Shown here one piece after another: positions 1-64,000 of a stretch of DNA of 64,000 nucleotides. The position numbers and the translations under genes were made by a program. Under the pieces are notes generated by a model. That model was not told the DNA's origin. It was given only the letters and a program-made list of their open reading frames with translations, and made no database searches. Origin of the DNA: Bacteroidia bacterium. Lineage in GTDB: Bacteria; Bacteroidota; Bacteroidia; UKL13-3. How positions within the stretch are numbered: the stretch's first letter is position 1; the number at the start of each line of letters is the position of its first letter. The stretch lies in assembly GCA_021740845.1 (NCBI GenBank), contig JAIOYZ010000002.1, positions 62,001 to 126,000 of the forward strand. Direction: 5' to 3'.

Positions 1-763
1 AATAGGCAATTTTCTTGGTGCTAAAATCAAATCCTCCCAAAAAAATCCTTCCATCAGGCGCAATACCCAAACCTTCCCATGATACCCCAGTATTTAGGCT
101 AGATAATGAAACCACACTGAAGGTTGTGGTTGATTTTAACTGATTATAATTATCACTAGATTTATATAAAGTAGGTGTATTCCCTCCAAATAATATATAA
201 ACCTTTAAGTTAATTGGGTTTATTACAACAACCTTTTGTGGGCTAAAAGAACTTCCAAGCACAAAATCAGGAATGCTAGAATTTAGAATGGAAGTGCCAC
301 TTATTTTCTTATAATTTAGATGATTACCTTGAAGATAAATAACAATAGAATCTTTTAAGCATACAAATTCGGTATTAAAATTATCTGCTTTAAATACATT
401 GCTTGAATCTGGATGGGCAAAAAATAATCCATTTGGATGTCCAAATACCAACATTCCTGAATTTGGATGCACCGATAAAAATTTAATTCCAGATCCAAAT
501 CCTGCATTGGAGGATAAGGTTTTTACAACATGAAAACTATCTGGAACAAATGAACTCGTTCCTGTCTTGAAATCTGCATAAAACACCGAATTGGCACTTT
601 CAGTAGCCACAAACAATCGAGTAGTTGAGGCAGATTTGGCATATCCAACAATATCAGAAATTGTTCCACCATATACACCCTCAACTTTGGGTGTACTTAA
701 TTGTGCTATTGCAAATTGAAACACAAAAGTGTTTATTGCCAAGGTGAGTAAAAACTTTTTCAT
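1..763 (-). CDS. Secreted protein of unknown function, 3' part cut off by the window edge
   Basis: An open frame runs leftward from ATG at 763 (a second in-frame ATG lies at 769) to the window edge without a stop, giving about 254 visible residues. The N-terminus is a signal peptide (MKKFLLTLAINTFVFQFAIA, then Q). The rest is rich in G, S, F and V with short hydrophobic strands, as in beta-propeller or other beta-rich surface proteins. I recognise no named domain. It is probably exported across the inner membrane; a T9SS sorting tail could lie in the missing C-terminus but cannot be seen. The gene reads in the same direction as the TPR/LuxR gene upstream of it, with a gap of about 60 bp. Confidence 0.75.
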   Translation of the reverse strand, partial: MKKFLLTLAINTFVFQFAIAQLSTPKVEGVYGGTISDIVGYAKSASTTRLFVATESANSVFYADFKTGTSSFVPDSFHVVKTLSSNAGFGSGIKFLSVHPNSGMLVFGHPNGLFFAHPDSSNVFKADNFNTEFVCLKDSIVIYLQGNHLNYKKISGTSILNSSIPDFVLGSSFSPQKVVVINPINLKVYILFGGNTPTLYKSSDNYNQLKSTTTFSVVSLSSLNTGVSWEGLGIAPDGRIFLGGFDFSTKKIAY

Positions 764-824
764 ATGCATTTGAGTAACATCTAAATACAATCTTAACCAA
801 ATGAAAGTAATAATGCAACTGAAC

Positions 825-2597
825 TTATTCCTGATGGAGTTGATATCTATTTAAACAGGCAACAGCTTCTGTTCTATTGTTCACCAATAATTTGTCGTAA
901 ATTCTTCTTGTATGAGTTTTTACAGTGTTTACGCTAACAAAAATTTTTTCTGCAATTTCTTTGTCCGCTAATCCTTCTGCTAAGAATAATAAAACCTCGT
1001 ATTCCCTTTTCGAAAGTGGCACCATGTTTTCAGGAAGAACCTCCTTTTCACCACTATATTTTGAATTTAAATTGATGAGCTCGTTTTCAGTGTTTTTTAA
1101 CTTAATCCTTAGACCATCATTCTCTGATTTTAATTCCTCAATTTGTTTACCAATTGAATAAATATTTTCCTCTAATAACTGGTGTTTTTTTATTCTATTT
1201 CTATAGGCAAACAATATCCCAATTGCAAGAAAAATCAATAATATCAATGCCAAAAAATAATAGGTATTGTTTTCACTTAACTCAGTAATTTCTTGGTTCT
1301 TTATTTCAAGTTGTTGGTCCTTTTTGTTGCTTTGCAAGGTTTGATCCAACTCTAAATACTTTACGTTTTCAGCCACTGTATTTATTTCTTCTTTATAGAT
1401 ATCATATAGCTTTCTATATTCTAAAGCTTTCTCAGTATTTCCTAAAGATTCATATATCCTACTTAAATTTTGAGCAATAATTACCCTAAAGTTTTTGTCG
1501 TTTGCATATTGAGCCAAAGCAATTGCTTTTTCAAGATTTAAAGCAGCTTCCTTATCTTTCTTCTGTTTAATATTTAAGTTTCCTTTATTGTTATATACAA
1601 CAGCTAAATTTTGTTTATCATTAATTAAAATTAAGATTTTTTCAGCCTCATCATAATGTTGCAATGCCACATTTAATTTCCCGCTTTCAGTTAACAAATC
1701 TGCTAAGTTCACGAGTTGTTGTGCATATTCTTTTCTATCGCCTTTTTGTTTGTAAATCTGTGCTGATTCTTGGAAATATTTTGCCGCCTCTTCATTATTT
1801 CCTATCGCCTTATTAGATGCTCCTAATCCATTTAAGGATTGTGCAATACAATCTAAATCACCTACACCTTTACCTAATTCGTAAGCTTCTAGATATGCGT
1901 TTAAAGCTTGCTTATTTTTCTTTTTGGTTAAAAAGCATGACCCTAAATTGCTTAATGTTTTAGATTTAAAAACAGTTTCATCCAACATCTCATAAAGTGA
2001 AAGTGCCTTACTATGGTATTCAACGGCCTGAGATAAATCGCCAGTTTGTTTACTTATCATTCCCAAATTATTATAGGCATTTGCTTTTAATTTGGCATTT
2101 ACTGAGTAATTAATGGCTTCTTGGTAATTTTCTGCAGCAAATTTTATCTTCCCTAATAAATAATAATCAACTCCCAAGCGATTGAAATTTTTAGATATTT
2201 CAGAGCTATCTCCAGTATTTATTAAAAGTCTTTTTGCTTTTTCATTCCAATATAAAGCACTATCCAATTGATCGTTTAAATAATAAAATAAACCCAAGTT
2301 GCTTTGTGCAATTCCAACTCCTCTTGTATATTCATTATCAGTTCCAAGTTCAATCGCCATTTTGGCGTAATCCATTGCTAACATTAATTGAGTGCCTTTA
2401 ACTTCCATTGATAGGGCATTCAAAATATCGGTCTTTATCTGAGTATTTGTTTCCCTAGAAAGCCTTTGGTATAAACTATCTTTTTTGGTTTGACCCAATG
2501 CGGAAATTCCATGAAATAGCATTAAGAATAGAACAATTCCTACTGGTATATTATTGTCTTTCTTGCTTAAAAATAAATGTTCTTTTTTCTTTATCAT
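825..2597 (-). CDS. TPR-repeat, membrane-anchored LuxR-type transcriptional regulator
   Basis: The protein is about 590 aa. An N-terminal hydrophobic segment (IPVGIVLFLMLFHGISALGQ) looks like a signal peptide. Tandem TPR repeats follow to about residue 400, then a transmembrane helix (YYFLALILLIFLAIGILFAY), a coiled coil and a C-terminal LuxR/GerE helix-turn-helix with LSKREYEVLLFLAEG and the recognition helix VSVNTVKTHTRRIYDKL. This architecture is common in Bacteroidota, where periplasmic TPRs are thought to sense a ligand or partner and the cytoplasmic HTH binds DNA. The frame stays open to 2675, but I prefer ATG at 2597 because it puts the hydrophobic segment near the N-terminus. A copy of the dispersed GGTTCAAACC motif ends three bases upstream of this start. 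Target genes are unknown. Confidence 0.85.
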   Translation of the reverse strand: MIKKKEHLFLSKKDNNIPVGIVLFLMLFHGISALGQTKKDSLYQRLSRETNTQIKTDILNALSMEVKGTQLMLAMDYAKMAIELGTDNEYTRGVGIAQSNLGLFYYLNDQLDSALYWNEKAKRLLINTGDSSEISKNFNRLGVDYYLLGKIKFAAENYQEAINYSVNAKLKANAYNNLGMISKQTGDLSQAVEYHSKALSLYEMLDETVFKSKTLSNLGSCFLTKKKNKQALNAYLEAYELGKGVGDLDCIAQSLNGLGASNKAIGNNEEAAKYFQESAQIYKQKGDRKEYAQQLVNLADLLTESGKLNVALQHYDEAEKILILINDKQNLAVVYNNKGNLNIKQKKDKEAALNLEKAIALAQYANDKNFRVIIAQNLSRIYESLGNTEKALEYRKLYDIYKEEINTVAENVKYLELDQTLQSNKKDQQLEIKNQEITELSENNTYYFLALILLIFLAIGILFAYRNRIKKHQLLEENIYSIGKQIEELKSENDGLRIKLKNTENELINLNSKYSGEKEVLPENMVPLSKREYEVLLFLAEGLADKEIAEKIFVSVNTVKTHTRRIYDKLLVNNRTEAVACLNRYQLHQE

Positions 2598-2600
2598 TTT

Positions 2601-2610
2601 GGTTTGAACC
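2601..2610 (-). repeat. Dispersed motif GGTTCAAACC, exact copy 1
   Basis: Read on the minus strand, the motif ends three bases before the chosen ATG of the TPR/LuxR gene, so it occupies the position of a ribosome-binding region or leader. Confidence 0.85.
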
Positions 2611-2762
2611 AAACAAATTTTCTGCCCTAAAAATAAGCATTGAAAGGTAGAATACAAATGAAGGTTATTAACCAATTCTCAAATTGATTGAAAACATATG
2701 AGATAAATCAAGTTTACTTTTTATTTCTTTTTTCGCATTTTGCACCCATAAGAATAAAAGTT

Positions 2763-3533
2763 ATGATTCGTTTTGATTATTTAGAGGCTAATAAGGAGAA
2801 GTTTAGAAAGCAATTTTTAGAGGCTAGGCCCTTTCCACATATTGGAATAAGTGATATTTGTGATAAAGAAAAATTGGAATTATTATATAGCCAAATTCCA
2901 GAAATTGATACACCTAGCGCAGATTACGTTTTTGCGAAAAACAAATTTGAAAAGAGCAAATACTATGAAATGGGTGGTTTGTTTTTAGAATTACATGAAG
3001 ATTTAATAAGTCCAAAATTTGCAGAATTGATAACTTATATTAGTAATGAAGATATTTTTATCGACCCAACTTTTTATGGCGGTGGCATCCACCAAGGTCG
3101 TAAAGGTAGTTTCTTAGATATGCATGCAGATTTTAATTACCACCCACTTCACGATAATTGGTATAGAAATTTAAATCTCCTTTTGTATATCAATAAGGAT
3201 TGGAAAAAAGAATATGGTGGCGAATTGAAACTAGAGGATGGAAGAACAGGAGAAAAAACAGAAGTTGATGTAAATTTTAATACACTTGCTATCATGCATT
3301 GTAGAAGTTATACTCTACATGGTTATGATCCAATTAATTTTCCAGAAAACCAATATAGAACATCAATTGCAGCCTACGCTTACACCATTCATCAAAATCA
3401 TATGGAATCAAGCAGGACCACTGTATGGCATGTGAAGAAGGAAAATCCCTTGAAATTTATGTTGTCTAAAATTTGGGTGCCAGCTGTTAAATTAAAAAGC
3501 ATGTTCTCAAAAAGTAAAACTGCCGATCATTAA
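2763..3533 (+). CDS. 2-oxoglutarate/Fe(II)-dependent oxygenase (prolyl-hydroxylase fold)
   Basis: The protein is 256 aa from ATG 2763. The frame is open from 2688, but those 25 extra residues are hydrophobic and do not resemble the family. The iron-binding facial triad is visible: HxD in DMHADFNYHP and a distal His in LHGYDPINFP, followed by Arg in QYRTSIAAYAYT that would bind the 2-oxoglutarate carboxylate. The region between, with NLLLYINKDW and YGGELKLED, is typical of the 2OG-FeII_Oxy_3 family, which hydroxylates proteins or small molecules. The substrate cannot be told from sequence. It is divergent from the TPR/LuxR regulator upstream; no operon partner follows. Confidence 0.82.
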   Translation: MIRFDYLEANKEKFRKQFLEARPFPHIGISDICDKEKLELLYSQIPEIDTPSADYVFAKNKFEKSKYYEMGGLFLELHEDLISPKFAELITYISNEDIFIDPTFYGGGIHQGRKGSFLDMHADFNYHPLHDNWYRNLNLLLYINKDWKKEYGGELKLEDGRTGEKTEVDVNFNTLAIMHCRSYTLHGYDPINFPENQYRTSIAAYAYTIHQNHMESSRTTVWHVKKENPLKFMLSKIWVPAVKLKSMFSKSKTADH

Positions 3534-3564
3534 TAAATTTTTCTTTTTTTTGTAATATTCTGTA

Positions 3565-3586
3565 CAAATAGAAAATATTCTATTTG
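3565..3586. repeat. AT-rich hairpin between oxygenase and TonB receptor genes
   Basis: A 9-bp perfect inverted repeat, CAAATAGAA/TTCTATTTG, has a 4-nt loop. It may help end transcription of the oxygenase gene or act in the receptor leader. No T-run follows it directly, so it is not a standard terminator. Confidence 0.4.
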
Positions 3587-3624
3587 ATTTTTTCCTATTC
3601 AGCCATTTTTGGCTATTTTCGGAA

Positions 3625-6006
3625 ATGCATTCAAAGGTTATACTCTGCCTTTTTTTTATTATTTTATTAGGTTCAAACCAAAATTGCAAAGCCCAGCATG
3701 TGAGCATTAGCGGCTATGTAAAAGATAGTACTACAGGTGAAACATTAATAGGAGCATCTTTAAGAACCAAAGATGGAAACTCAGGAACCGTAACCAATGC
3801 CTATGGTTTTTTCACCCTTAATTTACCTAGTTCAGTTACAGAAATAATTTGCTCCTATGTTGGTTATCAACCTAAAATTATATCTATCGCAACAAATAAA
3901 AAACAGCAATACCAAATTTCACTTGCTCCTAGAAATAAACAGGAGAGGGAAGTTGTAATTACTGGTGAACGAAATAATAGAAATGTTCAGAGTACAGAAA
4001 TGAGCAGGATAGAATTAAGTGGAGAAAAAATAAAATCTCTACCTGTAATTTTTGGCGAACCAGATGTTTTAAAAGCCATAACATTACTTCCAGGAATTAA
4101 AAGTGGAGGTGAAGCAAGTACTGGATTTTATGTTCGTGGAGGTGGCCCAGATCAAAACCTAATATTAATGGACGAAGCTGTGGTTTATAATCCTTCTCAT
4201 TTGTTTGGTTTTTTGTCGGTTTTTAACTCTGATGCAGTAAAAAATATAGATATAATAAAAGGAGGAATGCCTGCAAATTATGGTGGAAGGTTGTCTTCTA
4301 TCCTAAATGTTAACATGCGGGAGGGAAACAATCAAAACTTTAAATACAGTGGTGGAATTGGTTTAATTTCTTCTCGTATTTCTGCTGAAGGACCAATAAA
4401 AAAAGGCAAAAGCAGTTTCTTGGTTGCTGCTAGAAGAACGTATATTGATGTTTTGGCGAGACCATTTTTACCTAACCAAATAAAAGGAAATAGCTATTAT
4501 TTTTACGACCTAAATCTTAAAATGAATTTTATTTTAAGTGATAAGGATAGGTTGTTCATTTCAGGCTATTTTGGTAGGGATATTTTAGATTATCAAAGTC
4601 AAATTAACGATGCCGTTAATTTTAATTTTGGTTGGGGAAACAGCACTGCAACTTTAAGATGGAACCATGTGTTTAATCCGAAGTTATTTGTAAATACCGC
4701 TGTTATTTTTAATAGATATGAGTTGTTTAATGATTTTCAATTCGGTTCGGGAGGATTTAATGTAAGAAGCAATTTATTGGACTGGAATTTAAAAAGCGAT
4801 TTCACTTGGTCTCCAATTGATAAACATCAAGTAAAGTTTGGGTTTAATTATACCTACCATACCTTTCAGCCCGGCATTCTTAGTGGAAATATAGGAAGCA
4901 CAGATATTTCTCAAACTATTAAAAAGCAATTTGCCCACGAGTATGCGACATATGTTTTGGACGAATGGAAAGTAAACCATCGCCTAACATTGAACTACGG
5001 TTTACGATTAGTTGCCTTTCAATTAGTAGGCCCATACACACAAAACGAATACGATCCAGATACACAATTACCTACAAGTAATTCAATCTCCTATGGTAAG
5101 GGAGAAACTATAGCATTTTATCCAAGAATTGAGCCTCGAATTAATAGCACGTATTTGCTAAGTGAAAACTCTAGCATCAAAGCTTCCTATACTCAAACCT
5201 ATCAATTCCTTCATTTGGCAACAACCTCTGGTGCTCAATTTCCAATTGATCTTTGGGTGCCAAGTAGCAAGTTGGTTCAACCTCAAATGGCAAGACAATA
5301 TGCACTTGGTTATTATAGAAATTTCAAAGACAATATGTATGAAACCTCCGCAGAAATTTATTATAAACCCATGCGAAACCAAATTGAATTTAAACCAGGC
5401 GCCAATTTGTTTTTTAATCAAAACTTAGAAAATGAAATGGTTTTTGGACAAGGTTTGAGTTATGGTTTGGAATTGTTTCTAAGGAAAAAGATTGGAAATT
5501 TTAATGGATGGATAGGGTATACATGGAGCAAAACAACAAGACAATTTGATGCACTAAATGATGGTAAACCTTACTTTTATAGATACGATAGAACACATGA
5601 TATTTCTGTTTTGTTATCCTATCAGTTTAATAAAAAATGGTCGGGTAACTTTGTCTTTGTTTATGGTACAGGCAATGCGACAACCCTTCCAGACTCAAGA
5701 TATGCTTATAGATTTGGTGTAGATCCAACAACTGGTGAGCCTAAGTTTATTTTTATAGATAAGTACTCAAAAGTAAATTCATTTAGAATGCCTGCTTACC
5801 ATAGAGCAGATATTTCTTTTACCTATTTACATAAACAAACAAAGAAATTTGAGAGTAGTTGGAATTTTAGTATTTACAATGTTTACAATAGAGCTAATCC
5901 CTACTTTATTTATTTTTATCCTGATATAAAAACCCAAACTGTTAAGGCTTATATGGTGTATTTATTTCCAATTGTTCCATCTGTTCAATGGAATTTTAAA
6001 TTTTAA
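3625..6006 (+). CDS. TonB-dependent outer membrane receptor with N-terminal CarboxypepD_reg-like domain
   Basis: The protein is 793 aa. It has a signal peptide (VILCLFFIILLG, cleavage near CKAQ), a carboxypeptidase-regulatory-like domain at about 26-110 (VSISGYVKDSTTGETLIGAS), a plug domain at about 120-230 (FYVRGGGPDQNLILMDEAVV, then VKNIDIIKGGMPANYGGRLS) and a 22-strand-type barrel to the C-terminus. Such receptors import a bound substrate into the periplasm using TonB-ExbBD energy. The next gene, 5 bp downstream, is a DUF4249 lipoprotein, and this pair recurs across Bacteroidota, so the two probably form one receptor/lipoprotein complex. The substrate is unknown; no sugar-utilisation genes or riboswitch are nearby. 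A small AGCCA/TGGCT hairpin (3601-3614) lies just before the ATG. Confidence 0.93.
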   Translation: MHSKVILCLFFIILLGSNQNCKAQHVSISGYVKDSTTGETLIGASLRTKDGNSGTVTNAYGFFTLNLPSSVTEIICSYVGYQPKIISIATNKKQQYQISLAPRNKQEREVVITGERNNRNVQSTEMSRIELSGEKIKSLPVIFGEPDVLKAITLLPGIKSGGEASTGFYVRGGGPDQNLILMDEAVVYNPSHLFGFLSVFNSDAVKNIDIIKGGMPANYGGRLSSILNVNMREGNNQNFKYSGGIGLISSRISAEGPIKKGKSSFLVAARRTYIDVLARPFLPNQIKGNSYYFYDLNLKMNFILSDKDRLFISGYFGRDILDYQSQINDAVNFNFGWGNSTATLRWNHVFNPKLFVNTAVIFNRYELFNDFQFGSGGFNVRSNLLDWNLKSDFTWSPIDKHQVKFGFNYTYHTFQPGILSGNIGSTDISQTIKKQFAHEYATYVLDEWKVNHRLTLNYGLRLVAFQLVGPYTQNEYDPDTQLPTSNSISYGKGETIAFYPRIEPRINSTYLLSENSSIKASYTQTYQFLHLATTSGAQFPIDLWVPSSKLVQPQMARQYALGYYRNFKDNMYETSAEIYYKPMRNQIEFKPGANLFFNQNLENEMVFGQGLSYGLELFLRKKIGNFNGWIGYTWSKTTRQFDALNDGKPYFYRYDRTHDISVLLSYQFNKKWSGNFVFVYGTGNATTLPDSRYAYRFGVDPTTGEPKFIFIDKYSKVNSFRMPAYHRADISFTYLHKQTKKFESSWNFSIYNVYNRANPYFIYFYPDIKTQTVKAYMVYLFPIVPSVQWNFKF
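3670..3679 (+). repeat. Dispersed motif GGTTCAAACC, exact copy 2
   Basis: It lies inside the signal-peptide region of the TonB receptor gene, read in frame as Gly-Ser-Asn. Confidence 0.85.
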
Positions 6007-6011
6007 TACAA

Positions 6012-6896
6012 ATGAAATACACAATCAAAAATATTGAAGTCTTTTTTGGTTCAAACCGAATTGTTTTTACCTGCTTATTTATTTGTTTATGGTTTGTTAG
6101 TTCATGCGAAAAGGAAATAACAATTAATGTTCCACCCTCAGTTGAAGAATTGGTTGTAGAAGCCTCCATCAATCAATTATCACCTACCTTAAATTATGTG
6201 GTGTTATCAAAAACTTTGGATTATTTTAATCCGAATTTGAGTTTCAATGCAATTGGTGGGGCTAGCGTTTTTATTACAGAAGGTGTAATTTCTGGTTCAG
6301 ATACCCTTTACCCTGAGGCAAACAGGACCCAATTCTTTGATGTATTAGATACCATTATACCTGGCGTTTATGTTAGCGCAACATTTATGGGAAAAGAGGA
6401 AACTAGCTATAAATTAGATATTGAATTAACAGATGGAAGGAAAATTTCAGGCAAAACTTTTATTCCTAAACCTTCTGTTTTTGATAGCATCCATTATTGG
6501 TTTGAGGAAACTAGTAAAGATACCAATGCTTATTTTTTTCTTCAATGGTTTGATGGACCAGAGCAAAATAATTACAGGATGGTTTTGAAAAAGAGTTTCT
6601 TTCCTTTCTTAACTGGTTGGGGTTATGGGGATAGATTTTATACGTTTGACGATGAAATAATAAATAATAGAGAAAGGCCATTTTTAATGTTGAACCCATA
6701 TAAATATGGTGATACTGTAAATATTTATTTAACCCAAATGGGAAGAAATGAATATTTGTTTTGGGATTCTTTTCGCAATGCTGCTAATAATGGTGGGCCG
6801 TTTGCAACTCCAGTTTCCGTAAAGTCTAACGTTATAGGTGCTATAGGTTCTTTTACTGGTTATGCTTTAACACAAGAGCAATTAATTTTAAGGTAG
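6012..6896 (+). CDS. DUF4249-family lipoprotein, partner of the TonB receptor
   Basis: The protein is 294 aa. A hydrophobic leader ends in a lipobox-like CLFICLWFVSSC followed by EKEITINVP, so it is probably lipid-anchored at the outer membrane. The body carries features typical of DUF4249: VEELVVEASINQ near the start, a conserved GxxY turn, and a C-terminal stretch with FWDSFRNAANNGGPFATPV. It starts 5 bp after the receptor stop and is almost certainly co-transcribed and translationally coupled. DUF4249 proteins are thought to sit on the extracellular face of their receptor, but no ligand is established. The gene ends directly against a convergent gene on the other strand. Confidence 0.85.
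   Translation: MKYTIKNIEVFFGSNRIVFTCLFICLWFVSSCEKEITINVPPSVEELVVEASINQLSPTLNYVVLSKTLDYFNPNLSFNAIGGASVFITEGVISGSDTLYPEANRTQFFDVLDTIIPGVYVSATFMGKEETSYKLDIELTDGRKISGKTFIPKPSVFDSIHYWFEETSKDTNAYFFLQWFDGPEQNNYRMVLKKSFFPFLTGWGYGDRFYTFDDEIINNRERPFLMLNPYKYGDTVNIYLTQMGRNEYLFWDSFRNAANNGGPFATPVSVKSNVIGAIGSFTGYALTQEQLILR
6048..6057 (+). repeat. Dispersed motif GGTTCAAACC, exact copy 3
   Basis: It is in codons 13-16 of the DUF4249 lipoprotein gene, preceded by a T-run and followed by GAA, matching the wider consensus. Confidence 0.85.
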
Positions 6897-7358
6897 TTAC
6901 TTCTTTAGTATAGAAATATTTTCCGCATATTTTTTTACATAATCCTCCAATTTAATCTTCTTCATTAATTCCTCGATTAAATCAAATGGAATATCCTCGG
7001 GTTTCTTAAATCGAATACAACTTTTGCCCATATCCAATTTCTTTTTACTGTGCTTTGGGTATTCAGAAACAAACCAATCTAGCAAAGTTTTATTTCCATA
7101 TAATCCCATATGGTATAAGGCTATAAAATTTTTTTGGGAAGCTATGTTTACAAAGGGGAGTGGTAATTCTGGAGTAACATGGTAACCCTTTGGATAAATA
7201 GAAAAAGGCACCACGTAACCTATCATCCCATAACTCATTCTTTCTTCAAAGCCTTGTAATTCTGAACGGCAAATAGCAACTAATTTTGATATAGCCGGCT
7301 TCCGTTCTTCTGGAATTTCATTTAAATATTCGTCAACCGTTAGGGCTTTACTTTGCAT
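6897..7358 (-). CDS. DUF1801 (YdhG/iron-chaperone-like) protein
   Basis: The protein is 153 aa, soluble, with no signal peptide. The sequence fits DUF1801: an N-terminal helix VDEYLNEIPEERKPAISKL, a central GMIGYVVPFSIYPKGYH, the stretch NFIALYHMGLYG, and the C-terminal GKSCIRFKKPEDIPFDLIEELM. Members resemble a frataxin-like fold; a role in iron handling was proposed for Bacillus YdhG but function is generally unknown. It converges with the DUF4249 gene with no spacer. A near-copy of the dispersed motif (7367-7376) lies just upstream of its start. Confidence 0.8.
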   Translation of the reverse strand: MQSKALTVDEYLNEIPEERKPAISKLVAICRSELQGFEERMSYGMIGYVVPFSIYPKGYHVTPELPLPFVNIASQKNFIALYHMGLYGNKTLLDWFVSEYPKHSKKKLDMGKSCIRFKKPEDIPFDLIEELMKKIKLEDYVKKYAENISILKK

Positions 7359-7400
7359 TTTTATTCTGTTTGAACCAAAAATAATAAAATCTTATAAACA

Positions 7401-7436
7401 AAGAAAGCCATTCGAAATGATGCGAATGGCTTTCTT
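7401..7436 (-). terminator. Hairpin terminator after the OmpA gene
   Basis: A 14-bp perfect inverted repeat (7401-7414 with 7423-7436) has an 8-nt loop and lies 23 bp past the OmpA stop codon, between two minus-strand genes. The stem carries A/T tails, so it could work in both directions. Confidence 0.8.
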
Positions 7437-7458
7437 TTAAATTTTTTAATGAACTATT

Positions 7459-8988
7459 TTATTTTACAAAATCTTCAAATTGAACTTTAAATTCAACTCT
7501 TCTGTTTTTTGCTTTTCCATCTGTAGTTTTATTATCAGCAACCGGAGCGGTATCACCATATCCTTCAGAAGCCATTCTACTATCCTCAACTCCTTTAGAA
7601 ATTAAATACTTTCTCACCGCAGCAGCGCGGTCTTTTGATAATTGTAAGTTTTTATCTGCATTACCAACATTGTCTGTATGTCCACCAATAAATAATCTAT
7701 AGGTTGGATTTTCAATCATAGCTTTTGCCACACCATCCAAAATAGGGAAGGATTGTTTTTTAATTGTTGATTTTCCAGTTTCAAACTGAACGCCTTGTAA
7801 AGCACGCTCAAATAATTTTTTAACATTTTGTTTTACTTCAGGGCAACCTTTGTTTTCTGCAATCCCAGCAATAGCAGGACACTTATCTAAATTGTCAGGA
7901 ATGCCATCCCCGTCAGTATCTGGGCAACCATCATATTGTGCAATACCTTTTAATTTAGGACATTTATCATTTGCATCTTCAATTCCGTCTCCGTCGGTAT
8001 CAGGGCAACCGTTAAATTGCGTAATACCTGCAACACTTGGGCATTTATCCAAAGCATCTTCAATACCATCACCATCAGTATCTGGGCAACCTTCAAATTT
8101 GGCAATTCCCTTAACGGTTGGGCATTTATCTTTACTATCTTCAATACCATCGCTGTCAGTATCTGGGCAACCATTAAATTGAGCAATACCAGCAATATTT
8201 GGACAAGCATCTTGGTTATCTGCAATTCCATCTTTATCGGCATCAATAATACAACCTTCCTTGTCAACTAGGGCTCCTGATGCAGTTCCTGGGCATTTAT
8301 CGCGCTTATCACCAACTTTATCTCCATCGGCATCTTTCATTTTGCCTAATAAGAATGAAATTCCAATTGAATGGTGCCACAATTGGTCGTAGGAAAGTTT
8401 GGTGTATTTAGCTTTTCCTTCAATTTTATCTCCACTTGTCCAACCATAATGAGATTGAATATTTAAATAAACGCGTTCTTCTAATTTTATATTTACGCCT
8501 ACACCTAATGGAATTACCAAATCGCTAACACCTTTTTTGCCAAAATCGTTACCACTTGGTAAATCGGCATATCTATACCCCAAACCGCTTAAGAAATACG
8601 GGGTTAACCTAGCATAATCCTTGCCCAAAAATTTCCAACGAGCCGTTGCATCTAAATAAGCAAAGTTGGAATAGAAATAATGATCAATGTTTCTGAAAAT
8701 ACCAGTTTCTCCATAAGAGGCGGCAAAGTTAAAGTCGAAACGACGATTATAATATCTAGTTGCATTTAATCCAATATAACCGGGTCTATTTTCCTTAATG
8801 CCAATGCCATTATCTTTATAAATTCGATTAGACAATAAATCAAATTTAAAAAATCCGTTTCCCATGTCTCCATAGTATTCGGAAAATCCAACATTCAAAC
8901 CTAAAGCCCATTTGTAATCTGGAGTTTGAGATTTGGTGGTTTGTAGGAAACAAGTCAAAACCAAAAAGCTAAGTAATAATTTTCTCAT
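7459..8988 (-). CDS. OmpA-family outer membrane protein with thrombospondin type 3 repeats
   Basis: The protein is 509 aa. It has a signal peptide (MRKLLLSFLVLTCFLQTTKS), an N-terminal beta-barrel of about 200 residues (YKWALGLNVGFSEYYGDMGN at its start), then about six calcium-binding TSP3 repeats of the DTDGDGIEDxxDKCP type (residues about 217-385). The C-terminal OmpA/MotB peptidoglycan-binding domain carries GGHTDNVGNADKNLQLSKDR and AKNRRVEFKV. It links the outer membrane to the cell wall. The repeats are near-identical at the DNA level and produce long antisense open frames that are not genes. It is probably monocistronic and ends at a strong hairpin. Confidence 0.95.
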   Translation of the reverse strand: MRKLLLSFLVLTCFLQTTKSQTPDYKWALGLNVGFSEYYGDMGNGFFKFDLLSNRIYKDNGIGIKENRPGYIGLNATRYYNRRFDFNFAASYGETGIFRNIDHYFYSNFAYLDATARWKFLGKDYARLTPYFLSGLGYRYADLPSGNDFGKKGVSDLVIPLGVGVNIKLEERVYLNIQSHYGWTSGDKIEGKAKYTKLSYDQLWHHSIGISFLLGKMKDADGDKVGDKRDKCPGTASGALVDKEGCIIDADKDGIADNQDACPNIAGIAQFNGCPDTDSDGIEDSKDKCPTVKGIAKFEGCPDTDGDGIEDALDKCPSVAGITQFNGCPDTDGDGIEDANDKCPKLKGIAQYDGCPDTDGDGIPDNLDKCPAIAGIAENKGCPEVKQNVKKLFERALQGVQFETGKSTIKKQSFPILDGVAKAMIENPTYRLFIGGHTDNVGNADKNLQLSKDRAAAVRKYLISKGVEDSRMASEGYGDTAPVADNKTTDGKAKNRRVEFKVQFEDFVK

Positions 8989-9131
8989 AGAAGTTTTAAT
9001 TTACATTGGTGCCAAGATAATAAATTTCAATAAATCGTAAATGCTTTGTTAAATTATTCTCGCCTAACTTATTATTATGTGTATATTTTTTTAGATTTTG
9101 GTTATGTTTGATTTTCAATTTAAGGAGTAAA

Positions 9132-9893
9132 GTGATTCGTATTTTTATAATAGGCGGAGGACGGTTAGCAGAAAATCTGGTAGAGGCATTTAAGAATACT
9201 GATAGTGTTATTTCTGGTATTTATGCAAGGTCTCCTGATCAATTAAAAAAAATTGTTCAAGAAAATAATATTGCTGGATTTAACGATTTAGAATCTATAC
9301 CTACTGATTGTGATGTTTATTTTATTGCTGTTTCTGATAAGTCAATCGAATTAGTTTCAAAACAAATTAATCCAAATGGATTAGTGGTACATTGCTCTGG
9401 TGTTTTGCCAATTGGGGCACTAAATAAGCATTTGAACGTGGGTGTTTTTTGGCCAATTCAAACTTTAAGTTTAAATAAAAAAATAGACTTCCAGAATGTA
9501 CCAATTTGTATTGAATCCAACTCTGAAAATAATCGAAAATTATTAGTGAAACTAGCCTCGAAAATTTCCAGCAAATCGGTGGTTGTAAATTCTGAAGAGA
9601 GAAGAAAATTACACCTTTCCGCGGTTTTGGTAAATAATTTTTCGAATCATTTATACGTTTTAGCAAAACAATATTTAGAAGAAAACGAGTTGTCATTTGA
9701 TTTATTAAAACCATTGATCCTTCAAACCACAGAAAATGCTTTGGAGAAAGATCCAACATTGGTTCAAACCGGACCAGCAAGTAGAAAAGATTTTGGAACC
9801 ATTACCAACCACGAAACCTTATTAATAGACCATCCCGAACTTTTAAATATTTATAAATCCTTAACTCAAAGCATACTTCATCAATCCAATTAA
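9132..9893 (+). CDS. Rossmann-fold/DUF2520 protein
   Basis: The protein is about 253 aa. The N-terminus is a dinucleotide-binding motif, IRIFIIGGGRLAENLVEAF, followed by DVYFIAVSDKSIELV and VVHCSGVLPIGAL. The helical C-terminal half matches DUF2520 (VFWPIQTLS, RKLHLSAVLVNNFSNHLY, TGPASRKDFGTITNH). The architecture resembles 6-phosphogluconate-dehydrogenase-like or ketopantoate-reductase-like oxidoreductases; the substrate is unknown. I place the start at GTG 9132 because AAGGAG lies just upstream (9122-9127) and the Rossmann strand begins right after; TTG 9108 is the alternative. The next gene starts 8 bp downstream. Confidence 0.83.
   Translation: MIRIFIIGGGRLAENLVEAFKNTDSVISGIYARSPDQLKKIVQENNIAGFNDLESIPTDCDVYFIAVSDKSIELVSKQINPNGLVVHCSGVLPIGALNKHLNVGVFWPIQTLSLNKKIDFQNVPICIESNSENNRKLLVKLASKISSKSVVVNSEERRKLHLSAVLVNNFSNHLYVLAKQYLEENELSFDLLKPLILQTTENALEKDPTLVQTGPASRKDFGTITNHETLLIDHPELLNIYKSLTQSILHQSN
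9761..9770 (+). repeat. Dispersed motif GGTTCAAACC, exact copy 4
   Basis: It is near the 3' end of the DUF2520 gene, read in frame as Val-Gln-Thr, followed by GGA. Confidence 0.85.
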
Positions 9894-9901
9894 TATACTT
9901 T

Positions 9902-11161
9902 ATGAAAAGGTACCTAATTATTTTATTTCTCGTGTTAAGTTATATAAGTGGACAATGCTCTCGAATATTAATTCCTATGGACGAGGAGCAAAAAAACCAC
10001 CTAAAAGCTTATGGGATTTCTTTTTTAGTTTTGAAAAAAGACAAAGAGGTAAATTGGTTATTAAACTATCGAGGTGGTAGTTTTATGATGATGTATGAAG
10101 AATCGATAGAAAAAGAATGTAAGATTAGAGGGGTAAGCTATGAGTTAATAAGTGAGGGTCAGGTTACAGAAATATTGATGGAAATAGCCAAGCCAGATAT
10201 TAATATGGAGTTGGTTAAATTACTTAAAGCACCAAAAATTGCAGTGTATTCACCTAAAACTAAACAACCATGGGATGATGCGGTAACTTTGGTTCTTACC
10301 TATGCAGAAATTCCATATGATATTGTTTATGACGATGAGGTTTTGGATGGAAAATTAGTTTTATACGATTGGTTACATGTTCACCATGAAGATTTTACTG
10401 GGCAGTTTGGGAAATTTTACGCATCCTTTGCCAATGCTGCTTGGTACCAAGCCGATGTAAAAGAAAATGAGGCAATGGCTGCCAAACATGGATTTAGCAA
10501 GGTTTCTGATTTGAAACTAACGGTTGCAAAAAAAATTAGAGATTTTGTAGTTGGTGGTGGATTTATGTTTGCCATGTGCAGTGCTACAGATACTTATGAT
10601 ATTGCATTAGCTGCTGATGGAATTGATATTGTTGAACAAGTTTTTGATGGTGACCCAGCAGATTGGGGTGCCGATAAAAAATTGAATTTTGGAAATGGGT
10701 TTGCCTTTAAAGATTACAAACTTTATTATGATCCTATGATTTACGAGCATAGTTATATTGATGCTATGCAAGGAACAAGGCCCGTAGCAGAGGAGAATGA
10801 CGTTTTTTCATTATTTGAATTCAGTGCTAAATGGGATATGGTTCCAGCTATGTTAAACCAGAATCATACAAATACGGTAAAGGGTTTTTGGGGTCAAACC
10901 ACCGCATTTAGAAAGCCATTTATAAAGAGTGATGTAATAATTTTAGGAGATAACAAGTCTCTAAATGAGGCAAGGTATATCCATGGAACTTCAGGAAAAG
11001 GCACTTGGACTTTTTATGGAGGTCATGATCCAGAAGATTATCAGCACCAAGTGGGTGAGCCACCAACAGATTTAAACCTTCATCCCAATTCACCTGGCTA
11101 TCGCCTTATTCTAAATAATGTTTTGTTTCCTTCTGCTCAAAAGAAAAAGCAAAAGACATGA
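9902..11161 (+). CDS. Secreted protein of the Bacteroidota family often labelled asparagine synthetase B
   Basis: The protein is 419 aa with a signal peptide (YLIILFLVLSYISG). The opening SRILIPMDEEQKNHLKAYGI matches, from memory, a Bacteroidota family that databases call asparagine synthetase B. I see neither the N-terminal Cys of a class II glutaminase nor an SGGxDS ATP-pyrophosphatase loop, and the export signal argues against that enzyme. The stretch VGGGFMFAMCSATDTYDIAL, with a Cys after a short strand, and the later HGTSGKGTWTFYGGHDPEDY look more like a class I amidotransferase/ThuA-like fold. True function unknown; probably periplasmic or surface. It starts 8 bp after the DUF2520 gene. 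Confidence 0.75.
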   Translation: MKRYLIILFLVLSYISGQCSRILIPMDEEQKNHLKAYGISFLVLKKDKEVNWLLNYRGGSFMMMYEESIEKECKIRGVSYELISEGQVTEILMEIAKPDINMELVKLLKAPKIAVYSPKTKQPWDDAVTLVLTYAEIPYDIVYDDEVLDGKLVLYDWLHVHHEDFTGQFGKFYASFANAAWYQADVKENEAMAAKHGFSKVSDLKLTVAKKIRDFVVGGGFMFAMCSATDTYDIALAADGIDIVEQVFDGDPADWGADKKLNFGNGFAFKDYKLYYDPMIYEHSYIDAMQGTRPVAEENDVFSLFEFSAKWDMVPAMLNQNHTNTVKGFWGQTTAFRKPFIKSDVIILGDNKSLNEARYIHGTSGKGTWTFYGGHDPEDYQHQVGEPPTDLNLHPNSPGYRLILNNVLFPSAQKKKQKT

Positions 11162-11522
11162 TTTTTTTAAGTCTGAATAGCATAATCTGACCTCTATTTG
11201 TTTATTTTTTTGATTTTACTGGCCAATTTCAATTGGAAAATTTAACCACTTTTAAAATTTTACAATTCACAATGAATTCCAATTAATTAGCATATTAAAT
11301 CATCAAATTCCTTTATCCATAAGGGCCTTGCTTATTTTATGGGCAAATTTTTTTTCAATGTTGAGTTGCCGATTAATAGTTGTAAGCAGCCACTTATTCA
11401 AAATGTCCTTGTATTTTAGTTAAACTTTTTATTTTTGAACCAGAAAAAGCAGCTTATCCTATTAATACGTTAATTGATAATCTGAAGTTTGATACTAAAA
11501 CCTAAAATTTAAAGAAACATTT
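11162..11522. other. 361-bp gene-free stretch before a small membrane protein gene
   Basis: I find no open frame of note and no RNA gene here. The left part is AT-rich without a clear terminator for the upstream gene. The only recognisable element is a promoter-like sequence at 11409-11437. Confidence 0.6.
11409..11437 (+). promoter_or_regulatory. Predicted Bacteroidota sigma-A promoter
   Basis: TTG (11409-11411), 18 bp, then TATTTTTG (11430-11437) fits the Bacteroidota consensus TTTG-N19-TAnnTTTG. It would leave a leader of roughly 80 nt before the ATG at 11523. Confidence 0.45.
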
Positions 11523-11765
11523 ATGAAAAATTCAAACCCTAATGCAAGTGGAATCCTATTTACCTTAGCTTTTTTTGGGCTATTCTTCGTTGCTATGATT
11601 GTAGTTTTGGCAGGAGATGTAGAAATCAGTTCAATTTTTGAAGACAAAGTAAACAGTGCCATAAACACAGAGGTGCAATCAAGAATTAGTTCGGTAGGAA
11701 CAAGCGCAGCAAAAACTGGGAGTATTAATAACTCTTTATTTTATGAATTAACAGGAGATAAATAG
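11523..11765 (+). CDS. Small single-pass membrane protein of unknown function
   Basis: The protein is 80 aa. A short polar N-terminus (MKNSNPNASG) is followed by one hydrophobic helix (ILFTLAFFGLFFVAMIVVLAG) and a polar tail of about 45 residues rich in Ser, Ala, Asn and Glu. No domain is recognised. It is monocistronic: a promoter-like element lies upstream and a hairpin terminator follows 42 bp after the stop. The isolated transcription unit supports it as a real gene. Confidence 0.65.
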   Translation: MKNSNPNASGILFTLAFFGLFFVAMIVVLAGDVEISSIFEDKVNSAINTEVQSRISSVGTSAAKTGSINNSLFYELTGDK

Positions 11766-11806
11766 GATTTTATTACATTTATAGACATTTAGCCATGTCA
11801 AAATCC

Positions 11807-11833
11807 AAAAGGGTGCCCAAAAGGCGCCCTTTT
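11807..11833. terminator. Bidirectional terminator between the 80-aa gene and trpS
   Basis: The 11-bp stem AAAAGGGTGCC/GGCGCCCTTTT (one G-T pair) has a 5-nt loop, with A-run and T-run flanks. It lies between convergent genes and ends one base before the trpS stop codon. Confidence 0.85.
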
Positions 11834-12838
11834 TTAGTAGAATGATTTAAAGCCTATAGCTTCTCTGCATTCTTTCAAAGTATTATTGGCACTTTCGGAA
11901 GCTTTTTCTTTACCTAATTTTACCACCTTGCCCAAATAATCATTATCCTGATCTATTTCAATAATTTTCTCTCTTATTGGTGTTAGGAATTGAACCATAT
12001 CTTCTGCTAAATCTTTTTTAAGATCTCCATATCTTATGGTGCAATCAGCATAAAGTTTTTGGTAATGACTTAACTTTTCTTCGCCTGAAACAATTTTAAT
12101 AATATCAAATAAATTTTGAACGGCCTGACTAGGAGTGGAGTTGGGTTCTGTTGGACCAACTTCAGTAACTGCTTTGCTCATTTTTTTTCTTATGAGCTCT
12201 GGTGTGTCTATTAAGTTAATGACATTGTTATCCCCATCACTTTTACTCATTTTTCCACCACCTTGCAATCCTGGAATCTTTACTAACTCTTTTCCATAAT
12301 TAAAGGCAAAAGGTTCAGGAAAAATTTCAGTTTCATAAATTCTATTAAAGCGATTTCCAAATGTACGTGCCATTTCTAAATGTTGCTCTTGATCTTTGCC
12401 CACTGGCACTTTGGTAGCTTTATGAATAATAATATCTGCAGCCATTAATACAGGATAAGTTAATAAACCGGCATTCACATTTTCTGGATGACTTCTTACT
12501 TTTTCTTTAAAGGATGCAACACGTTCCAATTCACCTTTATATGCATGCATATTTAATATCATATATAATTCAGGAATTTGAGGCAAATCACTTTGAATAT
12601 ATAAGGTACAAACTTCTGGATCCAAACCACAAGCTAAATATTCAACCAAAACTTGGCGAACATTACTATGTAAGTCTTTAGGGTTTGGGTGGGTGGTTAA
12701 ACTATGGTAATCAGCAATAAAAAAATAGCAGTTATGCTCGTGTTGCATGCTAACAAAATTGGTAACAGCGCCTAAATAATTTCCTAAATGCAAATTGCCA
12801 GTTGGCCTAATTCCGCTAACTATTATCTCTTTACTCAT
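11834..12838 (-). CDS. trpS: Tryptophan-tRNA ligase
   Basis: The protein is 334 aa, the usual length for bacterial TrpS. It is a class I synthetase that charges tRNA-Trp. The HIGH-type signature is TGNLHLGNYLGAV at about residue 13, the KMSKS loop is GGKMSKSDGDN at about 197, and the family stretches FIADYHSLT and VPVGKDQEQHLEMAR are present. It is monocistronic, with a shared terminator downstream; a dispersed-motif copy lies about 60 bp upstream of the start. Confidence 0.97.
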   Translation of the reverse strand: MSKEIIVSGIRPTGNLHLGNYLGAVTNFVSMQHEHNCYFFIADYHSLTTHPNPKDLHSNVRQVLVEYLACGLDPEVCTLYIQSDLPQIPELYMILNMHAYKGELERVASFKEKVRSHPENVNAGLLTYPVLMAADIIIHKATKVPVGKDQEQHLEMARTFGNRFNRIYETEIFPEPFAFNYGKELVKIPGLQGGGKMSKSDGDNNVINLIDTPELIRKKMSKAVTEVGPTEPNSTPSQAVQNLFDIIKIVSGEEKLSHYQKLYADCTIRYGDLKKDLAEDMVQFLTPIREKIIEIDQDNDYLGKVVKLGKEKASESANNTLKECREAIGFKSFY

Positions 12839-12896
12839 ATGATTCGCAAATTAATAAATTTCCTTTGTGATTAGAAGTTAATCCTAAAATCCTTTG

Positions 12897-12906
12897 GGTT
12901 CAAACC
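12897..12906 (+). repeat. Dispersed motif GGTTCAAACC, exact copy 5
   Basis: It is intergenic, between trpS and the glycosyltransferase gene, and is followed by GAAAAA. Confidence 0.85.
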
Positions 12907-12951
12907 GAAAAAATAATGGATAAAAATTTGAAACCTAATTGGCTAAATAAA

Positions 12952-14079
12952 TTATTCTAAAATTGTTTTCTCAATTGAATTCCAGAGTTTGTTGGCAGTT
13001 TGATTCCAAGAAAAATTCAATTTTCTACTATTTCCTTTTCTAATTAAATCCTGCTTGATTTCTGGCGAGGAATATAAGTTTTCCATTTCCTTTGCCATTT
13101 CATCAATATTAAAAGGGTCAACATAAAGTGCCGCGTTGCCAGCAATTTCGGGCATGCAGCTAGTATTGCTGGAAATAATTGGCACCCCACATTGCATTGC
13201 TTCTACCAAAGGAATTCCAAATCCCTCAAAATAAGAAACAAAGGTTAATGCAAATGCAGCAGCCATTATTTTTTCTAATTCGGTTTGAACCAAACGTCCT
13301 GTAAATAAAATATCAGATGAAAAAGTTGAATCTTTTAATGCTTGTGCAATTTCACCTTCACCCCAAAAAGACGATCCAACCAAAACCAATTTATAATTCG
13401 ATTTTGTTTTTAATTTATAAATATCAAAAGCTTTTATCAATCTAACTAAATTCTTTCTTGGACTTTGCGATCCAACAAATAGGAAATAAGGTTTTCCTTC
13501 GCTGTATTTTTTTCTAACTAAGTCAATTTCGCCTTCTGTTAAAGGCATATAACCTTCATTGATGCCATTATACACCACATCAATTTTTGATGGTTTTATG
13601 CCATACTGTTTAACAATATCCTGTTTACTAAACTCTGAAACAGTGGCAATTCTTGTTGCCGCTTTTACAAAACGAGGCACCAAAAAATTGTAATATTTGC
13701 TATAAAAAAACTTTAAATCCTTAGGGTAATGAAGGAAATTTATATCGTGAACAACTGCCAATTGTTTGCATTTTGCACCCAAAACTAACAAGCCATCTGG
13801 AGCCAAAAATAAATCAGGTTTAATTTTATCTAATTGCTTTTTAACCGACCATTGATAAAACCAAAGGTATAAAAATGGATGTCGCGCTGGTGGAAAAAGT
13901 ACAATAGGAGTAACGTTTTTGCCAAAAATGAATTCTTTTGAAAATGGCCTATCAAATAAAAATACAAATTCAATATTTTGATTTTGCTGCGTTATCCTTC
14001 TTAAAGTTTGATAGGTAAACCATCCAATTCCATCCAGTTTATTTGGTATTAAGGAGCGTGTATTAACAACAATTTTCAT
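12952..14079 (-). CDS. Glycosyltransferase family 4 protein
   Basis: The protein is 375 aa with a GT-B fold. The N-terminal acceptor domain starts MKIVVNTRSLIPNKLDGIGW. The donor-binding half has YFLFVGSQSPRKNLVRLIKA and the nucleotide-sugar E-x7-E region FEGFGIPLVEAMQCGVPII. It transfers a sugar from a nucleotide donor to a glycan or lipid acceptor in the cytoplasm; the sugar cannot be assigned. The frame opens at 14121, but ATG 14079 matches the family's usual beginning. It stands alone, not inside a polysaccharide cluster. Confidence 0.88.
   Translation of the reverse strand: MKIVVNTRSLIPNKLDGIGWFTYQTLRRITQQNQNIEFVFLFDRPFSKEFIFGKNVTPIVLFPPARHPFLYLWFYQWSVKKQLDKIKPDLFLAPDGLLVLGAKCKQLAVVHDINFLHYPKDLKFFYSKYYNFLVPRFVKAATRIATVSEFSKQDIVKQYGIKPSKIDVVYNGINEGYMPLTEGEIDLVRKKYSEGKPYFLFVGSQSPRKNLVRLIKAFDIYKLKTKSNYKLVLVGSSFWGEGEIAQALKDSTFSSDILFTGRLVQTELEKIMAAAFALTFVSYFEGFGIPLVEAMQCGVPIISSNTSCMPEIAGNAALYVDPFNIDEMAKEMENLYSSPEIKQDLIRKGNSRKLNFSWNQTANKLWNSIEKTILE
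13282..13291 (-). repeat. Dispersed motif GGTTCAAACC, exact copy 6
   Basis: It is inside the glycosyltransferase gene, read in its frame as Val-Gln-Thr-Glu. Confidence 0.85.
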
Positions 14080-14138
14080 CCATGGCAATATTAATTTTCT
14101 TTCTTCAAAAATCACTATCAAATATTCTTTTCCTTTTC

Positions 14139-14148
14139 GGTTTGAACC
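14139..14148 (-). repeat. Dispersed motif GGTTCAAACC, exact copy 7
   Basis: It lies between the divergent glycosyltransferase and MtfA-like genes, in the leader of both. Extended form on the minus strand: GGTTCAAACCGAAAAGG. Confidence 0.85.
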
Positions 14149-14220
14149 TATTGTTATTTTATAGAATTCTCGTATTTTTCAAGTTTGAAGGTTAGCCCAA
14201 AAATATTAACCAATAAATTG

Positions 14221-15369
14221 ATGCTTGAATTTTATTTTTATGGATTGGTTTTATTGTGGGGAATTCTACGTTACCATTTTATTCATAAAAATAGAATGGA
14301 AAGTGAGGATGAGTTTGATTATCCGCCAATAGTAAATTATGAATATTACGATACCTTATTAAGTAAGGAAATTCCTTACTATAATTCATTAAGTGAGGGT
14401 GGTAAACATTACTTTATTGGCAGACTTAAGGAAATCAGATCAAATATTGAAATACAAGGAAGAGAGGATTTTGTTGTAACCAAGGATGTGGAAGTACTAA
14501 TTTCTGCTTGTATTGCTCAATTAACGTTTGGGTTTAAGAGTCCAATTATGCCAACATTAAAAGGTGTAGTTGTTTTTCCAGAAGAGTTTTATAGTAGATT
14601 AACAGAAGCATGGGTTAAAGGTTTAGCCATGGGAAATGGTGTTGTATTCTTAAGTTGGTACGATTTCAAAGAAGGTTATTTATATAGTACAAGCACTTAT
14701 AATTTAGGCTTGCATGAATTTGCTCACATGCTTCGTTTTCAATCCAATGAAATGGGTTTTGGCGACCATCGTTTGTCTTATTATTTTGATCAATGGGAGC
14801 AAAACGGCGAAAATGTATTCCAGAAAATTAGGAGGGGTAGTCAAAATTTTTTTAGAGAATATGGTGGCACAAATCGATCCGAATTTTTTTCTGTATGTGT
14901 AGAAAATTTCTTCGAAGTACCCAAAGAATTCATGGAGGAACAGCCTGATCTTTATTTTCATTTATGTTATTTGTTGAAGCAAAACCCGCTCAACACTACT
15001 GGCGATTATGGATTTAAAAAAGAAAACATTCAAATAGCCAACGAATATGTAAAAAAGAAAATTCCGGAATATGAGGTTTTTCATTCTAAGTTGGAGTTCC
15101 AAATATGGCAATACATCAAGATTTTCAAATTTATTGCCTTTATATCGTTCTTTATTCTACTTGTTTTTATAATAGATCAAAATGAATTTGTATTGTGGAT
15201 TCGCATGTTTATGGTAGCCGCTATAATTGGACTTGTAACCAGAATTCATTTTTATAAAACAGTAGATTCTGTTAAAAACAAAGAATACTTGGAGCATTTT
15301 TTTCTTAGGGTTTTGCCCGTAATTATGGTTATTTCACTCATGTTTGAGATATTTTTTGTTCTATTTTAG
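14221..15369 (+). CDS. Membrane-anchored MtfA-like zinc metallopeptidase
   Basis: The protein is about 382 aa. The zinc-binding HExxH is in LGLHEFAHMLRFQ at about residue 170, with a downstream YGGTNRSEFFSVCVENFFE region that supplies the third ligand in MtfA/Mlc-interacting peptidases (PF06167). Unlike soluble E. coli MtfA, it has one N-terminal transmembrane helix (FYFYGLVLLWGILRYHF) and about three more at the C-terminus (IAFISFFILLVFIID, MVAAIIGLVT, VIMVISLMFEIFFVLF). The frame opens at a TTG (14185); I prefer ATG 14221 because it begins just before the first helix. The SRAP gene starts 10 bp downstream, so the two are probably co-transcribed. Confidence 0.8.
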   Translation: MLEFYFYGLVLLWGILRYHFIHKNRMESEDEFDYPPIVNYEYYDTLLSKEIPYYNSLSEGGKHYFIGRLKEIRSNIEIQGREDFVVTKDVEVLISACIAQLTFGFKSPIMPTLKGVVVFPEEFYSRLTEAWVKGLAMGNGVVFLSWYDFKEGYLYSTSTYNLGLHEFAHMLRFQSNEMGFGDHRLSYYFDQWEQNGENVFQKIRRGSQNFFREYGGTNRSEFFSVCVENFFEVPKEFMEEQPDLYFHLCYLLKQNPLNTTGDYGFKKENIQIANEYVKKKIPEYEVFHSKLEFQIWQYIKIFKFIAFISFFILLVFIIDQNEFVLWIRMFMVAAIIGLVTRIHFYKTVDSVKNKEYLEHFFLRVLPVIMVISLMFEIFFVLF

Positions 15370-15379
15370 TTTAAATTTT

Positions 15380-16129
15380 ATGTGTTATCATGCATCCGTT
15401 TCTGCTACCTATAACCAACTTGAGCTTAGGTATGAAAGACCTTTTTTAGGAGATATTTTTCCCTCATTTTCAAATAGTACAGATATTGTAGCTTATCACC
15501 TAAATGGTTTTGATTTTCCATTAATGCCAATTATTACTCAAGAAAACCCAGAGCATTTTGATTTTTTTCAATGGGGGTTAATTCCATCATGGGTAAAGGA
15601 TTTTGAAAATGCAAAGGCGATACGTTCACAAACCTTAAATGCCAAAAGCGAAACTATTTTTGAAAAGCCTTCATTTAGGAATTCAATAGTAAAATCACGT
15701 TGCCTAATTCCAATCACTGGATTTTTTGAATGGAAGCAGGAAGATTCAAAAACAAAAATCCCTTATTTTATAAAGTTAAAGGACGAATCAATTTTTACTT
15801 TGGCAGGTATTTGCTCTAAATGGTTTCATCCTGCCGAGGATAAAGAGTATAAAACCTTCTCAATAATTACAACAGAAGCAAACCCTTTAATGGCTAAAAT
15901 TCATAACCTAAAAAAAAGAATGCCATTAATTTTAAATAAGGACCAAGAAGAATTTTGGCTTGACCCAAATTTAGAAAAGGATAAAATAATCCAATCCTTT
16001 CAGATTTTCGATGAAAATAAAATGGATGCCTATACTATTTCCAATTTAATCAGTTCAAGAAAAATCAATTCAAATGTTGCTCAAGTTTTAAGCCCATATT
16101 CATACGAAAGAAGAGACTTATTTTCTTAA
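15380..16129 (+). CDS. SRAP-domain abasic-site processing protein (HMCES/YedK family)
   Basis: The protein is 249 aa. SRAP proteins crosslink to abasic sites in single-stranded DNA through the N-terminal Cys left after Met removal. The start at ATG 15380 is fixed by this: it gives M-C-Y-H. An upstream frame start at 15344 would bury the Cys. Other family marks are WGLIPSW, the RSQTLNAKSETIFEKPSFR stretch, CLIPITGFFEWK with the catalytic Glu, and MAKIHNLKKRMPLIL with the conserved His. It follows the MtfA-like gene and ends 31 bp before a strong terminator. Confidence 0.93.
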   Translation: MCYHASVSATYNQLELRYERPFLGDIFPSFSNSTDIVAYHLNGFDFPLMPIITQENPEHFDFFQWGLIPSWVKDFENAKAIRSQTLNAKSETIFEKPSFRNSIVKSRCLIPITGFFEWKQEDSKTKIPYFIKLKDESIFTLAGICSKWFHPAEDKEYKTFSIITTEANPLMAKIHNLKKRMPLILNKDQEEFWLDPNLEKDKIIQSFQIFDENKMDAYTISNLISSRKINSNVAQVLSPYSYERRDLFS

Positions 16130-16160
16130 TCGTTGGTTCAAGCCGAAAATAAATAGCAAA

Positions 16161-16192
16161 AAAAATCCCCTCATTTTTGTGAGGGGATTTTT
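16161..16192. terminator. Bidirectional terminator between SRAP gene and ferredoxin gene
   Basis: A 13-bp perfect stem, AAAAATCCCCTCA/TGAGGGGATTTTT, with a 6-nt loop lies between convergent genes. Confidence 0.9.
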
Positions 16193-16207
16193 TTATGTTT
16201 TAAAAAA

Positions 16208-16552
16208 CTAGATATGCATTCTGTTTTTCTTTTCCAATAATACTTCTTGTGTTTCAACATGATCTGGATCAGGTACACAACAATCTACCGGACATACCGC
16301 AGCACATTGTGGTTCTTCATGGAAACCAACGCACTCAGTACATTTGCTTGTAACAATAAAGTACGTGTCTTCTGAAACAGGTGCAAAACGTTTTGCAACG
16401 TCAATGCTTTCTCCATCTACAGTTACAGTGCCACTCAAATTGTTTCCATCAGCCCAAGCCCATTCAGCTCCAGCTTCGTAGATTGCGTTATTTGGACATT
16501 CTGGTTCGCATGCTCCGCAATTGATGCATTCGTCAGTAATTATAATTGCCAT
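16208..16552 (-). CDS. Ferredoxin with two 4Fe-4S clusters
   Basis: The protein is 114 aa. The first cluster motif is [12 protein letters not shown] at the N-terminus. The second is [18 protein letters not shown], with a longer spacing between its second and third Cys. An insert of about 30 residues separates them. It is a soluble low-potential electron carrier. It is divergent from the acyl-CoA reductase gene 70 bp away; this pairing is, from memory, common in Bacteroidota and suggests, without proving, a shared redox or regulatory context. Confidence 0.93.
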
Positions 16553-16622
16553 AATTTTTAAAATTTATATAGGATGATAACTACTGCAAGTTTAGTTTTG
16601 TTGAGGCTTTCAAAAAAATAGA

Positions 16623-17648
16623 ATGAGTCTAAATTATATGAATTATTCACAACGTATTGACGCACTTTCAATTTTAGGGGACAAGTTGCTAAAAATAAGC
16701 GCAGAAACCCCTGTATTACACCAAGCTTACTTGCATAATAATTGGTTTACCATTGATATGCAGCTTAAGGCAATTCATGCTTGGGGCGAATTATTAAGCA
16801 AAACTAATCTTGAAAATTGGCTTAAATCTTACTCCATGGAAGAAAATGTAGAGCCAAAAATTATTGCAGTTATCATGGCAGGCAATATTCCATTAGTTGG
16901 TTTACATGATTTGATTTCAATTTTGGTAACAGGAAATATTGCTCTAATTAAGCCAAGCAGCGATGATACCAAATTAATGAATTGGTTGGTTTCTGAATTG
17001 ATTGAAATTGAGCCCAATTTTGCATCATTAATTAGAATAGCTGAAGAAAGGCAATTAAAAAACTTTGATGCTATTATAGCTACAGGAAGCAATAATAGCC
17101 ATAGGTATTTTGAGTATTATTTTAAGGATAAACCTAACTTACTAAGGAAAAATAGAAACAGTGTGGCAGTTCTAACTGGGAATGAAACAGAAGAAGAATT
17201 GGATAAATTGGCCGATGATGTTTTCTTATATTTTGGAATGGGTTGTAGAAATGTATCCAAGCTATTATTGCCGCAAGGATATAACCTCGAGCCAATGTTT
17301 CAGGCATTTGAAAGGTATAAGGATATTATTAATCATAATAAATTTGCCAACAACTATACCTACCATAAAGCCTTGTTTTTAATGAATCAGGATCCTCATT
17401 TAGATAATGGATTTTTAATTTTAAGGCAAGATGATAAACTGGCTTCACCATTAAGCGTGCTGATGTTTGAGTTTTACGAAAACGAAATTGATATTCAAAA
17501 ATACTTAGATGCCAACAAAGAATTAATTCAGTGTTCTGTTGGTAATATTGGTTTGGAAGGAATGGTTCCTTTTGGAAAATCGCAAGATCCTGGTTTGGAT
17601 GATTATGCCGATGGAGTAGATACGATAAAATTTATCTTATCCCTTTAA
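16623..17648 (+). CDS. Acyl-CoA reductase, LuxC-like
   Basis: The protein is 341 aa, in the aldehyde-dehydrogenase superfamily, LuxC group (PF05893), which reduces fatty acyl-CoA or acyl thioesters to the aldehyde. Visible marks are VIMAGNIPLVGLHDLISILV near residue 82, the substrate/cofactor region IALIKPSSDDTKL, and the catalytic-Cys neighbourhood YFGMGCRNVSKLLLPQG at about 205. It is shorter than Vibrio LuxC (about 480 aa). No LuxD/E or luciferase is present, so bioluminescence is not implied. It ends at a strong bidirectional terminator. Confidence 0.85.
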   Translation: MSLNYMNYSQRIDALSILGDKLLKISAETPVLHQAYLHNNWFTIDMQLKAIHAWGELLSKTNLENWLKSYSMEENVEPKIIAVIMAGNIPLVGLHDLISILVTGNIALIKPSSDDTKLMNWLVSELIEIEPNFASLIRIAEERQLKNFDAIIATGSNNSHRYFEYYFKDKPNLLRKNRNSVAVLTGNETEEELDKLADDVFLYFGMGCRNVSKLLLPQGYNLEPMFQAFERYKDIINHNKFANNYTYHKALFLMNQDPHLDNGFLILRQDDKLASPLSVLMFEFYENEIDIQKYLDANKELIQCSVGNIGLEGMVPFGKSQDPGLDDYADGVDTIKFILSL

Positions 17649-17662
17649 ATAAAGATATCTTA

Positions 17663-17702
17663 TTAAGAAAAACGCCTCGAAATATCGAGGCGTTTTTCTT
17701 AA
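17663..17702. terminator. Bidirectional terminator between acyl-CoA reductase and arginase genes
   Basis: An 18-bp perfect inverted repeat (17663-17680 with 17685-17702) has a 4-nt loop, a GC core CGCCTCGA and A/T arms. It lies between convergent genes. Confidence 0.93.
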
Positions 17703-17703
17703 A

Positions 17704-18645
17704 TTAGTTTAAGAAACCAGAATTGATAAAACTCTTTTCTATTATTTCGGCTACGGCAATTTCCATAGGATTATGCCTATCAAGTAGTGGATTAATTTCA
17801 GTGGTTTCAAATCCAAACAAATTTGGTAATTGCAATAATTCACTTAATAATTCTATCGCTTGGTCTTTGCTTAATCCATCAGGAACAGGAGTTCCTGTAC
17901 CATATGAAATTGATGGATCTAAACTGTCAACATCAAATGAAACTAAGATATGATTGCAATTCGATAAATGTGAAATTGTTTCTTCAATAATTTTTTTCAG
18001 CCCCAATTCTTTCCTTGTAAGCGGAGTAAAATATTTAATCGACAATTCCCCTAATAAATTAATTTCCTCTTCCTCCAAATCTCGCAAATCAATAAATACT
18101 AAATCACTAGATTCTACCTTAGGTGAAACATTTTTGTCGCCTAATAATAAAAGTTCTTTCCATTTAGATTGAATGGATTTTTCTACTTTATTCCTAGGAT
18201 GTTTTGGTTCGGCCAAACCTAATGCTGCCCCCAAAGGCATTCCATGAACGTTTCCACTTGGAGAAGTATAAGGTGTATGTAAATCTGCATGTGCATCAAT
18301 CCAAATCACCCCCAATTTATTCTCTGGAAAACTATTCTTGTAGGCAGAAATAGCAGAAAGGCCATTGCTATGATCACCACTAATAATCCATGGTGTTCCG
18401 CCATTTTTAACTACTTCTTCAATTATTTGAATGGATCTTTTTTGGGTTTCAATTATCGCGTCAATATGAAGTCCGAATTCGGATGAATAATCCTCAACTA
18501 ATTCAGTATTGTCTACAACATGAACTGGAATTGAATTAATTAATGAGCTTGATAATTCTTTAAGCAAAGCTTGTGGACCTAATTTAGCACCTTTTTTACC
18601 AGCGCCAAAATCAGATTCAATAGTTATAATGTTTACATTTTTCAC
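17704..18645 (-). CDS. Arginase-family ureohydrolase
   Basis: The protein is 313 aa. The binuclear manganese ligands are all visible: GDHSNGLS (His), WIDAHADLHTPY (Asp, His, Asp) and VSFDVDSLDPS (two Asp). The motif SPSGNVHGMPLG after the second set matches the arginine-contact loop of arginase rather than agmatinase, so hydrolysis of L-arginine to ornithine and urea is most likely. Formimidoylglutamase is the main alternative. It is divergent from an arginine decarboxylase gene; the two would compete for, or partition, arginine. Confidence 0.88.
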   Translation of the reverse strand: MKNVNIITIESDFGAGKKGAKLGPQALLKELSSSLINSIPVHVVDNTELVEDYSSEFGLHIDAIIETQKRSIQIIEEVVKNGGTPWIISGDHSNGLSAISAYKNSFPENKLGVIWIDAHADLHTPYTSPSGNVHGMPLGAALGLAEPKHPRNKVEKSIQSKWKELLLLGDKNVSPKVESSDLVFIDLRDLEEEEINLLGELSIKYFTPLTRKELGLKKIIEETISHLSNCNHILVSFDVDSLDPSISYGTGTPVPDGLSKDQAIELLSELLQLPNLFGFETTEINPLLDRHNPMEIAVAEIIEKSFINSGFLN

Positions 18646-18802
18646 AAAACCTCCATAAATGGTGGAATGGCAAAGATATCTATTTTACCCTAAGGGCAAA
18701 AAATGGCGGTAAATAAGTAATCCACCAACTGTATAAATAAATCACAATTTATTTATACAATATACCTTTCTAATTCATTAAAATTGCACAAACTTTATTG
18801 CA

Positions 18803-20209
18803 TTGACTACTTTACAAATTAAAAACAAGTATACCGACTTAATTCACCAAACCTTCTTTTTTCCACGTCATGGTTTTGAGGTAGTTAATAATGAATTGCA
18901 ATTTCATGGAATTGATTTGGTGAAACTTATTGAGGAGTTTGGCTCCCCATTAAAATTTACCTATTTGCCAAAAATTACAAGTCAAATTGAAAAAGCACGA
19001 ACTTTATTTGCAAATGCTTTTGAAAAATATGATTACCAAGGCAAATACAATTATTGTTATTGCACAAAAAGCTCTCACTTTAGTTTCGTTTTGAACCAAG
19101 TTTTAAAAAGTGGTGTTGATTTAGAAACCAGTTCGGCTTTCGACCTATCAATTATTGAACGATTAGCCGCCCAAGGAAAATTTAAAAAGGACCAGTTTAT
19201 AATTTGTAACGGTTATAAAACTGAAATTTATGCTAAAAACATGGCAAAATTGGTTCAAAACGGATTTGAAAACTTGGTTTGTGTTTTAGATAATGTGAAT
19301 GAATTTGAACTAATAAGCAAATACACTGAACAAAAGACCAAATTAGGAATTCGTATTGCTACAGAAGAAGAACCTAATTTCCTAGTTTATACCTCTCGAT
19401 TAGGTATGAGCCATAAAAAAATATTGGATTTTTATAAAGGCAAAATTCAAAACCATCCCAATTTCGATTTAAAGGTTTTGCATTTTTTTGTTAATTCTGG
19501 AATTAGAGATACCACCTATTTTTGGAGTGAGTTAACAAGATTGGTTAATGTTTATTGCGATGTAAAGGAAGTTTGCGAGGAGTTGGATACCCTAGATATT
19601 GGAGGTGGTATGCCAATTTATACTTCTTTGGGTGTAGAATATGATTATGATTATATGATAGATCAAATTGTTTATTATATCAAAGCAATTTGTGATAATC
19701 GTAAGGTTCCAGTTCCAAATATTTTCACAGAATTTGGCTCATTTACAGTAGGTGAAAGTGGAGGAATGCTGTATTCAATTATTGGTCAGAAAGAGCAAAA
19801 TGATAAGGAATTGTGGTATATGATTAATAGCTCATTTATTACCACTTTGCCAGATACTTGGGGTATTGGACAAAAATTTATTATGTTGGCAATTAACCAA
19901 TGGAATAATGAGTTTCAAAGAATAAATTTAGGTGGTTTAACCTGTGATAGCCAAGATTTCTATAATTCCGATACCAATACCAATCAGGTTTTTATGCCCA
20001 AATTAAAAGAAGGAGAAACTCTACATATGGGATTTTTCCATACAGGTGCATACCAAGAAAGCCTCGGCGGTTATGGAGGAATTCAACATTGCTTGATTCC
20101 TGCACCAAAACATATTCTAATTGATAAGGATTCAGAAGGCAATTTGAAATACGAATTGTTTGCTAAAGAGCAGGATCCAGAAAGTATGTTAAATATTTTA
20201 GGTTATTAA
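18803..20209 (+). CDS. speA: Biosynthetic arginine decarboxylase (PLP-dependent, fold III)
   Basis: The protein is 468 aa. It converts arginine to agmatine, the first step of one polyamine route. The barrel domain carries KYNYCYCTKSSHFSFV with the PLP-binding Lys, VDLETSSAFDLSII, and DTLDIGGGMPIYTS, the glycine-rich phosphate loop. The C-terminal beta domain has FTEFGSFTVGESGG and CDSQDFYN with the active-site Cys-Asp. This is the shorter Bacteroidota form, not the 630-residue E. coli type. The first in-frame start is TTG 18803; no ATG precedes the conserved N-terminus. A 46-aa gene follows 45 bp downstream. Confidence 0.88.
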   Translation: MTTLQIKNKYTDLIHQTFFFPRHGFEVVNNELQFHGIDLVKLIEEFGSPLKFTYLPKITSQIEKARTLFANAFEKYDYQGKYNYCYCTKSSHFSFVLNQVLKSGVDLETSSAFDLSIIERLAAQGKFKKDQFIICNGYKTEIYAKNMAKLVQNGFENLVCVLDNVNEFELISKYTEQKTKLGIRIATEEEPNFLVYTSRLGMSHKKILDFYKGKIQNHPNFDLKVLHFFVNSGIRDTTYFWSELTRLVNVYCDVKEVCEELDTLDIGGGMPIYTSLGVEYDYDYMIDQIVYYIKAICDNRKVPVPNIFTEFGSFTVGESGGMLYSIIGQKEQNDKELWYMINSSFITTLPDTWGIGQKFIMLAINQWNNEFQRINLGGLTCDSQDFYNSDTNTNQVFMPKLKEGETLHMGFFHTGAYQESLGGYGGIQHCLIPAPKHILIDKDSEGNLKYELFAKEQDPESMLNILGY

Positions 20210-20239
20210 TTGCGTGTATTCAGAATTTTTCTATATTTG
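20210..20239 (+). promoter_or_regulatory. Predicted strong promoter for the 46-aa basic peptide gene
   Basis: TTG (20210-20212), exactly 19 bp, then TATATTTG (20232-20239) is a near-perfect match to the Bacteroidota TTTG-N19-TAnnTTTG promoter. It overlaps the speA stop codon region and lies 15 bp before the ATG. Confidence 0.65.
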
Positions 20240-20254
20240 CACAAAAATAATTTT

Positions 20255-20395
20255 ATGGCAACCACCCGTTTGAAAAGAAAAGACAGAAGAAATAAGGTTA
20301 CTTCAGTATTACGTAAAGTAGGTATTAAGGTAAATACACAATTAGTGAAAATTAAATCGCCTAATACTGAGCGTACAATTATTACTGAAGAATAG
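20255..20395 (+). CDS. Small basic protein of unknown function
   Basis: The protein is 46 aa, rich in Lys and Arg (MATTRLKRKDRRNKVTSVLR). The frame opens at 20210, but ATG 20255 follows a consensus promoter and begins the basic peptide. It has a strong promoter 15 bp upstream and a terminator 23 bp downstream, so it can be made alone at high level. Size and charge are like a small ribosome- or nucleic-acid-binding protein, but it lacks the Cys pairs or motifs of known L33-L36 proteins. Function unknown. Confidence 0.7.
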   Translation: MATTRLKRKDRRNKVTSVLRKVGIKVNTQLVKIKSPNTERTIITEE

Positions 20396-20417
20396 TCTTC
20401 TTCTAATTAAGAAATTT

Positions 20418-20442
20418 AAAGCCTCGATTTTATCGGGGCTTT
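20418..20442 (+). terminator. Terminator after the 46-aa gene
   Basis: The 11-bp stem AAAGCCTCGAT/ATCGGGGCTTT (one G-T pair) has a 3-nt loop and is followed by five further T residues. Confidence 0.88.
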
Positions 20443-20464
20443 TTTTTGCAAAAAAAATGCATAA

Positions 20465-20497
20465 AAAAAGGTGAATTCAAATGAATATCACCTTTTT
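20465..20497 (-). terminator. Terminator after tRNA-Leu
   Basis: The 10-bp stem AAAAAGGTGA/TCACCTTTTT has an inner ATTC/GAAT extension. On the minus strand it directly follows the tRNA 3' end. Confidence 0.75.
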
Positions 20498-20498
20498 G

Positions 20499-20581
20499 TG
20501 CCGTGAAGGAGACTCGAACTCCTACGCCCTTGCGAGCACCACCCCCTCAAGATGGCATGTCTACCATTTCACCACCACGGC
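20499..20581 (-). tRNA. tRNA-Leu, anticodon GAG
   Basis: On the minus strand the 83 nt fold as a class II tRNA. The acceptor stem GCCGTGG pairs with TCACGGC. The anticodon stem CCATC/GGTGG encloses the loop TTGAGGG, giving anticodon GAG (reads CUC/CUU). There is a long variable arm and a T arm AGGAG-TTCGAGT-CTCCT. The discriminator is A; CCA is not encoded. A terminator hairpin follows immediately. Confidence 0.96.
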
Positions 20582-20633
20582 TTTTTTTGCTGTCGCAATA
20601 TCTTTCTAAATACTTAATTATAAAAGAAGTTTT

Positions 20634-20787
20634 CTACTTAACGGCACCTTTAAGAGGATTTAGCACTGTGGAAACACCATCTACAATACTAGTAAATCCG
20701 TCCACCACAGCCTGGAAATCTGTTACAAACAAAACAATAATGAATGTAACAAGTGCTACGAAGAAAAATCGAAGAAGTTGGTTCATA
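20634..20787 (-). pseudogene. Possible small membrane peptide gene broken by a frameshift
   Basis: From ATG 20787 the minus strand reads MNQLLRFFF and then leaves the frame near 20760. The adjacent frame continues with a hydrophobic segment VALVTFIIVLFVTDFQ and VSTVLNPLKGAVK before a stop at 20634. Joined, this would be a 49-50 aa peptide with one transmembrane helix, but no single frame has a start and the whole sequence. It may be a degraded gene, a sequencing indel or chance. Confidence 0.3.
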
Positions 20788-20901
20788 AGAATTAATTTCC
20801 AATATCAAAAATAAGTATTTGTGAGCGTCCAAAATTAAAATTTCTAAAACATTTTCCCCAAACAAAAGGATTTTTCTATTTTAGTGAACTATTAAACTAA
20901 A

Positions 20902-21768
20902 ATGTACGAATTAAAATCGAATCAATTGAAAATTCAAGTATCTGAAAATGGTGCTGAATTAATTTCTGTTAAAGATATTTCCTCCGAGTTTGAATTTATG
21001 TGGAATGCAAATCCCCAGGTTTGGAATAGACATGCTCCCGTATTATTCCCAATAGTTGGAAAGCTCAATAATAACGAAGTGAAAATTGATGGAAATAATT
21101 TTCAAATGGGTCAACATGGATTTGCAAGAGATATGGTTTTTGAACCAATTGAAGTCTATTCTGATCTTGTACAGTTTATGCTTGAGTCAAATGAACAGAC
21201 TTTGGAAAAATTCCCATTCGAATTTAAATTTTTTATAGGTTATGAGTTGGTTGAAAGAACATTGAAAATAACCTATAGAGTTTTAAATATGGGCCAGAAA
21301 AACATGTATTTTTCTGTTGGAGCCCATCCCGGATTTAGCTTACCTATTCAAGATTTATCAAAATACTCAATAAAATTTGAAAAGGAGGAAAACCTAACTA
21401 GACATTTATTAAATAACGGTCTTTTTAATGGAGAAATAGAAAATATTGGTTCGAACCAAAATGTATTAAATCTGAATTCAACTCTTTTTGAAAAGGATGC
21501 GATTGTTTTGAAAAACCTGGAAAGTAAATGGCTCAAATTGGTTCAAAACGATTCTGACTTTTCTATTAAGATGGAAATGGATGATTTTCCTTACTTTGGG
21601 ATTTGGACGAAAGCTGGTCAACAGGCTTTTATTTGTTTGGAACCTTGGCAAGGTTTAGCAGATAAAATCAATTTTTCGGAGGAAATTGAAAATAAAGAAG
21701 GGATTATTTGTTTAGGACCAGGTTCTGAGCATATATCTAGCTATACAGTAGAATTCAATTTTGGATAA
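20902..21768 (+). CDS. Aldose 1-epimerase family protein
   Basis: The protein is 288 aa with a galactose-mutarotase-like beta-sandwich. Visible marks are HAPVLFPIVGKL near residue 45, MGQHGFARDMVFE with the conserved HGF(A)R, the catalytic His in FSVGAHPGFSLP at about 145, and FICLEPWQGLAD near 250 with the catalytic Glu. It would interconvert sugar anomers in the cytoplasm; this LacX-like subgroup may act on phosphorylated sugars. The gene overlaps the convergent gene at its 3' end by 28 bp. Confidence 0.88.
   Translation: MYELKSNQLKIQVSENGAELISVKDISSEFEFMWNANPQVWNRHAPVLFPIVGKLNNNEVKIDGNNFQMGQHGFARDMVFEPIEVYSDLVQFMLESNEQTLEKFPFEFKFFIGYELVERTLKITYRVLNMGQKNMYFSVGAHPGFSLPIQDLSKYSIKFEKEENLTRHLLNNGLFNGEIENIGSNQNVLNLNSTLFEKDAIVLKNLESKWLKLVQNDSDFSIKMEMDDFPYFGIWTKAGQQAFICLEPWQGLADKINFSEEIENKEGIICLGPGSEHISSYTVEFNFG
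21448..21457. repeat. Perfect-palindrome variant GGTTCGAACC of the dispersed motif
   Basis: It is inside the epimerase gene and differs from the common motif by one central base, which makes the dyad symmetry complete. Confidence 0.6.
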
Positions 21769-22094
21769 TTTAATAGTTTATTAAATATAACTCCTCCAAA
21801 TCCATAAGCGAATAAATCAAAAAAATCGGCGGTAAACTCATTTGAGAAATAGGGGAAAATACCCTCAAAAATGATAGAAAAAACTAGCCATGTGCCTAAA
21901 ATTTGCATTTTTGAAAAAACAAAAGTGGCGAGAACAAATTCTTGTTGAACCCAAATCCCAAATCCTAAAACAATGGGAATTAGTAGAATATCATCCAAAT
22001 AATTACTAATAAAAAAAATTGGTTCAAACCGAAATTGAATCCATTTTTCTATTACAAAAAGTGTTATAATAATTAAATACCTACTTAAAAGCAT
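21741..22094 (-). CDS. Small integral membrane protein of unknown function
   Basis: The protein is 117 aa with three to four hydrophobic segments (YLIIITLFVIEKW, DILLIPIVLGFGIWV, ILGTWLVFSIIFEGIFPYF, FFDLFAYGFGGVIFN). The pattern NYLDDILLIPIVLG and the later ADFFDLFAYGFGG recall a Bacteroidota family sometimes labelled magnesium citrate secondary transporter, but it is far too short for a known citrate transporter and the name seems unsupported. It lies 2 bp downstream of the zinc-ribbon gene, forming an operon with it and the SRPBCC gene. Confidence 0.65.
   Translation of the reverse strand: MLLSRYLIIITLFVIEKWIQFRFEPIFFISNYLDDILLIPIVLGFGIWVQQEFVLATFVFSKMQILGTWLVFSIIFEGIFPYFSNEFTADFFDLFAYGFGGVIFNKLLNYPKLNSTV
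22021..22030 (+). repeat. Dispersed motif GGTTCAAACC, exact copy 8
   Basis: It is inside the small membrane protein gene near its start. On the coding strand it reads Arg-Phe-Glu-Pro. The flanks match the wider consensus (ATTGGTTCAAACCGAAATT). Confidence 0.85.
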
Positions 22095-22096
22095 TA

Positions 22097-22399
22097 CTAA
22101 CCAGGCAATAAAGCCAAAATAATGGCAACAAATGCAATTAAGAAAATCAGTACCATTTGTCCACTCTGAATTGACCTTTCAAGCCAGAATAACAATTTAT
22201 TGTTTTCCGAGTTCTTAATTTTAACCATTTTCATCATGGGAGAGCCTTCCCTTTGTTCTCTTTCTAATTCAGCCCTTTCTTCCCTGTACTTTTTGTCTAA
22301 AATCTCACCGCAATGCTCGCAAAAGGCCTTTTCCCCGTTCGTCCATTTGCTGCAATGCTCGCATTTTTTGGTTGAGCTAATTATTTCTGAAGATTTCAT
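22097..22399 (-). CDS. Zinc-ribbon small membrane protein
   Basis: The protein is 100 aa. An N-terminal double CxxC zinc ribbon (CEHCSKW ... FCEHCGEIL) is followed by a charged helix (EERAELEREQREG) and a C-terminal transmembrane helix (GQMVLIFLIAFVAIILALLPG). Function unknown; it is probably anchored in the inner membrane with the ribbon in the cytoplasm. Its start overlaps the end of the SRPBCC gene by 23 bp, indicating translational coupling. Confidence 0.75.
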   Translation of the reverse strand: MKSSEIISSTKKCEHCSKWTNGEKAFCEHCGEILDKKYREERAELEREQREGSPMMKMVKIKNSENNKLLFWLERSIQSGQMVLIFLIAFVAIILALLPG

Positions 22400-22835
22400 T
22401 TAGTTGTTGTTCTCGGTAGGCAAATATCTCATTCACTTTCTTATCTACAAACAACCAGTGTAAAAAAGGAGCAAATATCCATCCCTTTGATCTATACTCA
22501 ACAATATCAGTCATTTCGGTTTCATTGCCTACTGATTTAAAGATATGTTGATGGTGCCATTTGGAATAAGGACCACTTATTTGTTCGTCTACAAATGAAT
22601 GTGGAGGATTCCAAACACTAATTTTTGTTTTCCATTTAAAAGGAATACCCATTAATGCAATCTGGTAATTAATAATCTGGCCAGGAAACATTTTAATTGG
22701 CAAAGGAGATAATATTTTAAAATTTATTATAGGAGGGGTAAGAAGATTTAAATTTTCTGCCTTGCTAAAAAATTCAAATACTTCTGCGATAGGTTTGTTA
22801 ATTCTGGTGTTGTGGGAGAGAGTTACGCTTTTCAT
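22377..22835 (-). CDS. SRPBCC (START/polyketide cyclase-like) domain protein
   Basis: The protein is 152 aa. It has the helix-grip fold pattern: an N-terminal strand with NTRINKPIAEVFEFFSKAENL, a WKTKISVWNPPHSFVDEQ strand pair, SKWHHQHIFKSVGNETEMTDIVEY and a long C-terminal helix (FVDKKVNEIFAYREQQL). Such proteins bind a hydrophobic ligand in a deep pocket. Here it is a single-domain cytoplasmic form related to cell-division-inhibitor-like or YfcH-associated SRPBCC proteins; the ligand is unknown. It is the first gene of a three-gene operon and divergent from the HTH regulator, sharing its operator-rich upstream region. Confidence 0.8.
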   Translation of the reverse strand: MKSVTLSHNTRINKPIAEVFEFFSKAENLNLLTPPIINFKILSPLPIKMFPGQIINYQIALMGIPFKWKTKISVWNPPHSFVDEQISGPYSKWHHQHIFKSVGNETEMTDIVEYRSKGWIFAPFLHWLFVDKKVNEIFAYREQQLNEIFRNN

Positions 22836-22892
22836 ACTATACTAAATAACTTTAGGTCAGAATTGTTTTAATCTGCCAAATTTTCCAGTAAT

Positions 22893-23082
22893 ACATTTGT
22901 TTAGGAAAGAAAAACAAATGTTAATACTACGCAAAAAGTATTTATTAAGGTACAGAAAACCAATTAAATACCTACACATATGTTAAGTTTTACTATAAAA
23001 TACAAGTTTACAAATGTTATATAGGGTAGTAAACAATTGTTTTTAATGATTTACATTTGTGAAGGCTCTCTAAACATTTGTT
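22893..23082. promoter_or_regulatory. Array of seven palindromic operator-like sites
   Basis: Seven 8-mers of the form ACAWWTGT lie at 22893-22900, 22914-22921, 22976-22983, 23010-23017, 23033-23040, 23053-23060 and 23074-23081; several extend to AACAAATGTT or AACATTTGTT. Centre-to-centre distances are 21, 62, 34, 23, 20 and 21 bp, so most sites lie on one face of the helix. The array fills the region between the SRPBCC operon and the HTH regulator and is best explained as binding sites for that regulator or another dimeric repressor. Confidence 0.65.
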
Positions 23083-23109
23083 TATACGGCTTATTAATCA
23101 ATACTTTAT

Positions 23110-23568
23110 ATGGATGAATTGAATTTACGTGTGTTAAGTGTAATGGAGGCTAAGCAAATGACCAAAAGCACCTTTGCTTTGGCATTAGATATTTCCTTGC
23201 CTGTATTGACTCATATTAGTTCTGGTAGAAATAAACCAGGTATTGACCTTATACAGAAGATTTTAATGAGATTTAAGGATATTAGCCCCGATTGGCTGTT
23301 ATTAGGAGAAGGACCTATGTTCAGAACAAAAGTGGAAAAGATCAATTTAAAGGCTGAAATAGATAGAATTGACCAAATAATTCAAAATATATCTAGTTTT
23401 TCCTCTAATTCCAATCAAGTTTTGGCATATCATGAGCTTTTACTAAAAGAAATTCTATATCTAAAGGAGCTAAATCCTTATTTGTTCGCTATTAACACGG
23501 AGGCTTCAGAAATGCGTAAAACCCTCGAAGAGCTTAAGTCTGAAATATTATCTAAATTAAAGGATTAA
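23110..23568 (+). CDS. HTH (Xre/CI-like) transcriptional regulator
   Basis: The protein is 152 aa. The N-terminal helix-turn-helix spans about residues 5-70 (VLSVMEAKQMTKSTFALALD, then LPVLTHISSGRNKPGIDLIQ, and DISPDWLLLGEGPMF, a Bacteroidota phage-repressor-like signature). The C-terminal half is predicted coiled coil (LKAEIDRIDQIIQNISS ... MRKTLEELKSEILSKL), suited to dimerisation. There is no peptidase domain, so it is not a LexA-type cleavable repressor. It is preceded by a phased array of palindromic sites, which suggests autoregulation and control of the divergent SRPBCC operon. No phage genes are nearby. Confidence 0.82.
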   Translation: MDELNLRVLSVMEAKQMTKSTFALALDISLPVLTHISSGRNKPGIDLIQKILMRFKDISPDWLLLGEGPMFRTKVEKINLKAEIDRIDQIIQNISSFSSNSNQVLAYHELLLKEILYLKELNPYLFAINTEASEMRKTLEELKSEILSKLKD

Positions 23569-23753
23569 GTAGCTTGTCGTAATATATTGATTTATATAAT
23601 AATATGAGATTGTTTTATTGTGTCTATAAAATTTACAAGTGAAATTTTGTCATCCTTAATTTTTGTATAATGCAGTAAAATTTAAAATTTTAGTGGAATT
23701 TTTTTTCTATTTACTTCTTTAAAATAGAAATTTGAGTAAAACCCTTTTATCAA

Positions 23754-24359
23754 ATGAAAAAGTTGAAAATAGGCCAAAGTGAAAAAGGATTGCTATTTAG
23801 AAATCAATTTTTAGAATTTTTTACTAAAACAAATGTTTTACAAGCAATTCTAATTTATGGCATTAATTGGCTTGGTTTACTTTATTTTCATTTTAAGAGT
23901 TCCAATCTGTCAATTATAGAAAATGTATTAATTTATTTATTTGCGATTCTATCTTGGACCTTATTTGAGTATTTGGCACACAGATATCTATTTCATTTAG
24001 TAAATGAGAGCCTTTGGGTTAAGAAAATTCATTACTTCATCCATGGGATTCACCACCAATTTCCAAGAGATGCAGAAAGGCTAATTATGCCAAGTTTGCC
24101 TGGTTTGATAGTAATTTGGGTGCTTTTCAATCTATTTAATCTGATTTTAGGCGAATATTCCTATTTATTCCTTGCAGGTTTTATAAACGGTTGGGCAATT
24201 TATGTTACAATCCATTATTTAATACATGCTTTTCAACCAATTCCAGGATTCAAAACTTTATGGACGCACCACGCAAAACACCATTATGATAGGGGAGACA
24301 GGGCATTTGGTGTTTCCTCTCCTTTTTGGGATTATATTTTCGGAACCTTACCCGATTAG
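23754..24359 (+). CDS. Fatty acid hydroxylase/sterol desaturase superfamily protein
   Basis: The protein is 201 aa with four hydrophobic segments. The di-iron histidine motifs are in order: EYLAHRYLFHL, YFIHGIHHQFP, and TLWTHHAKHHYD, with a further HYLIHAFQ. This matches the Scs7-like 2-hydroxylase branch, which hydroxylates fatty acyl chains of membrane lipids; in Bacteroidota, sphingolipid or ornithine-lipid acyl chains are plausible substrates (inference). The 3' end overlaps the convergent M48 gene by 4 bp. Confidence 0.88.
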   Translation: MKKLKIGQSEKGLLFRNQFLEFFTKTNVLQAILIYGINWLGLLYFHFKSSNLSIIENVLIYLFAILSWTLFEYLAHRYLFHLVNESLWVKKIHYFIHGIHHQFPRDAERLIMPSLPGLIVIWVLFNLFNLILGEYSYLFLAGFINGWAIYVTIHYLIHAFQPIPGFKTLWTHHAKHHYDRGDRAFGVSSPFWDYIFGTLPD

Positions 24360-25132
24360 GGAAGATTATTCTTTAAGGTTTGGTATTCTTTGGTGAATTT
24401 TTCACCTTTTTTTGCCCCTAATCTTTTCCATTCTTTTAGGATTTCCTCAATTCGGTTATCTGGATTGGGATGTGTACTAATAAACTCAATTAATTCAGGA
24501 TCCTTATTTTCCTTTTTCAATTTTTCGAAAAAGGTTGCAACACCTCTTGCATCATAATCTGTTGCATATAAATAATTTACCGATTTTAAGTCGGCTTCTT
24601 TTTCATCACTTCTGCTAAAAGAAAGGCTTAATAAGTTGGCTCCAATATTTAATAAACTTGAATTGTCAACCCCAAATATAAATTGCAGGATTAATCCAAT
24701 TCCCATGTTTTTAACCATTTGCTGGGTTCCATGACGCATATCTGCATGCGCCATTTCATGTCCCAAAACTCCAGCCAAGGCGCTTTCATTTGGCAGGTAT
24801 TTTATTAATCCAGTAAAAACATAGATATAACCTCCAGGCAAACAAAATGCATTTAAGACTGAATCATCTTCAATAATTTTTAATTCCCAGTGGAAATCAT
24901 TTTGATGTTTCAATTGACCACTGGCCAAAATTTTATCCTTCAGTTTATTTAATGATTGATAAGCCTCAGGGTATTCTGATTCATCTACAATTTTGAAAAA
25001 ACCATTTTCTTCAACTTGCTGGCTGCTTTGATACCCCAAGTTTTCATCTAGGCTTAAAGGAAGCCAATCTCCGCCACAAGAACTGAGAAAAAGGATAGAA
25101 ATTAGGAGAAATAAATACCTAACTTTTACCAT
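24356..25132 (-). CDS. M48-family metallopeptidase lipoprotein
   Basis: The protein is 258 aa. The lipoprotein signal is LLISILFLSSCGGDW. Zinc ligands are in VLGHEMAHADMRHG (HExxH) and FSRSDEKEADLKSVNYL, which gives the downstream Glu. It is the LoiP/BepA-like periplasmic type that trims or degrades misassembled outer membrane proteins. Its start codon overlaps the end of the M13 peptidase gene by 7 bp, so the pair is translationally coupled. Confidence 0.92.
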   Translation of the reverse strand: MVKVRYLFLLISILFLSSCGGDWLPLSLDENLGYQSSQQVEENGFFKIVDESEYPEAYQSLNKLKDKILASGQLKHQNDFHWELKIIEDDSVLNAFCLPGGYIYVFTGLIKYLPNESALAGVLGHEMAHADMRHGTQQMVKNMGIGLILQFIFGVDNSSLLNIGANLLSLSFSRSDEKEADLKSVNYLYATDYDARGVATFFEKLKKENKDPELIEFISTHPNPDNRIEEILKEWKRLGAKKGEKFTKEYQTLKNNLP

Positions 25133-27147
25133 ATATTAGCTCTAATATCAGTTGATCTGTACATTTTGTCACCTTCTTTTATTCCAAAAGCTTCATAGAA
25201 TTGAGGCATATTACTTAAAGGGCCAAAAACTCTAAATTCACCTGGAGAATGTGGGTCGGTTAATATCCTTTGGCGTAGTGCTTCAGGACGAATATTGTTT
25301 TTCCAAATTTGCGCAAAACCAATAAAGAATCTTTGCTCTGGTGTAAATCCATCGATTACTTTCCCAGGATTTTTCTTTAATCGCATTTTATATGCCTCAA
25401 ATGCAATAGTTAATCCACCTAAATCGGCAATGTTTTCGCCTAATGTTAATTCGCCATTCACATGAAGACTATCAGTAATAAAAAATCCATTGTATTGATC
25501 TACCAAAACCTTGGTTTTTGCTTCAAATAATTTTTTATCTTCCTTAGTCCACCAGCTCTTAAGATTTCCATCTGCCCCATATTTAGCCCCTTGATCGTCA
25601 AAGCCATGGGTTAATTCGTGACCAATAACGGCACCAATACTACCATAATTAATAGCGTCGTCGGCATTTGGATCAAAAAATGGAGCTTGCATTATGGCTG
25701 CTGGGAAAACAATTTCATTTAGTGTGGGGCTATAATATGCATTTACAGTTTGAGGGTTCATGCCCCATTTATTTCTATCAATAGGTTTACCCAAATGTTC
25801 AATCATTTCTTTAAAGTCAAATTCATTTGCCCTGTAATTGTTTTCGATGTATGAATCTTCTTTAATTTCAAGATCTGTATAATCTTTCCATTTATCTGGA
25901 TAGCCAAATTTCCTATTGAATGAGTTTAATTTGATTAAGGCCTTTTCTCTAGTGGCCGAACTCATCCATGTTAAATTTGCCAATCTTATTCTAAATGCTT
26001 CAACGATATCGTCCACCATAGCATTCACACGAAGTTTAGAATTTGGGCTAAAGGTTTTTTCAACAAATAATTGTCCTAATAGTTCGCCCACAACATTATT
26101 GGCGGCGTCAATTCCTCTTTTCCATAATGGCTTTTGCTCCTTTACTCCAGTTAGTAATGTACCATAAAAAGCAAAATTTTGATTAACCAATTTACTATCC
26201 AAATATCCAGCAGCATTGTTCATTAAATTCCATCTTAAATAAGACTTAAGCTCATTTAATGGAGTGCTTTTAATTACCTCATTTAAGGCTAAAAAGAAAT
26301 CTGGCTGAGATACTATTAAGCTATCAAAAGATTTAACACCTAATAATTGAAAGTAGGCTGCTAGTCTTATTTCTGGATAATCATTTTGTAATTGCTGAAC
26401 CGTTCTTTTATTATATTGAACTTCCTGATTTCTTCTTTCTGTGCGGGTCATGGAGGCCTTTGCTAATTTGGTTTCTATAGGTAAGGTCTGATCCGATAAT
26501 TTATCGTCAGGAAAGCCAAATAAATTATTAATGGCAGTCACATGTTTACCATATTCTTCACGTATCATTAATGACTTACTATCTGTTTTAAAATAATAGT
26601 CGCGATCTGGTAAACCTAAGCCTCCTTGAGATAAATAAGGAATATATGCCGTACTATTTTTTAAATCTTGACCAACATAGAAATTAAAAAAACAACGAAT
26701 TCCCTTTTTATGAAATGAGGCTATAGTTTCAATTAATTGTTCCTTAGTTTCTATTTTATTGATGGATGCTAAATCTGAAAGTACTGGTCTTATTCCTTGA
26801 TTTTCTCTTTTATTTGAATCCAGAAAAATACGATAAAAAGTACCAACTTTATCTTTAACAGATCCTGGTTTAGCAGTTCTATCTGCCGCTGCATCTTCTA
26901 ATAATTGCCTTAGAATGCTATTGTTTCTTTCGGCAACAATATTAAAATTGCTCCATCTACTTTCACTTGCAGGAACTGGATTTTCTTTTAACCAAGTTCC
27001 GTTTGCATATCTATAAAAATCTGCTCCTGGCAATACGGTTAAATCCATTGAACTTTTGTCGACTCCTTTTGGAGTTTTATTTGCAACAAATGCAATGACT
27101 AAAAAAAATCCTATGGCACCTATAATCTTTGTCGTTAAATTTTTCAT
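25126..27147 (-). CDS. M13-family (neprilysin-like) metallopeptidase
   Basis: The protein is 673 aa with a signal peptide (IIGAIGFFLVIAFVANKTPKG). The catalytic zinc site is IGHELTHGFDDQG (HExxH) and LGENIADLGG with the third ligand Glu. The C-terminal RPEALRQRILTDPHSPGEFR is a typical M13 substrate-binding end. It degrades peptides in the periplasm. I choose ATG 27147 over a TTG at 27162. A motif variant (GGTTCAAACT, 27156-27165) lies just upstream of the start. Confidence 0.95.
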   Translation of the reverse strand: MKNLTTKIIGAIGFFLVIAFVANKTPKGVDKSSMDLTVLPGADFYRYANGTWLKENPVPASESRWSNFNIVAERNNSILRQLLEDAAADRTAKPGSVKDKVGTFYRIFLDSNKRENQGIRPVLSDLASINKIETKEQLIETIASFHKKGIRCFFNFYVGQDLKNSTAYIPYLSQGGLGLPDRDYYFKTDSKSLMIREEYGKHVTAINNLFGFPDDKLSDQTLPIETKLAKASMTRTERRNQEVQYNKRTVQQLQNDYPEIRLAAYFQLLGVKSFDSLIVSQPDFFLALNEVIKSTPLNELKSYLRWNLMNNAAGYLDSKLVNQNFAFYGTLLTGVKEQKPLWKRGIDAANNVVGELLGQLFVEKTFSPNSKLRVNAMVDDIVEAFRIRLANLTWMSSATREKALIKLNSFNRKFGYPDKWKDYTDLEIKEDSYIENNYRANEFDFKEMIEHLGKPIDRNKWGMNPQTVNAYYSPTLNEIVFPAAIMQAPFFDPNADDAINYGSIGAVIGHELTHGFDDQGAKYGADGNLKSWWTKEDKKLFEAKTKVLVDQYNGFFITDSLHVNGELTLGENIADLGGLTIAFEAYKMRLKKNPGKVIDGFTPEQRFFIGFAQIWKNNIRPEALRQRILTDPHSPGEFRVFGPLSNMPQFYEAFGIKEGDKMYRSTDIRANIW

Positions 27148-27284
27148 AAATGTTTGGTTCAAACTATTGGTGCGAACATATTAAAAGCACTTTGGCTTCC
27201 CAAATTTATTTGTTAGGTGGAAAAATTCCTTCATTTTTGGTGTTTTAAAAGGAATTTCATTTCCTTTTAGTAATATTGAGCGAG

Positions 27285-27938
27285 ATGATTAGAGTCGAAA
27301 ACATACAAAAATCCTACGGAAGCTTGCCAATACTAAAAGGGGTAAACCTTTCGGTTCAAACCGGAGAAATTGTTTCTATTGTTGGTGCCTCAGGTGCTGG
27401 TAAAACTACTTTATTGCAAATAATTGGAACTTTGGATCAAGCCGACAAAGGAAATTTATTCATTGCCGACCAAAACATAATGGGCTTATCTGGAAATAAA
27501 TTAGCAAAGTTTAGAAATAAACATATTGGCTTTGTTTTTCAATTTCATCAACTCCTGCCAGAATTTACGGCAATAGAAAATGTATGTATACCCGGCTGGA
27601 TTGGTGGTGAATCTGAGACTAAAATAAAAAAGAGAGCTGCCGAATTATTGGATTATTTAGGTTTATCAGACCGGATTTCACATAAGCCAAGTGCATTAAG
27701 TGGGGGAGAACAGCAGCGAGTTGCTGTAGCTCGAGCACTTATAAATCAACCTTCAGTTATTTTAGCAGATGAACCTTCTGGTAATTTAGATTCACATTCT
27801 GCTGAAGAATTACATCAATTATTTTTTAATCTGAGAAAAGAGTTCAATCAAACTTTTGTAATTGTAACTCATAATCAAGTATTAGCAGCACAAAGCGATA
27901 GAATGCTAACCATTAAAGACGGTGTAATTCTTGACTAA
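27285..27938 (+). CDS. lolD: ABC transporter ATP-binding protein, LolD-like
   Basis: The protein is 217 aa from ATG 27285 (TTG 27276 is the alternative). The ATPase motifs are complete: Walker [14 protein letters not shown]-loop [18 protein letters not shown], signature [15 protein letters not shown], Walker [13 protein letters not shown] and a switch His in VIVTHNQ. It is closest to LolD/MacB-type ATPases, which power lipoprotein release or export from the inner membrane; the permease is not in this window. It is the first gene of a tight four-gene run. Confidence 0.88.
27353..27362 (+). repeat. Dispersed motif GGTTCAAACC, exact copy 9
   Basis: It is inside lolD just before the Walker A region, read as Val-Gln-Thr-Gly. 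Confidence 0.85.
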
Positions 27939-29850
27939 TTCAATTCATGAAATATTAAAGCAGTATTGGGGTTATGATGAATTTAGACCTCTTCAACAAG
28001 ATATTATTGAATCCATAATTCAGGGTAAAGATACTTTGGCTTTGCTACCAACTGGCGGAGGTAAATCTATTTGTTTTCAGGTTCCAGGAATGTATTTAGA
28101 TGGCGTTTGTATTGTAGTTTCACCCCTAATCGCCTTGATGAAAGACCAGGTTGAGAACCTTGAGAAAGCTGGAATAAGGGCGCACGCTATATATTCTGGA
28201 TTACACTACCAAGAAATACAATTGATCTTAAATAATTGTGTTCATGGTGGTGTAAAATTTCTATATGTTTCTCCAGAACGACTAGGTTCTCAATTGTTAT
28301 TGGATTATTTGGGTCAAATGAAAATTGGTTTATTTGCCATTGATGAGGCGCATTGTATCAGTCAATGGGGATTTGATTTTAGACCAGAATACAGAAAGAT
28401 AAGTGAAATTAGAAATCTGCATCCAAACGTTCCTTTAATTGCATTAACCGCAACCGCCACAGCTAGTGTAGTGGATGACATACAAACGCAATTAAACTTT
28501 AAGTCTAAAAATTTGTTTAGAAAAAGTTTTGAGCGTTTAAACCTCCATTATATCGTTCGCACAAATGAAAACAAAGAAGAAAAGCTCCTAAGTAGTGTAA
28601 AAAACATAAAGGGGAGTGGTTTAGTTTATGTTAGAAATCGGAAAATGACCGAGCAATTGTCTAATTTTTTGGTAGCAAATTCTGTGAATGCATCTTTTTA
28701 TCATGCTGGTTTGAGCGCAGAATTGAGGATTTCTAGACAGGAAGATTGGATCAAAAATAAAACAAGAGTAATGGTTTGTACCAATGCTTTTGGAATGGGG
28801 ATAGATAAACCTGATTGTAACTTTGTGGTTCATTACGAAATGCCAGATTGCTTGGAAGCATATTACCAAGAAGCAGGTAGGGCAGGAAGAAATGGAAATC
28901 CTGCTTATTGTCTTTTGATTTTTCATCCATCTGATTCCGCTAAAATGCGAAATAAATTGGAGCAAAGTTTTCCAGAGGATGCCATTATTAGAAAAGTTTA
29001 CGATGGTTTAGGAAGTTACTTTCAATTGCCAATTGGAGGTAGAATGATTGAGGAAATTGATTTTGATTACCTAGTATTTTCTAAGTACATTCATTTGCAT
29101 CCAATTTTAGTTATTAATTCAATAAAACTATTGTCGCAATTAGGAATTCTTACTATTAGCGAAGCTTTAAATCAATTGTCGCAATTGCAAATTTCACTTC
29201 CAGGAAATCAATTATATGCCTTTCAAGTAGAGCATGAAAAATACGATATCTTCTTGAAAACTATTTTAAGAACCTATGGTGGAATTTTTGATAAGCCTAT
29301 TTCTATAAGTGAAAAGTTGTTGGCAATGAAAATGAATTTATCAGAAACCATTATAAAGCAAAATTTGGAGAAACTTCATCTTATGGAAGTGCTCCATTAC
29401 AAACCACAAAAAACGCTTGGTCAATTACAAATTATTGAAGAACGTGTTTCATCCAATTATTTAAATATCAATCCTAGTTTTCTTGAGTCAAGAAGAAATA
29501 CAGAAAGAGAGAAACTTGAGGCCATGATTAGGTTTGCGGAAAACGATAAAATTTGCAGAAGCAGGGTTTTGTTAGCCTATTTTGATGAGAACTCTGCCAA
29601 TGATTGTGGTGTTTGTGATATCTGCAAGGAAAAATTGAAAGGTATTTGGGAGGAAGAAAATCTTTCCCAATTAGTAAATCAACTAGATAAATTGAATTGG
29701 GAAACAAGCCTTGAATTAAAGGATTTGGTAAAACAAGTGAAAGGTTTTAAGGAGGAAGATTTACTAGTTGCATTTAGGATTTTATTAGATAAGGGTATAT
29801 TGCAACTCGATAAAGAGCAAAGACTAGTTTGGAAAAAGGGAAATCAATAA
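27931..29850 (+). CDS. recQ: ATP-dependent DNA helicase RecQ
   Basis: The protein is 639 aa. It is a 3'-5' superfamily 2 helicase in recombination and fork repair. Motifs in order: [13 protein letters not shown] (Q motif), [16 protein letters not shown] (I), [20 protein letters not shown] (DEAH and aromatic loop), LTATAT, and GRAGRNGNP (VI), followed by a RecQ-Ct zinc region ([23 protein letters not shown]). I see no HRDC domain, so it is a short form. The start is TTG overlapping the lolD stop by 8 bp; no ATG fits. Confidence 0.95.
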
Positions 29851-30923
29851 TTTTTACGGTTAGCAACGACCTTAGTTACGATCAAAGAATGCAAAGGCAC
29901 AGCAAAATTTTAGTAAATGCTGGGTTTGATGTGTTATTGATAGGTAGAAAAAAAACTAAATCTATTCCCATTAAGCAAGAGATTTTTAGGCAAAAACGAT
30001 TGAATTGTTGGTTTCAAAAAGGAAAATTGTTTTACCTTGAATATAACTTTAGACTTTTCATTTTTCTTCTTTTCGCAAAAGCAGATATTTATGTGGCAAT
30101 TGATTTGGATACGCTAATTCCAAATACACTTGTGGCCAAAATTAAAGGCAAAAAACTTATTTTTGATTCTCATGAATATTTTACTGAAGTCCCTGAATTA
30201 ATTGGAAGAAACGCTTCTAAAAAAATATGGGAATATGTAGCTAAAACATTCATTCCTAAAGTAGATAAAGCCTATACTGTAGGACCAAAATTGGCTGAAT
30301 TATTTGAGGAATTATACCATAAACCTTTTGCATGTATATTAAATGTTGGGTTATATGAGAAGCAAATTCGGTTTGAACCAAAGGAAGTTGAACCAATAAT
30401 ATTTTACCAAGGAGCATTAAATGAAGGCAGGGGATTAGAACAGCTTATTGGAGCTATGAAAAATTTGGATGCAAAACTTTGGATTGCTGGAGAAGGTGAT
30501 TTAAGCAAATTTTTAAGGACATTTACAATAGATAATAATTTATCGGAAAAGGTGAAATTTTTAGGTTTTGTTGAACCAAGTGAACTCAAGAAATTAACAA
30601 ACCAAGCATGGTTGGGATGTAATATTCTAGAGCCAAAAGGATTAAGTTACCAATATTCATTAGCAAACAAATTTTTCGATTATATGCATTCCGGAGTTCC
30701 ACAAATTTGTGCCAACTTTTTAGAATATGAAGCCATTAATCGGAAGTTTGAAATTGCAGTTTTAAGCGATTGTGAAACACAAAACTTGGTTCAAACAATA
30801 ACTAATTTACTAGTCGATAAGGGATTGTATCAAAGATTAAAGGAAAATTGTTTGAAAGCTTCAGAAGTATATAATTTGCAAATAGAATCAAAGAAATTAA
30901 TCGACATTTATAAAGGACTTTAA
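29829..30923 (+). CDS. Glycosyltransferase family 4 protein
   Basis: The protein is 364 aa with a GT-B fold. The N-terminus reads [20 protein letters not shown], typical of a Bacteroidota GT4 group. The middle has IFDSHEYFTEVPEL and YTVGPKLAELFEE, and the donor domain has IFYQGALNEGRGLEQLIGAM and FDYMHSGVPQICANFLEYEA. It adds a sugar to an envelope glycan; donor unknown. The start is TTG 29829, inside the last codons of recQ (22-bp overlap), since the family's first strand begins four codons later. Confidence 0.86.
   Translation: MEKGKSIIFTVSNDLSYDQRMQRHSKILVNAGFDVLLIGRKKTKSIPIKQEIFRQKRLNCWFQKGKLFYLEYNFRLFIFLLFAKADIYVAIDLDTLIPNTLVAKIKGKKLIFDSHEYFTEVPELIGRNASKKIWEYVAKTFIPKVDKAYTVGPKLAELFEELYHKPFACILNVGLYEKQIRFEPKEVEPIIFYQGALNEGRGLEQLIGAMKNLDAKLWIAGEGDLSKFLRTFTIDNNLSEKVKFLGFVEPSELKKLTNQAWLGCNILEPKGLSYQYSLANKFFDYMHSGVPQICANFLEYEAINRKFEIAVLSDCETQNLVQTITNLLVDKGLYQRLKENCLKASEVYNLQIESKKLIDIYKGL
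30370..30379 (-). repeat. Dispersed motif GGTTCAAACC, exact copy 10
   Basis: It is inside a glycosyltransferase gene; on the coding strand it is GGTTTGAACC read as Arg-Phe-Glu-Pro. Confidence 0.85.
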
Positions 30924-32039
30924 TTGGGCAATCAATTACATATTGTAACATTCGACATTCCATTTCCAGCAAATTATGGTGGAGTAATTGATGTGTTTTA
31001 CAGAATAAAAGCACTTTATGAACAAGGAATTGAAATTACACTTCATTGTTTTGAGTATGGCAACAGATCAAGGAGGAATGAGCTAGAAAAATACTGTAAA
31101 CAAGTATATTATTATCCTAGAAAGAAATATGTATATCAATTCTGGATGCCTTATATTGTTAGTAGTAGAAGTGATTCAAAGCTTTTAAATAATTTATGTT
31201 TGAACCAAGCACCAATTTTGTTTGAAGCGGTTCATAGCTGTTATTTTTTGGATCATCCTAAACTTGAAAACAGAATAAAGCTAGTTAGAATGCATAATAT
31301 TGAACACGATTATTATGCCTTATTAGCAAAAGCCGAAAACCATTTATTTAAGAAGGCTTACTATTTATTTGAAGCGAAATTTTTGGAGCGTTATGAAGGA
31401 ATACTTCATCATGCCAATTATATCTTAGCTATTTCGCCAAAAGATCAAAATAACTTAAAAAATAGGTTTAAAGAAAAAGTTAAGTTATTGCCAGCTTTTC
31501 ATGGTAATAAATTATTCTCCTTTAAAGAGGGCAAAGGAAATTATTGCTTCTACCATGGAAAGTTAAGTGTTGCCGAAAATCATTTGGCAGCCTTATATCT
31601 AATCAATGAGATTTTTTCAAAAACTTCTATTCCCTTCAAAATTGCCGGTGATGGCGCATCAAATGAATTAAAAAGGGCAGTGGCGAAAAATAAAAATATA
31701 GAATTAGTAGAAGGCCAGAACCCAGAAGAGATTAATACTTTAATTCAAAATGCTCAAATTAATGTATTGTATACCTTTCAACCAACCGGTATCAAACTAA
31801 AATTAGTAAATGTACTTTACCAAGGACGATTTATACTTGTTAATCCTCCAATGGTATGCGAGACAAATTTGGAAAATGCCTGTATAGTTGCGGATAATCC
31901 TCAAATGTCCATAGCGGCCATTGAAGAATTAATGCAAAAAAACTTCACGCAATCTGATGGAGACGAAAGGAGAAAAATAGTTGGAGAGCAGTTTGATAAC
32001 AATAAAAATGCAATGAAAATTTGCAGGCTTATTAGTTAG
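30924..32039 (+). CDS. Glycosyltransferase (GT4-like)
   Basis: The protein is 371 aa. The N-terminus HIVTFDIPFPANYGGVIDVF is characteristic of a Bacteroidota glycosyltransferase family; VRMHNIEHDYYALLA and the C-terminal FKIAGDGASNELKRAVA with VLYTFQPTGIKLKLVNVL follow the GT-B pattern. It is likely to act with the preceding transferase in an envelope polysaccharide or glycolipid. The TTG start (30924) directly follows the TAA of the preceding gene. The 3' end overlaps the convergent ftsE gene by 8 bp. Confidence 0.82.
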   Translation: MGNQLHIVTFDIPFPANYGGVIDVFYRIKALYEQGIEITLHCFEYGNRSRRNELEKYCKQVYYYPRKKYVYQFWMPYIVSSRSDSKLLNNLCLNQAPILFEAVHSCYFLDHPKLENRIKLVRMHNIEHDYYALLAKAENHLFKKAYYLFEAKFLERYEGILHHANYILAISPKDQNNLKNRFKEKVKLLPAFHGNKLFSFKEGKGNYCFYHGKLSVAENHLAALYLINEIFSKTSIPFKIAGDGASNELKRAVAKNKNIELVEGQNPEEINTLIQNAQINVLYTFQPTGIKLKLVNVLYQGRFILVNPPMVCETNLENACIVADNPQMSIAAIEELMQKNFTQSDGDERRKIVGEQFDNNKNAMKICRLIS

Positions 32040-32727
32040 TTTCCTTTAATAGTTTATTCACTAAGACTTTACCACCTTCACATCTAATAATTCCAGCTGG
32101 AAATTTTTCCAAAATCCTATAATCATGGGTTGCCATAAGCACGGCAGTTCCGGTTTTGCATATTTCATGAAGTAATTCTAAAATATCATCGCTAGTTTTT
32201 GGGTCGAGGTTTCCTGTAGGTTCATCCGCCAAAATTAGCTCAGGTTTATTTAATAAAGCTCTAGCAATTGCCACCCTTTGCTGTTCTCCACCACTTAACT
32301 CAAATGGCATCTTGTGAGATTTTGTGCTCAAACCAACTAAATCTAAAACTTCTTGAATGCGTTTATCTTTTTCATCCTTCTTTTTCCAGCCTGTAGCATT
32401 CAAAACAAAGAGTAAATTATCATGTACATCCCTATCAAATAATAACTGGAAATCCTGAAAAATCACTCCCAACTTCCTTCTTAACATTGGAATATCTGAT
32501 TTTTTTAGATTTTCTAAACCTAAACCAGCCAAGCTAGCAGTACCTTTTTCTATTGGTAAATCACCGTAAAGCACCTTTAGCAGAGTGCTTTTACCACTGC
32601 CGGTTGAGCCAATTAAATAATGGAATTCACCTGCATTTACCTCCAAAGAAACGTCAGAGAGGATTAGGTTGTTTTGTTGAAAAATTGAAACATTGTCCAA
32701 TTTTATGATTGCTTGATTTTCAGTCAT
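32032..32727 (-). CDS. ftsE: Cell division ATP-binding protein FtsE
   Basis: The protein is 231 aa. ATPase motifs: Walker [19 protein letters not shown]-loop [20 protein letters not shown], signature [16 protein letters not shown], Walker [13 protein letters not shown], switch His in [10 protein letters not shown]. The [11 protein letters not shown] stretch and the RDVHDNL segment are FtsE-specific. With FtsX it controls cell-wall hydrolysis at the septum; ftsX is not adjacent here. It overlaps the upstream 69-aa gene by 8 bp. Confidence 0.9.
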
Positions 32728-32929
32728 TAAGTTCTAATTTTGTCATTTGGCCAAAAGGAATTTCATTCATTAAAGCAAGGATTTTTGGAATAGAATCTCC
32801 TAATCCACATTTTTCCAATGCCTTTTCTGGTCTGTCAGTGCGAGTATAGGCAATCAAGGTAAAATTGTCATCTCTTACTTGTAAGTAATCTGGAATTTTT
32901 GCTTTTCCTTTTATTTTAATGATATACAA
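32720..32929 (-). CDS. Small conserved-looking protein of unknown function upstream of ftsE
   Basis: The protein is 69 aa, soluble and mixed charge (MYIIKIKGKAKIPDYLQVRD at the start, GLGDSIPKILALMNEIPFGQ near the end). The 8-bp overlap with ftsE shows translational coupling and supports it as real. I recall similar small proteins next to ftsE in other Bacteroidota, sometimes mislabelled as aldolases, but recognise no domain. Confidence 0.7.
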   Translation of the reverse strand: MYIIKIKGKAKIPDYLQVRDDNFTLIAYTRTDRPEKALEKCGLGDSIPKILALMNEIPFGQMTKLELND

Positions 32930-32993
32930 AATGATATTTAGTTTTTAAAGTTAGTTCGAAATCCCTAATATTGCGCATCAAAAATAAATAAGT

Positions 32994-34727
32994 ATGAAGG
33001 ATTTTTCACAAAAAGTTCTACCGATTGGTTTCGCCGCTTCAGTTTTTTTAGCCGCTTGTAGTGGTCCAGGAAACCTAACTAAAAACTCTTACACTGTTAA
33101 TCCCAATCCATTGGAGATGAAAGCAGATTCTGTAAGCATTGTAATTACAGGAAATGTTCCACCTAAAACCATGAAAGGTAAGGCTGTTGTAACATTCCAA
33201 CCTTACTTAAAAACCAATGATGGTAAAGAAATCATCTTGAAAAGTGTTACTGTTAAAGGAGAAAAAGCAAAAGAATCAGCTGACTACACAGTTAATTCTA
33301 AAACAGGGGGTACAGTTACTTATTCAGAAAAAATTCCTTATACACCTGAATTGAAAAACGTAAGCTTAATGCCACGTTTTATTTATGAAACCAAACAAAT
33401 TGCTGTTCCAGATAGTATTAAAGTAAAAGGTACAATTACTACTGCATCTTTGGTTAAATATACCAATGAATACAGAACTGGAAAAGACAATTATCAACCA
33501 GAAATTAGCAATAAAGCAGTTAATATTTACTTCCCTATGGATGTAGATAAATTCAATGTTAACTTTAAAATGGGTAAAACATTGAACAACAAAACTCAAA
33601 TTAACAATTTGAAAAATCTTTTGAAGACAGATCCTAATTGGATAATCAGAGGTATTTCTATCAACGCTTATGCATCTCCAGATGGTGAGTTGGAAAGAAA
33701 TAGCAACCTTTCTAAAGGACGCTCTTCTTCAACTTTTGCTTATTTTAGAAAAGAATTGAAAAAATTAGGTTTTTCTGAAGTAAATGACAGTAATTTTAGT
33801 ATGGGTTATATGTTAGCAGAAGATTGGAAAGGCTTCGCTAATGAATTAGCAAATTCTAATTATGAAGATAAGGATGCAATGATTGCAATTATCAATGATG
33901 CCAATATTAGTGATGTTGAACGTGAAGCTAAATTAAGAGCTAACCATGAAAATTCTTGGAAAAAATCAGCAGACCAAATTTTACCTTTATTGCGTAAATC
34001 TGAATTAGTTGTAATTGGAAACAAACCATTTAAAACTGAAGCGGAATTGATGACCTTTTATGGTAAATACGATCAACTATCTGATGTTGAATTATACCAT
34101 TTAGCTATAATTACTTCTGATTTGAAACAAAAAGAAGAAGTATTAAACGCTTATACTACCAAAGCATCAGGTGATTGGAGAGGTTTTAATGATTTAGCTG
34201 TGGTTAACTTGCAATCAAATAACTTAACTGCTGCAGAAAGTAACTTAAATAAAGCAAACGAATTAAGTGCAAATAACGGTTCTGTATTAGCAAATATGGG
34301 AGCATTAGCTCGTGCTAAAGGAGATTATGCTGGTGCACAAGCGATGTATCAAAAAGCAGCAAATAATGGTGGAGATACTTATTATAACTTAGGTGTTTAC
34401 GACATTAAGAGAGGTAATTATCCTTCAGCAGTTAGTAATTTTGGAAAAAGTGGAAAATCTGATTATAATTCAGCTTTGGCTCAATTGTTAAACGGAGATG
34501 CCAATGGTGCTAAAACTACTATTGATAACATTAACCCAGATGATTTAACTTGGGAGCATTATTATTTACGTGCAATTTGTGGTGCTAGAATGAACAATCA
34601 AGATGTTTGTACTACTAATTTAGCACAAGCAATTAGCAAAAATCGTGAAGCTAGAAACATGGCTAAAGAAGATATCGAATTCTTGAGATTTTTCAACAAC
34701 CCATTGTTTGAAGCTGCAATTCGCTAG
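32994..34727 (+). CDS. OmpA-like and TPR-containing lipoprotein
   Basis: The protein is 577 aa. A lipoprotein signal ends in FLAACSGPGN. Residues about 30-190 form a beta-rich region. Residues about 190-290 resemble an OmpA-type domain (VDKFNVNFKMGKTLNNKTQI, ISINAYASPDGELERNSNLS, GRSSSTFAYF). The C-terminal third has TPR-like repeats (LAVVNLQSNNLTAAESNLNK, ANMGALARAKGDYAGAQAMY). It is probably anchored to the outer membrane and touches peptidoglycan; a precise role is unknown. It stands alone, with a strong terminator 18 bp after the stop. Confidence 0.75.
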   Translation: MKDFSQKVLPIGFAASVFLAACSGPGNLTKNSYTVNPNPLEMKADSVSIVITGNVPPKTMKGKAVVTFQPYLKTNDGKEIILKSVTVKGEKAKESADYTVNSKTGGTVTYSEKIPYTPELKNVSLMPRFIYETKQIAVPDSIKVKGTITTASLVKYTNEYRTGKDNYQPEISNKAVNIYFPMDVDKFNVNFKMGKTLNNKTQINNLKNLLKTDPNWIIRGISINAYASPDGELERNSNLSKGRSSSTFAYFRKELKKLGFSEVNDSNFSMGYMLAEDWKGFANELANSNYEDKDAMIAIINDANISDVEREAKLRANHENSWKKSADQILPLLRKSELVVIGNKPFKTEAELMTFYGKYDQLSDVELYHLAIITSDLKQKEEVLNAYTTKASGDWRGFNDLAVVNLQSNNLTAAESNLNKANELSANNGSVLANMGALARAKGDYAGAQAMYQKAANNGGDTYYNLGVYDIKRGNYPSAVSNFGKSGKSDYNSALAQLLNGDANGAKTTIDNINPDDLTWEHYYLRAICGARMNNQDVCTTNLAQAISKNREARNMAKEDIEFLRFFNNPLFEAAIR

Positions 34728-34745
34728 TTAAAAACCATATTATTG

Positions 34746-34777
34746 AAAAACCCCGGAGCTTAAACTTCGGGGTTTTT
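34746..34777 (+). terminator. Terminator after the OmpA/TPR lipoprotein gene
   Basis: The 13-bp stem AAAAACCCCGGAG/CTTCGGGGTTTTT (one G-T pair) has a 6-nt loop and a T-run. Confidence 0.9.
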
Positions 34778-34813
34778 TGTTTCAAAAAAATTGACTTAAT
34801 TGCTACAGTATAA

Positions 34814-35809
34814 ATGATAAAAGATTCTGAAATTTTTCTTGCTGCATTAAGTCAATCTCCCGAAGGGATGGTTATTTTCAATGAGAACAATGAATTTATT
34901 TATTGCAATGAGGCATTTTGTGATGCTTTAGGTTATCACAAACTTGAACTTCTTCATCATCCTTTAGTTGAAATTATTCCTTTATCCTTTATTGATAAGT
35001 TAAACCTAATTCAAATAGGTCAAAAAAGCAATTCCAATGGAGACGCCTTTTATGAAAAGCCCATAAAAAACAAAACGGGTGAAATAATTTGGTTTAATGT
35101 AGTTTCTAAGTTATTTAAACTAAAAGATAAGGAATACACAGTTTGTTTTTATCGGAACGAAATTGATTTTAGGGTTCAAAAGGAACAATTGCAAGAGAGT
35201 AATAAACGACTTAGTGAATACTCATTCTTAACATCTCACAAATTAAGACATCCAATTGCCAATATTTTAGGATTGATAAATTTATTTGATACAAATAACC
35301 TTTCTAATCCAGAAAACGGACCCTTAATTGATTATTTAAAACAAGCCTCTTTTCAGTTAAACGAAGTGGTACATGAACTAAACCACACTCTTAATTCAGC
35401 TAAATACAAGGAGGAAATAAATTTATTTGCAAAATCTGGATATCCAAAATCAGTAATGCTTATTGATGACGATTCTATAAACCATTTTATTACAAAATCT
35501 ATTATTTCACGGGTTGATCCAAATATGATTATCTTGTCTTACGACAACCCAAAACAGGCATTGCAATATTTAAATGCAGGAAATAATCTTCCAGAAATTA
35601 TTTTAATTGACCTTGGTTTAAGATGGATGACAGAGTGGGATTTTATGAAAGAATATTCAGCAATAAAAGGTTTGAAAATCCCTTGCTATATTTTCAGAAA
35701 TTTTATTGAACCGATAGACAAATCAAATGGTAAGAGATATGCCAACTTCAAAGAGTTTGTGGTAAAACCTATTACTACAGATAAGTTGGAAATGTTATTC
35801 AATAATTAA
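34814..35809 (+). CDS. PAS - histidine phosphotransfer (DHp) - receiver protein lacking a kinase ATPase domain
   Basis: The protein is 331 aa. A PAS domain (about 8-110: SPEGMVIFNENNEFIYCNEA) is followed by a coiled coil and an H-box, SYSFLTSHKLRHPIANILGL read from about 135, with the phosphorylatable His. Instead of the ATP-binding HATPase domain, a receiver domain begins near 210 (VMLIDDDSINHF). Its acceptor Asp is in IILIDLGLRWMTEWDF and the switch Lys in FVVKPITTDKL. The usual Thr/Ser position is an Arg/Asn region (CYIFRNF), so the receiver may be atypical. It probably relays phosphate or a conformational signal for a separate kinase. Confidence 0.75.
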   Translation: MIKDSEIFLAALSQSPEGMVIFNENNEFIYCNEAFCDALGYHKLELLHHPLVEIIPLSFIDKLNLIQIGQKSNSNGDAFYEKPIKNKTGEIIWFNVVSKLFKLKDKEYTVCFYRNEIDFRVQKEQLQESNKRLSEYSFLTSHKLRHPIANILGLINLFDTNNLSNPENGPLIDYLKQASFQLNEVVHELNHTLNSAKYKEEINLFAKSGYPKSVMLIDDDSINHFITKSIISRVDPNMIILSYDNPKQALQYLNAGNNLPEIILIDLGLRWMTEWDFMKEYSAIKGLKIPCYIFRNFIEPIDKSNGKRYANFKEFVVKPITTDKLEMLFNN

Positions 35810-35941
35810 GAGATTTATTTTTTTTGCCTTTTCCAAGCCTAGCTTTAGTTCTTTCCTTTTGCAATTTATCCACAATAATGTGTAAAAACTGAGGTCAGCA
35901 AATGGCAGTTTATACCTAAATTAGCAACTCTATTTTTGAGT

Positions 35942-37822
35942 ATGGCAGAAGAAGTTGTAAATTATGACGAGAGCAGTATTCGCTCCTTAGATTGGCGTGA
36001 ACATATCCGGTTAAGACCAGGTATGTATATTGGTAAACTTGGCGATGGTAGCGCCATGGATGATGGTATCTATATTTTACTTAAAGAAATTATTGATAAT
36101 TCAATTGACGAATTTGTAATGGGTAACGGCCGGCAAATTGATATAAAAATTACCGATAATAGAGCCTTTATTCGCGATTATGGAAGAGGTATTCCTTTGG
36201 GAAAGGTAATCGAGTGTGTTTCCCAAATTAATACTGGTGGTAAATATGATTCTGCCGCATTTAAAAAATCAGTAGGATTAAATGGGGTGGGAACAAAGGC
36301 CGTAAATGCCCTTTCGGCTCAGTTTAAGGTGCAATCTTTTAGGGATGGTAAAACAAAGGTTGCAGAATTTGAAAAAGGCCATTTGGTGAAGGATTCTAAA
36401 TTGCAAGATACCATTGAACCTAATGGAACAGCAATTTCATTTGTTGCAGACGATACCATTTTCAAGCATTTTAAATTTATCAATGAGTACATTGAAAATA
36501 TGCTTTGGAATTATGTTTACCTAAATGCTGGGCTTACAATTTGGTTCAACGATAAAAAATTTCATTCCAAAGATGGCTTATTGGATTTATTGAAAAACAA
36601 AACCAATAGCGACGCACTTAGATACCCAATTATTCACCTTAGAGGTGAAGATATTGAAGTGGCTATTACCCATGAAAACCAATATGGGGAAGAATATTAT
36701 AGTTTCGTTAATGGCCAACATACCACACAAGGTGGTACCCATTTAATAGCTTTTAGAGAAGCATTTGCCAAAACCGTTAGAGAATTCTTTAAGAAAGACT
36801 TCGACTTGGCAGATATTAGAGCGAGCATTATTGCTGCGGTAAGTTTACGTGTTCAGGAACCCGTTTTTGAAAGTCAAACCAAAACCAAATTGGGTTCAAC
36901 CAATATGGCGCCTACAGAATCGCCAACAGTAAAGCAGTTTGTTATCGATTTTATGAAGAAAAGTTTAGACGATTTTCTTCATAAGCACCCTGAAGTTGCA
37001 GATGCTTTATTAAGACGAATTAACCAAAGTGAGCGCGAGAGAAAAGAAATGGCTGGTATTAAAAAACTAGCTAATGATCGTGCAAAAAAAGCAAACTTAC
37101 ACAATAGGAAATTAAGAGATTGCCGACTTCATTATAACGAAGGAAAAGATGAAAGGCGCTTTGAATCTACCTTATTTATTACTGAAGGAGATTCGGCAAG
37201 TGGCTCCATCACCAAAAGTAGAAATGTTGAATTGCAAGCAGTTTTTAGTTTAAGAGGAAAACCATTGAATAGTTTTGGTTTGACCAAGAAAATTGTTTAC
37301 GAAAATGAAGAGTTTAATCTTTTACAACATGCATTAAACATTGAAGAAAGTATAGAAGATTTAAGGTATAATAGAATTGTTATTGCAACTGATGCCGATG
37401 TGGATGGCATGCATATTCGCTTGTTATTATTAACGTTCTTTCTTCAGTTCTTTCCAGATCTAGCAAAAAACGGACATTTATTTATCCTTGAAACACCTTT
37501 GTTTAGGGTTAGAAATAAGCAAAAAACCATTTATTGCTATACAGATGAAGAAAGACTAAATGCCATTAGTCAATTAGGTGTACGCCCAGAAATAACCCGA
37601 TTTAAAGGTTTGGGTGAAATTTCTCCAGAGGAATTTGGCTTGTTTATAGGTGAAGATATGCGCCTTCAACCAGTTGTGCTTAGTAAGGATGTTCCTATCA
37701 AGAAAATGTTGGAATATTTTATGGGTAAAAACACAATGGAACGCCAAGGTTTTATCATAGACAATTTAAGAATTGAAAAGGATACTATTATCGAAAAGGA
37801 AATAGAAGAAGAATTGGTTTAG
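35942..37822 (+). CDS. parE: DNA topoisomerase IV subunit B
   Basis: The protein is 626 aa. The GHKL ATPase marks are [25 protein letters not shown] and [15 protein letters not shown]; the QTK loop is QTKTKLGS; the Toprim domain has [12 protein letters not shown] and [15 protein letters not shown]. The opening [20 protein letters not shown] and the length are those of Bacteroidota ParE rather than GyrB. It supplies the ATPase half of the chromosome-decatenating enzyme. The start is ATG 35942 (TTG 35936 is in frame). parC is not adjacent. Confidence 0.9.
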
Positions 37823-37831
37823 GTTCAAACC
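37822..37831 (+). repeat. Dispersed motif GGTTCAAACC, exact copy 11
   Basis: Its first base is the last base of the parE stop codon, and it lies between the convergent parE and fdhD genes. Confidence 0.85.
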
Positions 37832-37843
37832 AAAATTTAATAA

Positions 37844-38686
37844 CTATAGAATACGAGATTCTCCGCAATAGATATTAAACCTATCTTCTTTTAAAAATCC
37901 TACCAAAGTAATTTCAGCTTCTTTAGCAATATCAACAGCTAAACTAGAAGGAGCGCCAACAGAAGCCACAATTGCTATTCCAGCCATTGTGGCTTTTTGT
38001 ATTAATTCAAAACTAGCTCTACCACTTAACAATAAAATTCCTTCTTTAAATAGGTTTAGGTCTGAACCTAATATAGCGCCAATTAATTTATCTAAGGCAT
38101 TATGTCTTCCAACATCTTCTCTAAGTAAAAACAATTTCCCTTGGCTATCAAATAATGCGCAAGCATGAATTCCACCAGTGTAAGTAAATACCTGTTGAGC
38201 CCCTTTTAATGCTTCTGGTAGATTTAATAAAGTGTCTTTTGAAATAGTAAATTGATTTAAATTCCTCTTGTCGCAATGTTGGAAAACGGCTTCAATACTA
38301 GCTTTGCCGCATACGCCGCAACTAGATGTGGTATAGAAATTTCTTTGTAACGAACTTCCATCAAATTCAATATTTTCTTTTAATTCAACCCTAACTACAT
38401 TGAATAAGTTTTCTTTGGTATTTAACTCTGTACAATATTGAACACTCGAAACATCATCCAAAGTTTGAATAATTCCTTCTGTAAATAAGAATCCCAAAGC
38501 CAATTCAAAATCATTTCCAGGAGTTCGCATGGTAACAGAAATGCGTTGTTGTTGCCTGTTTTCTTTTGATCCAAAACCAAGTCTAATTTCCAATGGTTCT
38601 TCAACAGCAAGTAAATCTTCTTTGTACTCTAAATTACCATTTATAAATTTCAATAAACGTATTGCTGAAACAGGTGCCTTTCCCAT
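37844..38686 (-). CDS. fdhD: Sulfur carrier protein FdhD
   Basis: The protein is 280 aa. FdhD passes sulfur from a cysteine desulfurase to the molybdenum cofactor for formate dehydrogenase activation. The redox Cys pair is in TTSSCGVCGKAS at about residue 120; VTMRTPGNDFELALGFLFTE and REDVGRHNALDKLIGA are family signatures. It lies one base downstream of the M1 peptidase gene. No molybdoenzyme is in the window, so its client lies elsewhere. Confidence 0.93.
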   Translation of the reverse strand: MGKAPVSAIRLLKFINGNLEYKEDLLAVEEPLEIRLGFGSKENRQQQRISVTMRTPGNDFELALGFLFTEGIIQTLDDVSSVQYCTELNTKENLFNVVRVELKENIEFDGSSLQRNFYTTSSCGVCGKASIEAVFQHCDKRNLNQFTISKDTLLNLPEALKGAQQVFTYTGGIHACALFDSQGKLFLLREDVGRHNALDKLIGAILGSDLNLFKEGILLLSGRASFELIQKATMAGIAIVASVGAPSSLAVDIAKEAEITLVGFLKEDRFNIYCGESRIL

Positions 38687-38687
38687 T

Positions 38688-41051
38688 TTACTTTACAATA
38701 ATGGTTTGACTAATTTTCCCTTTTTCATCTTCAAAAACTACAAAATAATTTCCTTTGGCTAGGTTATCGGTTTTTAGTTCAAAGGTTGAATCTACTTTAT
38801 TGACGATGTGTTCAAGCATCAAAACACCATTTGGATTAAATACTTGCAACTTGCCATTTCCATGAACAAATTGAATTTCAATATTCAATGCGCCTTCAGT
38901 TGGATTTGGAAAAACTTTCATGGTTCTTGACCCAACTTCTTTTGTCTTATTGGTAGCTGTAAAATCTAAATAGCCAAATACATAATCACCTTTCTTTAAG
39001 TTATTAACCCAAAATCTTCCAGTTTTATCAGTTTTACTTGGGCCCATTTGTTTAGTTAAATCTGTTTCTATTACAAATGGCGATTGTGCATTTTCTCTAT
39101 ATAATAGTACCAAACTATCCTCAGTTCCAACAATTAGTTCATTGTCTAAGTACCCACTATTCTTAGTGCTAGGAGTGGAGCCATCGTAATTAAAGAAAGC
39201 AGTAGATTTAAATGAAGGATTCCAAAGTCCATCTATGTTCCAATATCTTTCTGATGAAACTCTAACGCCAGCAGGTAATTGTGTGCCATTTATCCATGGT
39301 TGAACAAAATGATGTTGAATAAAAATATAACTAGAATCTGGGTTGGTTTGAGGAGTAATGGTTAGTAATGCATTTGAAAATGTTTTAACCGAATTGCCTT
39401 TTACCCATTCAAATTGGGAGGTAGCTCCGTTCATGGTTCCTTGGTTTATTCCAATTTTTAAATTGCTTAGGACAGAGTTACCAGTATTTATTGTTAATTT
39501 AAATTCTCCAGATTCCAAATTTCTAAATATTGGCAAATAGGATTGAACCCACTGATTCCCTAAATTATAACTTAAATGTACAAGCAGAGTATCTGGAATA
39601 ATTGTTTTGTGCCTCGACATTAATTGAAAGCTAGCAATAACACTTTGTTTTGTGTTTGGTTCAACACTAATTAATTGTAAATCTGTATGGCCTTTATCAA
39701 AAATATAAGAGTTAAAAAAAGCATTTATGCCTGAACCAAATCTAATTTCAAAATGATTCTGCAAATCCAAACTGCTGGCAACATTAAACTGAAATTTTTC
39801 TAAGTATGACTTTACGGTATTGAAAAAGGCCGTATCATCATTAATATACATTCTTAAACTATGAGCCATTAATGCACCTTTGGTATAAACATGTGTGCCG
39901 TATGTTTGAGCCAAAGGCACCCCAGAAACAGGCATATAAGATCCATCTCTTACATGAGCCCAGCGCAACACTTCAAACAACTTATCATTAATGTCGGCAT
40001 TATAAGAATCCTTTCCATAAACACATTCTAAAAATAAAGCTTCGCAATAACTTGCCCAGCCTTCGTTAAGCCACATATCTGCTGCCGTATTGGTTGTTAC
40101 CAAATTCCCAAACCAATGGTGTGAAAGTTCATGTGCCATTAATGTTTCATAATTGGTTGAACCATCAATGGCATACAATGGATATGAAATATTTCCTGCG
40201 TGTTCCATGGCACCAGAATTAAAAGGAACACCAACATAACCAACTCTATCAAATTGGTAGGGGCCAAACTTAGTTTCAAAACACTGTAAAGCATTATTTA
40301 ATTTGGCAAAAGATGCAATTGCTTTTAAGGTGTCTTTGGCCTCAACTGCCAAGGAAACGGGGATATTTCTATTAACACCAGCATAAATGCTATTAACTAA
40401 AACATATTTACTAACAGCTACATTGGCAATATAGGTAGGTATTTCCTGACCTAATTTCCAATGCCAAGTATGGCCATTATTATCCGCTGGTGTTGCTGGC
40501 GACTGAATTCCATTACAAACTGCCACATAACCAGAATCTGTTGTAATATGAAACTCATATGTGGCTTTGTCCGAAAAATTATCGATGCAAGGAAACCAGC
40601 ATCTACCAAAATTTGGAGGATTGGAAGCCATACCAACACCCATATTGTATGCATAGGTGCTAGTAAAAAAGAAACCTCCCCAACGTGCATCTGTTTTTGG
40701 AGAACCGTCATAAGTAATTTCCAATTTTAGCGTATCTCCTTTTTGGTAGGTTTGATCCAAAAGTATATGAAGTGTAGAGTCGGTTTGAGAATAGGAGGAT
40801 GCAATAGAATTGCATTTAATTTCGCTAACAGGAAGCATCAATAAATCCAAAATAAGTGATTTGGTTTGATTGAATTTTGCAACTGCAATAATTTCTGTTT
40901 TTCCTTGAATTTGTTTGCTGCCTATATTCCGAATATTTGCCTCAATATTATAATGTATAACATCTACAGAATCAGTTCGATTGGCCATTAATTCAATTGA
41001 ATTTAGGTTCAAGAGGAAAAGGATTAGTAAAGAGAGAAAAGTTTTTTGCAT
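38688..41051 (-). CDS. M1-family aminopeptidase with T9SS sorting domain
   Basis: The protein is 787 aa. It has a signal peptide (LSLLILFLLNLNSIELMA), an N-terminal M1 saddle domain, the substrate motif GAMEHAGNISYP and the zinc site AHELSHHWFGNLVTTN with NEGWASYCEAL. The C-terminal 75 residues form a Por secretion-type sorting domain (MKVFPNPTEGALNIEIQFVH ... GNYFVVFEDEKGKISQTIIVK), so the enzyme is exported through type IX secretion and probably attached at the surface. It would trim peptides outside the cell. Confidence 0.93.
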   Translation of the reverse strand: MQKTFLSLLILFLLNLNSIELMANRTDSVDVIHYNIEANIRNIGSKQIQGKTEIIAVAKFNQTKSLILDLLMLPVSEIKCNSIASSYSQTDSTLHILLDQTYQKGDTLKLEITYDGSPKTDARWGGFFFTSTYAYNMGVGMASNPPNFGRCWFPCIDNFSDKATYEFHITTDSGYVAVCNGIQSPATPADNNGHTWHWKLGQEIPTYIANVAVSKYVLVNSIYAGVNRNIPVSLAVEAKDTLKAIASFAKLNNALQCFETKFGPYQFDRVGYVGVPFNSGAMEHAGNISYPLYAIDGSTNYETLMAHELSHHWFGNLVTTNTAADMWLNEGWASYCEALFLECVYGKDSYNADINDKLFEVLRWAHVRDGSYMPVSGVPLAQTYGTHVYTKGALMAHSLRMYINDDTAFFNTVKSYLEKFQFNVASSLDLQNHFEIRFGSGINAFFNSYIFDKGHTDLQLISVEPNTKQSVIASFQLMSRHKTIIPDTLLVHLSYNLGNQWVQSYLPIFRNLESGEFKLTINTGNSVLSNLKIGINQGTMNGATSQFEWVKGNSVKTFSNALLTITPQTNPDSSYIFIQHHFVQPWINGTQLPAGVRVSSERYWNIDGLWNPSFKSTAFFNYDGSTPSTKNSGYLDNELIVGTEDSLVLLYRENAQSPFVIETDLTKQMGPSKTDKTGRFWVNNLKKGDYVFGYLDFTATNKTKEVGSRTMKVFPNPTEGALNIEIQFVHGNGKLQVFNPNGVLMLEHIVNKVDSTFELKTDNLAKGNYFVVFEDEKGKISQTIIVK

Positions 41052-41213
41052 ATAGTTCCAAATATAACATAAAAATTAAGACAATTTCTTATCCACATAC
41101 AATGGAATTTTTGTGGGAATTTTATGCATGAAAATCACCGCGAATACCATATTTTGCAATGATTTAACGAAAAAAAGAGGTTGGGGTAATACCAGCCCTA
41201 AATAAATTAGAAT

Positions 41214-43790
41214 ATGGCAGAAGATAGAATCATACAAATCAACATTGAAGATGAAATGAAGACCGCCTACATCGATTATTCGATGTCGGTTATTGTAAGT
41301 AGGGCATTGCCCGATGTGCGTGATGGTCTCAAACCCGTTCACCGCCGAGTTTTATACGGCATGACGGAATTAGGATTGGCCTCCAATAGGTCTTACAAAA
41401 AATCAGCCCGTATTGTAGGGGAGGTTTTGGGTAAGTATCACCCACATGGAGATAGCTCAGTTTATGATACCATGGTGCGTATGGCCCAAGAATGGAATAT
41501 GCGCTACATGTTGGTGGATGGCCAAGGAAACTTTGGTTCTGTAGATGGTGATCCACCTGCAGCAATGCGTTATACGGAAGCTCGTTTGCGTAAAATGGCT
41601 GAGGAATTATTGGTTGATATCGACAAAAACACGGTTGATTTTCGTCCGAACTTTGATGATAGCTTAACTGAACCTTCTGTATTGCCATCAAAAGTTCCAA
41701 ATCTATTAATGAATGGTGCCTCGGGTATTGCTGTAGGTATGGCAACCAATATGGCTCCACACAATTTATCAGAATGTGTAGACGGAATTCAAGCTTATAT
41801 TGATAATAGGGATATCACTATTCCTGAATTAATGAAATTTATTAAAGCACCAGATTTTCCAACTGGGGGTACAATTTATGGATATGAAGGTGTAAAACAG
41901 GCATTTGAAACAGGAAGAGGTCGCATTGTTATGCGTGCTAAATCTAATTTTGAAACTTCTAAAACTGGAAAAGACCAAATTGTAGTTAATGAAATTCCTT
42001 ACCAAGTAAACAAAGCTAATTTGATTAAACAAATTGCTGATTTGGTAAATGAAAAAGTGATTGAAGGCATTAGTGATGTTAGAGATGAAAGTGATAGAGA
42101 TGGTATGCGCATGGTTTTCGATTTAAAACGCGATGCTGTTCCAAATGTGGTTTTAAACAAACTTTACAAATACTCTCAACTTCAAACTTCTTTTAGCGTT
42201 AACAATGTGGCCCTTGTAAAAGGCAGACCAGACATGTTGAACCTAAAAGATTTAATAGTTCATTTTGTTGACCATAGACATACCGTAATTGTTCGTAGAA
42301 CTCAATTTGATTTAGAAGAAGCTCAAAAACGCGCTCATATTTTAGAAGGCTTACTAATTGCTTTAGATCATTTAGATGAAGTAATTGCCCTTATTCGTAA
42401 ATCCCGCACACCAGACGAAGCTAAAGCTGGGTTAATGGATAATTTTAAACTATCCGACATTCAGGCGAAAGCTATTTTGGACATGCGTTTACAACGTTTA
42501 ACCGGACTAGAACGCGATAAAATTAAAGATGAGTACGCTCAAATCATGGAGTTGATTGCTCGTTTAGAAGAAATTCTTGCAAACGAATCTATCCGTATGA
42601 AAATAATCAAGGACGAATTGGCCGAGATGAAAGATAAATACGGCGATGAGCGCAGAAGTGTTATTGAAATGGTGGGTAATGAAATGAGTATGGAAGATTT
42701 AATTCCTGATGAAGATGTGGTTATTACCATTTCTCATTTGGGTTATATGAAACGTACTTCATTAAATGAATATCGCACTCAAGCTCGCGGTGGTAGAGGT
42801 AGTAGAGGTGTTGCAAAACGCCAAGAAGATTTTGTTGAACATATCTTTATGGCAACAAACCACAACTATTTGCTATTGTTCACAGAACAAGGTAGATGTT
42901 TCTGGTTGCGTATTTATGAAATCCCAGAAGGTGAAAAAACTAGCAAAGGAAGAGCAATTCAGAACTTAATCAACATGCCAGTTGATGATAAAGTGAAAGC
43001 TTTCTTATGTGTTAAAACCCTTAGCGACGAAGAATATATTAATTCTACCAATGTAATTATGGTAACGCAACAAGGTACCATCAAGAAAACTACCTTGGAA
43101 GCTTATAGTCGTCCTCGTGCAAATGGTATTAATGCCATTAATGTTAGAGAAGGTGATAACTTGGTAGAAGCAAGATTAACTAGTGGTACCAGCGAAATAA
43201 TTATTGCGAGTAGAGAAGGTAAAGCCATTCGTTTTAATGAAAGCACAGTAAGACCTATGGGCAGAAATGCTACAGGTGTAAGAGCTATTCGTTTGGCTGA
43301 AGGCGATGAAGTTATTGGTATGGCTAGCATCGATGATCCAACAATAACAGAGGTTTTAGTGGTTACCGAAAATGGTATGGGTAAGCGTTCCGAAGTGGAA
43401 GATTATCGTATTACTAACCGTGGTGGTAAAGGTGTAAGCGCCATGAAAATCACCGATAAAACTGGAAAATTAGTGACCATTAAAGATGTAGACGATTCTA
43501 ACGATATCATGATTATTAACAAAAGCGGAATCACAATTCGCCTAAGCGTTAAAGATTTGAGAGTATTGGGTCGTGTTACACAAGGTGTGAAATTGATTAA
43601 TATTGGCGACAAAGATGAAATAGCTAGTGTTGCTAAAATCAATTACATTCCTGGAGAAGAAGAAGGCGAAGTTGAATTAGGAGAAGATGGATTACCCATT
43701 ATAAAAGTGGATTTAGGTGAAACACCAGAATCTGATTTGGAAACTCCAAGTGATATCAACCCGGAAACTGAAACTCCTCCAACAGAATAA
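41214..43790 (+). CDS. gyrA: DNA gyrase subunit A
   Basis: The protein is 858 aa. The breakage-reunion domain shows [20 protein letters not shown], the quinolone region [17 protein letters not shown] and the catalytic Tyr in AMRYTEARL. In the quinolone region, Ser and Asp hold the positions of E. coli Ser83 and Asp87, the susceptible form. The C-terminal pinwheel carries a GyrA-box version, [10 protein letters not shown], which marks gyrase rather than ParC. It ends in an acidic tail ([11 protein letters not shown]). It introduces negative supercoils with GyrB, which is not in the window. Confidence 0.97.
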
Positions 43791-43810
43791 TTTCAGGATT
43801 TACCTAATTA

Positions 43811-43840
43811 AAAAGCCCGAAGCGAAAACTTCGGGCTTTT
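43811..43840 (+). terminator. Terminator after gyrA
   Basis: The 12-bp perfect stem AAAAGCCCGAAG/CTTCGGGCTTTT has a 6-nt loop and extra T residues. Confidence 0.92.
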
Positions 43841-43886
43841 TTGCGTAATATGATTTTGGTTTGTTTTATAGACGGTTATGAGTTTG

Positions 43887-45077
43887 TTATTCAACTATAA
43901 GTTTAAATATTTTCACTAAATCTCCTTTTAGATAAACCTTGCAAAAATAGAAGCCAGTTGGCAATTCTTGCGGTAATTCAATTGAGTTTTTTTCGTCTTG
44001 AACCAAGTTTTTTTCCCATACAAAAGTTCCATTAGTTTGATACAATTCTATTTTTAAGGGAGCATATTTTGGTTCAAACCGAAAATTTAAAACCTTGTTG
44101 TTTGGATTTGGAAATAGCTCAAATGAAATTTCTTTACCAATTTCTGAACCTAATCCTGTTGCCCCAGACATGGAAAACTCGCATAAACCAATAATGGCAA
44201 ATTTGCTCATTTCAAAAAAATAGTTGAGGTTTATGTTTTCAATACTATCCGAATACCGGTGCCAATTAGGATTGAAATCTCGGTCGTAATCCTCCGTGAG
44301 CCCAATGGCATCAATATCTTTGTCCCAGAAAGATTGTTGGTCTGTATTGGGTTCCCCAGGATTTTTTATAAAACATTGAAGCTTCAATTTATGCTGAATT
44401 GCAATATTGCTTAAGTATTCTCCATACCCAATTGTATTGGGTAATTTGGGGATAACATGAATCATAGCTAAAGAATCATTATCGCCATCCCAAGCAATCA
44501 TATCCAAATTAATTACACATATAATTTCAGGTAAATTTCCGCCAGTACTAGGGTAGGATTTACTACCTAAAAGCCCTAATTCCTCCTCATCCCAAAATGC
44601 CAATTGAATAGAGTAGGGGAAATCGATATTCTTTAAAACCCTTGCTGCTTCAAGCAATGCAGCTACACCACTTGCATTATCATCTGCACCTTGAAAGGAT
44701 GTAATATTTCCTCCCACACAATCGTAATGAGCGCAAAGGATAATTGATTTATTAGGATAAATTGTTCCTTTTTTCTCAGCAATAATATTAGTACCGGTGC
44801 CGCTATATTCCATTTTTCGAATGTTATAACCGTAAGAAGTACAAGTGTTTTCTAAATATTTTGCAGCCAAAATATTGTTGGGATGAAACGCATATCTTGA
44901 AGAAATATATTGTGACGTATTATCAATTATTACGGGGCTTTTTCCAACTAATTCTTGCAGCTTTTTGAGTAAACTATCATTGTTGATCTGCATGAGAGCT
45001 TGAGAACAAGCCAAATTTTGGGCATTTCCAATTTCTACCAACAATCCAAGCAATATGCCCAATAAGAGTTTTTTCAT
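43887..45077 (-). CDS. M28-family peptidase with T9SS sorting domain
   Basis: The protein is 396 aa. It has a signal peptide (LLLGILLGLLVEIGNAQ). The co-catalytic zinc ligands are in LCAHYDCVGG (His), QGADDNASGVAALLEAA (Asp), AFWDEEELGLLGS (Glu pair) and INLDMIAWDGDND (Asp). The C-terminus, ELFPNPNNKVLNFRFEP to FYFCKVYLKGDLVKIFKL, is a T9SS sorting domain. It is a secreted aminopeptidase-type enzyme, followed across a divergent promoter region by another T9SS cargo gene. Confidence 0.92.
   Translation of the reverse strand: MKKLLLGILLGLLVEIGNAQNLACSQALMQINNDSLLKKLQELVGKSPVIIDNTSQYISSRYAFHPNNILAAKYLENTCTSYGYNIRKMEYSGTGTNIIAEKKGTIYPNKSIILCAHYDCVGGNITSFQGADDNASGVAALLEAARVLKNIDFPYSIQLAFWDEEELGLLGSKSYPSTGGNLPEIICVINLDMIAWDGDNDSLAMIHVIPKLPNTIGYGEYLSNIAIQHKLKLQCFIKNPGEPNTDQQSFWDKDIDAIGLTEDYDRDFNPNWHRYSDSIENINLNYFFEMSKFAIIGLCEFSMSGATGLGSEIGKEISFELFPNPNNKVLNFRFEPKYAPLKIELYQTNGTFVWEKNLVQDEKNSIELPQELPTGFYFCKVYLKGDLVKIFKLIVE
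44071..44080 (+). repeat. Dispersed motif GGTTCAAACC, exact copy 12
   Basis: It lies in the sorting-domain part of the M28 gene; the coding strand reads Arg-Phe-Glu-Pro-Lys. Flanks TTTT and GAAAA fit the full consensus. Confidence 0.85.
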
Positions 45078-45185
45078 ACTTTTTACTATTAATTAATCCC
45101 TAATCAAAGGTCACTATTTTTAGCGTTTATGGTTCAAATTTTATCATAATTTATAAATTATTATGGCAGTGTTTTTATTTATTTC

Positions 45186-45195
45186 GGTTTGAACC
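45186..45195 (-). repeat. Dispersed motif GGTTCAAACC, exact copy 13
   Basis: It is intergenic, between divergent M28 and surface-protein genes. Plus strand: ATTTCGGTTTGAACCAAAGA. Confidence 0.85.
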
Positions 45196-45252
45196 AAAGA
45201 AAGAAAACAGTTTGGGAAGAGTATATTCGCAAAAGTAAATTCTATTTTATAA

Positions 45253-46239
45253 ATGAGGTTCTTTTCTATATTCTTTTTTATTTTAGCAAGTATTAATGGC
45301 TTTTCGCAATTTGCTCCACAGGTTGGTATCGCTGGGTCTAAGGCAATTCATAGAGACAGTTTAATAATAAGTAAATGGGCAAATGGGGCAGAAATAGAAA
45401 TTGGTTGGCAAGATATTTCAGATACACTCTTAGGTAAGGTTTCGGTAGGGGATAGCAGTTCAATAATTGGAATAGCTGGAAATGGAATACTCAGTTTAGG
45501 TGATGGTGGAATAGCAACCTTAAGTTTCCCAAATTTGATAAGCAATGGCCCAGGACCAGATTTTGTAGTATTTGAAAATGGATTTAAATTTGGGAATGAC
45601 TCGGTATTTTTAGAGTTAGCATTTGTGGAAGTTAGCTCAGATGGAATCCATTTTGTTCGTTTTCCTGCAACTAGTTTAACAGATACATTGGTTCAAACCG
45701 GCCCCTTTGGACATACCCAAGCAAGTAAAATTAATAACCTTGCAGGGAAATATATTGCACCATACGGTACTCCTTTTGATTTAGAAGAATTGAAGGATTC
45801 CTCTGATTTAGATATTAATTCTATTCAATATGTTCGAATTATTGATGTGATTGGGTCTTTGAATAATGATTTTTCTAGCCTAGATTTTATTGGAAATAAA
45901 ATAAACGATCCTTGGCCAACCCCTTTTCCATCTAGTGGTTTTGATTTAGATGCAGTGGGTTTAATAAATTATCAAATTCCATCCTCACTTGAAGCCTTGA
46001 AATTAGATATTGGATTAATTTACCCTAATCCAATTAAAGTGAATTCCATCCTAAATTTGGGCTTTGAGTTTTCCGAATGCAACTATTCCATTATTAATAT
46101 TTTTGGGGAATTGGTTCAAACCGGAATTCTTTATAAAGACAACCTAAAGATTAATGGACCAGATAAACCTGGGATTTACTTTTTGAATATTTTGAAAGGA
46201 AATGCCAATAGGATGGTTAAATTAATTGTGGAGCCCTAA
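45253..46239 (+). CDS. Secreted surface protein with T9SS sorting domain
   Basis: The protein is 328 aa. It has a signal peptide (FFSIFFFILASINGFS). The body is beta-rich, with GPGPDFVVFENGF, LAFVEVSSDGIHFVRFPATS and GFDLDAVGLINY, a pattern I associate with Bacteroidota cell-surface proteins of unknown function. The C-terminal 75 residues form a sorting domain (GLIYPNPIKVNSI ... GIYFLNILKGNANRMVKLIV). It is co-transcribed with a Cys-rich gene through a one-base overlap. Function unknown. Confidence 0.78.
   Translation: MRFFSIFFFILASINGFSQFAPQVGIAGSKAIHRDSLIISKWANGAEIEIGWQDISDTLLGKVSVGDSSSIIGIAGNGILSLGDGGIATLSFPNLISNGPGPDFVVFENGFKFGNDSVFLELAFVEVSSDGIHFVRFPATSLTDTLVQTGPFGHTQASKINNLAGKYIAPYGTPFDLEELKDSSDLDINSIQYVRIIDVIGSLNNDFSSLDFIGNKINDPWPTPFPSSGFDLDAVGLINYQIPSSLEALKLDIGLIYPNPIKVNSILNLGFEFSECNYSIINIFGELVQTGILYKDNLKINGPDKPGIYFLNILKGNANRMVKLIVEP
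45690..45699 (+). repeat. Dispersed motif GGTTCAAACC, exact copy 14
   Basis: It is inside the surface-protein gene, read as Val-Gln-Thr-Gly. Confidence 0.85.
46113..46122 (+). repeat. Dispersed motif GGTTCAAACC, exact copy 15
   Basis: It is inside the same gene's sorting domain, again read as Val-Gln-Thr-Gly. Confidence 0.85.
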
Positions 46240-46430
46240 TGAAAAAAACTTGTCCAAATTGCAAGAACGAATTCACATGTAAACAAGATGATATCGTTAA
46301 TTGTGATTGCTATTTAATATCAATCGATTCTGTAAGAAGAGAATTTCTTAGGAAAAATTTTGTTGGTTGTTTATGTAAAGATTGCTTGCGAATAACTTTA
46401 GAAAAAGAATTTATCACCGAAAACCAATAA
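46239..46430 (+). CDS. Cysteine-rich CWC-family small protein
   Basis: The protein is 63 aa with seven Cys (CPNCKNEFTCKQDDIVNCDC, then GCLCKDCL), fitting the cysteine-rich CWC family, and is likely to bind zinc or another metal. The ATG overlaps the upstream stop as TAATG, so translation is coupled to the T9SS surface protein. It has no signal peptide and is cytoplasmic. Function unknown. Confidence 0.78.
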   Translation: MKKTCPNCKNEFTCKQDDIVNCDCYLISIDSVRREFLRKNFVGCLCKDCLRITLEKEFITENQ

Positions 46431-46515
46431 CTACACGATAATTTCTTTCCTTTCTAATTTTAAGAAAATTGATATTTGTCTTACCTAATCCATTCTTTTT
46501 TTAAGAAGAATTATT

Positions 46516-49500
46516 TTATTGAATAATAATTTTTCGTGTAATACTTATTCCTGATTTTAATTCCATTTGCAGTAAATAATTCCCTTGTTTCAAATCCGAA
46601 ACTTTTAAAATTATTTCTTCTAAATCAACAGGTTGTTGAATTATTTTCCTGCCTAAAATATCTATTATACAGATAGAATTAATTTGATTTTTAGGGTTAA
46701 GAATAGTAATTATATCGCTGGTAGGATTTGGAAATACCTTTATTCCTAAGTCGTTAATTTCATTTATGCCATTTAAATTTGTAACATTTACTTCTAAGCT
46801 ACCAGTATCACTGGCACAAGAGAATTTATTGATATCTATAACTTGTATAACAAACTTGTCGCTTGTAACCCAACTAATTTGTGCAAAAGAATCTGAACTT
46901 GTAAATACACTTAATCCTTTAATAATCCATTTATAAACAGAATCGGTTTTATGGTTAATTGTATAGGTATATGGATTATTCTTAATATCAGGTAAAATAT
47001 TTCCAGAAATAATTGGCTTCAGAGGTTTTGGGTTGAAGTTTAAATGAATTGTTTCAGAGGTATCGAAACAACCAAATTCATTTCTAATCCAAAGTCTAAA
47101 ATTCCCAGTTTCTTTGATAATTAAATTTGAACTATTTGCGCCAAAAAGGTTGTTATTTCCTTTTTGCCACTGGTAAAAATTTGTTGAGCTAGGATTAGCG
47201 CTAATAAACTCAATGCTATCACCAGTGCAAAATATACTTTGAGAATTTCCAATTATAGTAGCATTTGGTTTAGGATTAACAATTAGATTTATTATTGGGG
47301 AAGTATCAGAACAACCGTAAGAATTTAATTGTGCCACCCTATAACTGCCAGAATTTTTAGCCCATAAACTATTTAAGGTGTCTTTTGAATTTTGATTTAC
47401 ATAAAGCCATTGAACTTTTGTACCAATAAGTGGAATTGTTTTTAGCTCTAAACTATCACCAAAACAAAAGGTAGTAAAACCATTAGCAACAAATTCTGCA
47501 ATAGGAACTGTGTTAACAAAAACCATATTAAATACAGAATCCTTACAGCCGTAAGCATTTTCCCTAATTAATTTAACATTATAATTGCCCTCCAATGGGT
47601 AGTTCTTAATCATTTGGGACGAAAATCCTTGTTGTGACAAACCATCGCCAAACCGCCAAATACGCGATATAATGGAATCGGTTTCGGTACTAAAATCCTC
47701 GAAAATAAAGTTATTACTATTTGCACATTGGGATTGAGAATTTACTCCAAAATCTTTGTCAGGATTAGGATTAACCTCAACATAAATAAAATTTGAACTA
47801 TCATAATCGCCACCTGAAGTGACAAGCCTTTTCAACCAATAACTGGATTGATTTCCAGCAGGCAAATAGTTTATTTGATTATTAATTCCAGGAGCGATAA
47901 AAAATCCAGAATTACCAGATAGGTATGATATAAGCCAAGAATAAGCATATGTACCTGAGCCACCTAGTGGATTAGACCCTTGAACCAAGGAAGGAGTACC
48001 TCCATTGCAAATTTTCTGATTTGCGGAAATGGAATTACTATTAATTGGAATTAGATTACCGTTGCCAGTTAGAGAAAGAATAAATGCATCATCGGTTCCG
48101 CCTAAATAGGGTTGATAAACTCCAGAAGTTGCAAAACCTGAGGTTGAATTTGTAATTCCAGTAACCAATATATAATTGTTTTTTCCAATTGCAATTCCAT
48201 TACCATAATCCTCAAAATTACCGCCATAATAAGAACCCCAAATTCTAAAACCACTTGTATCAAATTTGGATATAAAAATATCTTTATCTCCACTTATTGT
48301 AGTCTTAAAAGCTTGTGGAGATGAAATTCCATAGGAAGACTCAGAAAAACCAAGCATGCAAATATTGCCAAATTCATCAAGAACCACCGCAGATCCATAA
48401 TCATTTTGAAGGCCTCCATAATAGGTTGACCATTTTCTATTTCCAGTCGAATCAAATGCAGCTAAATATGCATCATTGTCGCCAGCATAATACTGCTGAT
48501 GTGCTCCAAATGTTGAAATATTAGAACTAGATTTGGTTGACCCTACCCAATAAATCTCTCCTAATTGACCTATGGCAATTGCTCTTCCATCTTCATTGCC
48601 TTCACCTCCAAAATAAGTACCCCAAACTCGTAGTCCATCTGCATTAAATTTCACCAAAAAAGCATCGTAAGTAAACCCTGAACCTGTTAAATAAGATTGA
48701 TATGTTCCTGTGGAAGCTATTCCAGAAGAGGAGGAGGTAAAGCCTGTTACGAAAACACTCCCATAAATATCAGTTTTAATTCCATTACCAAATTCATTTT
48801 GGTTCCCCCCTAAATAAGTTGCCCAAAATAAATCGCCCGAGGAATTAAACTTAGCCAAAATACAATCATGACCTCCAGCAAAAGTATTTTGGTGTGCGCC
48901 AATTGTTGCAATTCCAGAATCAGAACTCGAGTATCCAAAAATATAAATATTATCATATTGATCACTAGCAATTCCATTGCCGTAATCATCAACATTTCCA
49001 CCAAAATAACTTGCCCAAATTCGAGTTCCATTGGAATTGAATTTTGCCAAAAATGCATCTGTATATCCACTAAGATAGGGCTTAAAAGATCCCGTTGTGG
49101 ATATGCCAGCATTCGAACCTGTTGAGCCAGAAATAACAATAAAACCTTGTTTCGTTATTTCTAAATCGTAACAATAATCATTATCGCTGCCTCCATAATA
49201 GGTAGCCCAAATTAATTGGCCGTCTAGTCCAACTTTTATTATAAACCCATCATTATTCCCACTATAGGTTGTTTGAAAAGCTCCAGCTGTGGCGATACCA
49301 GAGGTAGAATATGTATATCCAGATATAAAACTATTACCAGATGAGTCTATTTTAATACTATTTCCATTTTCATAAGCAGAACCTCCAAAATATGTTGCCC
49401 AAGGGCTAGGGTCAATTACCAATTCATTTTGCGAAGAAAATTCTTTGCAATCAAAACCAAAGGTATTTTCATCAATTAGTTTAAAAAATACATCTGTTTT

Positions 49501-50175
49501 GGTTTGACCCAATTCAGTGTCAATAAAATAACTTAATGGGATTTTTTCGGTGATTTTCCCTAATGATGTTTGAATTTCAATTTCATTTCCCTCGTTTATA
49601 AATAGATTAATTGCGCCCTTTATTCTAAATTTTAGATTGCTCAAATTAGCACCAGGATGTAAAATAATATTATATTTAAAAGTAGGCGACTCTATAAATT
49701 CTATGTCGATTTTTGGGTAAATATTTTTATAAATAATCCTGCCAAAATGAGGGATGTTTTCAAATCCTTTAGTAGGAGTATATTCATTGTAAAAGTTTAA
49801 TTTACTAGGTAATTCATAACCTTCAATGATTTCCATGTTTTGGTTTGAACCAACAAATTCAATTTCAATTCTATGGCTAGTTATATGAATTTCTTTTTCA
49901 GTTGATTTGGTTCTGTTACTTTGAATTGATTTTATCTCCTTACCAAATTTTATTTCAGTTACTTCATAGTTAAAGCCTTGTGGAGTAAGATGTACCTTTA
50001 TATTTCTTTGGTTCAACAAATACAAAACATTAGCATTTTGTTTTCTGTTTTGATCCAAAATTTGACCCGAATTCTTAACAAAACCCAAATCGCGAGAAAT
50101 TGGGACTTCTTTCGTAAATGCCAAACTTCCTTTTATTAATAGAAGAATGATGCACAAAATTCGAGTAGGGTACAT
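46516..50175 (-). CDS. Large SBBP-repeat/PKD surface protein with T9SS sorting domain
   Basis: The protein is 1219 aa. It has a signal peptide, then an N-terminal domain (DLGFVKNSGQILDQN to about residue 255) like that preceding SBBP repeats in other Bacteroidota. Seven repeats of about 64 residues follow, each starting W(A/G/S)(T/S)Y(F/Y/L)GG and ending F(N/D)xxG, consistent with a seven-bladed beta-propeller. Beyond about 710 come PKD/Ig-like domains (FIFEDFSTETDSIISRIWRF) and a C-terminal sorting domain (IKVFPNPTSDIITILNPKNQ). It is probably a secreted adhesin or matrix protein; ligand unknown. It is monocistronic. Confidence 0.88.
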   Translation of the reverse strand: MYPTRILCIILLLIKGSLAFTKEVPISRDLGFVKNSGQILDQNRKQNANVLYLLNQRNIKVHLTPQGFNYEVTEIKFGKEIKSIQSNRTKSTEKEIHITSHRIEIEFVGSNQNMEIIEGYELPSKLNFYNEYTPTKGFENIPHFGRIIYKNIYPKIDIEFIESPTFKYNIILHPGANLSNLKFRIKGAINLFINEGNEIEIQTSLGKITEKIPLSYFIDTELGQTKTDVFFKLIDENTFGFDCKEFSSQNELVIDPSPWATYFGGSAYENGNSIKIDSSGNSFISGYTYSTSGIATAGAFQTTYSGNNDGFIIKVGLDGQLIWATYYGGSDNDYCYDLEITKQGFIVISGSTGSNAGISTTGSFKPYLSGYTDAFLAKFNSNGTRIWASYFGGNVDDYGNGIASDQYDNIYIFGYSSSDSGIATIGAHQNTFAGGHDCILAKFNSSGDLFWATYLGGNQNEFGNGIKTDIYGSVFVTGFTSSSSGIASTGTYQSYLTGSGFTYDAFLVKFNADGLRVWGTYFGGEGNEDGRAIAIGQLGEIYWVGSTKSSSNISTFGAHQQYYAGDNDAYLAAFDSTGNRKWSTYYGGLQNDYGSAVVLDEFGNICMLGFSESSYGISSPQAFKTTISGDKDIFISKFDTSGFRIWGSYYGGNFEDYGNGIAIGKNNYILVTGITNSTSGFATSGVYQPYLGGTDDAFILSLTGNGNLIPINSNSISANQKICNGGTPSLVQGSNPLGGSGTYAYSWLISYLSGNSGFFIAPGINNQINYLPAGNQSSYWLKRLVTSGGDYDSSNFIYVEVNPNPDKDFGVNSQSQCANSNNFIFEDFSTETDSIISRIWRFGDGLSQQGFSSQMIKNYPLEGNYNVKLIRENAYGCKDSVFNMVFVNTVPIAEFVANGFTTFCFGDSLELKTIPLIGTKVQWLYVNQNSKDTLNSLWAKNSGSYRVAQLNSYGCSDTSPIINLIVNPKPNATIIGNSQSIFCTGDSIEFISANPSSTNFYQWQKGNNNLFGANSSNLIIKETGNFRLWIRNEFGCFDTSETIHLNFNPKPLKPIISGNILPDIKNNPYTYTINHKTDSVYKWIIKGLSVFTSSDSFAQISWVTSDKFVIQVIDINKFSCASDTGSLEVNVTNLNGINEINDLGIKVFPNPTSDIITILNPKNQINSICIIDILGRKIIQQPVDLEEIILKVSDLKQGNYLLQMELKSGISITRKIIIQ
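49842..49851 (-). repeat. Dispersed motif GGTTCAAACC, exact copy 16
   Basis: It is in the N-terminal domain of the SBBP gene; in the coding frame it reads Gly-Ser-Asn. Confidence 0.85.
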
Positions 50176-50305
50176 AAGTTTTAGTCAATATTAACTTAAA
50201 GTAAAAGTAGTTAAAAAAATATTAAAAAAACAAGCGTGTATTAAATGATTTTTGTGATTAGGTAAAACAGGAATAAAACTGATATTTGTTTTTATCAAAT
50301 TCTTA

Positions 50306-51622
50306 ATGACAAGTAAATATTTAACTTTAGTAAACTATATTTTTGGGGTAAAACCAGAAACGGAAATTAGGACTAAACTATTTTTAGTCATTTCTTTCTT
50401 ACTAAGTATAGGAGGGGTAATTGCTGAACTCGGAAATTTATTTATGGAATTACCTTCTAAACTATTAATTCAAACTTTCGTAATGGTTGTTTTTGTTATT
50501 CTATTACATATTTATGTAAGGATTAGTGGCAAAACAAACGTATTATTAATCTCTCTATTTATATTAATATCTGTATTATTCATAATGCTTATTTGGCCAC
50601 AAAATGGAGGTTTTGAAGGCCCAATTTTGTATTATTTTTTTATAATCCCTTTTTCAATAGCATTTTTCTTGAAAAGGAAGGATGCCTATTTTGCCTTTTC
50701 AATTTTAATAGGAATAATAACTCTTTTTGTGATTTATTATCATAGACATCCAAACGAAATTATTCCATATAAATCAGCAGATTTTCAAATTATTGATAAT
50801 TTAATATCTCTGTTTTTAACAGGTTGGATTTCAATGGAAATATCAATGTATTATAGAGACCAACAATTAGAAAGTCAGAATCAATTACAAAAGAAGAACG
50901 AATTAATTGAACTTCAAATTAAGGCACTTCAGGATTTGGATAAACACAAGAATTCGGTATTTGCATTACTTTCACATGATATTAATGCTCCAATTAACAA
51001 TGCAACCTCAGTGTTCAATTTGTTAAAAGATGGTGGTTTAACAGAGGAAGAAAAAAAGAAATTTGTAATTGCTTCAGCAGAAAATTTAAATGAAATCTCT
51101 TCTCAGGTGGGAAATATCTTATTTTGGGCGAAATCTCAAATGAATGGAATTGAAATCACCAAAACTAATTTTAATGTTGAGAAGGAAATTAATGAGATAA
51201 TATTAAATGAATCGCATGCAGTTCAGTCAAAGAGCATTTTAATACAAACAAGTATTGCGTATAATTTATATGCCTATGGCGATGTAGAGTTATTTAAAAT
51301 TGTATTTAGAAATTTATTAATTAACGCTATAAAATTCTCATTCAAGAAATCAATTGTAACGGTGGTTGGCGGAGTTAATTCATTAGGAGAAGTTGAAATT
51401 GAAGTGGCAGATGAAGGAACTGGAATCTCATTAATTAACCAAGATTCAATTTTTAAAGGAACCAATAGTACTCAGGGCACAAATAATGAAAAAGGAAATG
51501 GCCTTGGTTTAAAACTTTGTAAATTATTTACCGAAACCAATGGAGGAAGTATTGAGTTTAGAAGTAATGAGAATAAAGGTAGCAATTTCATTTTCACAAT
51601 TCCCAAAGGTAAAAACGCTTAG
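50306..51622 (+). CDS. Membrane-bound sensor histidine kinase
   Basis: The protein is 438 aa. Six transmembrane helices span about residues 25-190, followed by a coiled coil (QLESQNQLQKKNELIELQIK), an H-box FALLSHDINAPINNATSVFN and the HATPase domain (FRNLLINAIKFSF N box, VADEGTGISL G1, GNGLGLKLCKLF G2). It autophosphorylates and signals to a response regulator that is not adjacent, so it is an orphan kinase. The membrane domain has short loops, so it may sense lipids or membrane state (inference). Confidence 0.92.
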   Translation: MTSKYLTLVNYIFGVKPETEIRTKLFLVISFLLSIGGVIAELGNLFMELPSKLLIQTFVMVVFVILLHIYVRISGKTNVLLISLFILISVLFIMLIWPQNGGFEGPILYYFFIIPFSIAFFLKRKDAYFAFSILIGIITLFVIYYHRHPNEIIPYKSADFQIIDNLISLFLTGWISMEISMYYRDQQLESQNQLQKKNELIELQIKALQDLDKHKNSVFALLSHDINAPINNATSVFNLLKDGGLTEEEKKKFVIASAENLNEISSQVGNILFWAKSQMNGIEITKTNFNVEKEINEIILNESHAVQSKSILIQTSIAYNLYAYGDVELFKIVFRNLLINAIKFSFKKSIVTVVGGVNSLGEVEIEVADEGTGISLINQDSIFKGTNSTQGTNNEKGNGLGLKLCKLFTETNGGSIEFRSNENKGSNFIFTIPKGKNA

Positions 51623-51774
51623 TTTTATTGCCCGTAAAATTGCATGGTTTTAATGTTACATAATTAATATTATGTTAAATAGAATGGAGCAAATACCAAA
51701 TATAACAGTATAAATATCAACCCATTAATAATTATGTAAATATTTGAACGCTACTCCTATGAGGAATTTAACAA

Positions 51775-51806
51775 AAAAGCCCCCAACCTATTGGCTGGGG
51801 GCTTTT
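51775..51806. terminator. Terminator between sensor kinase and TPR protein genes
   Basis: The 11-bp stem AAAAGCCCCCA/TGGGGGCTTTT lies between convergent genes, ending 19 bp before the TPR gene stop and 153 bp after the kinase stop. Confidence 0.88.
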
Positions 51807-51824
51807 AAAAAATCTAATTAGATA

Positions 51825-53210
51825 TTATTCATATAAATCTCTTTTCTTTTTTGTTTCCATGGTCATCTTCTCATCCCCTAGATTAGCGTACACTTGTTGC
51901 ATGCTATACAAAATGTCTCTCATGTAAGAATACTTTTCTTTCTTTTTATCAGCGGTATCTTCAGATTTAGCTTCTGCTATTTCTAAAGCTTGTTTAAAAT
52001 ATCCTAATGCAGTTGTTAAAATTTCATCCTTTTGCTTTTTCAAAGGATTATACTTTTTGTCGTATTCAGTCATTGGCAAATTACTAGGTATTGCGTTCAT
52101 TTTCTCAACCAATTCGGTGGTTTTGTTATTTGTTAATGCGCCTAAATTGTAATAAGCATCAATATAATCTGGGTTCAACTTAACTACATTTAAGTAATCA
52201 ACTTCTGCCTTTGCCGAATAATCTTTGCTAGACTTAAATTGTTCATCGGCTATTTTTTGGTAATTAGCTGCTGAAGCAAGCAAGGCTGTTTTCTTTGCAG
52301 CTACTTTTTCTGAGCTTGCTTTTCTTTTAATAGTAGAAACTGTATCTCTTGTGTGCTTTGCTTTTTTTGCAGCATCATTTGAGAAATTATCAAATACACT
52401 TCCTCTTACATATAATAATGTAATATCATCTGGGTTGTTTTCTAATGCTCCATTCAATTTATCCAATAAAATATCTTGGCGACCCATGCTTAAATAAATG
52501 TTAAGCTCCTGATTAATTAGGTCTTTTTCGGTTGGATATTTAATTCTAGCATTATCCATTACAGATAAAGCCGTAGTAGTATCCTGTTCCTCCAAATGGA
52601 TATTTACCATTTGCATATATATTAAATGGTCATCATAATTTAAGTCCATCAATTTTTGCAAATACACCTTCGCATTTTTGTTGTCGTTAGATTGAATAGC
52701 CGCATAAGCCATATATAAATAAATGTTCTTTTCAGATAAATTATTCTTTTTCAAATCCTCATTTTTATCATATGGGATAACATCTAAAACCATTTGGTAA
52801 TATTTGATAGACTTTTGAAATTCTTTATTTTCATATGCCGCAATTCCTTTATTAAAGCACATAAATGCACTATTTAAAATCGCTTGGTCTTTGCAATAAA
52901 ACTCATATCTCTTTTTTGCATCAAACTCAATGCATTTCTTGCAACCGTCAAAGAATTTTTCTGCTAAATCCGTATCTACTAATTTTTCATACGCTGGATT
53001 TCTATAAATGGTATCCAAAATGGCAACATAATAATACCATGCCTTGGCATCCATTTTTGTTTCATCATTTACAATTGCAGTTTCAATAGATTTTTTGGCG
53101 TCTTCTAGCTCACCGTTTCTTAGATAAATAGCGGCACTTTCAACATTGCTCTTTTGTGCAAAAGCTTGCAAACTTAAAATTGCAAAGCCAGCTAACAATA
53201 ATCTTTTCAT
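51825..53210 (-). CDS. Secreted TPR-repeat protein
   Basis: The protein is 461 aa. It has a signal peptide (LLLAGFAILSLQAFAQ) and at least six TPR-like helix pairs, interrupted by a Lys/Ala-rich coiled segment (about 290-330: AAKKAKHTRDTVSTIKRKAS) and ended by YAEKMTME-type charged helices. It is periplasmic and probably a scaffold; no catalytic motif is seen. It lies downstream of the M16 peptidase gene on the same strand but is separated by 243 bp with a weak terminator. Confidence 0.82.
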   Translation of the reverse strand: MKRLLLAGFAILSLQAFAQKSNVESAAIYLRNGELEDAKKSIETAIVNDETKMDAKAWYYYVAILDTIYRNPAYEKLVDTDLAEKFFDGCKKCIEFDAKKRYEFYCKDQAILNSAFMCFNKGIAAYENKEFQKSIKYYQMVLDVIPYDKNEDLKKNNLSEKNIYLYMAYAAIQSNDNKNAKVYLQKLMDLNYDDHLIYMQMVNIHLEEQDTTTALSVMDNARIKYPTEKDLINQELNIYLSMGRQDILLDKLNGALENNPDDITLLYVRGSVFDNFSNDAAKKAKHTRDTVSTIKRKASSEKVAAKKTALLASAANYQKIADEQFKSSKDYSAKAEVDYLNVVKLNPDYIDAYYNLGALTNNKTTELVEKMNAIPSNLPMTEYDKKYNPLKKQKDEILTTALGYFKQALEIAEAKSEDTADKKKEKYSYMRDILYSMQQVYANLGDEKMTMETKKKRDLYE

Positions 53211-53374
53211 CAGATATGGGTTTAAATAGTTAATGGGTTGTTTTAAAATTATCTTTAAACAAATTTTAGTTTAATTATTAATAAGTCAACAAATTTCTAA
53301 ATTGGTTTCACAACCCCAATTTAGCACAATTATAAGTCAAATTTTTATGGGGTTCAAGTTATATAGTAAATTTC

Positions 53375-53384
53375 GGTTTGAACC
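53375..53384 (-). repeat. Dispersed motif GGTTCAAACC, exact copy 17
   Basis: It is intergenic, between the M16 peptidase and TPR genes. Plus strand TTTCGGTTTGAACCAAA is the full consensus. Confidence 0.88.
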
Positions 53385-53406
53385 AAACTTTGCAAGTAAT
53401 ATACCA

Positions 53407-53441
53407 AAAAAAAAGCCCCCGAAAATTCGGAGACTTTTTCT
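53407..53441 (-). terminator. Imperfect hairpin, possible terminator after the M16 gene
   Basis: The 12-bp stem AAAAGCCCCCGA/TCGGAGACTTTT with A-C mismatches and an A-rich/T-rich frame lies 12-46 bp past the M16 stop. Confidence 0.45.
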
Positions 53442-53452
53442 AAAATCAATTA

Positions 53453-56353
53453 TTAGTTCTTCTCGTAAGTAGCAACTTCTACGTCTTTGAAGTCTTGGAT
53501 TTTATAACCAAGTTTCTCAATAGGTGCTTTCACTTTTTCCTTATCTCCAACAATTAGAATAATCATTTTATCTGGCTGAAGTACTTCTTTTGCCAATGCA
53601 TTAATTTCTTCCTTTGTTAATGATTTGATCGTTAAATTTTGCTGACGAATATAATCCTTAGGCAAATTGTATTCAACCAATCTGTTTAAGAAACTTGCCT
53701 TTTGGAAATTAGTTTCATAACGCAATGCATCACTTTGAGTTATTGAATTTTTCATAAATTCCAATTCTTCATCGGTAATACCATTGTCACGGTAATTATT
53801 CACTTCGTACATAATTTCTTTTAAAGCACTATCAGTTGCAGAAGTACGCACTCCGGTAGATATTTCATAAACACCTGGGCGTTCTCTATATGCACTGTTA
53901 TATGAACGAATACCATAAGTAAAGCCTTTGTCTTCACGTAAGTTTAGGTTCAAACGGCTATTAAAACTACCTCCCAACGGATAGTTCATTGCATTTGTTT
54001 TGAAGAACTTGCCATTCCAATCGTAATTCTGGCCTAAGTTACCAATACGAATTTCAGACTGAGCTGCTTTATATTTATCTACCAACATAACTTGCTTACC
54101 ACCATTTGGAACTGCAACTGGCACTGCCATTGGAGGATATACCACACCTTTTTTAGCCCAACTTTTTAAGAAACCAACTTTACTCATTATTTCTTGTTCT
54201 GTAACATCCCCAACAATTGTTAAAGTAGCAAAATCAGGAGCATAAAATTTATCGTAAAAACTTTGAACATCTTTAATGCCCATAGATTTAATTGATTTCA
54301 AAGTACCTCCTACTGGCTCTGCTGCAATTGATTTACCGTAAATTAATTTATTAAATGCCAAATCCGCTGTAGCTGCTGCATTGTACTTTTGAGAATTTAC
54401 CGATTGGTAATTTTGTGATTGGTTCAACTTAAATTCATCTGCATTAAATTTAGGACGCATTAATTTTTCTTCTACTAATTTTAAAGTAGCGTCCAAATTC
54501 TTTTTCAAACAAATAACCTGCATAAAATGATTATCTGTTCCACTACCAAAGCTAATTGAACTACCTAATTTATCCATTTCGTTCTCAAACTGTTCGCTTG
54601 TATAATTTTGGGTTGCCTCTCCCATCATATCTGCTGTTAAAGATGCCAAACCAGTTTTAGAAGGGTCTCCAACTGCAATATTTCCACCTTTCATATTTAA
54701 TAAAATAGTTATTACAGGTGATTCTTTGGTTTCGGTTCCAATAACTTTAATTCCATTATCCCAATTTGCTGCATAAAAATTAGGAATTTCAGTTAATTTA
54801 GCTGCTCCTGGAGTTGGGCGAACACTTCTATCAAAATTATCTTTAGGAACAGTATAGCTTAAACCTTTGTATTCTAATTCAGTTTTTGTGGCAACTCCAG
54901 ATGATTTTTGCTCAACAGATTCATCTTTGTTTGCAGCTGCATTAGCCTTTTTAGGAAATACATTTACCAAGGTGTAATTTCTACCTTTAACATATTGACG
55001 ATAAACTCTCATTACATCTTCTTTAGTAACCTTTGTATAGCGAGCTAACTCATCAGAAAGATTGTAACCTTTTTCTAATTTAGTATTCCCATGACTTAAA
55101 TACCAAGTTTGGCTTAAAACGCTAGCACGGCTACCTATACTTTGCATTGATTGAATAATACTGGTTTCAAACTGGCCTTTAGCACGATTCAAATCATCAT
55201 CGTTTACACCTTTCGTATCAAATTCATTTAACATGGCCAAAAATCCTTTTTCAATGTCGTTATCTCCATCAAAATTTGGCATGGCATAAAAAGCCACTAC
55301 AAATTCACCTGCTAATTCTGTAGCAGAATGATATGAGAATGCTTGAATTGCTTTTTCAGGTTTTACAAAGTTTTTATAAATAATTGAGTTAGATCCATTA
55401 CCCAAAACAAATCCTAAAACATCTAATGCAGCCTCGTCATTGTGGTAATTTTTTACTGTTGGGTAAGTAAATTGGTAAAGTGGAACTGGAACATTATCAC
55501 CATAGTTTGCATATTTGTTATCTGGTAAACGAACAGGCTCTATTCTTTGTGCACGTACTTCTGGTCCTCTTGGAATTGGTCCAAAATATTTCTCAGTCAA
55601 CATTACAACATCTGCAGGTTTAACATCACCTGTTACAACCACACAAGCATTGTTTGGACCATACCAACGCATAAAGAAGTTTTTCAAGTCATTAACATCC
55701 ACTCTATCCAAATCTTCCAAATAACCAATGGTTGGCCAGCTATAAGGGTGACCAGAAGGATAAAGAGCTGCATCTTTTATTTCCTCTGTTTTACCAAATG
55801 GCACGTTGTCTACGCGTTGGCCTTTTTCATTTTTTACAGTTGCTCTTTGTACTTCAAATTTCTTTTGAGTAACAGAATCCAACAAAAATCCCATACGATC
55901 TGCCTCTAACCACAATGCAGTTTCCAAATAATTAGCTGGAAGAGTTTCAAAATAATTAGTTCTATCTCTGTTGGTAGTACCGTTCATTTGACCACCTGCT
56001 CCTTGAACAATTTTAAAATGCTCCTCATCTCTAACATGCATCGAGCCTTGGAACATCATGTGTTCAAAGAAATGGGCAAATCCAGATTTACCTGGGGTTT
56101 CGCGGGCTGAACCAACATGGTAAGTTACTTCAACATGTACTATAGGATCTGAATGATCCTCATGTACAATTAGTGTTAAACCATTAGGAAGTAAATATTT
56201 CTCGTAAGAAATTTTCATTTCCCCAGGGTTAGCAGTTACTTTCTCAAGCAATTGCGTTTGATTGGGGTTGGTAGCAGCTGGGGCTTGTGCTTTACTTACT
56301 TGGGAACCCAAGATAAAAGCGAATACTCCAGCAAATAATAAACCTTTTTTCAT
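53453..56353 (-). CDS. M16-family zinc peptidase, two-domain secreted form
   Basis: The protein is 966 aa with a signal peptide (LLFAGVFAFILGSQVSKAQ). The first M16 half has the inverted zinc motif HFFEHMMFQG at about residue 90 and the downstream Glu region ATVKNEKGQRVDN; the second half (from about 520) lacks the motif, as expected for the partner domain with the R/Y substrate pair (GFTYGIRSYNSAYRERP). It resembles PqqL/YmxG-type peptidases that clear peptides in the periplasm. Confidence 0.93.
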   Translation of the reverse strand: MKKGLLFAGVFAFILGSQVSKAQAPAATNPNQTQLLEKVTANPGEMKISYEKYLLPNGLTLIVHEDHSDPIVHVEVTYHVGSARETPGKSGFAHFFEHMMFQGSMHVRDEEHFKIVQGAGGQMNGTTNRDRTNYFETLPANYLETALWLEADRMGFLLDSVTQKKFEVQRATVKNEKGQRVDNVPFGKTEEIKDAALYPSGHPYSWPTIGYLEDLDRVDVNDLKNFFMRWYGPNNACVVVTGDVKPADVVMLTEKYFGPIPRGPEVRAQRIEPVRLPDNKYANYGDNVPVPLYQFTYPTVKNYHNDEAALDVLGFVLGNGSNSIIYKNFVKPEKAIQAFSYHSATELAGEFVVAFYAMPNFDGDNDIEKGFLAMLNEFDTKGVNDDDLNRAKGQFETSIIQSMQSIGSRASVLSQTWYLSHGNTKLEKGYNLSDELARYTKVTKEDVMRVYRQYVKGRNYTLVNVFPKKANAAANKDESVEQKSSGVATKTELEYKGLSYTVPKDNFDRSVRPTPGAAKLTEIPNFYAANWDNGIKVIGTETKESPVITILLNMKGGNIAVGDPSKTGLASLTADMMGEATQNYTSEQFENEMDKLGSSISFGSGTDNHFMQVICLKKNLDATLKLVEEKLMRPKFNADEFKLNQSQNYQSVNSQKYNAAATADLAFNKLIYGKSIAAEPVGGTLKSIKSMGIKDVQSFYDKFYAPDFATLTIVGDVTEQEIMSKVGFLKSWAKKGVVYPPMAVPVAVPNGGKQVMLVDKYKAAQSEIRIGNLGQNYDWNGKFFKTNAMNYPLGGSFNSRLNLNLREDKGFTYGIRSYNSAYRERPGVYEISTGVRTSATDSALKEIMYEVNNYRDNGITDEELEFMKNSITQSDALRYETNFQKASFLNRLVEYNLPKDYIRQQNLTIKSLTKEEINALAKEVLQPDKMIILIVGDKEKVKAPIEKLGYKIQDFKDVEVATYEKN

Positions 56354-56550
56354 TGTATTTATTTTTTGATTTTTGGTTTTTAAAGAGGCTAAATAAATAT
56401 TTTTAATATAATTTTAGCTTTCGCAATTTAAGGACTTTGATTAAAGTGCGACAATTTTTTTTATGAATGGAGCCATCAACTTTTAGACGGGTTTTTGCAG
56501 AATTGGGGAAAACTATTTTGATTTTCGTCCTTTTGAGACGCTAATTAGTA

Positions 56551-56580
56551 TTGCATTCTCTCAAAAGCTTCTTATTTTCG
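56551..56580 (+). promoter_or_regulatory. Predicted promoter for the DUF6580 gene
   Basis: TTG (56551-56553), 19 bp, then TATTTTCG (56573-56580) is one mismatch from the Bacteroidota -7 consensus, 20 bp before the ATG. Confidence 0.45.
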
Positions 56581-56600
56581 CCACACGAACAAATTATAAA

Positions 56601-57137
56601 ATGAATAAAAGAATATTAACAGTTGTTGCCCTTGTTTTTTTGGCAGCCTTGTTGCGCTTAATACCACATGCGCCAAACTTTAGTCCAATAGGAGCTTTAG
56701 CTATTTTTGGAGGTGCTTATTTGAGTAAAAAATATTTAGCCTATTTAATTCCAATTTTCGCCATGTTGGTGAGTGATTTATTTCTTGGATTTTACGGATT
56801 TGAAATGCTTATAACCTATGGAGCATTTATAGCATCTATTTTTATAGGAACTCAATTAAGAAAAAATATTACTTGGTATAATGTTGGCTTAGCTTCACTA
56901 TCAAGCTCTGTTGTATTTTTCTTAGTAACCAATTTTGTGTTTTTCTACCCAGCAACTATGGGAACAATTTATAGTCATAATTTTTCAGGTATGATTGCTA
57001 GTTATGTTGCAGGTTGGCCGTTTTTTCAAAATACATTTGCGTCTGATCTTCTATATAGCACAATTTTATTTGGAGGCTTTTATTTATTAAGCATCAATAT
57101 TCCTTCGCAAAAAACAAAAGAAATTAAGGTTTCATAA
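56601..57137 (+). CDS. DUF6580-type integral membrane protein
   Basis: The protein is 178 aa with five to six helices. The N-terminal LLRLIPHAPNFSPIGALAIF with G-A-Y-L-S-K-K, and the later SDLFLGFYG and GWPFFQNTFASDLLY, match a Bacteroidota family of putative transport proteins resembling ECF-transporter substrate-binding (QueT-like) subunits. The substrate is unknown; I see no cobalamin or other riboswitch in its leader. The 3' end overlaps the convergent subtilase gene by 14 bp. Confidence 0.8.
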   Translation: MNKRILTVVALVFLAALLRLIPHAPNFSPIGALAIFGGAYLSKKYLAYLIPIFAMLVSDLFLGFYGFEMLITYGAFIASIFIGTQLRKNITWYNVGLASLSSSVVFFLVTNFVFFYPATMGTIYSHNFSGMIASYVAGWPFFQNTFASDLLYSTILFGGFYLLSINIPSQKTKEIKVS

Positions 57138-58773
57138 AAGAATATTTCACCACTTTTTGTGGAAATGCAACGCTCAAGTGGTACAAACCACTTGGGCGTT
57201 TTTTGTATCCTTTAAGCACTACCCTATTCAAACCTTTTTTTAATTGAATAGCAACTTTATCAAATTCTCCCTTTGTGCTTTCCTCAGAAGCGATAGTCAC
57301 TTTTTGGTTCAACCTTGAAAAAATTAATACATGAATGTTTTTATCTTCTAATTCCCTTGCATCAAGTATACTGTCTTTATTAGCCTGAACCATTTTTGCT
57401 GCAAGCACTAAATTTGGTATGCCTGATCCAATATATTTATCGGGATTATAATAATTATCGCAGCTTAACATCAATGCTTCCTTAGTTTTTATTGCCGAAG
57501 ACAGGGGCGCTAATTGAAGCAATTGAGCTGCTGTTCCAGAAATAATTGGACAAGCATAAGAGGTGCCATTACCTTCAAAAACTTTGCCATTTGAACCAAG
57601 AATGGTGGTTGATTTTCCTAAGGCGGCAAGGTCTGGTTTTATTCTTTTATCTGCGGTTGGCCCAACAGAACTAAAACCCACATAGGCGCCAAATTTATCC
57701 ACTGCCCCAACGCTTAAACAATGTGGAGCATCTGCTGGGGCACTAATTTGTCTCCATGGATCATTTCCTTCATTTCCAGCACTTACAACAACCAAAATTC
57801 CCTTACTTGCAGCAATCTCTGCAGCCTGAGTTACTATGGTAGACTTTCCATCCAATTCTGAATATTTATGACCCATTTTTTTATCATCGTGTTTGGTATA
57901 ACCAAGTGATGAATTAATTATGTCGGCTCCAGCACTGTCTGCGTATTCCGCTGCAAGTGTCCAAAAATATTCCTCAACTAAAAATTCTGTAGAAGCATTT
58001 TCACTTCTCAATAGTATATATGTAGCTTTAGGCGCAGTGCCCATTATTACCCCAGGTTGATCAGCGGCTAAACAACTTAATACTGCCAAACCATGATCAT
58101 CATCCTCAAAAACTTCTTCTTCCTTTTCTACAAAATCATAGGATGATAGAATTCTTTTTTCATTCATCAAATTTTTAAAAGGTGGCAATTTATCTACATT
58201 CTTAAATCCAGCATCTAGAACCGCAATTAAAACACCTTCCCCATTTATTCCTGAATTCATCAAACCTTGGTCTGTTAACATTTCAATTTGTTTCTGACTT
58301 CTACCTAAATAAATTGAGTCAACTTTATCCTTTTTGTTTTCAAAACTCTGTTCAAGAATATTGAGTTGATTTTCGAGGCTATTTTCTGTGGCTTCTCCTT
58401 CCTCTGCATAAAAATAAGCTGGCCCCAAATATTTTATACTTTCCACAAAAGGTAAACGAAGCAGTGAATCTTCAATTGATTTAGAATCACATAAAACTAT
58501 ACTTCCATTTAACCAACGACTATTGCCATAAAGCAAAAGTGGTAATTGTGCTAATTGTGCTAAATAACTGCTATCAGGTGGAATGTCATTTACATTTAAT
58601 GGAACTCTATTCTTCGACCTTCTCTCAATTGCTCTGGTGGAAATATAGGTTGCGGGCTGGTAAAGTTGAGCTTTGTAATTGGGCTTATCTTTAAAAGCTA
58701 CAAAATAAAATCTTTGTTGGGCGCTTAGGTTCAAACCGAACCCTACTAAAATAACCAATAGAAAAAACCTCAT
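57124..58773 (-). CDS. Subtilisin-like serine peptidase (S8)
   Basis: The protein is 549 aa with a signal peptide (FFLLVILVGFGLNLSAQ). An N-terminal propeptide-like region (to about 170) precedes the catalytic domain: Asp in LIAVLDAGFKN, His in DDDHGLAVLS, the oxyanion Asn in VVSAGNEGND and Ser in GNGTSYACPII. The C-terminal end (about 470-549) is beta-rich, but I see no clear T9SS sorting signature. It is an extracytoplasmic peptidase. Its start overlaps the end of the lipoprotein gene upstream by 4 bp. Confidence 0.92.
   Translation of the reverse strand: MRFFLLVILVGFGLNLSAQQRFYFVAFKDKPNYKAQLYQPATYISTRAIERRSKNRVPLNVNDIPPDSSYLAQLAQLPLLLYGNSRWLNGSIVLCDSKSIEDSLLRLPFVESIKYLGPAYFYAEEGEATENSLENQLNILEQSFENKKDKVDSIYLGRSQKQIEMLTDQGLMNSGINGEGVLIAVLDAGFKNVDKLPPFKNLMNEKRILSSYDFVEKEEEVFEDDDHGLAVLSCLAADQPGVIMGTAPKATYILLRSENASTEFLVEEYFWTLAAEYADSAGADIINSSLGYTKHDDKKMGHKYSELDGKSTIVTQAAEIAASKGILVVVSAGNEGNDPWRQISAPADAPHCLSVGAVDKFGAYVGFSSVGPTADKRIKPDLAALGKSTTILGSNGKVFEGNGTSYACPIISGTAAQLLQLAPLSSAIKTKEALMLSCDNYYNPDKYIGSGIPNLVLAAKMVQANKDSILDARELEDKNIHVLIFSRLNQKVTIASEESTKGEFDKVAIQLKKGLNRVVLKGYKKRPSGLYHLSVAFPQKVVKYSFMKP
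58728..58737 (+). repeat. Dispersed motif GGTTCAAACC, exact copy 18
   Basis: It lies in the signal-peptide codons of the subtilase gene (coding strand Gly-Leu-Asn). Confidence 0.85.
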
Positions 58774-59453
58774 GGACGAGAAAAAGAAATTAACTTTTGA
58801 TGAACCTTATATCCAGAAATGCCAGAAACTTGAGTATTGGTATAATTGTTTGTAAAATCAACTAATCCAAAGCCTTTGCAGTAAACACTCTTTATTAAAA
58901 TATTTTCAATAACATTACTTGCCTGGGCTTCAATAACTGTTGCACAATTGGTAAACAGGGTATCGCCATTGTCGAAATTTGTTGAGTTGGATTGTAATTG
59001 AAAGGTCTTTTTGCCATTTCCATTTAGCTGGTTTCCATCCCACGTTTTTACATTGCCTATTGGAAAAACTAATTTAACTGTTCTAATATTCTCGTCAATC
59101 CTTTGCAAATTATTTTCTGTTTGTAGAACATAACATGAATTTCTTGGTTCAAAAAATAAAGAAGAATCGGGTTGAACCAAACGTAAAATTTCTAAATGAC
59201 CAGACAAGGTATGACCTTGAATAATTCCAGAATTGATTTCTTTTAAAATAAAATGAAAGGTGTCTATGCTTTGATTATTGTCGTTATAGGAAATAGAATC
59301 TACTGAATAGATTCTAACCCAGCCAGAATCTATGGGGAAATAATCATAGCCTAAATCGTAGGTTTCAATTTTTGCATCTTTCTTACACGAAACAAAACTT
59401 GTAATTGCTAGTATCATTATCCATTTCATGAATGGCAAACGAATTAATTTCAT
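58770..59453 (-). CDS. Lipoprotein of unknown function
   Basis: The protein is about 227 aa. The signal MKWIMILAITSFVSC followed by KKDA is a lipobox. The body is beta-rich (DYFPIDSGWVRIYSVDS, then NGNGKKTFQLQS and YCKGFGLVDFTNNY). No domain is recognised. The frame is open to 59558, but the extra residues would bury the signal and overlap mnmA; ATG 59453 or 59429 is better. It is coupled to the subtilase gene by a 4-bp overlap, so it may be a partner or inhibitor (inference). Confidence 0.75.
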   Translation of the reverse strand: MKLIRLPFMKWIMILAITSFVSCKKDAKIETYDLGYDYFPIDSGWVRIYSVDSISYNDNNQSIDTFHFILKEINSGIIQGHTLSGHLEILRLVQPDSSLFFEPRNSCYVLQTENNLQRIDENIRTVKLVFPIGNVKTWDGNQLNGNGKKTFQLQSNSTNFDNGDTLFTNCATVIEAQASNVIENILIKSVYCKGFGLVDFTNNYTNTQVSGISGYKVHQKLISFSRP

Positions 59454-59505
59454 TAATAATATCAAGGATTTGAGAATATTCAAGTATAACCAAAACTTAG
59501 AAGAT

Positions 59506-60621
59506 TTAGTTAATTCCAGTATTAATTTCATAGCTAGATTGTATCCAACCTCCACCAATTACGTCGTCTCCTTCATAAAATACTGCACTTTGTCCTGGTG
59601 CAATTCCTTTAACCTGTTTGTGAAAATCTACCTGCATTTTGTTGCCATGTTGAGTAATTATTGCATTTGTACCAGCGTCTTTATACCTAACTTTTGTAAG
59701 ACTTTCAAGGGAAGAAGGAAGGCTATCATATTTTTGGAGGTTAATATTTCTTACCCACATACCATTTCTTTGCAACTCCTCTTCCCTACCCAATACCACT
59801 GTATTAGTTTCTGGTTGAATTTCTAAAACGAACATTGGTTCACCCAAAGCAATTTCTAAACCTTTTCTTTGCCCAACTGTGTAAAATGGATACCCACGAT
59901 GCTTTCCAAGGACTTTTCCGTCTTTGTTTACAAATAATCCGCCATCAACTCTTTCTTCCAAACCGCTTACTTTTCTTTTCAAAAAGCCACGGTAATCATT
60001 GTCGGGCACAAAACAAATTTCGTAGCTTTCACTTTTATTAGCTAACTCTGTAAATCCTTTATCCAAGGCCATTTGCTTGATATCTGTTTTGTGAAATCCT
60101 CCTAAAGGAAATTTGGTTCTAGCCAAACTTTCTTGACTTAAGCCCCATAAAACATAACTCTGATCTTTGTGATGATCCAATCCTTTGCTAACAACAAAGC
60201 GGTTATTTTCATTTCTTATTTGAGCATAATGGCCAGTTGCAATAAATTCACAATCTAATTGATTTGCTCTTTTTAATAAAGCCTCCCATTTTATATGTGT
60301 ATTGCATAATACACATGGATTAGGCGTTCTTCCTGCTAAATATTCATCTACAAAATTGTCGATTACGAAATCTCCAAACTCGTCTCGAATATCTAAAATT
60401 AAATGATGAATACCGTATTGAACCGCAATGGCTCTGGCATCGTTGATGGAATCAAGGCTACAGCAGCCTGTTTCTTTTTTACTTCCACCACTATTTTGGT
60501 AATCCCATGTTTTCATGGTTATTCCAACAACCTCATAGCCTTCTTCGGCCAACATTACTGCCGCAACGGTACTATCAATACCGCCACTCATGGCAACTAA
60601 AATTCTTCCTTTTTTACTCAT
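59506..60621 (-). CDS. mnmA: tRNA-specific 2-thiouridylase MnmA
   Basis: The protein is 371 aa. It puts sulfur on U34 of tRNA-Lys, -Glu and -Gln. The PP-loop is VAMSGGIDSTVAAVML. The first catalytic Cys is in GRTPNPCVLCNTHIKWE and the second in SYEICFVPDNDYRGF; FYTVGQRKGLEIALGEP is conserved. A standard-length single copy, it lies 52 bp upstream of the lipoprotein gene on the same strand. Confidence 0.96.
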   Translation of the reverse strand: MSKKGRILVAMSGGIDSTVAAVMLAEEGYEVVGITMKTWDYQNSGGSKKETGCCSLDSINDARAIAVQYGIHHLILDIRDEFGDFVIDNFVDEYLAGRTPNPCVLCNTHIKWEALLKRANQLDCEFIATGHYAQIRNENNRFVVSKGLDHHKDQSYVLWGLSQESLARTKFPLGGFHKTDIKQMALDKGFTELANKSESYEICFVPDNDYRGFLKRKVSGLEERVDGGLFVNKDGKVLGKHRGYPFYTVGQRKGLEIALGEPMFVLEIQPETNTVVLGREEELQRNGMWVRNINLQKYDSLPSSLESLTKVRYKDAGTNAIITQHGNKMQVDFHKQVKGIAPGQSAVFYEGDDVIGGGWIQSSYEINTGIN

Positions 60622-60708
60622 TAGTCAAAACATTAAAGGGGAAAAAGCCCTTGTGATTGATGATGCAAATATAGTTTACCTTTTCGATAATGAAAAAGTC
60701 AATTTAAA

Positions 60709-61359
60709 TTACTCTTTCCAAACAGATGGAAACAATAGATAGGCGAGAAAAAAAACTAAACAATTGAAGGCAAATAATATCTCAAGGTCCTTTAATATTA
60801 AACTTGAATCTAAACCATCAATTGCTCGTTTTGAAGCTTTTATTATTATTAGCAACAGAGGGATAATTATAGGCAAACTCAATACGGGCATCAATAAATT
60901 GCTATTTCCAGCCTTTGATGCGATGGCTGATAACATAGTAAAAGTGCTCGCAAAACCAATACAACCTAAAAAAGTAATTGCAAAATAGAATCCTACAGAA
61001 TCTATAGGATTACCTAATAACAAAATAAAAGTAGCTAAACAAAGTGCGGCCAAAACAACATTTAATAGGGCATTGTATATAAATTTGGCAACTAATAATT
61101 GTTGGGGTTGAACCAACATATGATAATAAAGATTCTTGCCTTTTCCTTCTCCAATAAAACTCTTTGCAATTGCATTAATAGAAATAAAAAGCATAACAAC
61201 CCAAAATACGCCATTCCATGTGTTATTATTTAAAACTTTAATTGCAAGGTAAACCACAAAAACAGAAGATAAAACCTGAATCAGAATTCCGTTTAAGGCA
61301 TACCTCTGCCTCCATTCTAGTAGTAATTCCTTTTTTATTAATTGCTGGATTGCCGACAT
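60709..61359 (-). CDS. ccmB: Heme exporter subunit CcmB
   Basis: The protein is 216 aa with six transmembrane helices. The start IKKELLLEWRQRYALNGILI and the C-terminal LVFFLAYLLFPSVWKE fit CcmB, the membrane part of the cytochrome c maturation ABC complex. The usual partners ccmA and ccmC are not beside it in this window: mnmA follows 87 bp downstream and a desaturase gene precedes it. Confidence 0.88.
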   Translation of the reverse strand: MSAIQQLIKKELLLEWRQRYALNGILIQVLSSVFVVYLAIKVLNNNTWNGVFWVVMLFISINAIAKSFIGEGKGKNLYYHMLVQPQQLLVAKFIYNALLNVVLAALCLATFILLLGNPIDSVGFYFAITFLGCIGFASTFTMLSAIASKAGNSNLLMPVLSLPIIIPLLLIIIKASKRAIDGLDSSLILKDLEILFAFNCLVFFLAYLLFPSVWKE

Positions 61360-61415
61360 TCCTTTAAAATTAGGTTACCCAATTATTCAGTCCTTATTAC
61401 TTAATGAAGAATTAT

Positions 61416-62498
61416 TTATGCTACTCCCAATTCTTTTAGCCTTTTTAGATGCGATTTAACAGCACCAATTAGGGTTGGATTAGACAAATATGGAAATCCG
61501 TATTTTTTTGCTGTTGCTTCAACAATTTTGGAAATTTTTGGATAATGAAGGTGGCAAATATTTGGAAATAAATGATGTTCAACCTGGAAATTTAAACCTC
61601 CAACATACCAATTAAGTAACCAATTTTTAGGTGCAAAATTAGCTGTAGTCATAAGTTGATGTACAGCCCATTCATTTTCTGTCACTTTATTTTCATTTGG
61701 CACTGGTTGCACAACTCCTTCAACAATATGAGCCATTTGGAAAACTATTGCAAAAATAAATCCGGCCACCATATGCATCCCTGTAAATGAAACAAGTACT
61801 TGCCACCATGCTAAGTCGGTGTATATTATTGGTAGTCCAATTAATATAAAAAGGTAAATTAATTTCACACCAATTAAAATGCTGTATTCCTTTTTAGGAT
61901 CACCTAAATGTTGTTTCATTAAACCAACTTTTTCATAACCCATAAGTCTAGGAAGGTCAACAACAAGCATAGAAAATGTCATCATAGTGTATAATGGCAA
62001 TGAATATAGATATTGGTATTTATGAATTGGTTTTAATTGAGATTGCTCCGAAAAACGCATAATCCAGCGAGGTTGAATATCCTCATCCAAACCGTCAATA
62101 TTAGTATATGCATGGTGGAAGATATTATGTTGAATTTTCCAATTAAATACATTGCTACCTATAAGATACATGCTATAACCCATCATCTTATTTACCCATT
62201 TGTGTTTAGAATATGAATTATGCAAAGCGTCATGCATTACACTCATTCCAACCCCTGCCGTACCAAACCCTGCAATTAAGTACATCCAAAATGCAGAAGA
62301 AAAGGATAGGTTGTAATAAAAAATTGCAGCAAGAGGTAAAACATATAGTGAATAAACTGAAATGGTTTTAAGAATCATAACAAAATTCCCTTTGGTAGAA
62401 ATGTTATTATCTTTAAAATAAAGATTTACATTATGTCTTAATTCTTTTGCAAAATCTTTTTGAGCGCTTATGTCGCTATGAAATTTTATAAGCTTCAT
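61416..62498 (-). CDS. Fatty acid desaturase (linoleoyl-CoA/delta-6 type)
   Basis: The protein is 360 aa, membrane-bound di-iron. The three histidine boxes are MHDALHNSY, HNIFHHAYTN and QVEHHLFPNICHLHY, the last with Gln for the first His as in front-end desaturases. It introduces a double bond into an acyl chain, adjusting membrane fluidity. It is transcribed ahead of ccmB with a 56-bp spacing, so a shared transcript is possible but not certain. No fused cytochrome b5 domain is present. Confidence 0.92.
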   Translation of the reverse strand: MKLIKFHSDISAQKDFAKELRHNVNLYFKDNNISTKGNFVMILKTISVYSLYVLPLAAIFYYNLSFSSAFWMYLIAGFGTAGVGMSVMHDALHNSYSKHKWVNKMMGYSMYLIGSNVFNWKIQHNIFHHAYTNIDGLDEDIQPRWIMRFSEQSQLKPIHKYQYLYSLPLYTMMTFSMLVVDLPRLMGYEKVGLMKQHLGDPKKEYSILIGVKLIYLFILIGLPIIYTDLAWWQVLVSFTGMHMVAGFIFAIVFQMAHIVEGVVQPVPNENKVTENEWAVHQLMTTANFAPKNWLLNWYVGGLNFQVEHHLFPNICHLHYPKISKIVEATAKKYGFPYLSNPTLIGAVKSHLKRLKELGVA

Positions 62499-62803
62499 TC
62501 AATAGATACTGGTTTTTAATGGGTTAGGATTTACCTAGACTAAATATCGTGTAAAGGTATAGCAATTTAGTAAAGAACAAGTTTTAATAACTGGAATAAA
62601 TTAATTTAGTTTTTAAAATACAAGTGCTTAACTAATTGATTTTGCTAATGAAATATTTTTTTCTTAATAAAACAATTTAAAAATATCCAATAACATTTTA
62701 AGGTCTTAAGTAGTGGCAGTTAGATAGGTTAAAACTGTATATTTTATGTTTTTAATTGCCATATTCATTTTTCTTTTAAATTTGTCTGTTTGAACCAAAA
62801 AAA
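62499..62803. other. 305-bp gene-free stretch between divergent desaturase and carboxylase genes
   Basis: There is no ORF or RNA gene. It must hold two divergent promoters; only the rightward one at 62756-62784 is recognisable. A near-copy of the dispersed motif (62787-62796) lies between that promoter and the ATG. Confidence 0.65.
62756..62784 (+). promoter_or_regulatory. Predicted promoter for the acyl-CoA carboxylase gene
   Basis: TTG (62756-62758), 18 bp, then TAAATTTG (62777-62784) is an exact -7 match. Transcription would begin near the start of the motif variant TGTTTGAACC. Confidence 0.55.
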
Positions 62804-64000
62804 ATGAAGAAAATATTAATTGCCAATCGTGGCGAAATAGCCTTGAGAGTTATGAGAACTGCAAAGGAGATGGGTATAAAAACCGTTGCTGTTTTTAGTG
62901 AAGCTGATAGAAAAGCATTGCATGTAAGATATGCTGATGAAGCAGTTTGTATTGGCCCTCCTCCTAGCAATCAAAGTTATTTATTAGGCGATAAAATTAT
63001 TGAAGTGGCCAAATCTGTTGGTGCGGATGCCATTCATCCCGGTTATGGTTTCTTAAGTGAAAACGCTCATTTTACTAGAAAAGTTAAAGAAGCTGGTTTA
63101 ATTTTTATAGGTCCTTCTGCCGAAAGCATGGAGATTATGGGTAGTAAAATAGGCGCAAAACAGGCAGTAAGCAAATTTAATGTGCCTTTGGTTCCAGGAA
63201 CACAAGAGGCACTAAGAGATGTAACAGAAGCAAAGAAAATTGCCAATGGAATTGGTTATCCTGTTTTAGTAAAGGCTTCTGCAGGTGGAGGTGGAAAAGG
63301 TATGCGTGTTGTTAATTCTGAGGACGAATTTGAGGAAGCAATTCGTATGGCTCAATCAGAGGCATTAGCTTCATTTGGTGACGACGCTGTTTTTATTGAA
63401 AAATTTGTTGGTTCGCCTAAACATATAGAAATACAAATTTTAGGAGATCAACATGGTAATGTAGTTTATTTGTTTGAACGCGAATGTAGTATTCAACGCA
63501 GGCATCAAAAACTAGTTGAAGAGGCGCCATCTAGTTGTTTAACACCTGAGGTTAGAAAGCAAATGGGTGAAGCTGCCGTAAATGTTGCAAAAGCTTCCAA
63601 TTATTATGGTGCCGGTACAGTTGAATTTTTAGTTGACAATGATCTGAATTTCTACTTTTTGGAAATGAACACCCGTCTACAAGTTGAGCATCCAGTTACA
63701 GAACAAATTGTTGGGCTGGATTTGGTAAAAGAACAAATTAGAGTGGCTCGTGGTGAAAAATTAGGATATTCTCAAGATGATTTGAAAATACATGGTCATG
63801 CAATTGAACTAAGGGTTTGCGCAGAGGATCCCATGAATAATTTCTTACCAGATATTGGTAAACTAAACACCTATAAAACTCCTCAAGGTTATGGAGTTAG
63901 GGTTGATGATAGTTTTGAAGAAGGAATGGAAATTCCTATTCAATATGATCCAATGATTGCTAAATTAATAACTTTTGGAGCCACTAGAGAAGAAGCTATT
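62804..64000 (+). CDS. Acyl-CoA carboxylase alpha subunit (biotin carboxylase part), 3' cut off by window edge
   Basis: 399 codons are visible. The biotin carboxylase domain is complete for most of its length: [20 protein letters not shown], the [10 protein letters not shown] loop, the ATP-binding glycine-rich loop [28 protein letters not shown], and [14 protein letters not shown] with the catalytic Glu-Asn-Arg set. It carboxylates biotin with bicarbonate and ATP. Length beyond the window decides between acetyl-CoA carboxylase AccC (about 450 aa) and a longer propionyl-CoA-type alpha chain with a biotin tail; the isolated position favours the latter weakly. Confidence 0.93.

Follow-up and report, generated by a model that had tools for sequence, protein, structure and literature searches.

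The window analysed here is a stretch of 64,000 nucleotides from a Bacteroidia bacterium. Positions 9902..11161 hold a gene for a putatively exported GATase1/ThuA-like protein of 419 amino acids, delimited by its ATG start, the open reading frame and phylum-wide relatives. Like every feature of the gene given below, it lies on the plus strand. The source genome contained one copy. By eye, the N-terminus MKRYLIILFLVLSYISGQC appears to be a Sec signal peptide of approximately residues 1-18 (9902..9955). Conservation was assessed in an alignment of 154 sequences that were 52-84% identical to the query and comprised the window copy, 109 first loci, 40 sequences from further genomes (38 of other classes) and four second copies. 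Cys19 follows the putative cleavage site. Of 154 relatives, 116 carry Ala at the aligned position and one carries Cys, suggesting a signal peptide of the signal-peptidase-I type with no lipobox. The earlier note had called the protein secreted, and the signal peptide agrees with this. The protein is most likely exported, with cleavage of the signal peptide and a periplasmic location as the presumed outcome. A gene for a DUF2520/Rossmann protein (9108-9893) ended 8 bases before the gene. It was found nearby in 7 of 81 loci, so this arrangement is local. Positions 11523-11765 held an 80-aa ORF with one hydrophobic stretch, which matched no Pfam family at E ≤ 1 and was absent from the neighbour clusters among those listed.

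Searches with Pfam, NCBIfam, PDB and profiles gave zero sequence-level links to characterised enzymes. No family was matched at E ≤ 1 in Pfam or NCBIfam and no PDB chain at E ≤ 5. A 73-row profile returned just two weak rows from the PDB at E ≤ 10, both other molecules, and PHROGs gave a single row with an E-value of 0.1. With zero sequence relatives in Pfam, NCBIfam and the PDB, the family is without an assigned function. No publication on it was found by name among the best-ranked titles of an open library, and the motif HHEDFTG was absent from the open-library literature searched.

The earlier note had suspected that the protein is misnamed asparagine synthetase B in databases and had stated that it cannot make asparagine. 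The latter reading was borne out. Neither an Asn_synthase nor a class II GATase domain was detected with Pfam or NCBIfam, and the predicted fold is another one. No Asn synthase profile matched the protein or appeared among the families of 73 members. The SGGxDS loop was absent by eye, and the place of the N-terminal class II glutaminase Cys2 was taken by a Lys inside the signal peptide. A separate protein with the Pfam domain Asn_synthase (PF00733) was encoded on another contig of the source genome (G000:C50:63870-64892; 258.9 bits, 590-aa frame). The empty domain searches and this separate gene argue that the 419-aa protein is not an asparagine synthetase, and the identification as AsnB was rejected. 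That it is a true asparagine synthetase after all is virtually inconceivable, since the name given by the earlier note is the sole support and the domain content, signal peptide, different fold and real PF00733 gene elsewhere all speak against it.

The distribution of the gene was determined in an evenly drawn sample of 395 Bacteroidota genomes; these genomes are related and were counted without a tree, and the counts are not independent events. Relatives were present in 275 of the 395 genomes, 272 of 371 good genomes and 147 of 171 genera, mostly with one copy per genome, in line with the earlier description of a widespread family. Among the full-length matches listed, identity to the window's copy was mostly about 54-65% across classes. 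From named genome contigs, the best 80 of 592 relatives were kept, and the titles listed were Bacteroidota or unnamed bacteria with one exception labelled Rickettsiales. This 62% identical member (L106) lay on a contig of Rickettsiales bacterium NP5 that is probably a misbinned Bacteroidota contig. Plasmid and phage records contained zero relatives. One of 17 candidate stretches on viral contigs encoded a partial relative, an IMG/VR contig (L248:1234-1677) with residues 1-148 at 56% identity, which is probably host DNA.

A structure model was calculated with AlphaFold2 on the 73-row alignment and reached a pLDDT of 91.4 and a pTM of 0.89. It was compared with the PDB using Foldseek and VIA-align, with rows within 1 Z regarded as tied. 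Two domains were predicted. The N-terminal domain, residues 19-108 (9956..10225), had a ferredoxin-like alpha/beta fold in a separate prediction, with a pLDDT of 94.1 when residues 18-111 were modelled alone. Its best PDB match was the UreE C-terminal domain with Z 7.4 over 69 residues and an rmsd of 2.5, below the mark of Z 8 in the note of the fold-comparison tool, and no confident match identified this domain. Residues 109-415 (10226..11146) were assigned by both tools to the class I glutamine-amidotransferase-like superfamily, as the earlier note had proposed with its class I amidotransferase/ThuA-like elbow. The modelled domain is a member of the class I GATase-like fold with its flavodoxin-like sandwich. 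The matches listed, including ThuA-like, GATase and MetA chains, had Z 10.6-13.2 over approximately 175-235 residues. The highest was 5xb7 (Z 13.2, 183 residues, rmsd 2.9), and others included ThuA-like 1t0b (Z 12.6, 196 residues, rmsd 3.4), 8aa2 chain G of the levan utilisome (Foldseek E 1.4e-5; Z 12.2, 212 residues, rmsd 3.6), ThuA-like 4pxy (Z 12.0, 207 residues, rmsd 3.7), MetA 2ghr (Z 11.8, 224 residues, rmsd 4.5), 7cbe (Z 11.6), Pdx2 2iss (Z 11.5, 177 residues, rmsd 3.2) and 7vkw (Z 11.1).

Sixty-six of 419 positions were invariant across the 154 sequences, and some of them lay in loops at strand ends. The elbow GGGFMFAMCSATDTYD (residues 218-233; 10553..10600) comprised strand 221-225, Cys226 and helix 228-237 in the model. 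Cys226 (10577..10579) was conserved in 154 of 154 sequences, including the four second copies; this outcome favours the Cys nucleophile proposed by the earlier note, against which a variable Cys would have spoken. The query has three Cys residues and C226 was the only invariant one; C73 was Cys in 110 of 154 sequences. A second conserved motif, HDPED (residues 375-379; 11024..11038), followed the last strand 367-372 ahead of the terminal helix 398-411 and holds the candidate catalytic His and acid. H375, D376 and P377 were found in 154 of 154 sequences, E378 in 153 with Ala in one sequence (L202), and D379 in 150 with Gly in the four second copies. The third motif, HxHHEDFTG (residues 159-167; 10376..10402), formed an invariant loop following strand 157-161, and H159, H161, H162, E163, D164, F165, T166 and G167 each occurred in 154 of 154 sequences. 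H322 was invariant as well. The second copies (L155, L156, L157 and L158), present in some genomes and 50-54% identical, kept the key residues but had Gly in place of Asp379 and of His382, except that L155 had Arg at position 382.

A Cys at the elbow between strand and helix is the classical nucleophile position of the class I GATase fold. Known class I GATases and the homoserine O-succinyltransferase MetA have this elbow Cys and a His followed by an acid after the last sheet strand. We take the Cys and His-x-Glu of GATase1 enzymes to occupy the places of Cys226 and HDPED. The spacing is His-Pro-Glu in known GATases and His-Asp-Pro-Glu in the 419-aa family. By topology and conservation, Cys226 is a candidate nucleophile. 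Class I GATases (Pdx2/YaaE, GMP synthase and anthranilate synthase subunits) and MetA share the predicted fold (2iss, 2ghr, 7cbe), whereas the 419-aa family is putatively exported and has no synthetase partner domain and no sequence match to them. GH42 enzymes with their GATase-like domain and a 1,2-beta-glucosyltransferase (5xb7, 7vkw) share the fold of one domain. GATase-like domains of this type are part of TIM-barrel enzymes and are not known to have the Cys nucleophile; the 419-aa protein has no barrel.

ThuA-like proteins (PF06283; 1t0b, 4pxy, 4jqs, 4e5v) had the same predicted fold over residues 109-415 with Z 11.1-12.6. Membership of ThuA proper was not supported by sequence: PF06283 was neither matched in Pfam at E ≤ 1 nor among the 21 families matched by any of 73 members. 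Alignment of the family profile with ThuA in hhalign gave a score of 21.6 and a probability of 1.3 with a shallow profile (Neff 2.1). The best of 30 column shuffles reached 21.97 and the reversed control 17.3, so the ThuA score was within the shuffle range. In the single hhalign alignment, with its non-significant score, Cys226 was paired with the His of the ThuA elbow. For this test and for comparison by eye, 30 ThuA domains that passed the Pfam cut-off were used, from 5 of 5 loci of one set and 25 of 30 of another, the other five being weak or partial. By eye, their GGG...(A)TDT elbow and GH...E motif after the last strand were similar to those of the 419-aa family. Most of the 30 domains, in contrast, had His at the place of Cys226, and three features set the family apart from ThuA: an additional N-terminal domain, the loop HxHHEDFTG and the tail ending in KT.

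The match to 8aa2 chain G may point to a different function for the domain. This chain is BT1761, also an exported Bacteroidota protein, whose C-terminal domain is described as levan-binding and ThuA-like in the part of the source consulted (PMC7618045). The 419-aa protein could accordingly carry a ThuA-like domain without being an enzyme and serve in binding or as a scaffold, and the rank of 8aa2 chain G among the best fold matches is consistent with this. BT1761 is, however, lipidated and binds glycan as the product of a single utilisation locus, whereas the 419-aa family has no lipobox, carries an invariant Cys/His set and is distributed phylum-wide, mostly in one copy, unlike proteins of a single sugar-utilisation locus. 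Invariant sets of Cys, His and Asp in loops would also be unusual for a glycan-binding domain, and we regard a scaffold role as improbable.

The conserved residues would also fit a metal-dependent enzyme or metal-handling protein, in which the HxHHED loop, His322 and perhaps Cys226 and His375 bind a transition metal and the Cys serves as a ligand. Three His, a Glu and an Asp in one invariant loop, together with invariant His322, His375 and Cys226, are consistent with such a site, and the weak N-terminal matches were C-terminal domains of UreE metallochaperones. These matches stayed under the Z 8 mark, however, and the strand-helix elbow is the classical place of a nucleophile. In the portion of the study covered, an iron-regulator mutant of Bizionia showed 'an asparagine synthetase B' among the lowered genes (PMC9478572), which would also be in line with metal handling. 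As no locus tag accompanies the gene in that portion, it is not assignable to the 419-aa family and may be a true AsnB; this mention was the sole sign of the suspected misnaming in the literature searched. On balance, metal binding is a rather unlikely explanation, and the Cys/His enzyme remains the preferred reading.

The protein ends in the tail KKKQKT (residues 414-419; 11141..11158), which is flexible in the model, with pLDDT < 50 for residues 417-419. The last residue, T419, was invariant in 154 sequences, and all 110 proteins read to the stop codon (the window and 109 loci) ended exactly in KT, mostly with the pattern K-x3-K-T-COOH. Three genomes (G504, G442 and G294) carried a second copy of the gene's 3' end at a distance of 0.97 to 7.2 kb. 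The copies (L203:1485-1578 and 8642-8735; L204:1531-1599 and 3342-3410; L205:2879-2948 and 3853-3922) were 69-94 bp long and 86-98% identical, and the G+C content of the DNA between them was lower than in the gene in both cases measured. These arrangements look like insertions that regenerate the conserved 3' terminus of the gene. Inspection by eye of the ORFs listed for L203 showed no evident integrase.

Gene neighbourhoods revealed a potential partner. Around the gene in the window and in 80 named loci, neighbours formed lineage-limited clusters, the largest present in 30 of 81 loci; names assigned by eye were porin-like, LpxK-like, PNP-like and DnaB-like. Forty further loci were then considered, 38 labelled 'same phylum' from other classes and two labelled 'same class'. 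Locus L225 was left out as it had no anchor, leaving 37 other-class loci. In 22 of the 37, a gene for the same exported TPR protein preceded the 419-aa protein gene on its strand at a distance of no more than three ORFs. It was the immediate neighbour in 15 loci, lay one ORF further away in six and two ORFs further away in one. In L225 (genome G004), the coordinates placed a TPR match 30 bases before the match to the 419-aa protein gene. The upstream TPR gene was present in 0 of 2 same-class loci and in 0 of 81 of the named loci and the window. As read, the TPR proteins near the gene comprised 604-672 aa with a mean pairwise identity of 23%. Forty-one of 41 aligned TPR proteins shared a Gln at a single position close to where the signal peptide is predicted to end, which fits the Bacteroidetes Q-rule as given in the part of the source seen (PMC5837995).

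The search profile combined 14 TPR proteins picked for lying near the gene, and their genomes therefore match by construction. In a check of 31 genomes, all 21 gene-bearing genomes had a near full-length TPR match with at least 231 bits, which was split into two pieces in G186 and G049. The 10 gene-less genomes showed a partial match of 48.4 bits at most. The cut-off of E ≤ 1e-25 was set after this gap between 48 and 231 bits had been seen, and the 31 genomes also belong to the sample of 395. In the search of all 395 genomes, three candidates were scored per genome and genomes outside the matches listed counted as negatives. The TPR protein was detected in 271 genomes, corresponding to 271 of 275 gene-bearing and 0 of 120 gene-less genomes. 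Both genes were present in 271 genomes, neither in 120, the 419-aa protein gene only in four (G180, G212, G271 and G306) and the TPR gene only in none. The overlap was computed from re-entered genome lists, which reproduced the totals of 275 and 271. The weakest positives were four genomes of family f14 (G001, G006, G011 and G016; E 1.6e-29 to 4.0e-43) and G247 (9.4e-47). Joint absence of both genes occurred within families f2, f3, f5, f9 and f25 and within genus g88, in which G081, G151, G250, G274, G348 and G364 had both genes and G227 and G286 neither. This makes a single event unlikely.

The TPR gene of the source genome was located on another contig (G000:C38:35334-37163) than the 419-aa protein gene, and a small ORF 3 bases after it is presumably DUF4286-like. 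Twenty loci around the TPR gene were fetched and 19 analysed. The TPR gene was followed by an ORF of about 100 aa of the DUF4286-like kind in five of 19 and by the 419-aa protein gene in six of 19. An example of the former is L279:7810-8118; in two of these five loci, a gene that is KsgA-like by eye lay alongside. When seven TPR partners were scanned against NCBIfam, two passed the cut-off for tol-pal YbgF, which is a different TPR protein, and one just reached the BamD cut-off. Identity as PorW/SprE was rejected for these seven with at most 39 of the 250 bits of the cut-off. The observed co-occurrence makes the exported TPR protein a near-perfect genomic partner of the 419-aa protein gene. 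Points against reading the two as one unit are the four gene-bearing genomes with no TPR match at E ≤ 1e-25, the weak matches of the four f14 genomes, the adjacency of 0 of 81 in the named loci and the window, and the fact that TPR repeats are common, as the two partners over the tol-pal YbgF cut-off show.

The presence of the gene was also compared with SprA, a marker of the type IX secretion system (T9SS), using re-entered lists for the window's class, a check of the 29 gene-less SprA genomes, and totals. Of the 395 genomes, 304 had SprA; it scored above the cut-off in 303 and only below it in G269, one of the gene-less SprA genomes. It was present in 275 of 275 gene-bearing genomes, and the gene occurred in 0 of 91 SprA-less genomes. 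Twenty-nine of 304 SprA genomes were without the gene, an absence upheld by profile search. A second sample covered 121 genomes of family f2, with G002 and G359 in both samples and lists compared by reading. The gene was present in 84 and SprA in 111 of these genomes. SprA accompanied the gene in 84 of 84 cases, and the gene was absent from 10 of 10 SprA-less and from 27 of 111 SprA-bearing genomes. The 419-aa protein might thus be an accessory component of the T9SS, as the gene was confined to SprA genomes in both samples. Against this, the gene-less SprA genomes (29 of 304 and 27 of 111) indicate that the T9SS seems to run without the protein. Furthermore, the SprA-less genomes of the first sample belonged to few genera (5 of 171), and in two of the three SprA-less genera of family f2 (g2 and g194) the gene was absent from SprA-bearing members too. 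Zero T9SS genes were recognised by eye in the neighbour clusters listed, and the upstream TPR protein was not PorW/SprE by the cut-off. The TPR partner was also missing from the 29 gene-less SprA genomes and fits the pattern of the gene better than SprA, with a phi for co-occurrence of 0.98 compared to 0.83 in the 395 genomes. Presence of the gene implies SprA, but its losses do not cleanly follow SprA losses. We keep the T9SS as a rival explanation, consider an accessory role unlikely, and conclude that the SprA pattern is compatible with a T9SS setting without demonstrating one.

Further links to secretion and gliding were sought. NCBIfam holds models of the C-terminal T9SS signal, and no match of any kind to such a cargo signal was obtained at E ≤ 1. 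The gliding protein GldB was present in 26 of 29 SprA-bearing gene-less and in 19 of 30 chosen gene-bearing genomes and showed no link. The T9SS Plug (PG2092) has 419 aa and is missing in Bacteroides according to the section consulted (PMC1887533). The Plug is described as part of the solved SprA complex (PMC9143113) and is presumably among the PDB chains. Identity with Plug/PG2092 was rejected, as no PDB chain matched the 419-aa protein by sequence at E ≤ 5 and the profile search returned two weak rows of other molecules at E ≤ 10. Heath et al. (2016) listed T9SS-correlated genes of P. gingivalis, and the portion of the table considered contained no entry recognisable as the 419-aa family (PMC5053529).

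We consider it probable that the 419-aa protein is a periplasmic Cys/His enzyme of class I GATase/ThuA-like fold that forms one unit with the TPR protein, with docking of the tail as a proposal. The protein would be exported by Sec, most likely to the periplasm. Cys226 at the elbow may be assisted by His375 and by either Asp376 or Glu378 as the acid, and the invariant HxHHED loop and His322 would line the pocket around this candidate triad. The likely chemistry would be hydrolysis or transfer via an acyl-enzyme, of the amidase, thioesterase or acyltransferase type, on a candidate envelope or exported substrate. The 419-aa protein and the large exported TPR protein would act together, with the flexible invariant C-terminal tail docking into the TPR superhelix. 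TPR domains elsewhere bind free C-termini, as in Hop/EEVD and PEX5/PTS1, and an invariant, flexible and exactly ended tail next to a TPR partner suggests, by analogy, docking of a free C-terminus here. More tentatively, the pair can be pictured as a hitherto undescribed two-protein periplasmic machine in which the Cys enzyme is delivered to or held by a dedicated TPR receptor that reads the Lys-Thr tail. Such a machine would already have been present in the ancestor of Bacteroidota, and both genes would have been lost together several times.

If asparagine synthetase B is indeed in use for the family, a misleading name would be corrected. The family has remained an orphan although it is kept at about 54-65% identity across classes among the matches listed and has 66 invariant positions. 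The co-occurrence with the TPR protein is the first clue to the function of this unnamed family. If it holds, the orphan becomes part of a module of two genes that is open to genetic testing, with a candidate nucleophile and a putative docking tail.

Follow-up and report, generated by a model that had tools for sequence, protein, structure and literature searches.

A multi-site ACAWWTGT array, probably a set of autoregulatory operators, upstream of a stand-alone XRE regulator gene in Bacteroidia

Between two divergent genes on a Bacteroidia chromosome, one for an SRPBCC protein and one for an XRE regulator with a Cro/C1-type helix-turn-helix (HTH), hereafter the 23110 regulator, lies a dense group of short sites. 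Which protein would bind them, and which of the two genes do they serve? Within the window, the whole stretch of 64,000 nucleotides that was analysed, a motif scan places seven ACAWWTGT sites at 22893-23081 (Table 1), with centre spacings of 21, 62, 34, 23, 20 and 21 bp, exactly as an initial annotation of this DNA had listed them. That annotation also described the sites as palindromic and helically phased, and both descriptions need qualification. The ACA and TGT arms are palindromic in all seven sites, but the palindrome extends over all 8 bp in only two of them (ACATATGT and ACAATTGT), and the other five have an asymmetric AA/TT centre. Taken alone, this array shows marginal helical phasing (R = 0.62 at 10.5 bp, p ~ 0.04), with a 34-bp step that amounts to 3.2 turns, and the case for phasing becomes convincing only across orthologues.

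Table 1 Positions of the sites, the predicted promoter element and the two divergent genes in the window
Feature	Sequence	Positions	Strand	Remarks
Divergent SRPBCC (Polyketide_cyc) gene		22377..22835	-	Pfam E=1.5e-6; synteny; possible second target where adjacent
Outermost site	ACATTTGT	22893..22900	.	-217 from ATG; 117 bp (11.1 turns) above core site 1; 58 bp from SRPBCC start
Distal site	ACAAATGT	22914..22921	.	-196; 96 bp (9.1 turns) above core site 1; -196 position conserved in genus
Intermediate site	ACATATGT	22976..22983	.	-134; retained in subset of genus
Core site 1	ACAAATGT	23010..23017	.	-100 from ATG; at -92 to -115 in orthologues
Core site 2	ACAATTGT	23033..23040	.	-77; conserved in orthologues
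Predicted sigma-A -7 box	TACATTTG	23052..23059	+	Inside core site 3; TAnnTTTG match
Core site 3	ACATTTGT	23053..23060	.	-57; centre orientation nearly fixed in genus
Core site 4	ACATTTGT	23074..23081	.	-36; conserved in orthologues
XRE (Cro/C1-type) regulator gene, 152 aa		23110..23568	+	HTH ~residues 3-65; one long C-terminal helix 81-150

The 23110 regulator has the attributes of an XRE protein of the Cro/C1 type, namely an HTH_3-type N-terminal domain and palindromic candidate operators upstream of its own gene, the Pfam HTH_3 match (E = 1.4e-4, 22.3 bits) being just below the 23-bit cut-off. Its AlphaFold2 model, with a mean pLDDT of 91.9, consists of the HTH and a single 70-residue helix. 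In a Foldseek search this model matches the DNA-binding domains of P22 c2, 434 Cro and ImmR (7t8i) with target TM of 0.75-0.80; full-chain matches are weak, with all PDB E-values above 0.001. The C-terminal helix has a strong heptad periodicity across the alignment, which, together with the modelled helix, supports the earlier suggestion of a coiled-coil tail suited to oligomerising. Pfam finds no peptidase or ligand domain in the protein, of which residues 81-150 form one helix. Two further assignments were rejected: a lambda CI or LexA-type repressor, as the S24 peptidase-type C-terminal domain is absent (no Pfam match), and the RstR family (NF041951), for which the protein scores 20.4 bits against a curated cut-off of 80.

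Orthologues or homologues of the regulator are present in 34 of the 60 relatives searched, and named records, mostly of uncultured Bacteroidota, supplied 34 more contig matches, many of which repeat the same loci. Removal of duplicates left 35 non-redundant family-level loci, with protein identities to the window regulator of 34-81%. The 10.2 kb upstream of these 35 orthologues contain 154 exact sites, as opposed to 12 in 160 kb of other DNA from the same loci. Just upstream of the start, 32 of the 35 family loci share a four-site core with a spacing of 22-(19/20)-22 bp, counted with one mismatch allowed per site and one missing site tolerated in a few loci, and aligned on an anchor site picked by eye, with a tolerance of 1 bp for its partners. 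In the other three loci (L015, L050 and L054), which belong to one lineage, the array is rearranged. Within the genus, the core lies at about -100, -78, -58 and -36 from the start codon. Phylogenetic footprinting, proposed in the initial annotation with loss of the sites in close relatives as the outcome that would count against its interpretation, instead finds the array before nearly every orthologue.

Contigs of several relatives (G002, G012, G013, G014 and G017; loci L113, L114, L006, L003 and L025) stop right at, or close to, the array or the regulator gene, and the locus occurs in G013 in two near-identical versions; contig ends near the array perhaps reflect strain variation or low coverage of AT-rich DNA. 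As their contigs end in this way, G002 and G012 were rejected as genomes without the regulator, and they provide no test of whether regulator and array are lost together.

The distal sites above the core keep mainly to five distances from core site 1, namely 96, 107, 117, 127 and 138 bp, which correspond to 9 to 13 helical turns. Over 19 representative loci, these distances give R = 0.85 at 10.5 bp per turn, with p = 0.0002 when each distinct distance is counted once. Exceptions are the steps of 34-35 bp, which are out of phase, and the single sites of L043 and L011 at 73 and 86 bp. Operator distances tend to differ between lineages by whole helical turns. Looping, or cooperative binding on one face, would predict this pattern, and it speaks for selection on the helix face. 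Distant operators kept in phase are also a feature of looping by RcoLS20 of plasmid pLS20, a tetrameric XRE protein with several motifs in two operators that need to be in phase (PMC4207663); a 5-bp insertion destroys regulation (PMC4207663).

The core also overlaps a predicted promoter. The flavobacterial sigma-A -7 box is TAnnTTTG at -12 to -5 (PMC9723704), and the position of the match in the window predicts a transcription start at about 23064 and a 5' UTR of about 46 nt. In 15 of 17 genus loci, a TAnnTTTG box lies inside core site 3, beginning at -58 to -60 relative to the start codon; the exceptions, L014 and L046, have another box at about -36. L043 retains the box, as TAATTTTG, although the operator is broken at that position. 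Core sites 1 and 2 were considered as the -33 box and rejected for their too short spacing to site 3. Outside the genus, TAnnTTTG at site 3 is often absent (in several other genera of the family), so the promoter overlap is a genus-level statement, and in genera without this box the promoter may lie elsewhere.

We consider it likely that the array represents operators of the 23110 protein, which would bind them cooperatively and control its own promoter, probably with looping. In the mechanism that we infer, one dimer would probably sit on each site (roughly TTWACAWWTGTWAA) via the Cro/C1-type HTH, and adjacent dimers on the same helix face would be joined by their 70-residue coiled-coil tails. 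With the core sites on both sides of the predicted promoter and site 3 over its -7 box, occupancy should repress transcription; most likely the regulator would repress its own promoter through cooperative filling of the core. Distal sites 9 to 13 turns upstream would join the complex, probably by DNA looping, and strengthen repression. Alternatively, the regulator could activate, or activate and then repress, its own promoter, resulting in a bistable memory switch like those of RcoLS20 or lambda CI. A graded array of strong and one-mismatch sites and the helical phase of the distal sites would suit such a switch, and positive and looping autoregulation is known for RcoLS20 (PMC4207663). We think it rather unlikely here, however, as the placement of site 3 on the predicted -7 box favours repression when the array is full, and the family as a whole conserves neither a competing promoter nor a partner gene.

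The neighbours of the regulator gene are SRPBCC, zinc-ribbon-like, fatty-acid hydroxylase, M48 and M13 peptidase genes. These housekeeping-type flanks, which are conserved along with their order, bear out the original remark that no prophage surrounds the locus, and none of the neighbours is an ImmA-like protease or mobile-element gene of the kind that would mark an ImmR/ImmA-type system. The SRPBCC gene is divergent from and adjacent to the regulator gene in most of the genus and in one other genus, and 270-285 bp separate the two genes in 13 loci of the two genera. This near-constant gap (22836-23109 in the window; loci L001-L018) suggests that the whole divergent region is constrained in length.

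Such an arrangement would be expected if the array were the shared control region of the divergent pair, with the SRPBCC operon and not the regulator as the main target, and the outermost sites do lie 58-79 bp from the SRPBCC start, with a site close to it in L012-L014. This reading is nevertheless unlikely. Where the SRPBCC gene is located elsewhere (L115, L116 and L117), its upstream region has no sites, and where the regulator stands apart from it (L021 and L022), the HTH upstream regions retain arrays. The core also persists in L009/L045, which have no adjacent SRPBCC gene, and its positions are fixed relative to the regulator start. Since the sites stay with the HTH gene when the SRPBCC gene is elsewhere, the array belongs to the regulator gene, and SRPBCC may be a lineage-specific second target. 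Upstream of the SRPBCC gene, many genus members have a separate conserved element, TTGGCAG-N4/5-AAAACAATT (22861-22879 in the window, minus strand), perhaps the SRPBCC promoter or the site of another regulator. The sigma-54 consensus includes a -12 TTGC half, which this element lacks, and a sigma-54 promoter was rejected.

The link between sites and regulator extends beyond the family. We drew 40 class-level (Bacteroidia) homologues from the middle and bottom of their ranking and compared them by a recognition-helix signature, (S/T)H(I/L/V/F)xx(G/E/D)R(N/S), in short (S/T)H(I/L/V)xxGRN, counting as site-positive those with one or more exact sites in the 300 bp upstream. Sites precede 20 of the 22 homologues with the signature and 1 of the 18 without it (Fisher p = 4e-8), an association that is strong but not independent proof, because the signature was picked once the data had been inspected and the proteins that carry it are also the closer relatives. 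Class members higher in the ranking, many of which differ in the C-terminus, also have arrays in most cases, at other spacings. Spacings of 15-25 and 34 bp in other Bacteroidia families indicate that the exact geometry is lineage-specific. Two exact sites, 13 bp apart, precede a signature homologue in Porphyromonas gulae (L067), at about 130-145 bp from its matched HTH region. The phage collection contains three relatives of the regulator; the viral contigs searched contain no relative. Of the three, the relative in human faecal phage MT836585.1 (L084) shares the recognition helix with its signature and has the same sites upstream, and the other two have neither signature nor sites.

Across the 4.09-Mb genome, site pairs spaced 18-24 bp occur only at the array, with four pairs as opposed to one for a reversed control pattern. 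The strict 14-bp form TTWACAWWTGTWAA has no match in this genome, the array locus included, and a looser form has 31 matches against 30 for the control, with likewise no clear excess in related genomes. A search for ACAWWTGT clusters, recommended at the outset as a way to find the regulon, yielded no second close-pair cluster in this genome, and with single sites elsewhere at control level no regulon is visible; there may be weak or single-site targets elsewhere. Tandem site pairs away from the regulator gene were seen in two relatives (G005:C9:71033-71166 and G008:C32:658379-658422), and these resemble local repeats.

Binding by the 23110 protein is a prediction, and in one genome any protein that recognises ACA/TGT arms would fit, so that a different protein, for example a global or architectural factor, might bind the sites and control the regulator gene. 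We regard this as very improbable, as the presence of sites follows the recognition-helix signature of the neighbouring gene class-wide and in a phage, and the sites lack the enrichment elsewhere that a global factor would require. Chance or AT-rich composition, suggested by the 24% GC of the intergenic region with the array, has a negligible probability, since this 274-bp region holds seven sites as opposed to a mean of 0.09 and a maximum of three in 20,000 dinucleotide shuffles of it, and the array is conserved across orthologues. The remainder of the 64-kb window holds three ACAWWTGT sites. An exact site at 23829-23836, inside the downstream fatty-acid hydroxylase gene, is probably due to chance, and over the whole window one-mismatch matches are rarer than in shuffles (169 as opposed to 201, s.d. 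13).

Autoregulation by the 23110 protein, the reading we prefer, has parallels in mobile elements and phages. ImmR, from ICEBs1 of Bacillus subtilis, has a Cro/C1-type HTH like that of the regulator and is one of its Foldseek matches. It reportedly controls its own promoter by way of several sites that surround divergent promoters. As opposed to the 23110 regulator, ImmR is encoded on a mobile element and has a dedicated inactivator, neither of which is seen at the 23110 locus, and the operator sequence and geometry differ. Looping has been suggested for ImmR, in work cited in PMC4207663. The best-studied parallel that we found is RcoLS20, which controls plasmid conjugation genes, whereas the 23110 gene is chromosomal and has no other clustered target. 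Lambda CI, P22 c2 and 434 Cro have the same HTH fold and closely spaced operators over their own promoter, but the 23110 regulator has no phage genes around it and, in place of a peptidase-type C-terminal domain, a plain coiled-coil tail.

Self-regulating multi-operator XRE proteins (ImmR, RcoLS20) and palindromes before their own genes (PMC12565409) are thus already known. Wang et al. 2025 describe XRE proteins that bind palindromes upstream of their own gene, with 9 of 10 tested pairs bound (PMC12565409); the main text of that paper names no Bacteroidota case or multi-site geometry. A literature search for the site as DNA letters returned nothing relevant. As far as searchable papers show, the operator, its stand-alone setting, the conserved turn-quantised geometry and the class-wide use are new.

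More tentatively, it is possible that a group of Bacteroidia XRE proteins shares one recognition helix and one operator, with each member mainly controlling itself via a looped nucleoprotein complex and with operator distances evolving by whole turns; such a group may descend from phage-type repressors that were kept as stand-alone switches or level-setters. The locus raises the question of why a chromosomal regulator with no other visible clustered target has so elaborate an array. A widespread group of Bacteroidota regulators, undescribed in the papers searched, also gains a predicted operator and a signature of its recognition helix, and the orthologous promoters, with distances of 96, 107, 117, 127 and 138 bp, form a natural series that amounts to an evolutionary test of phased cooperativity or looping.
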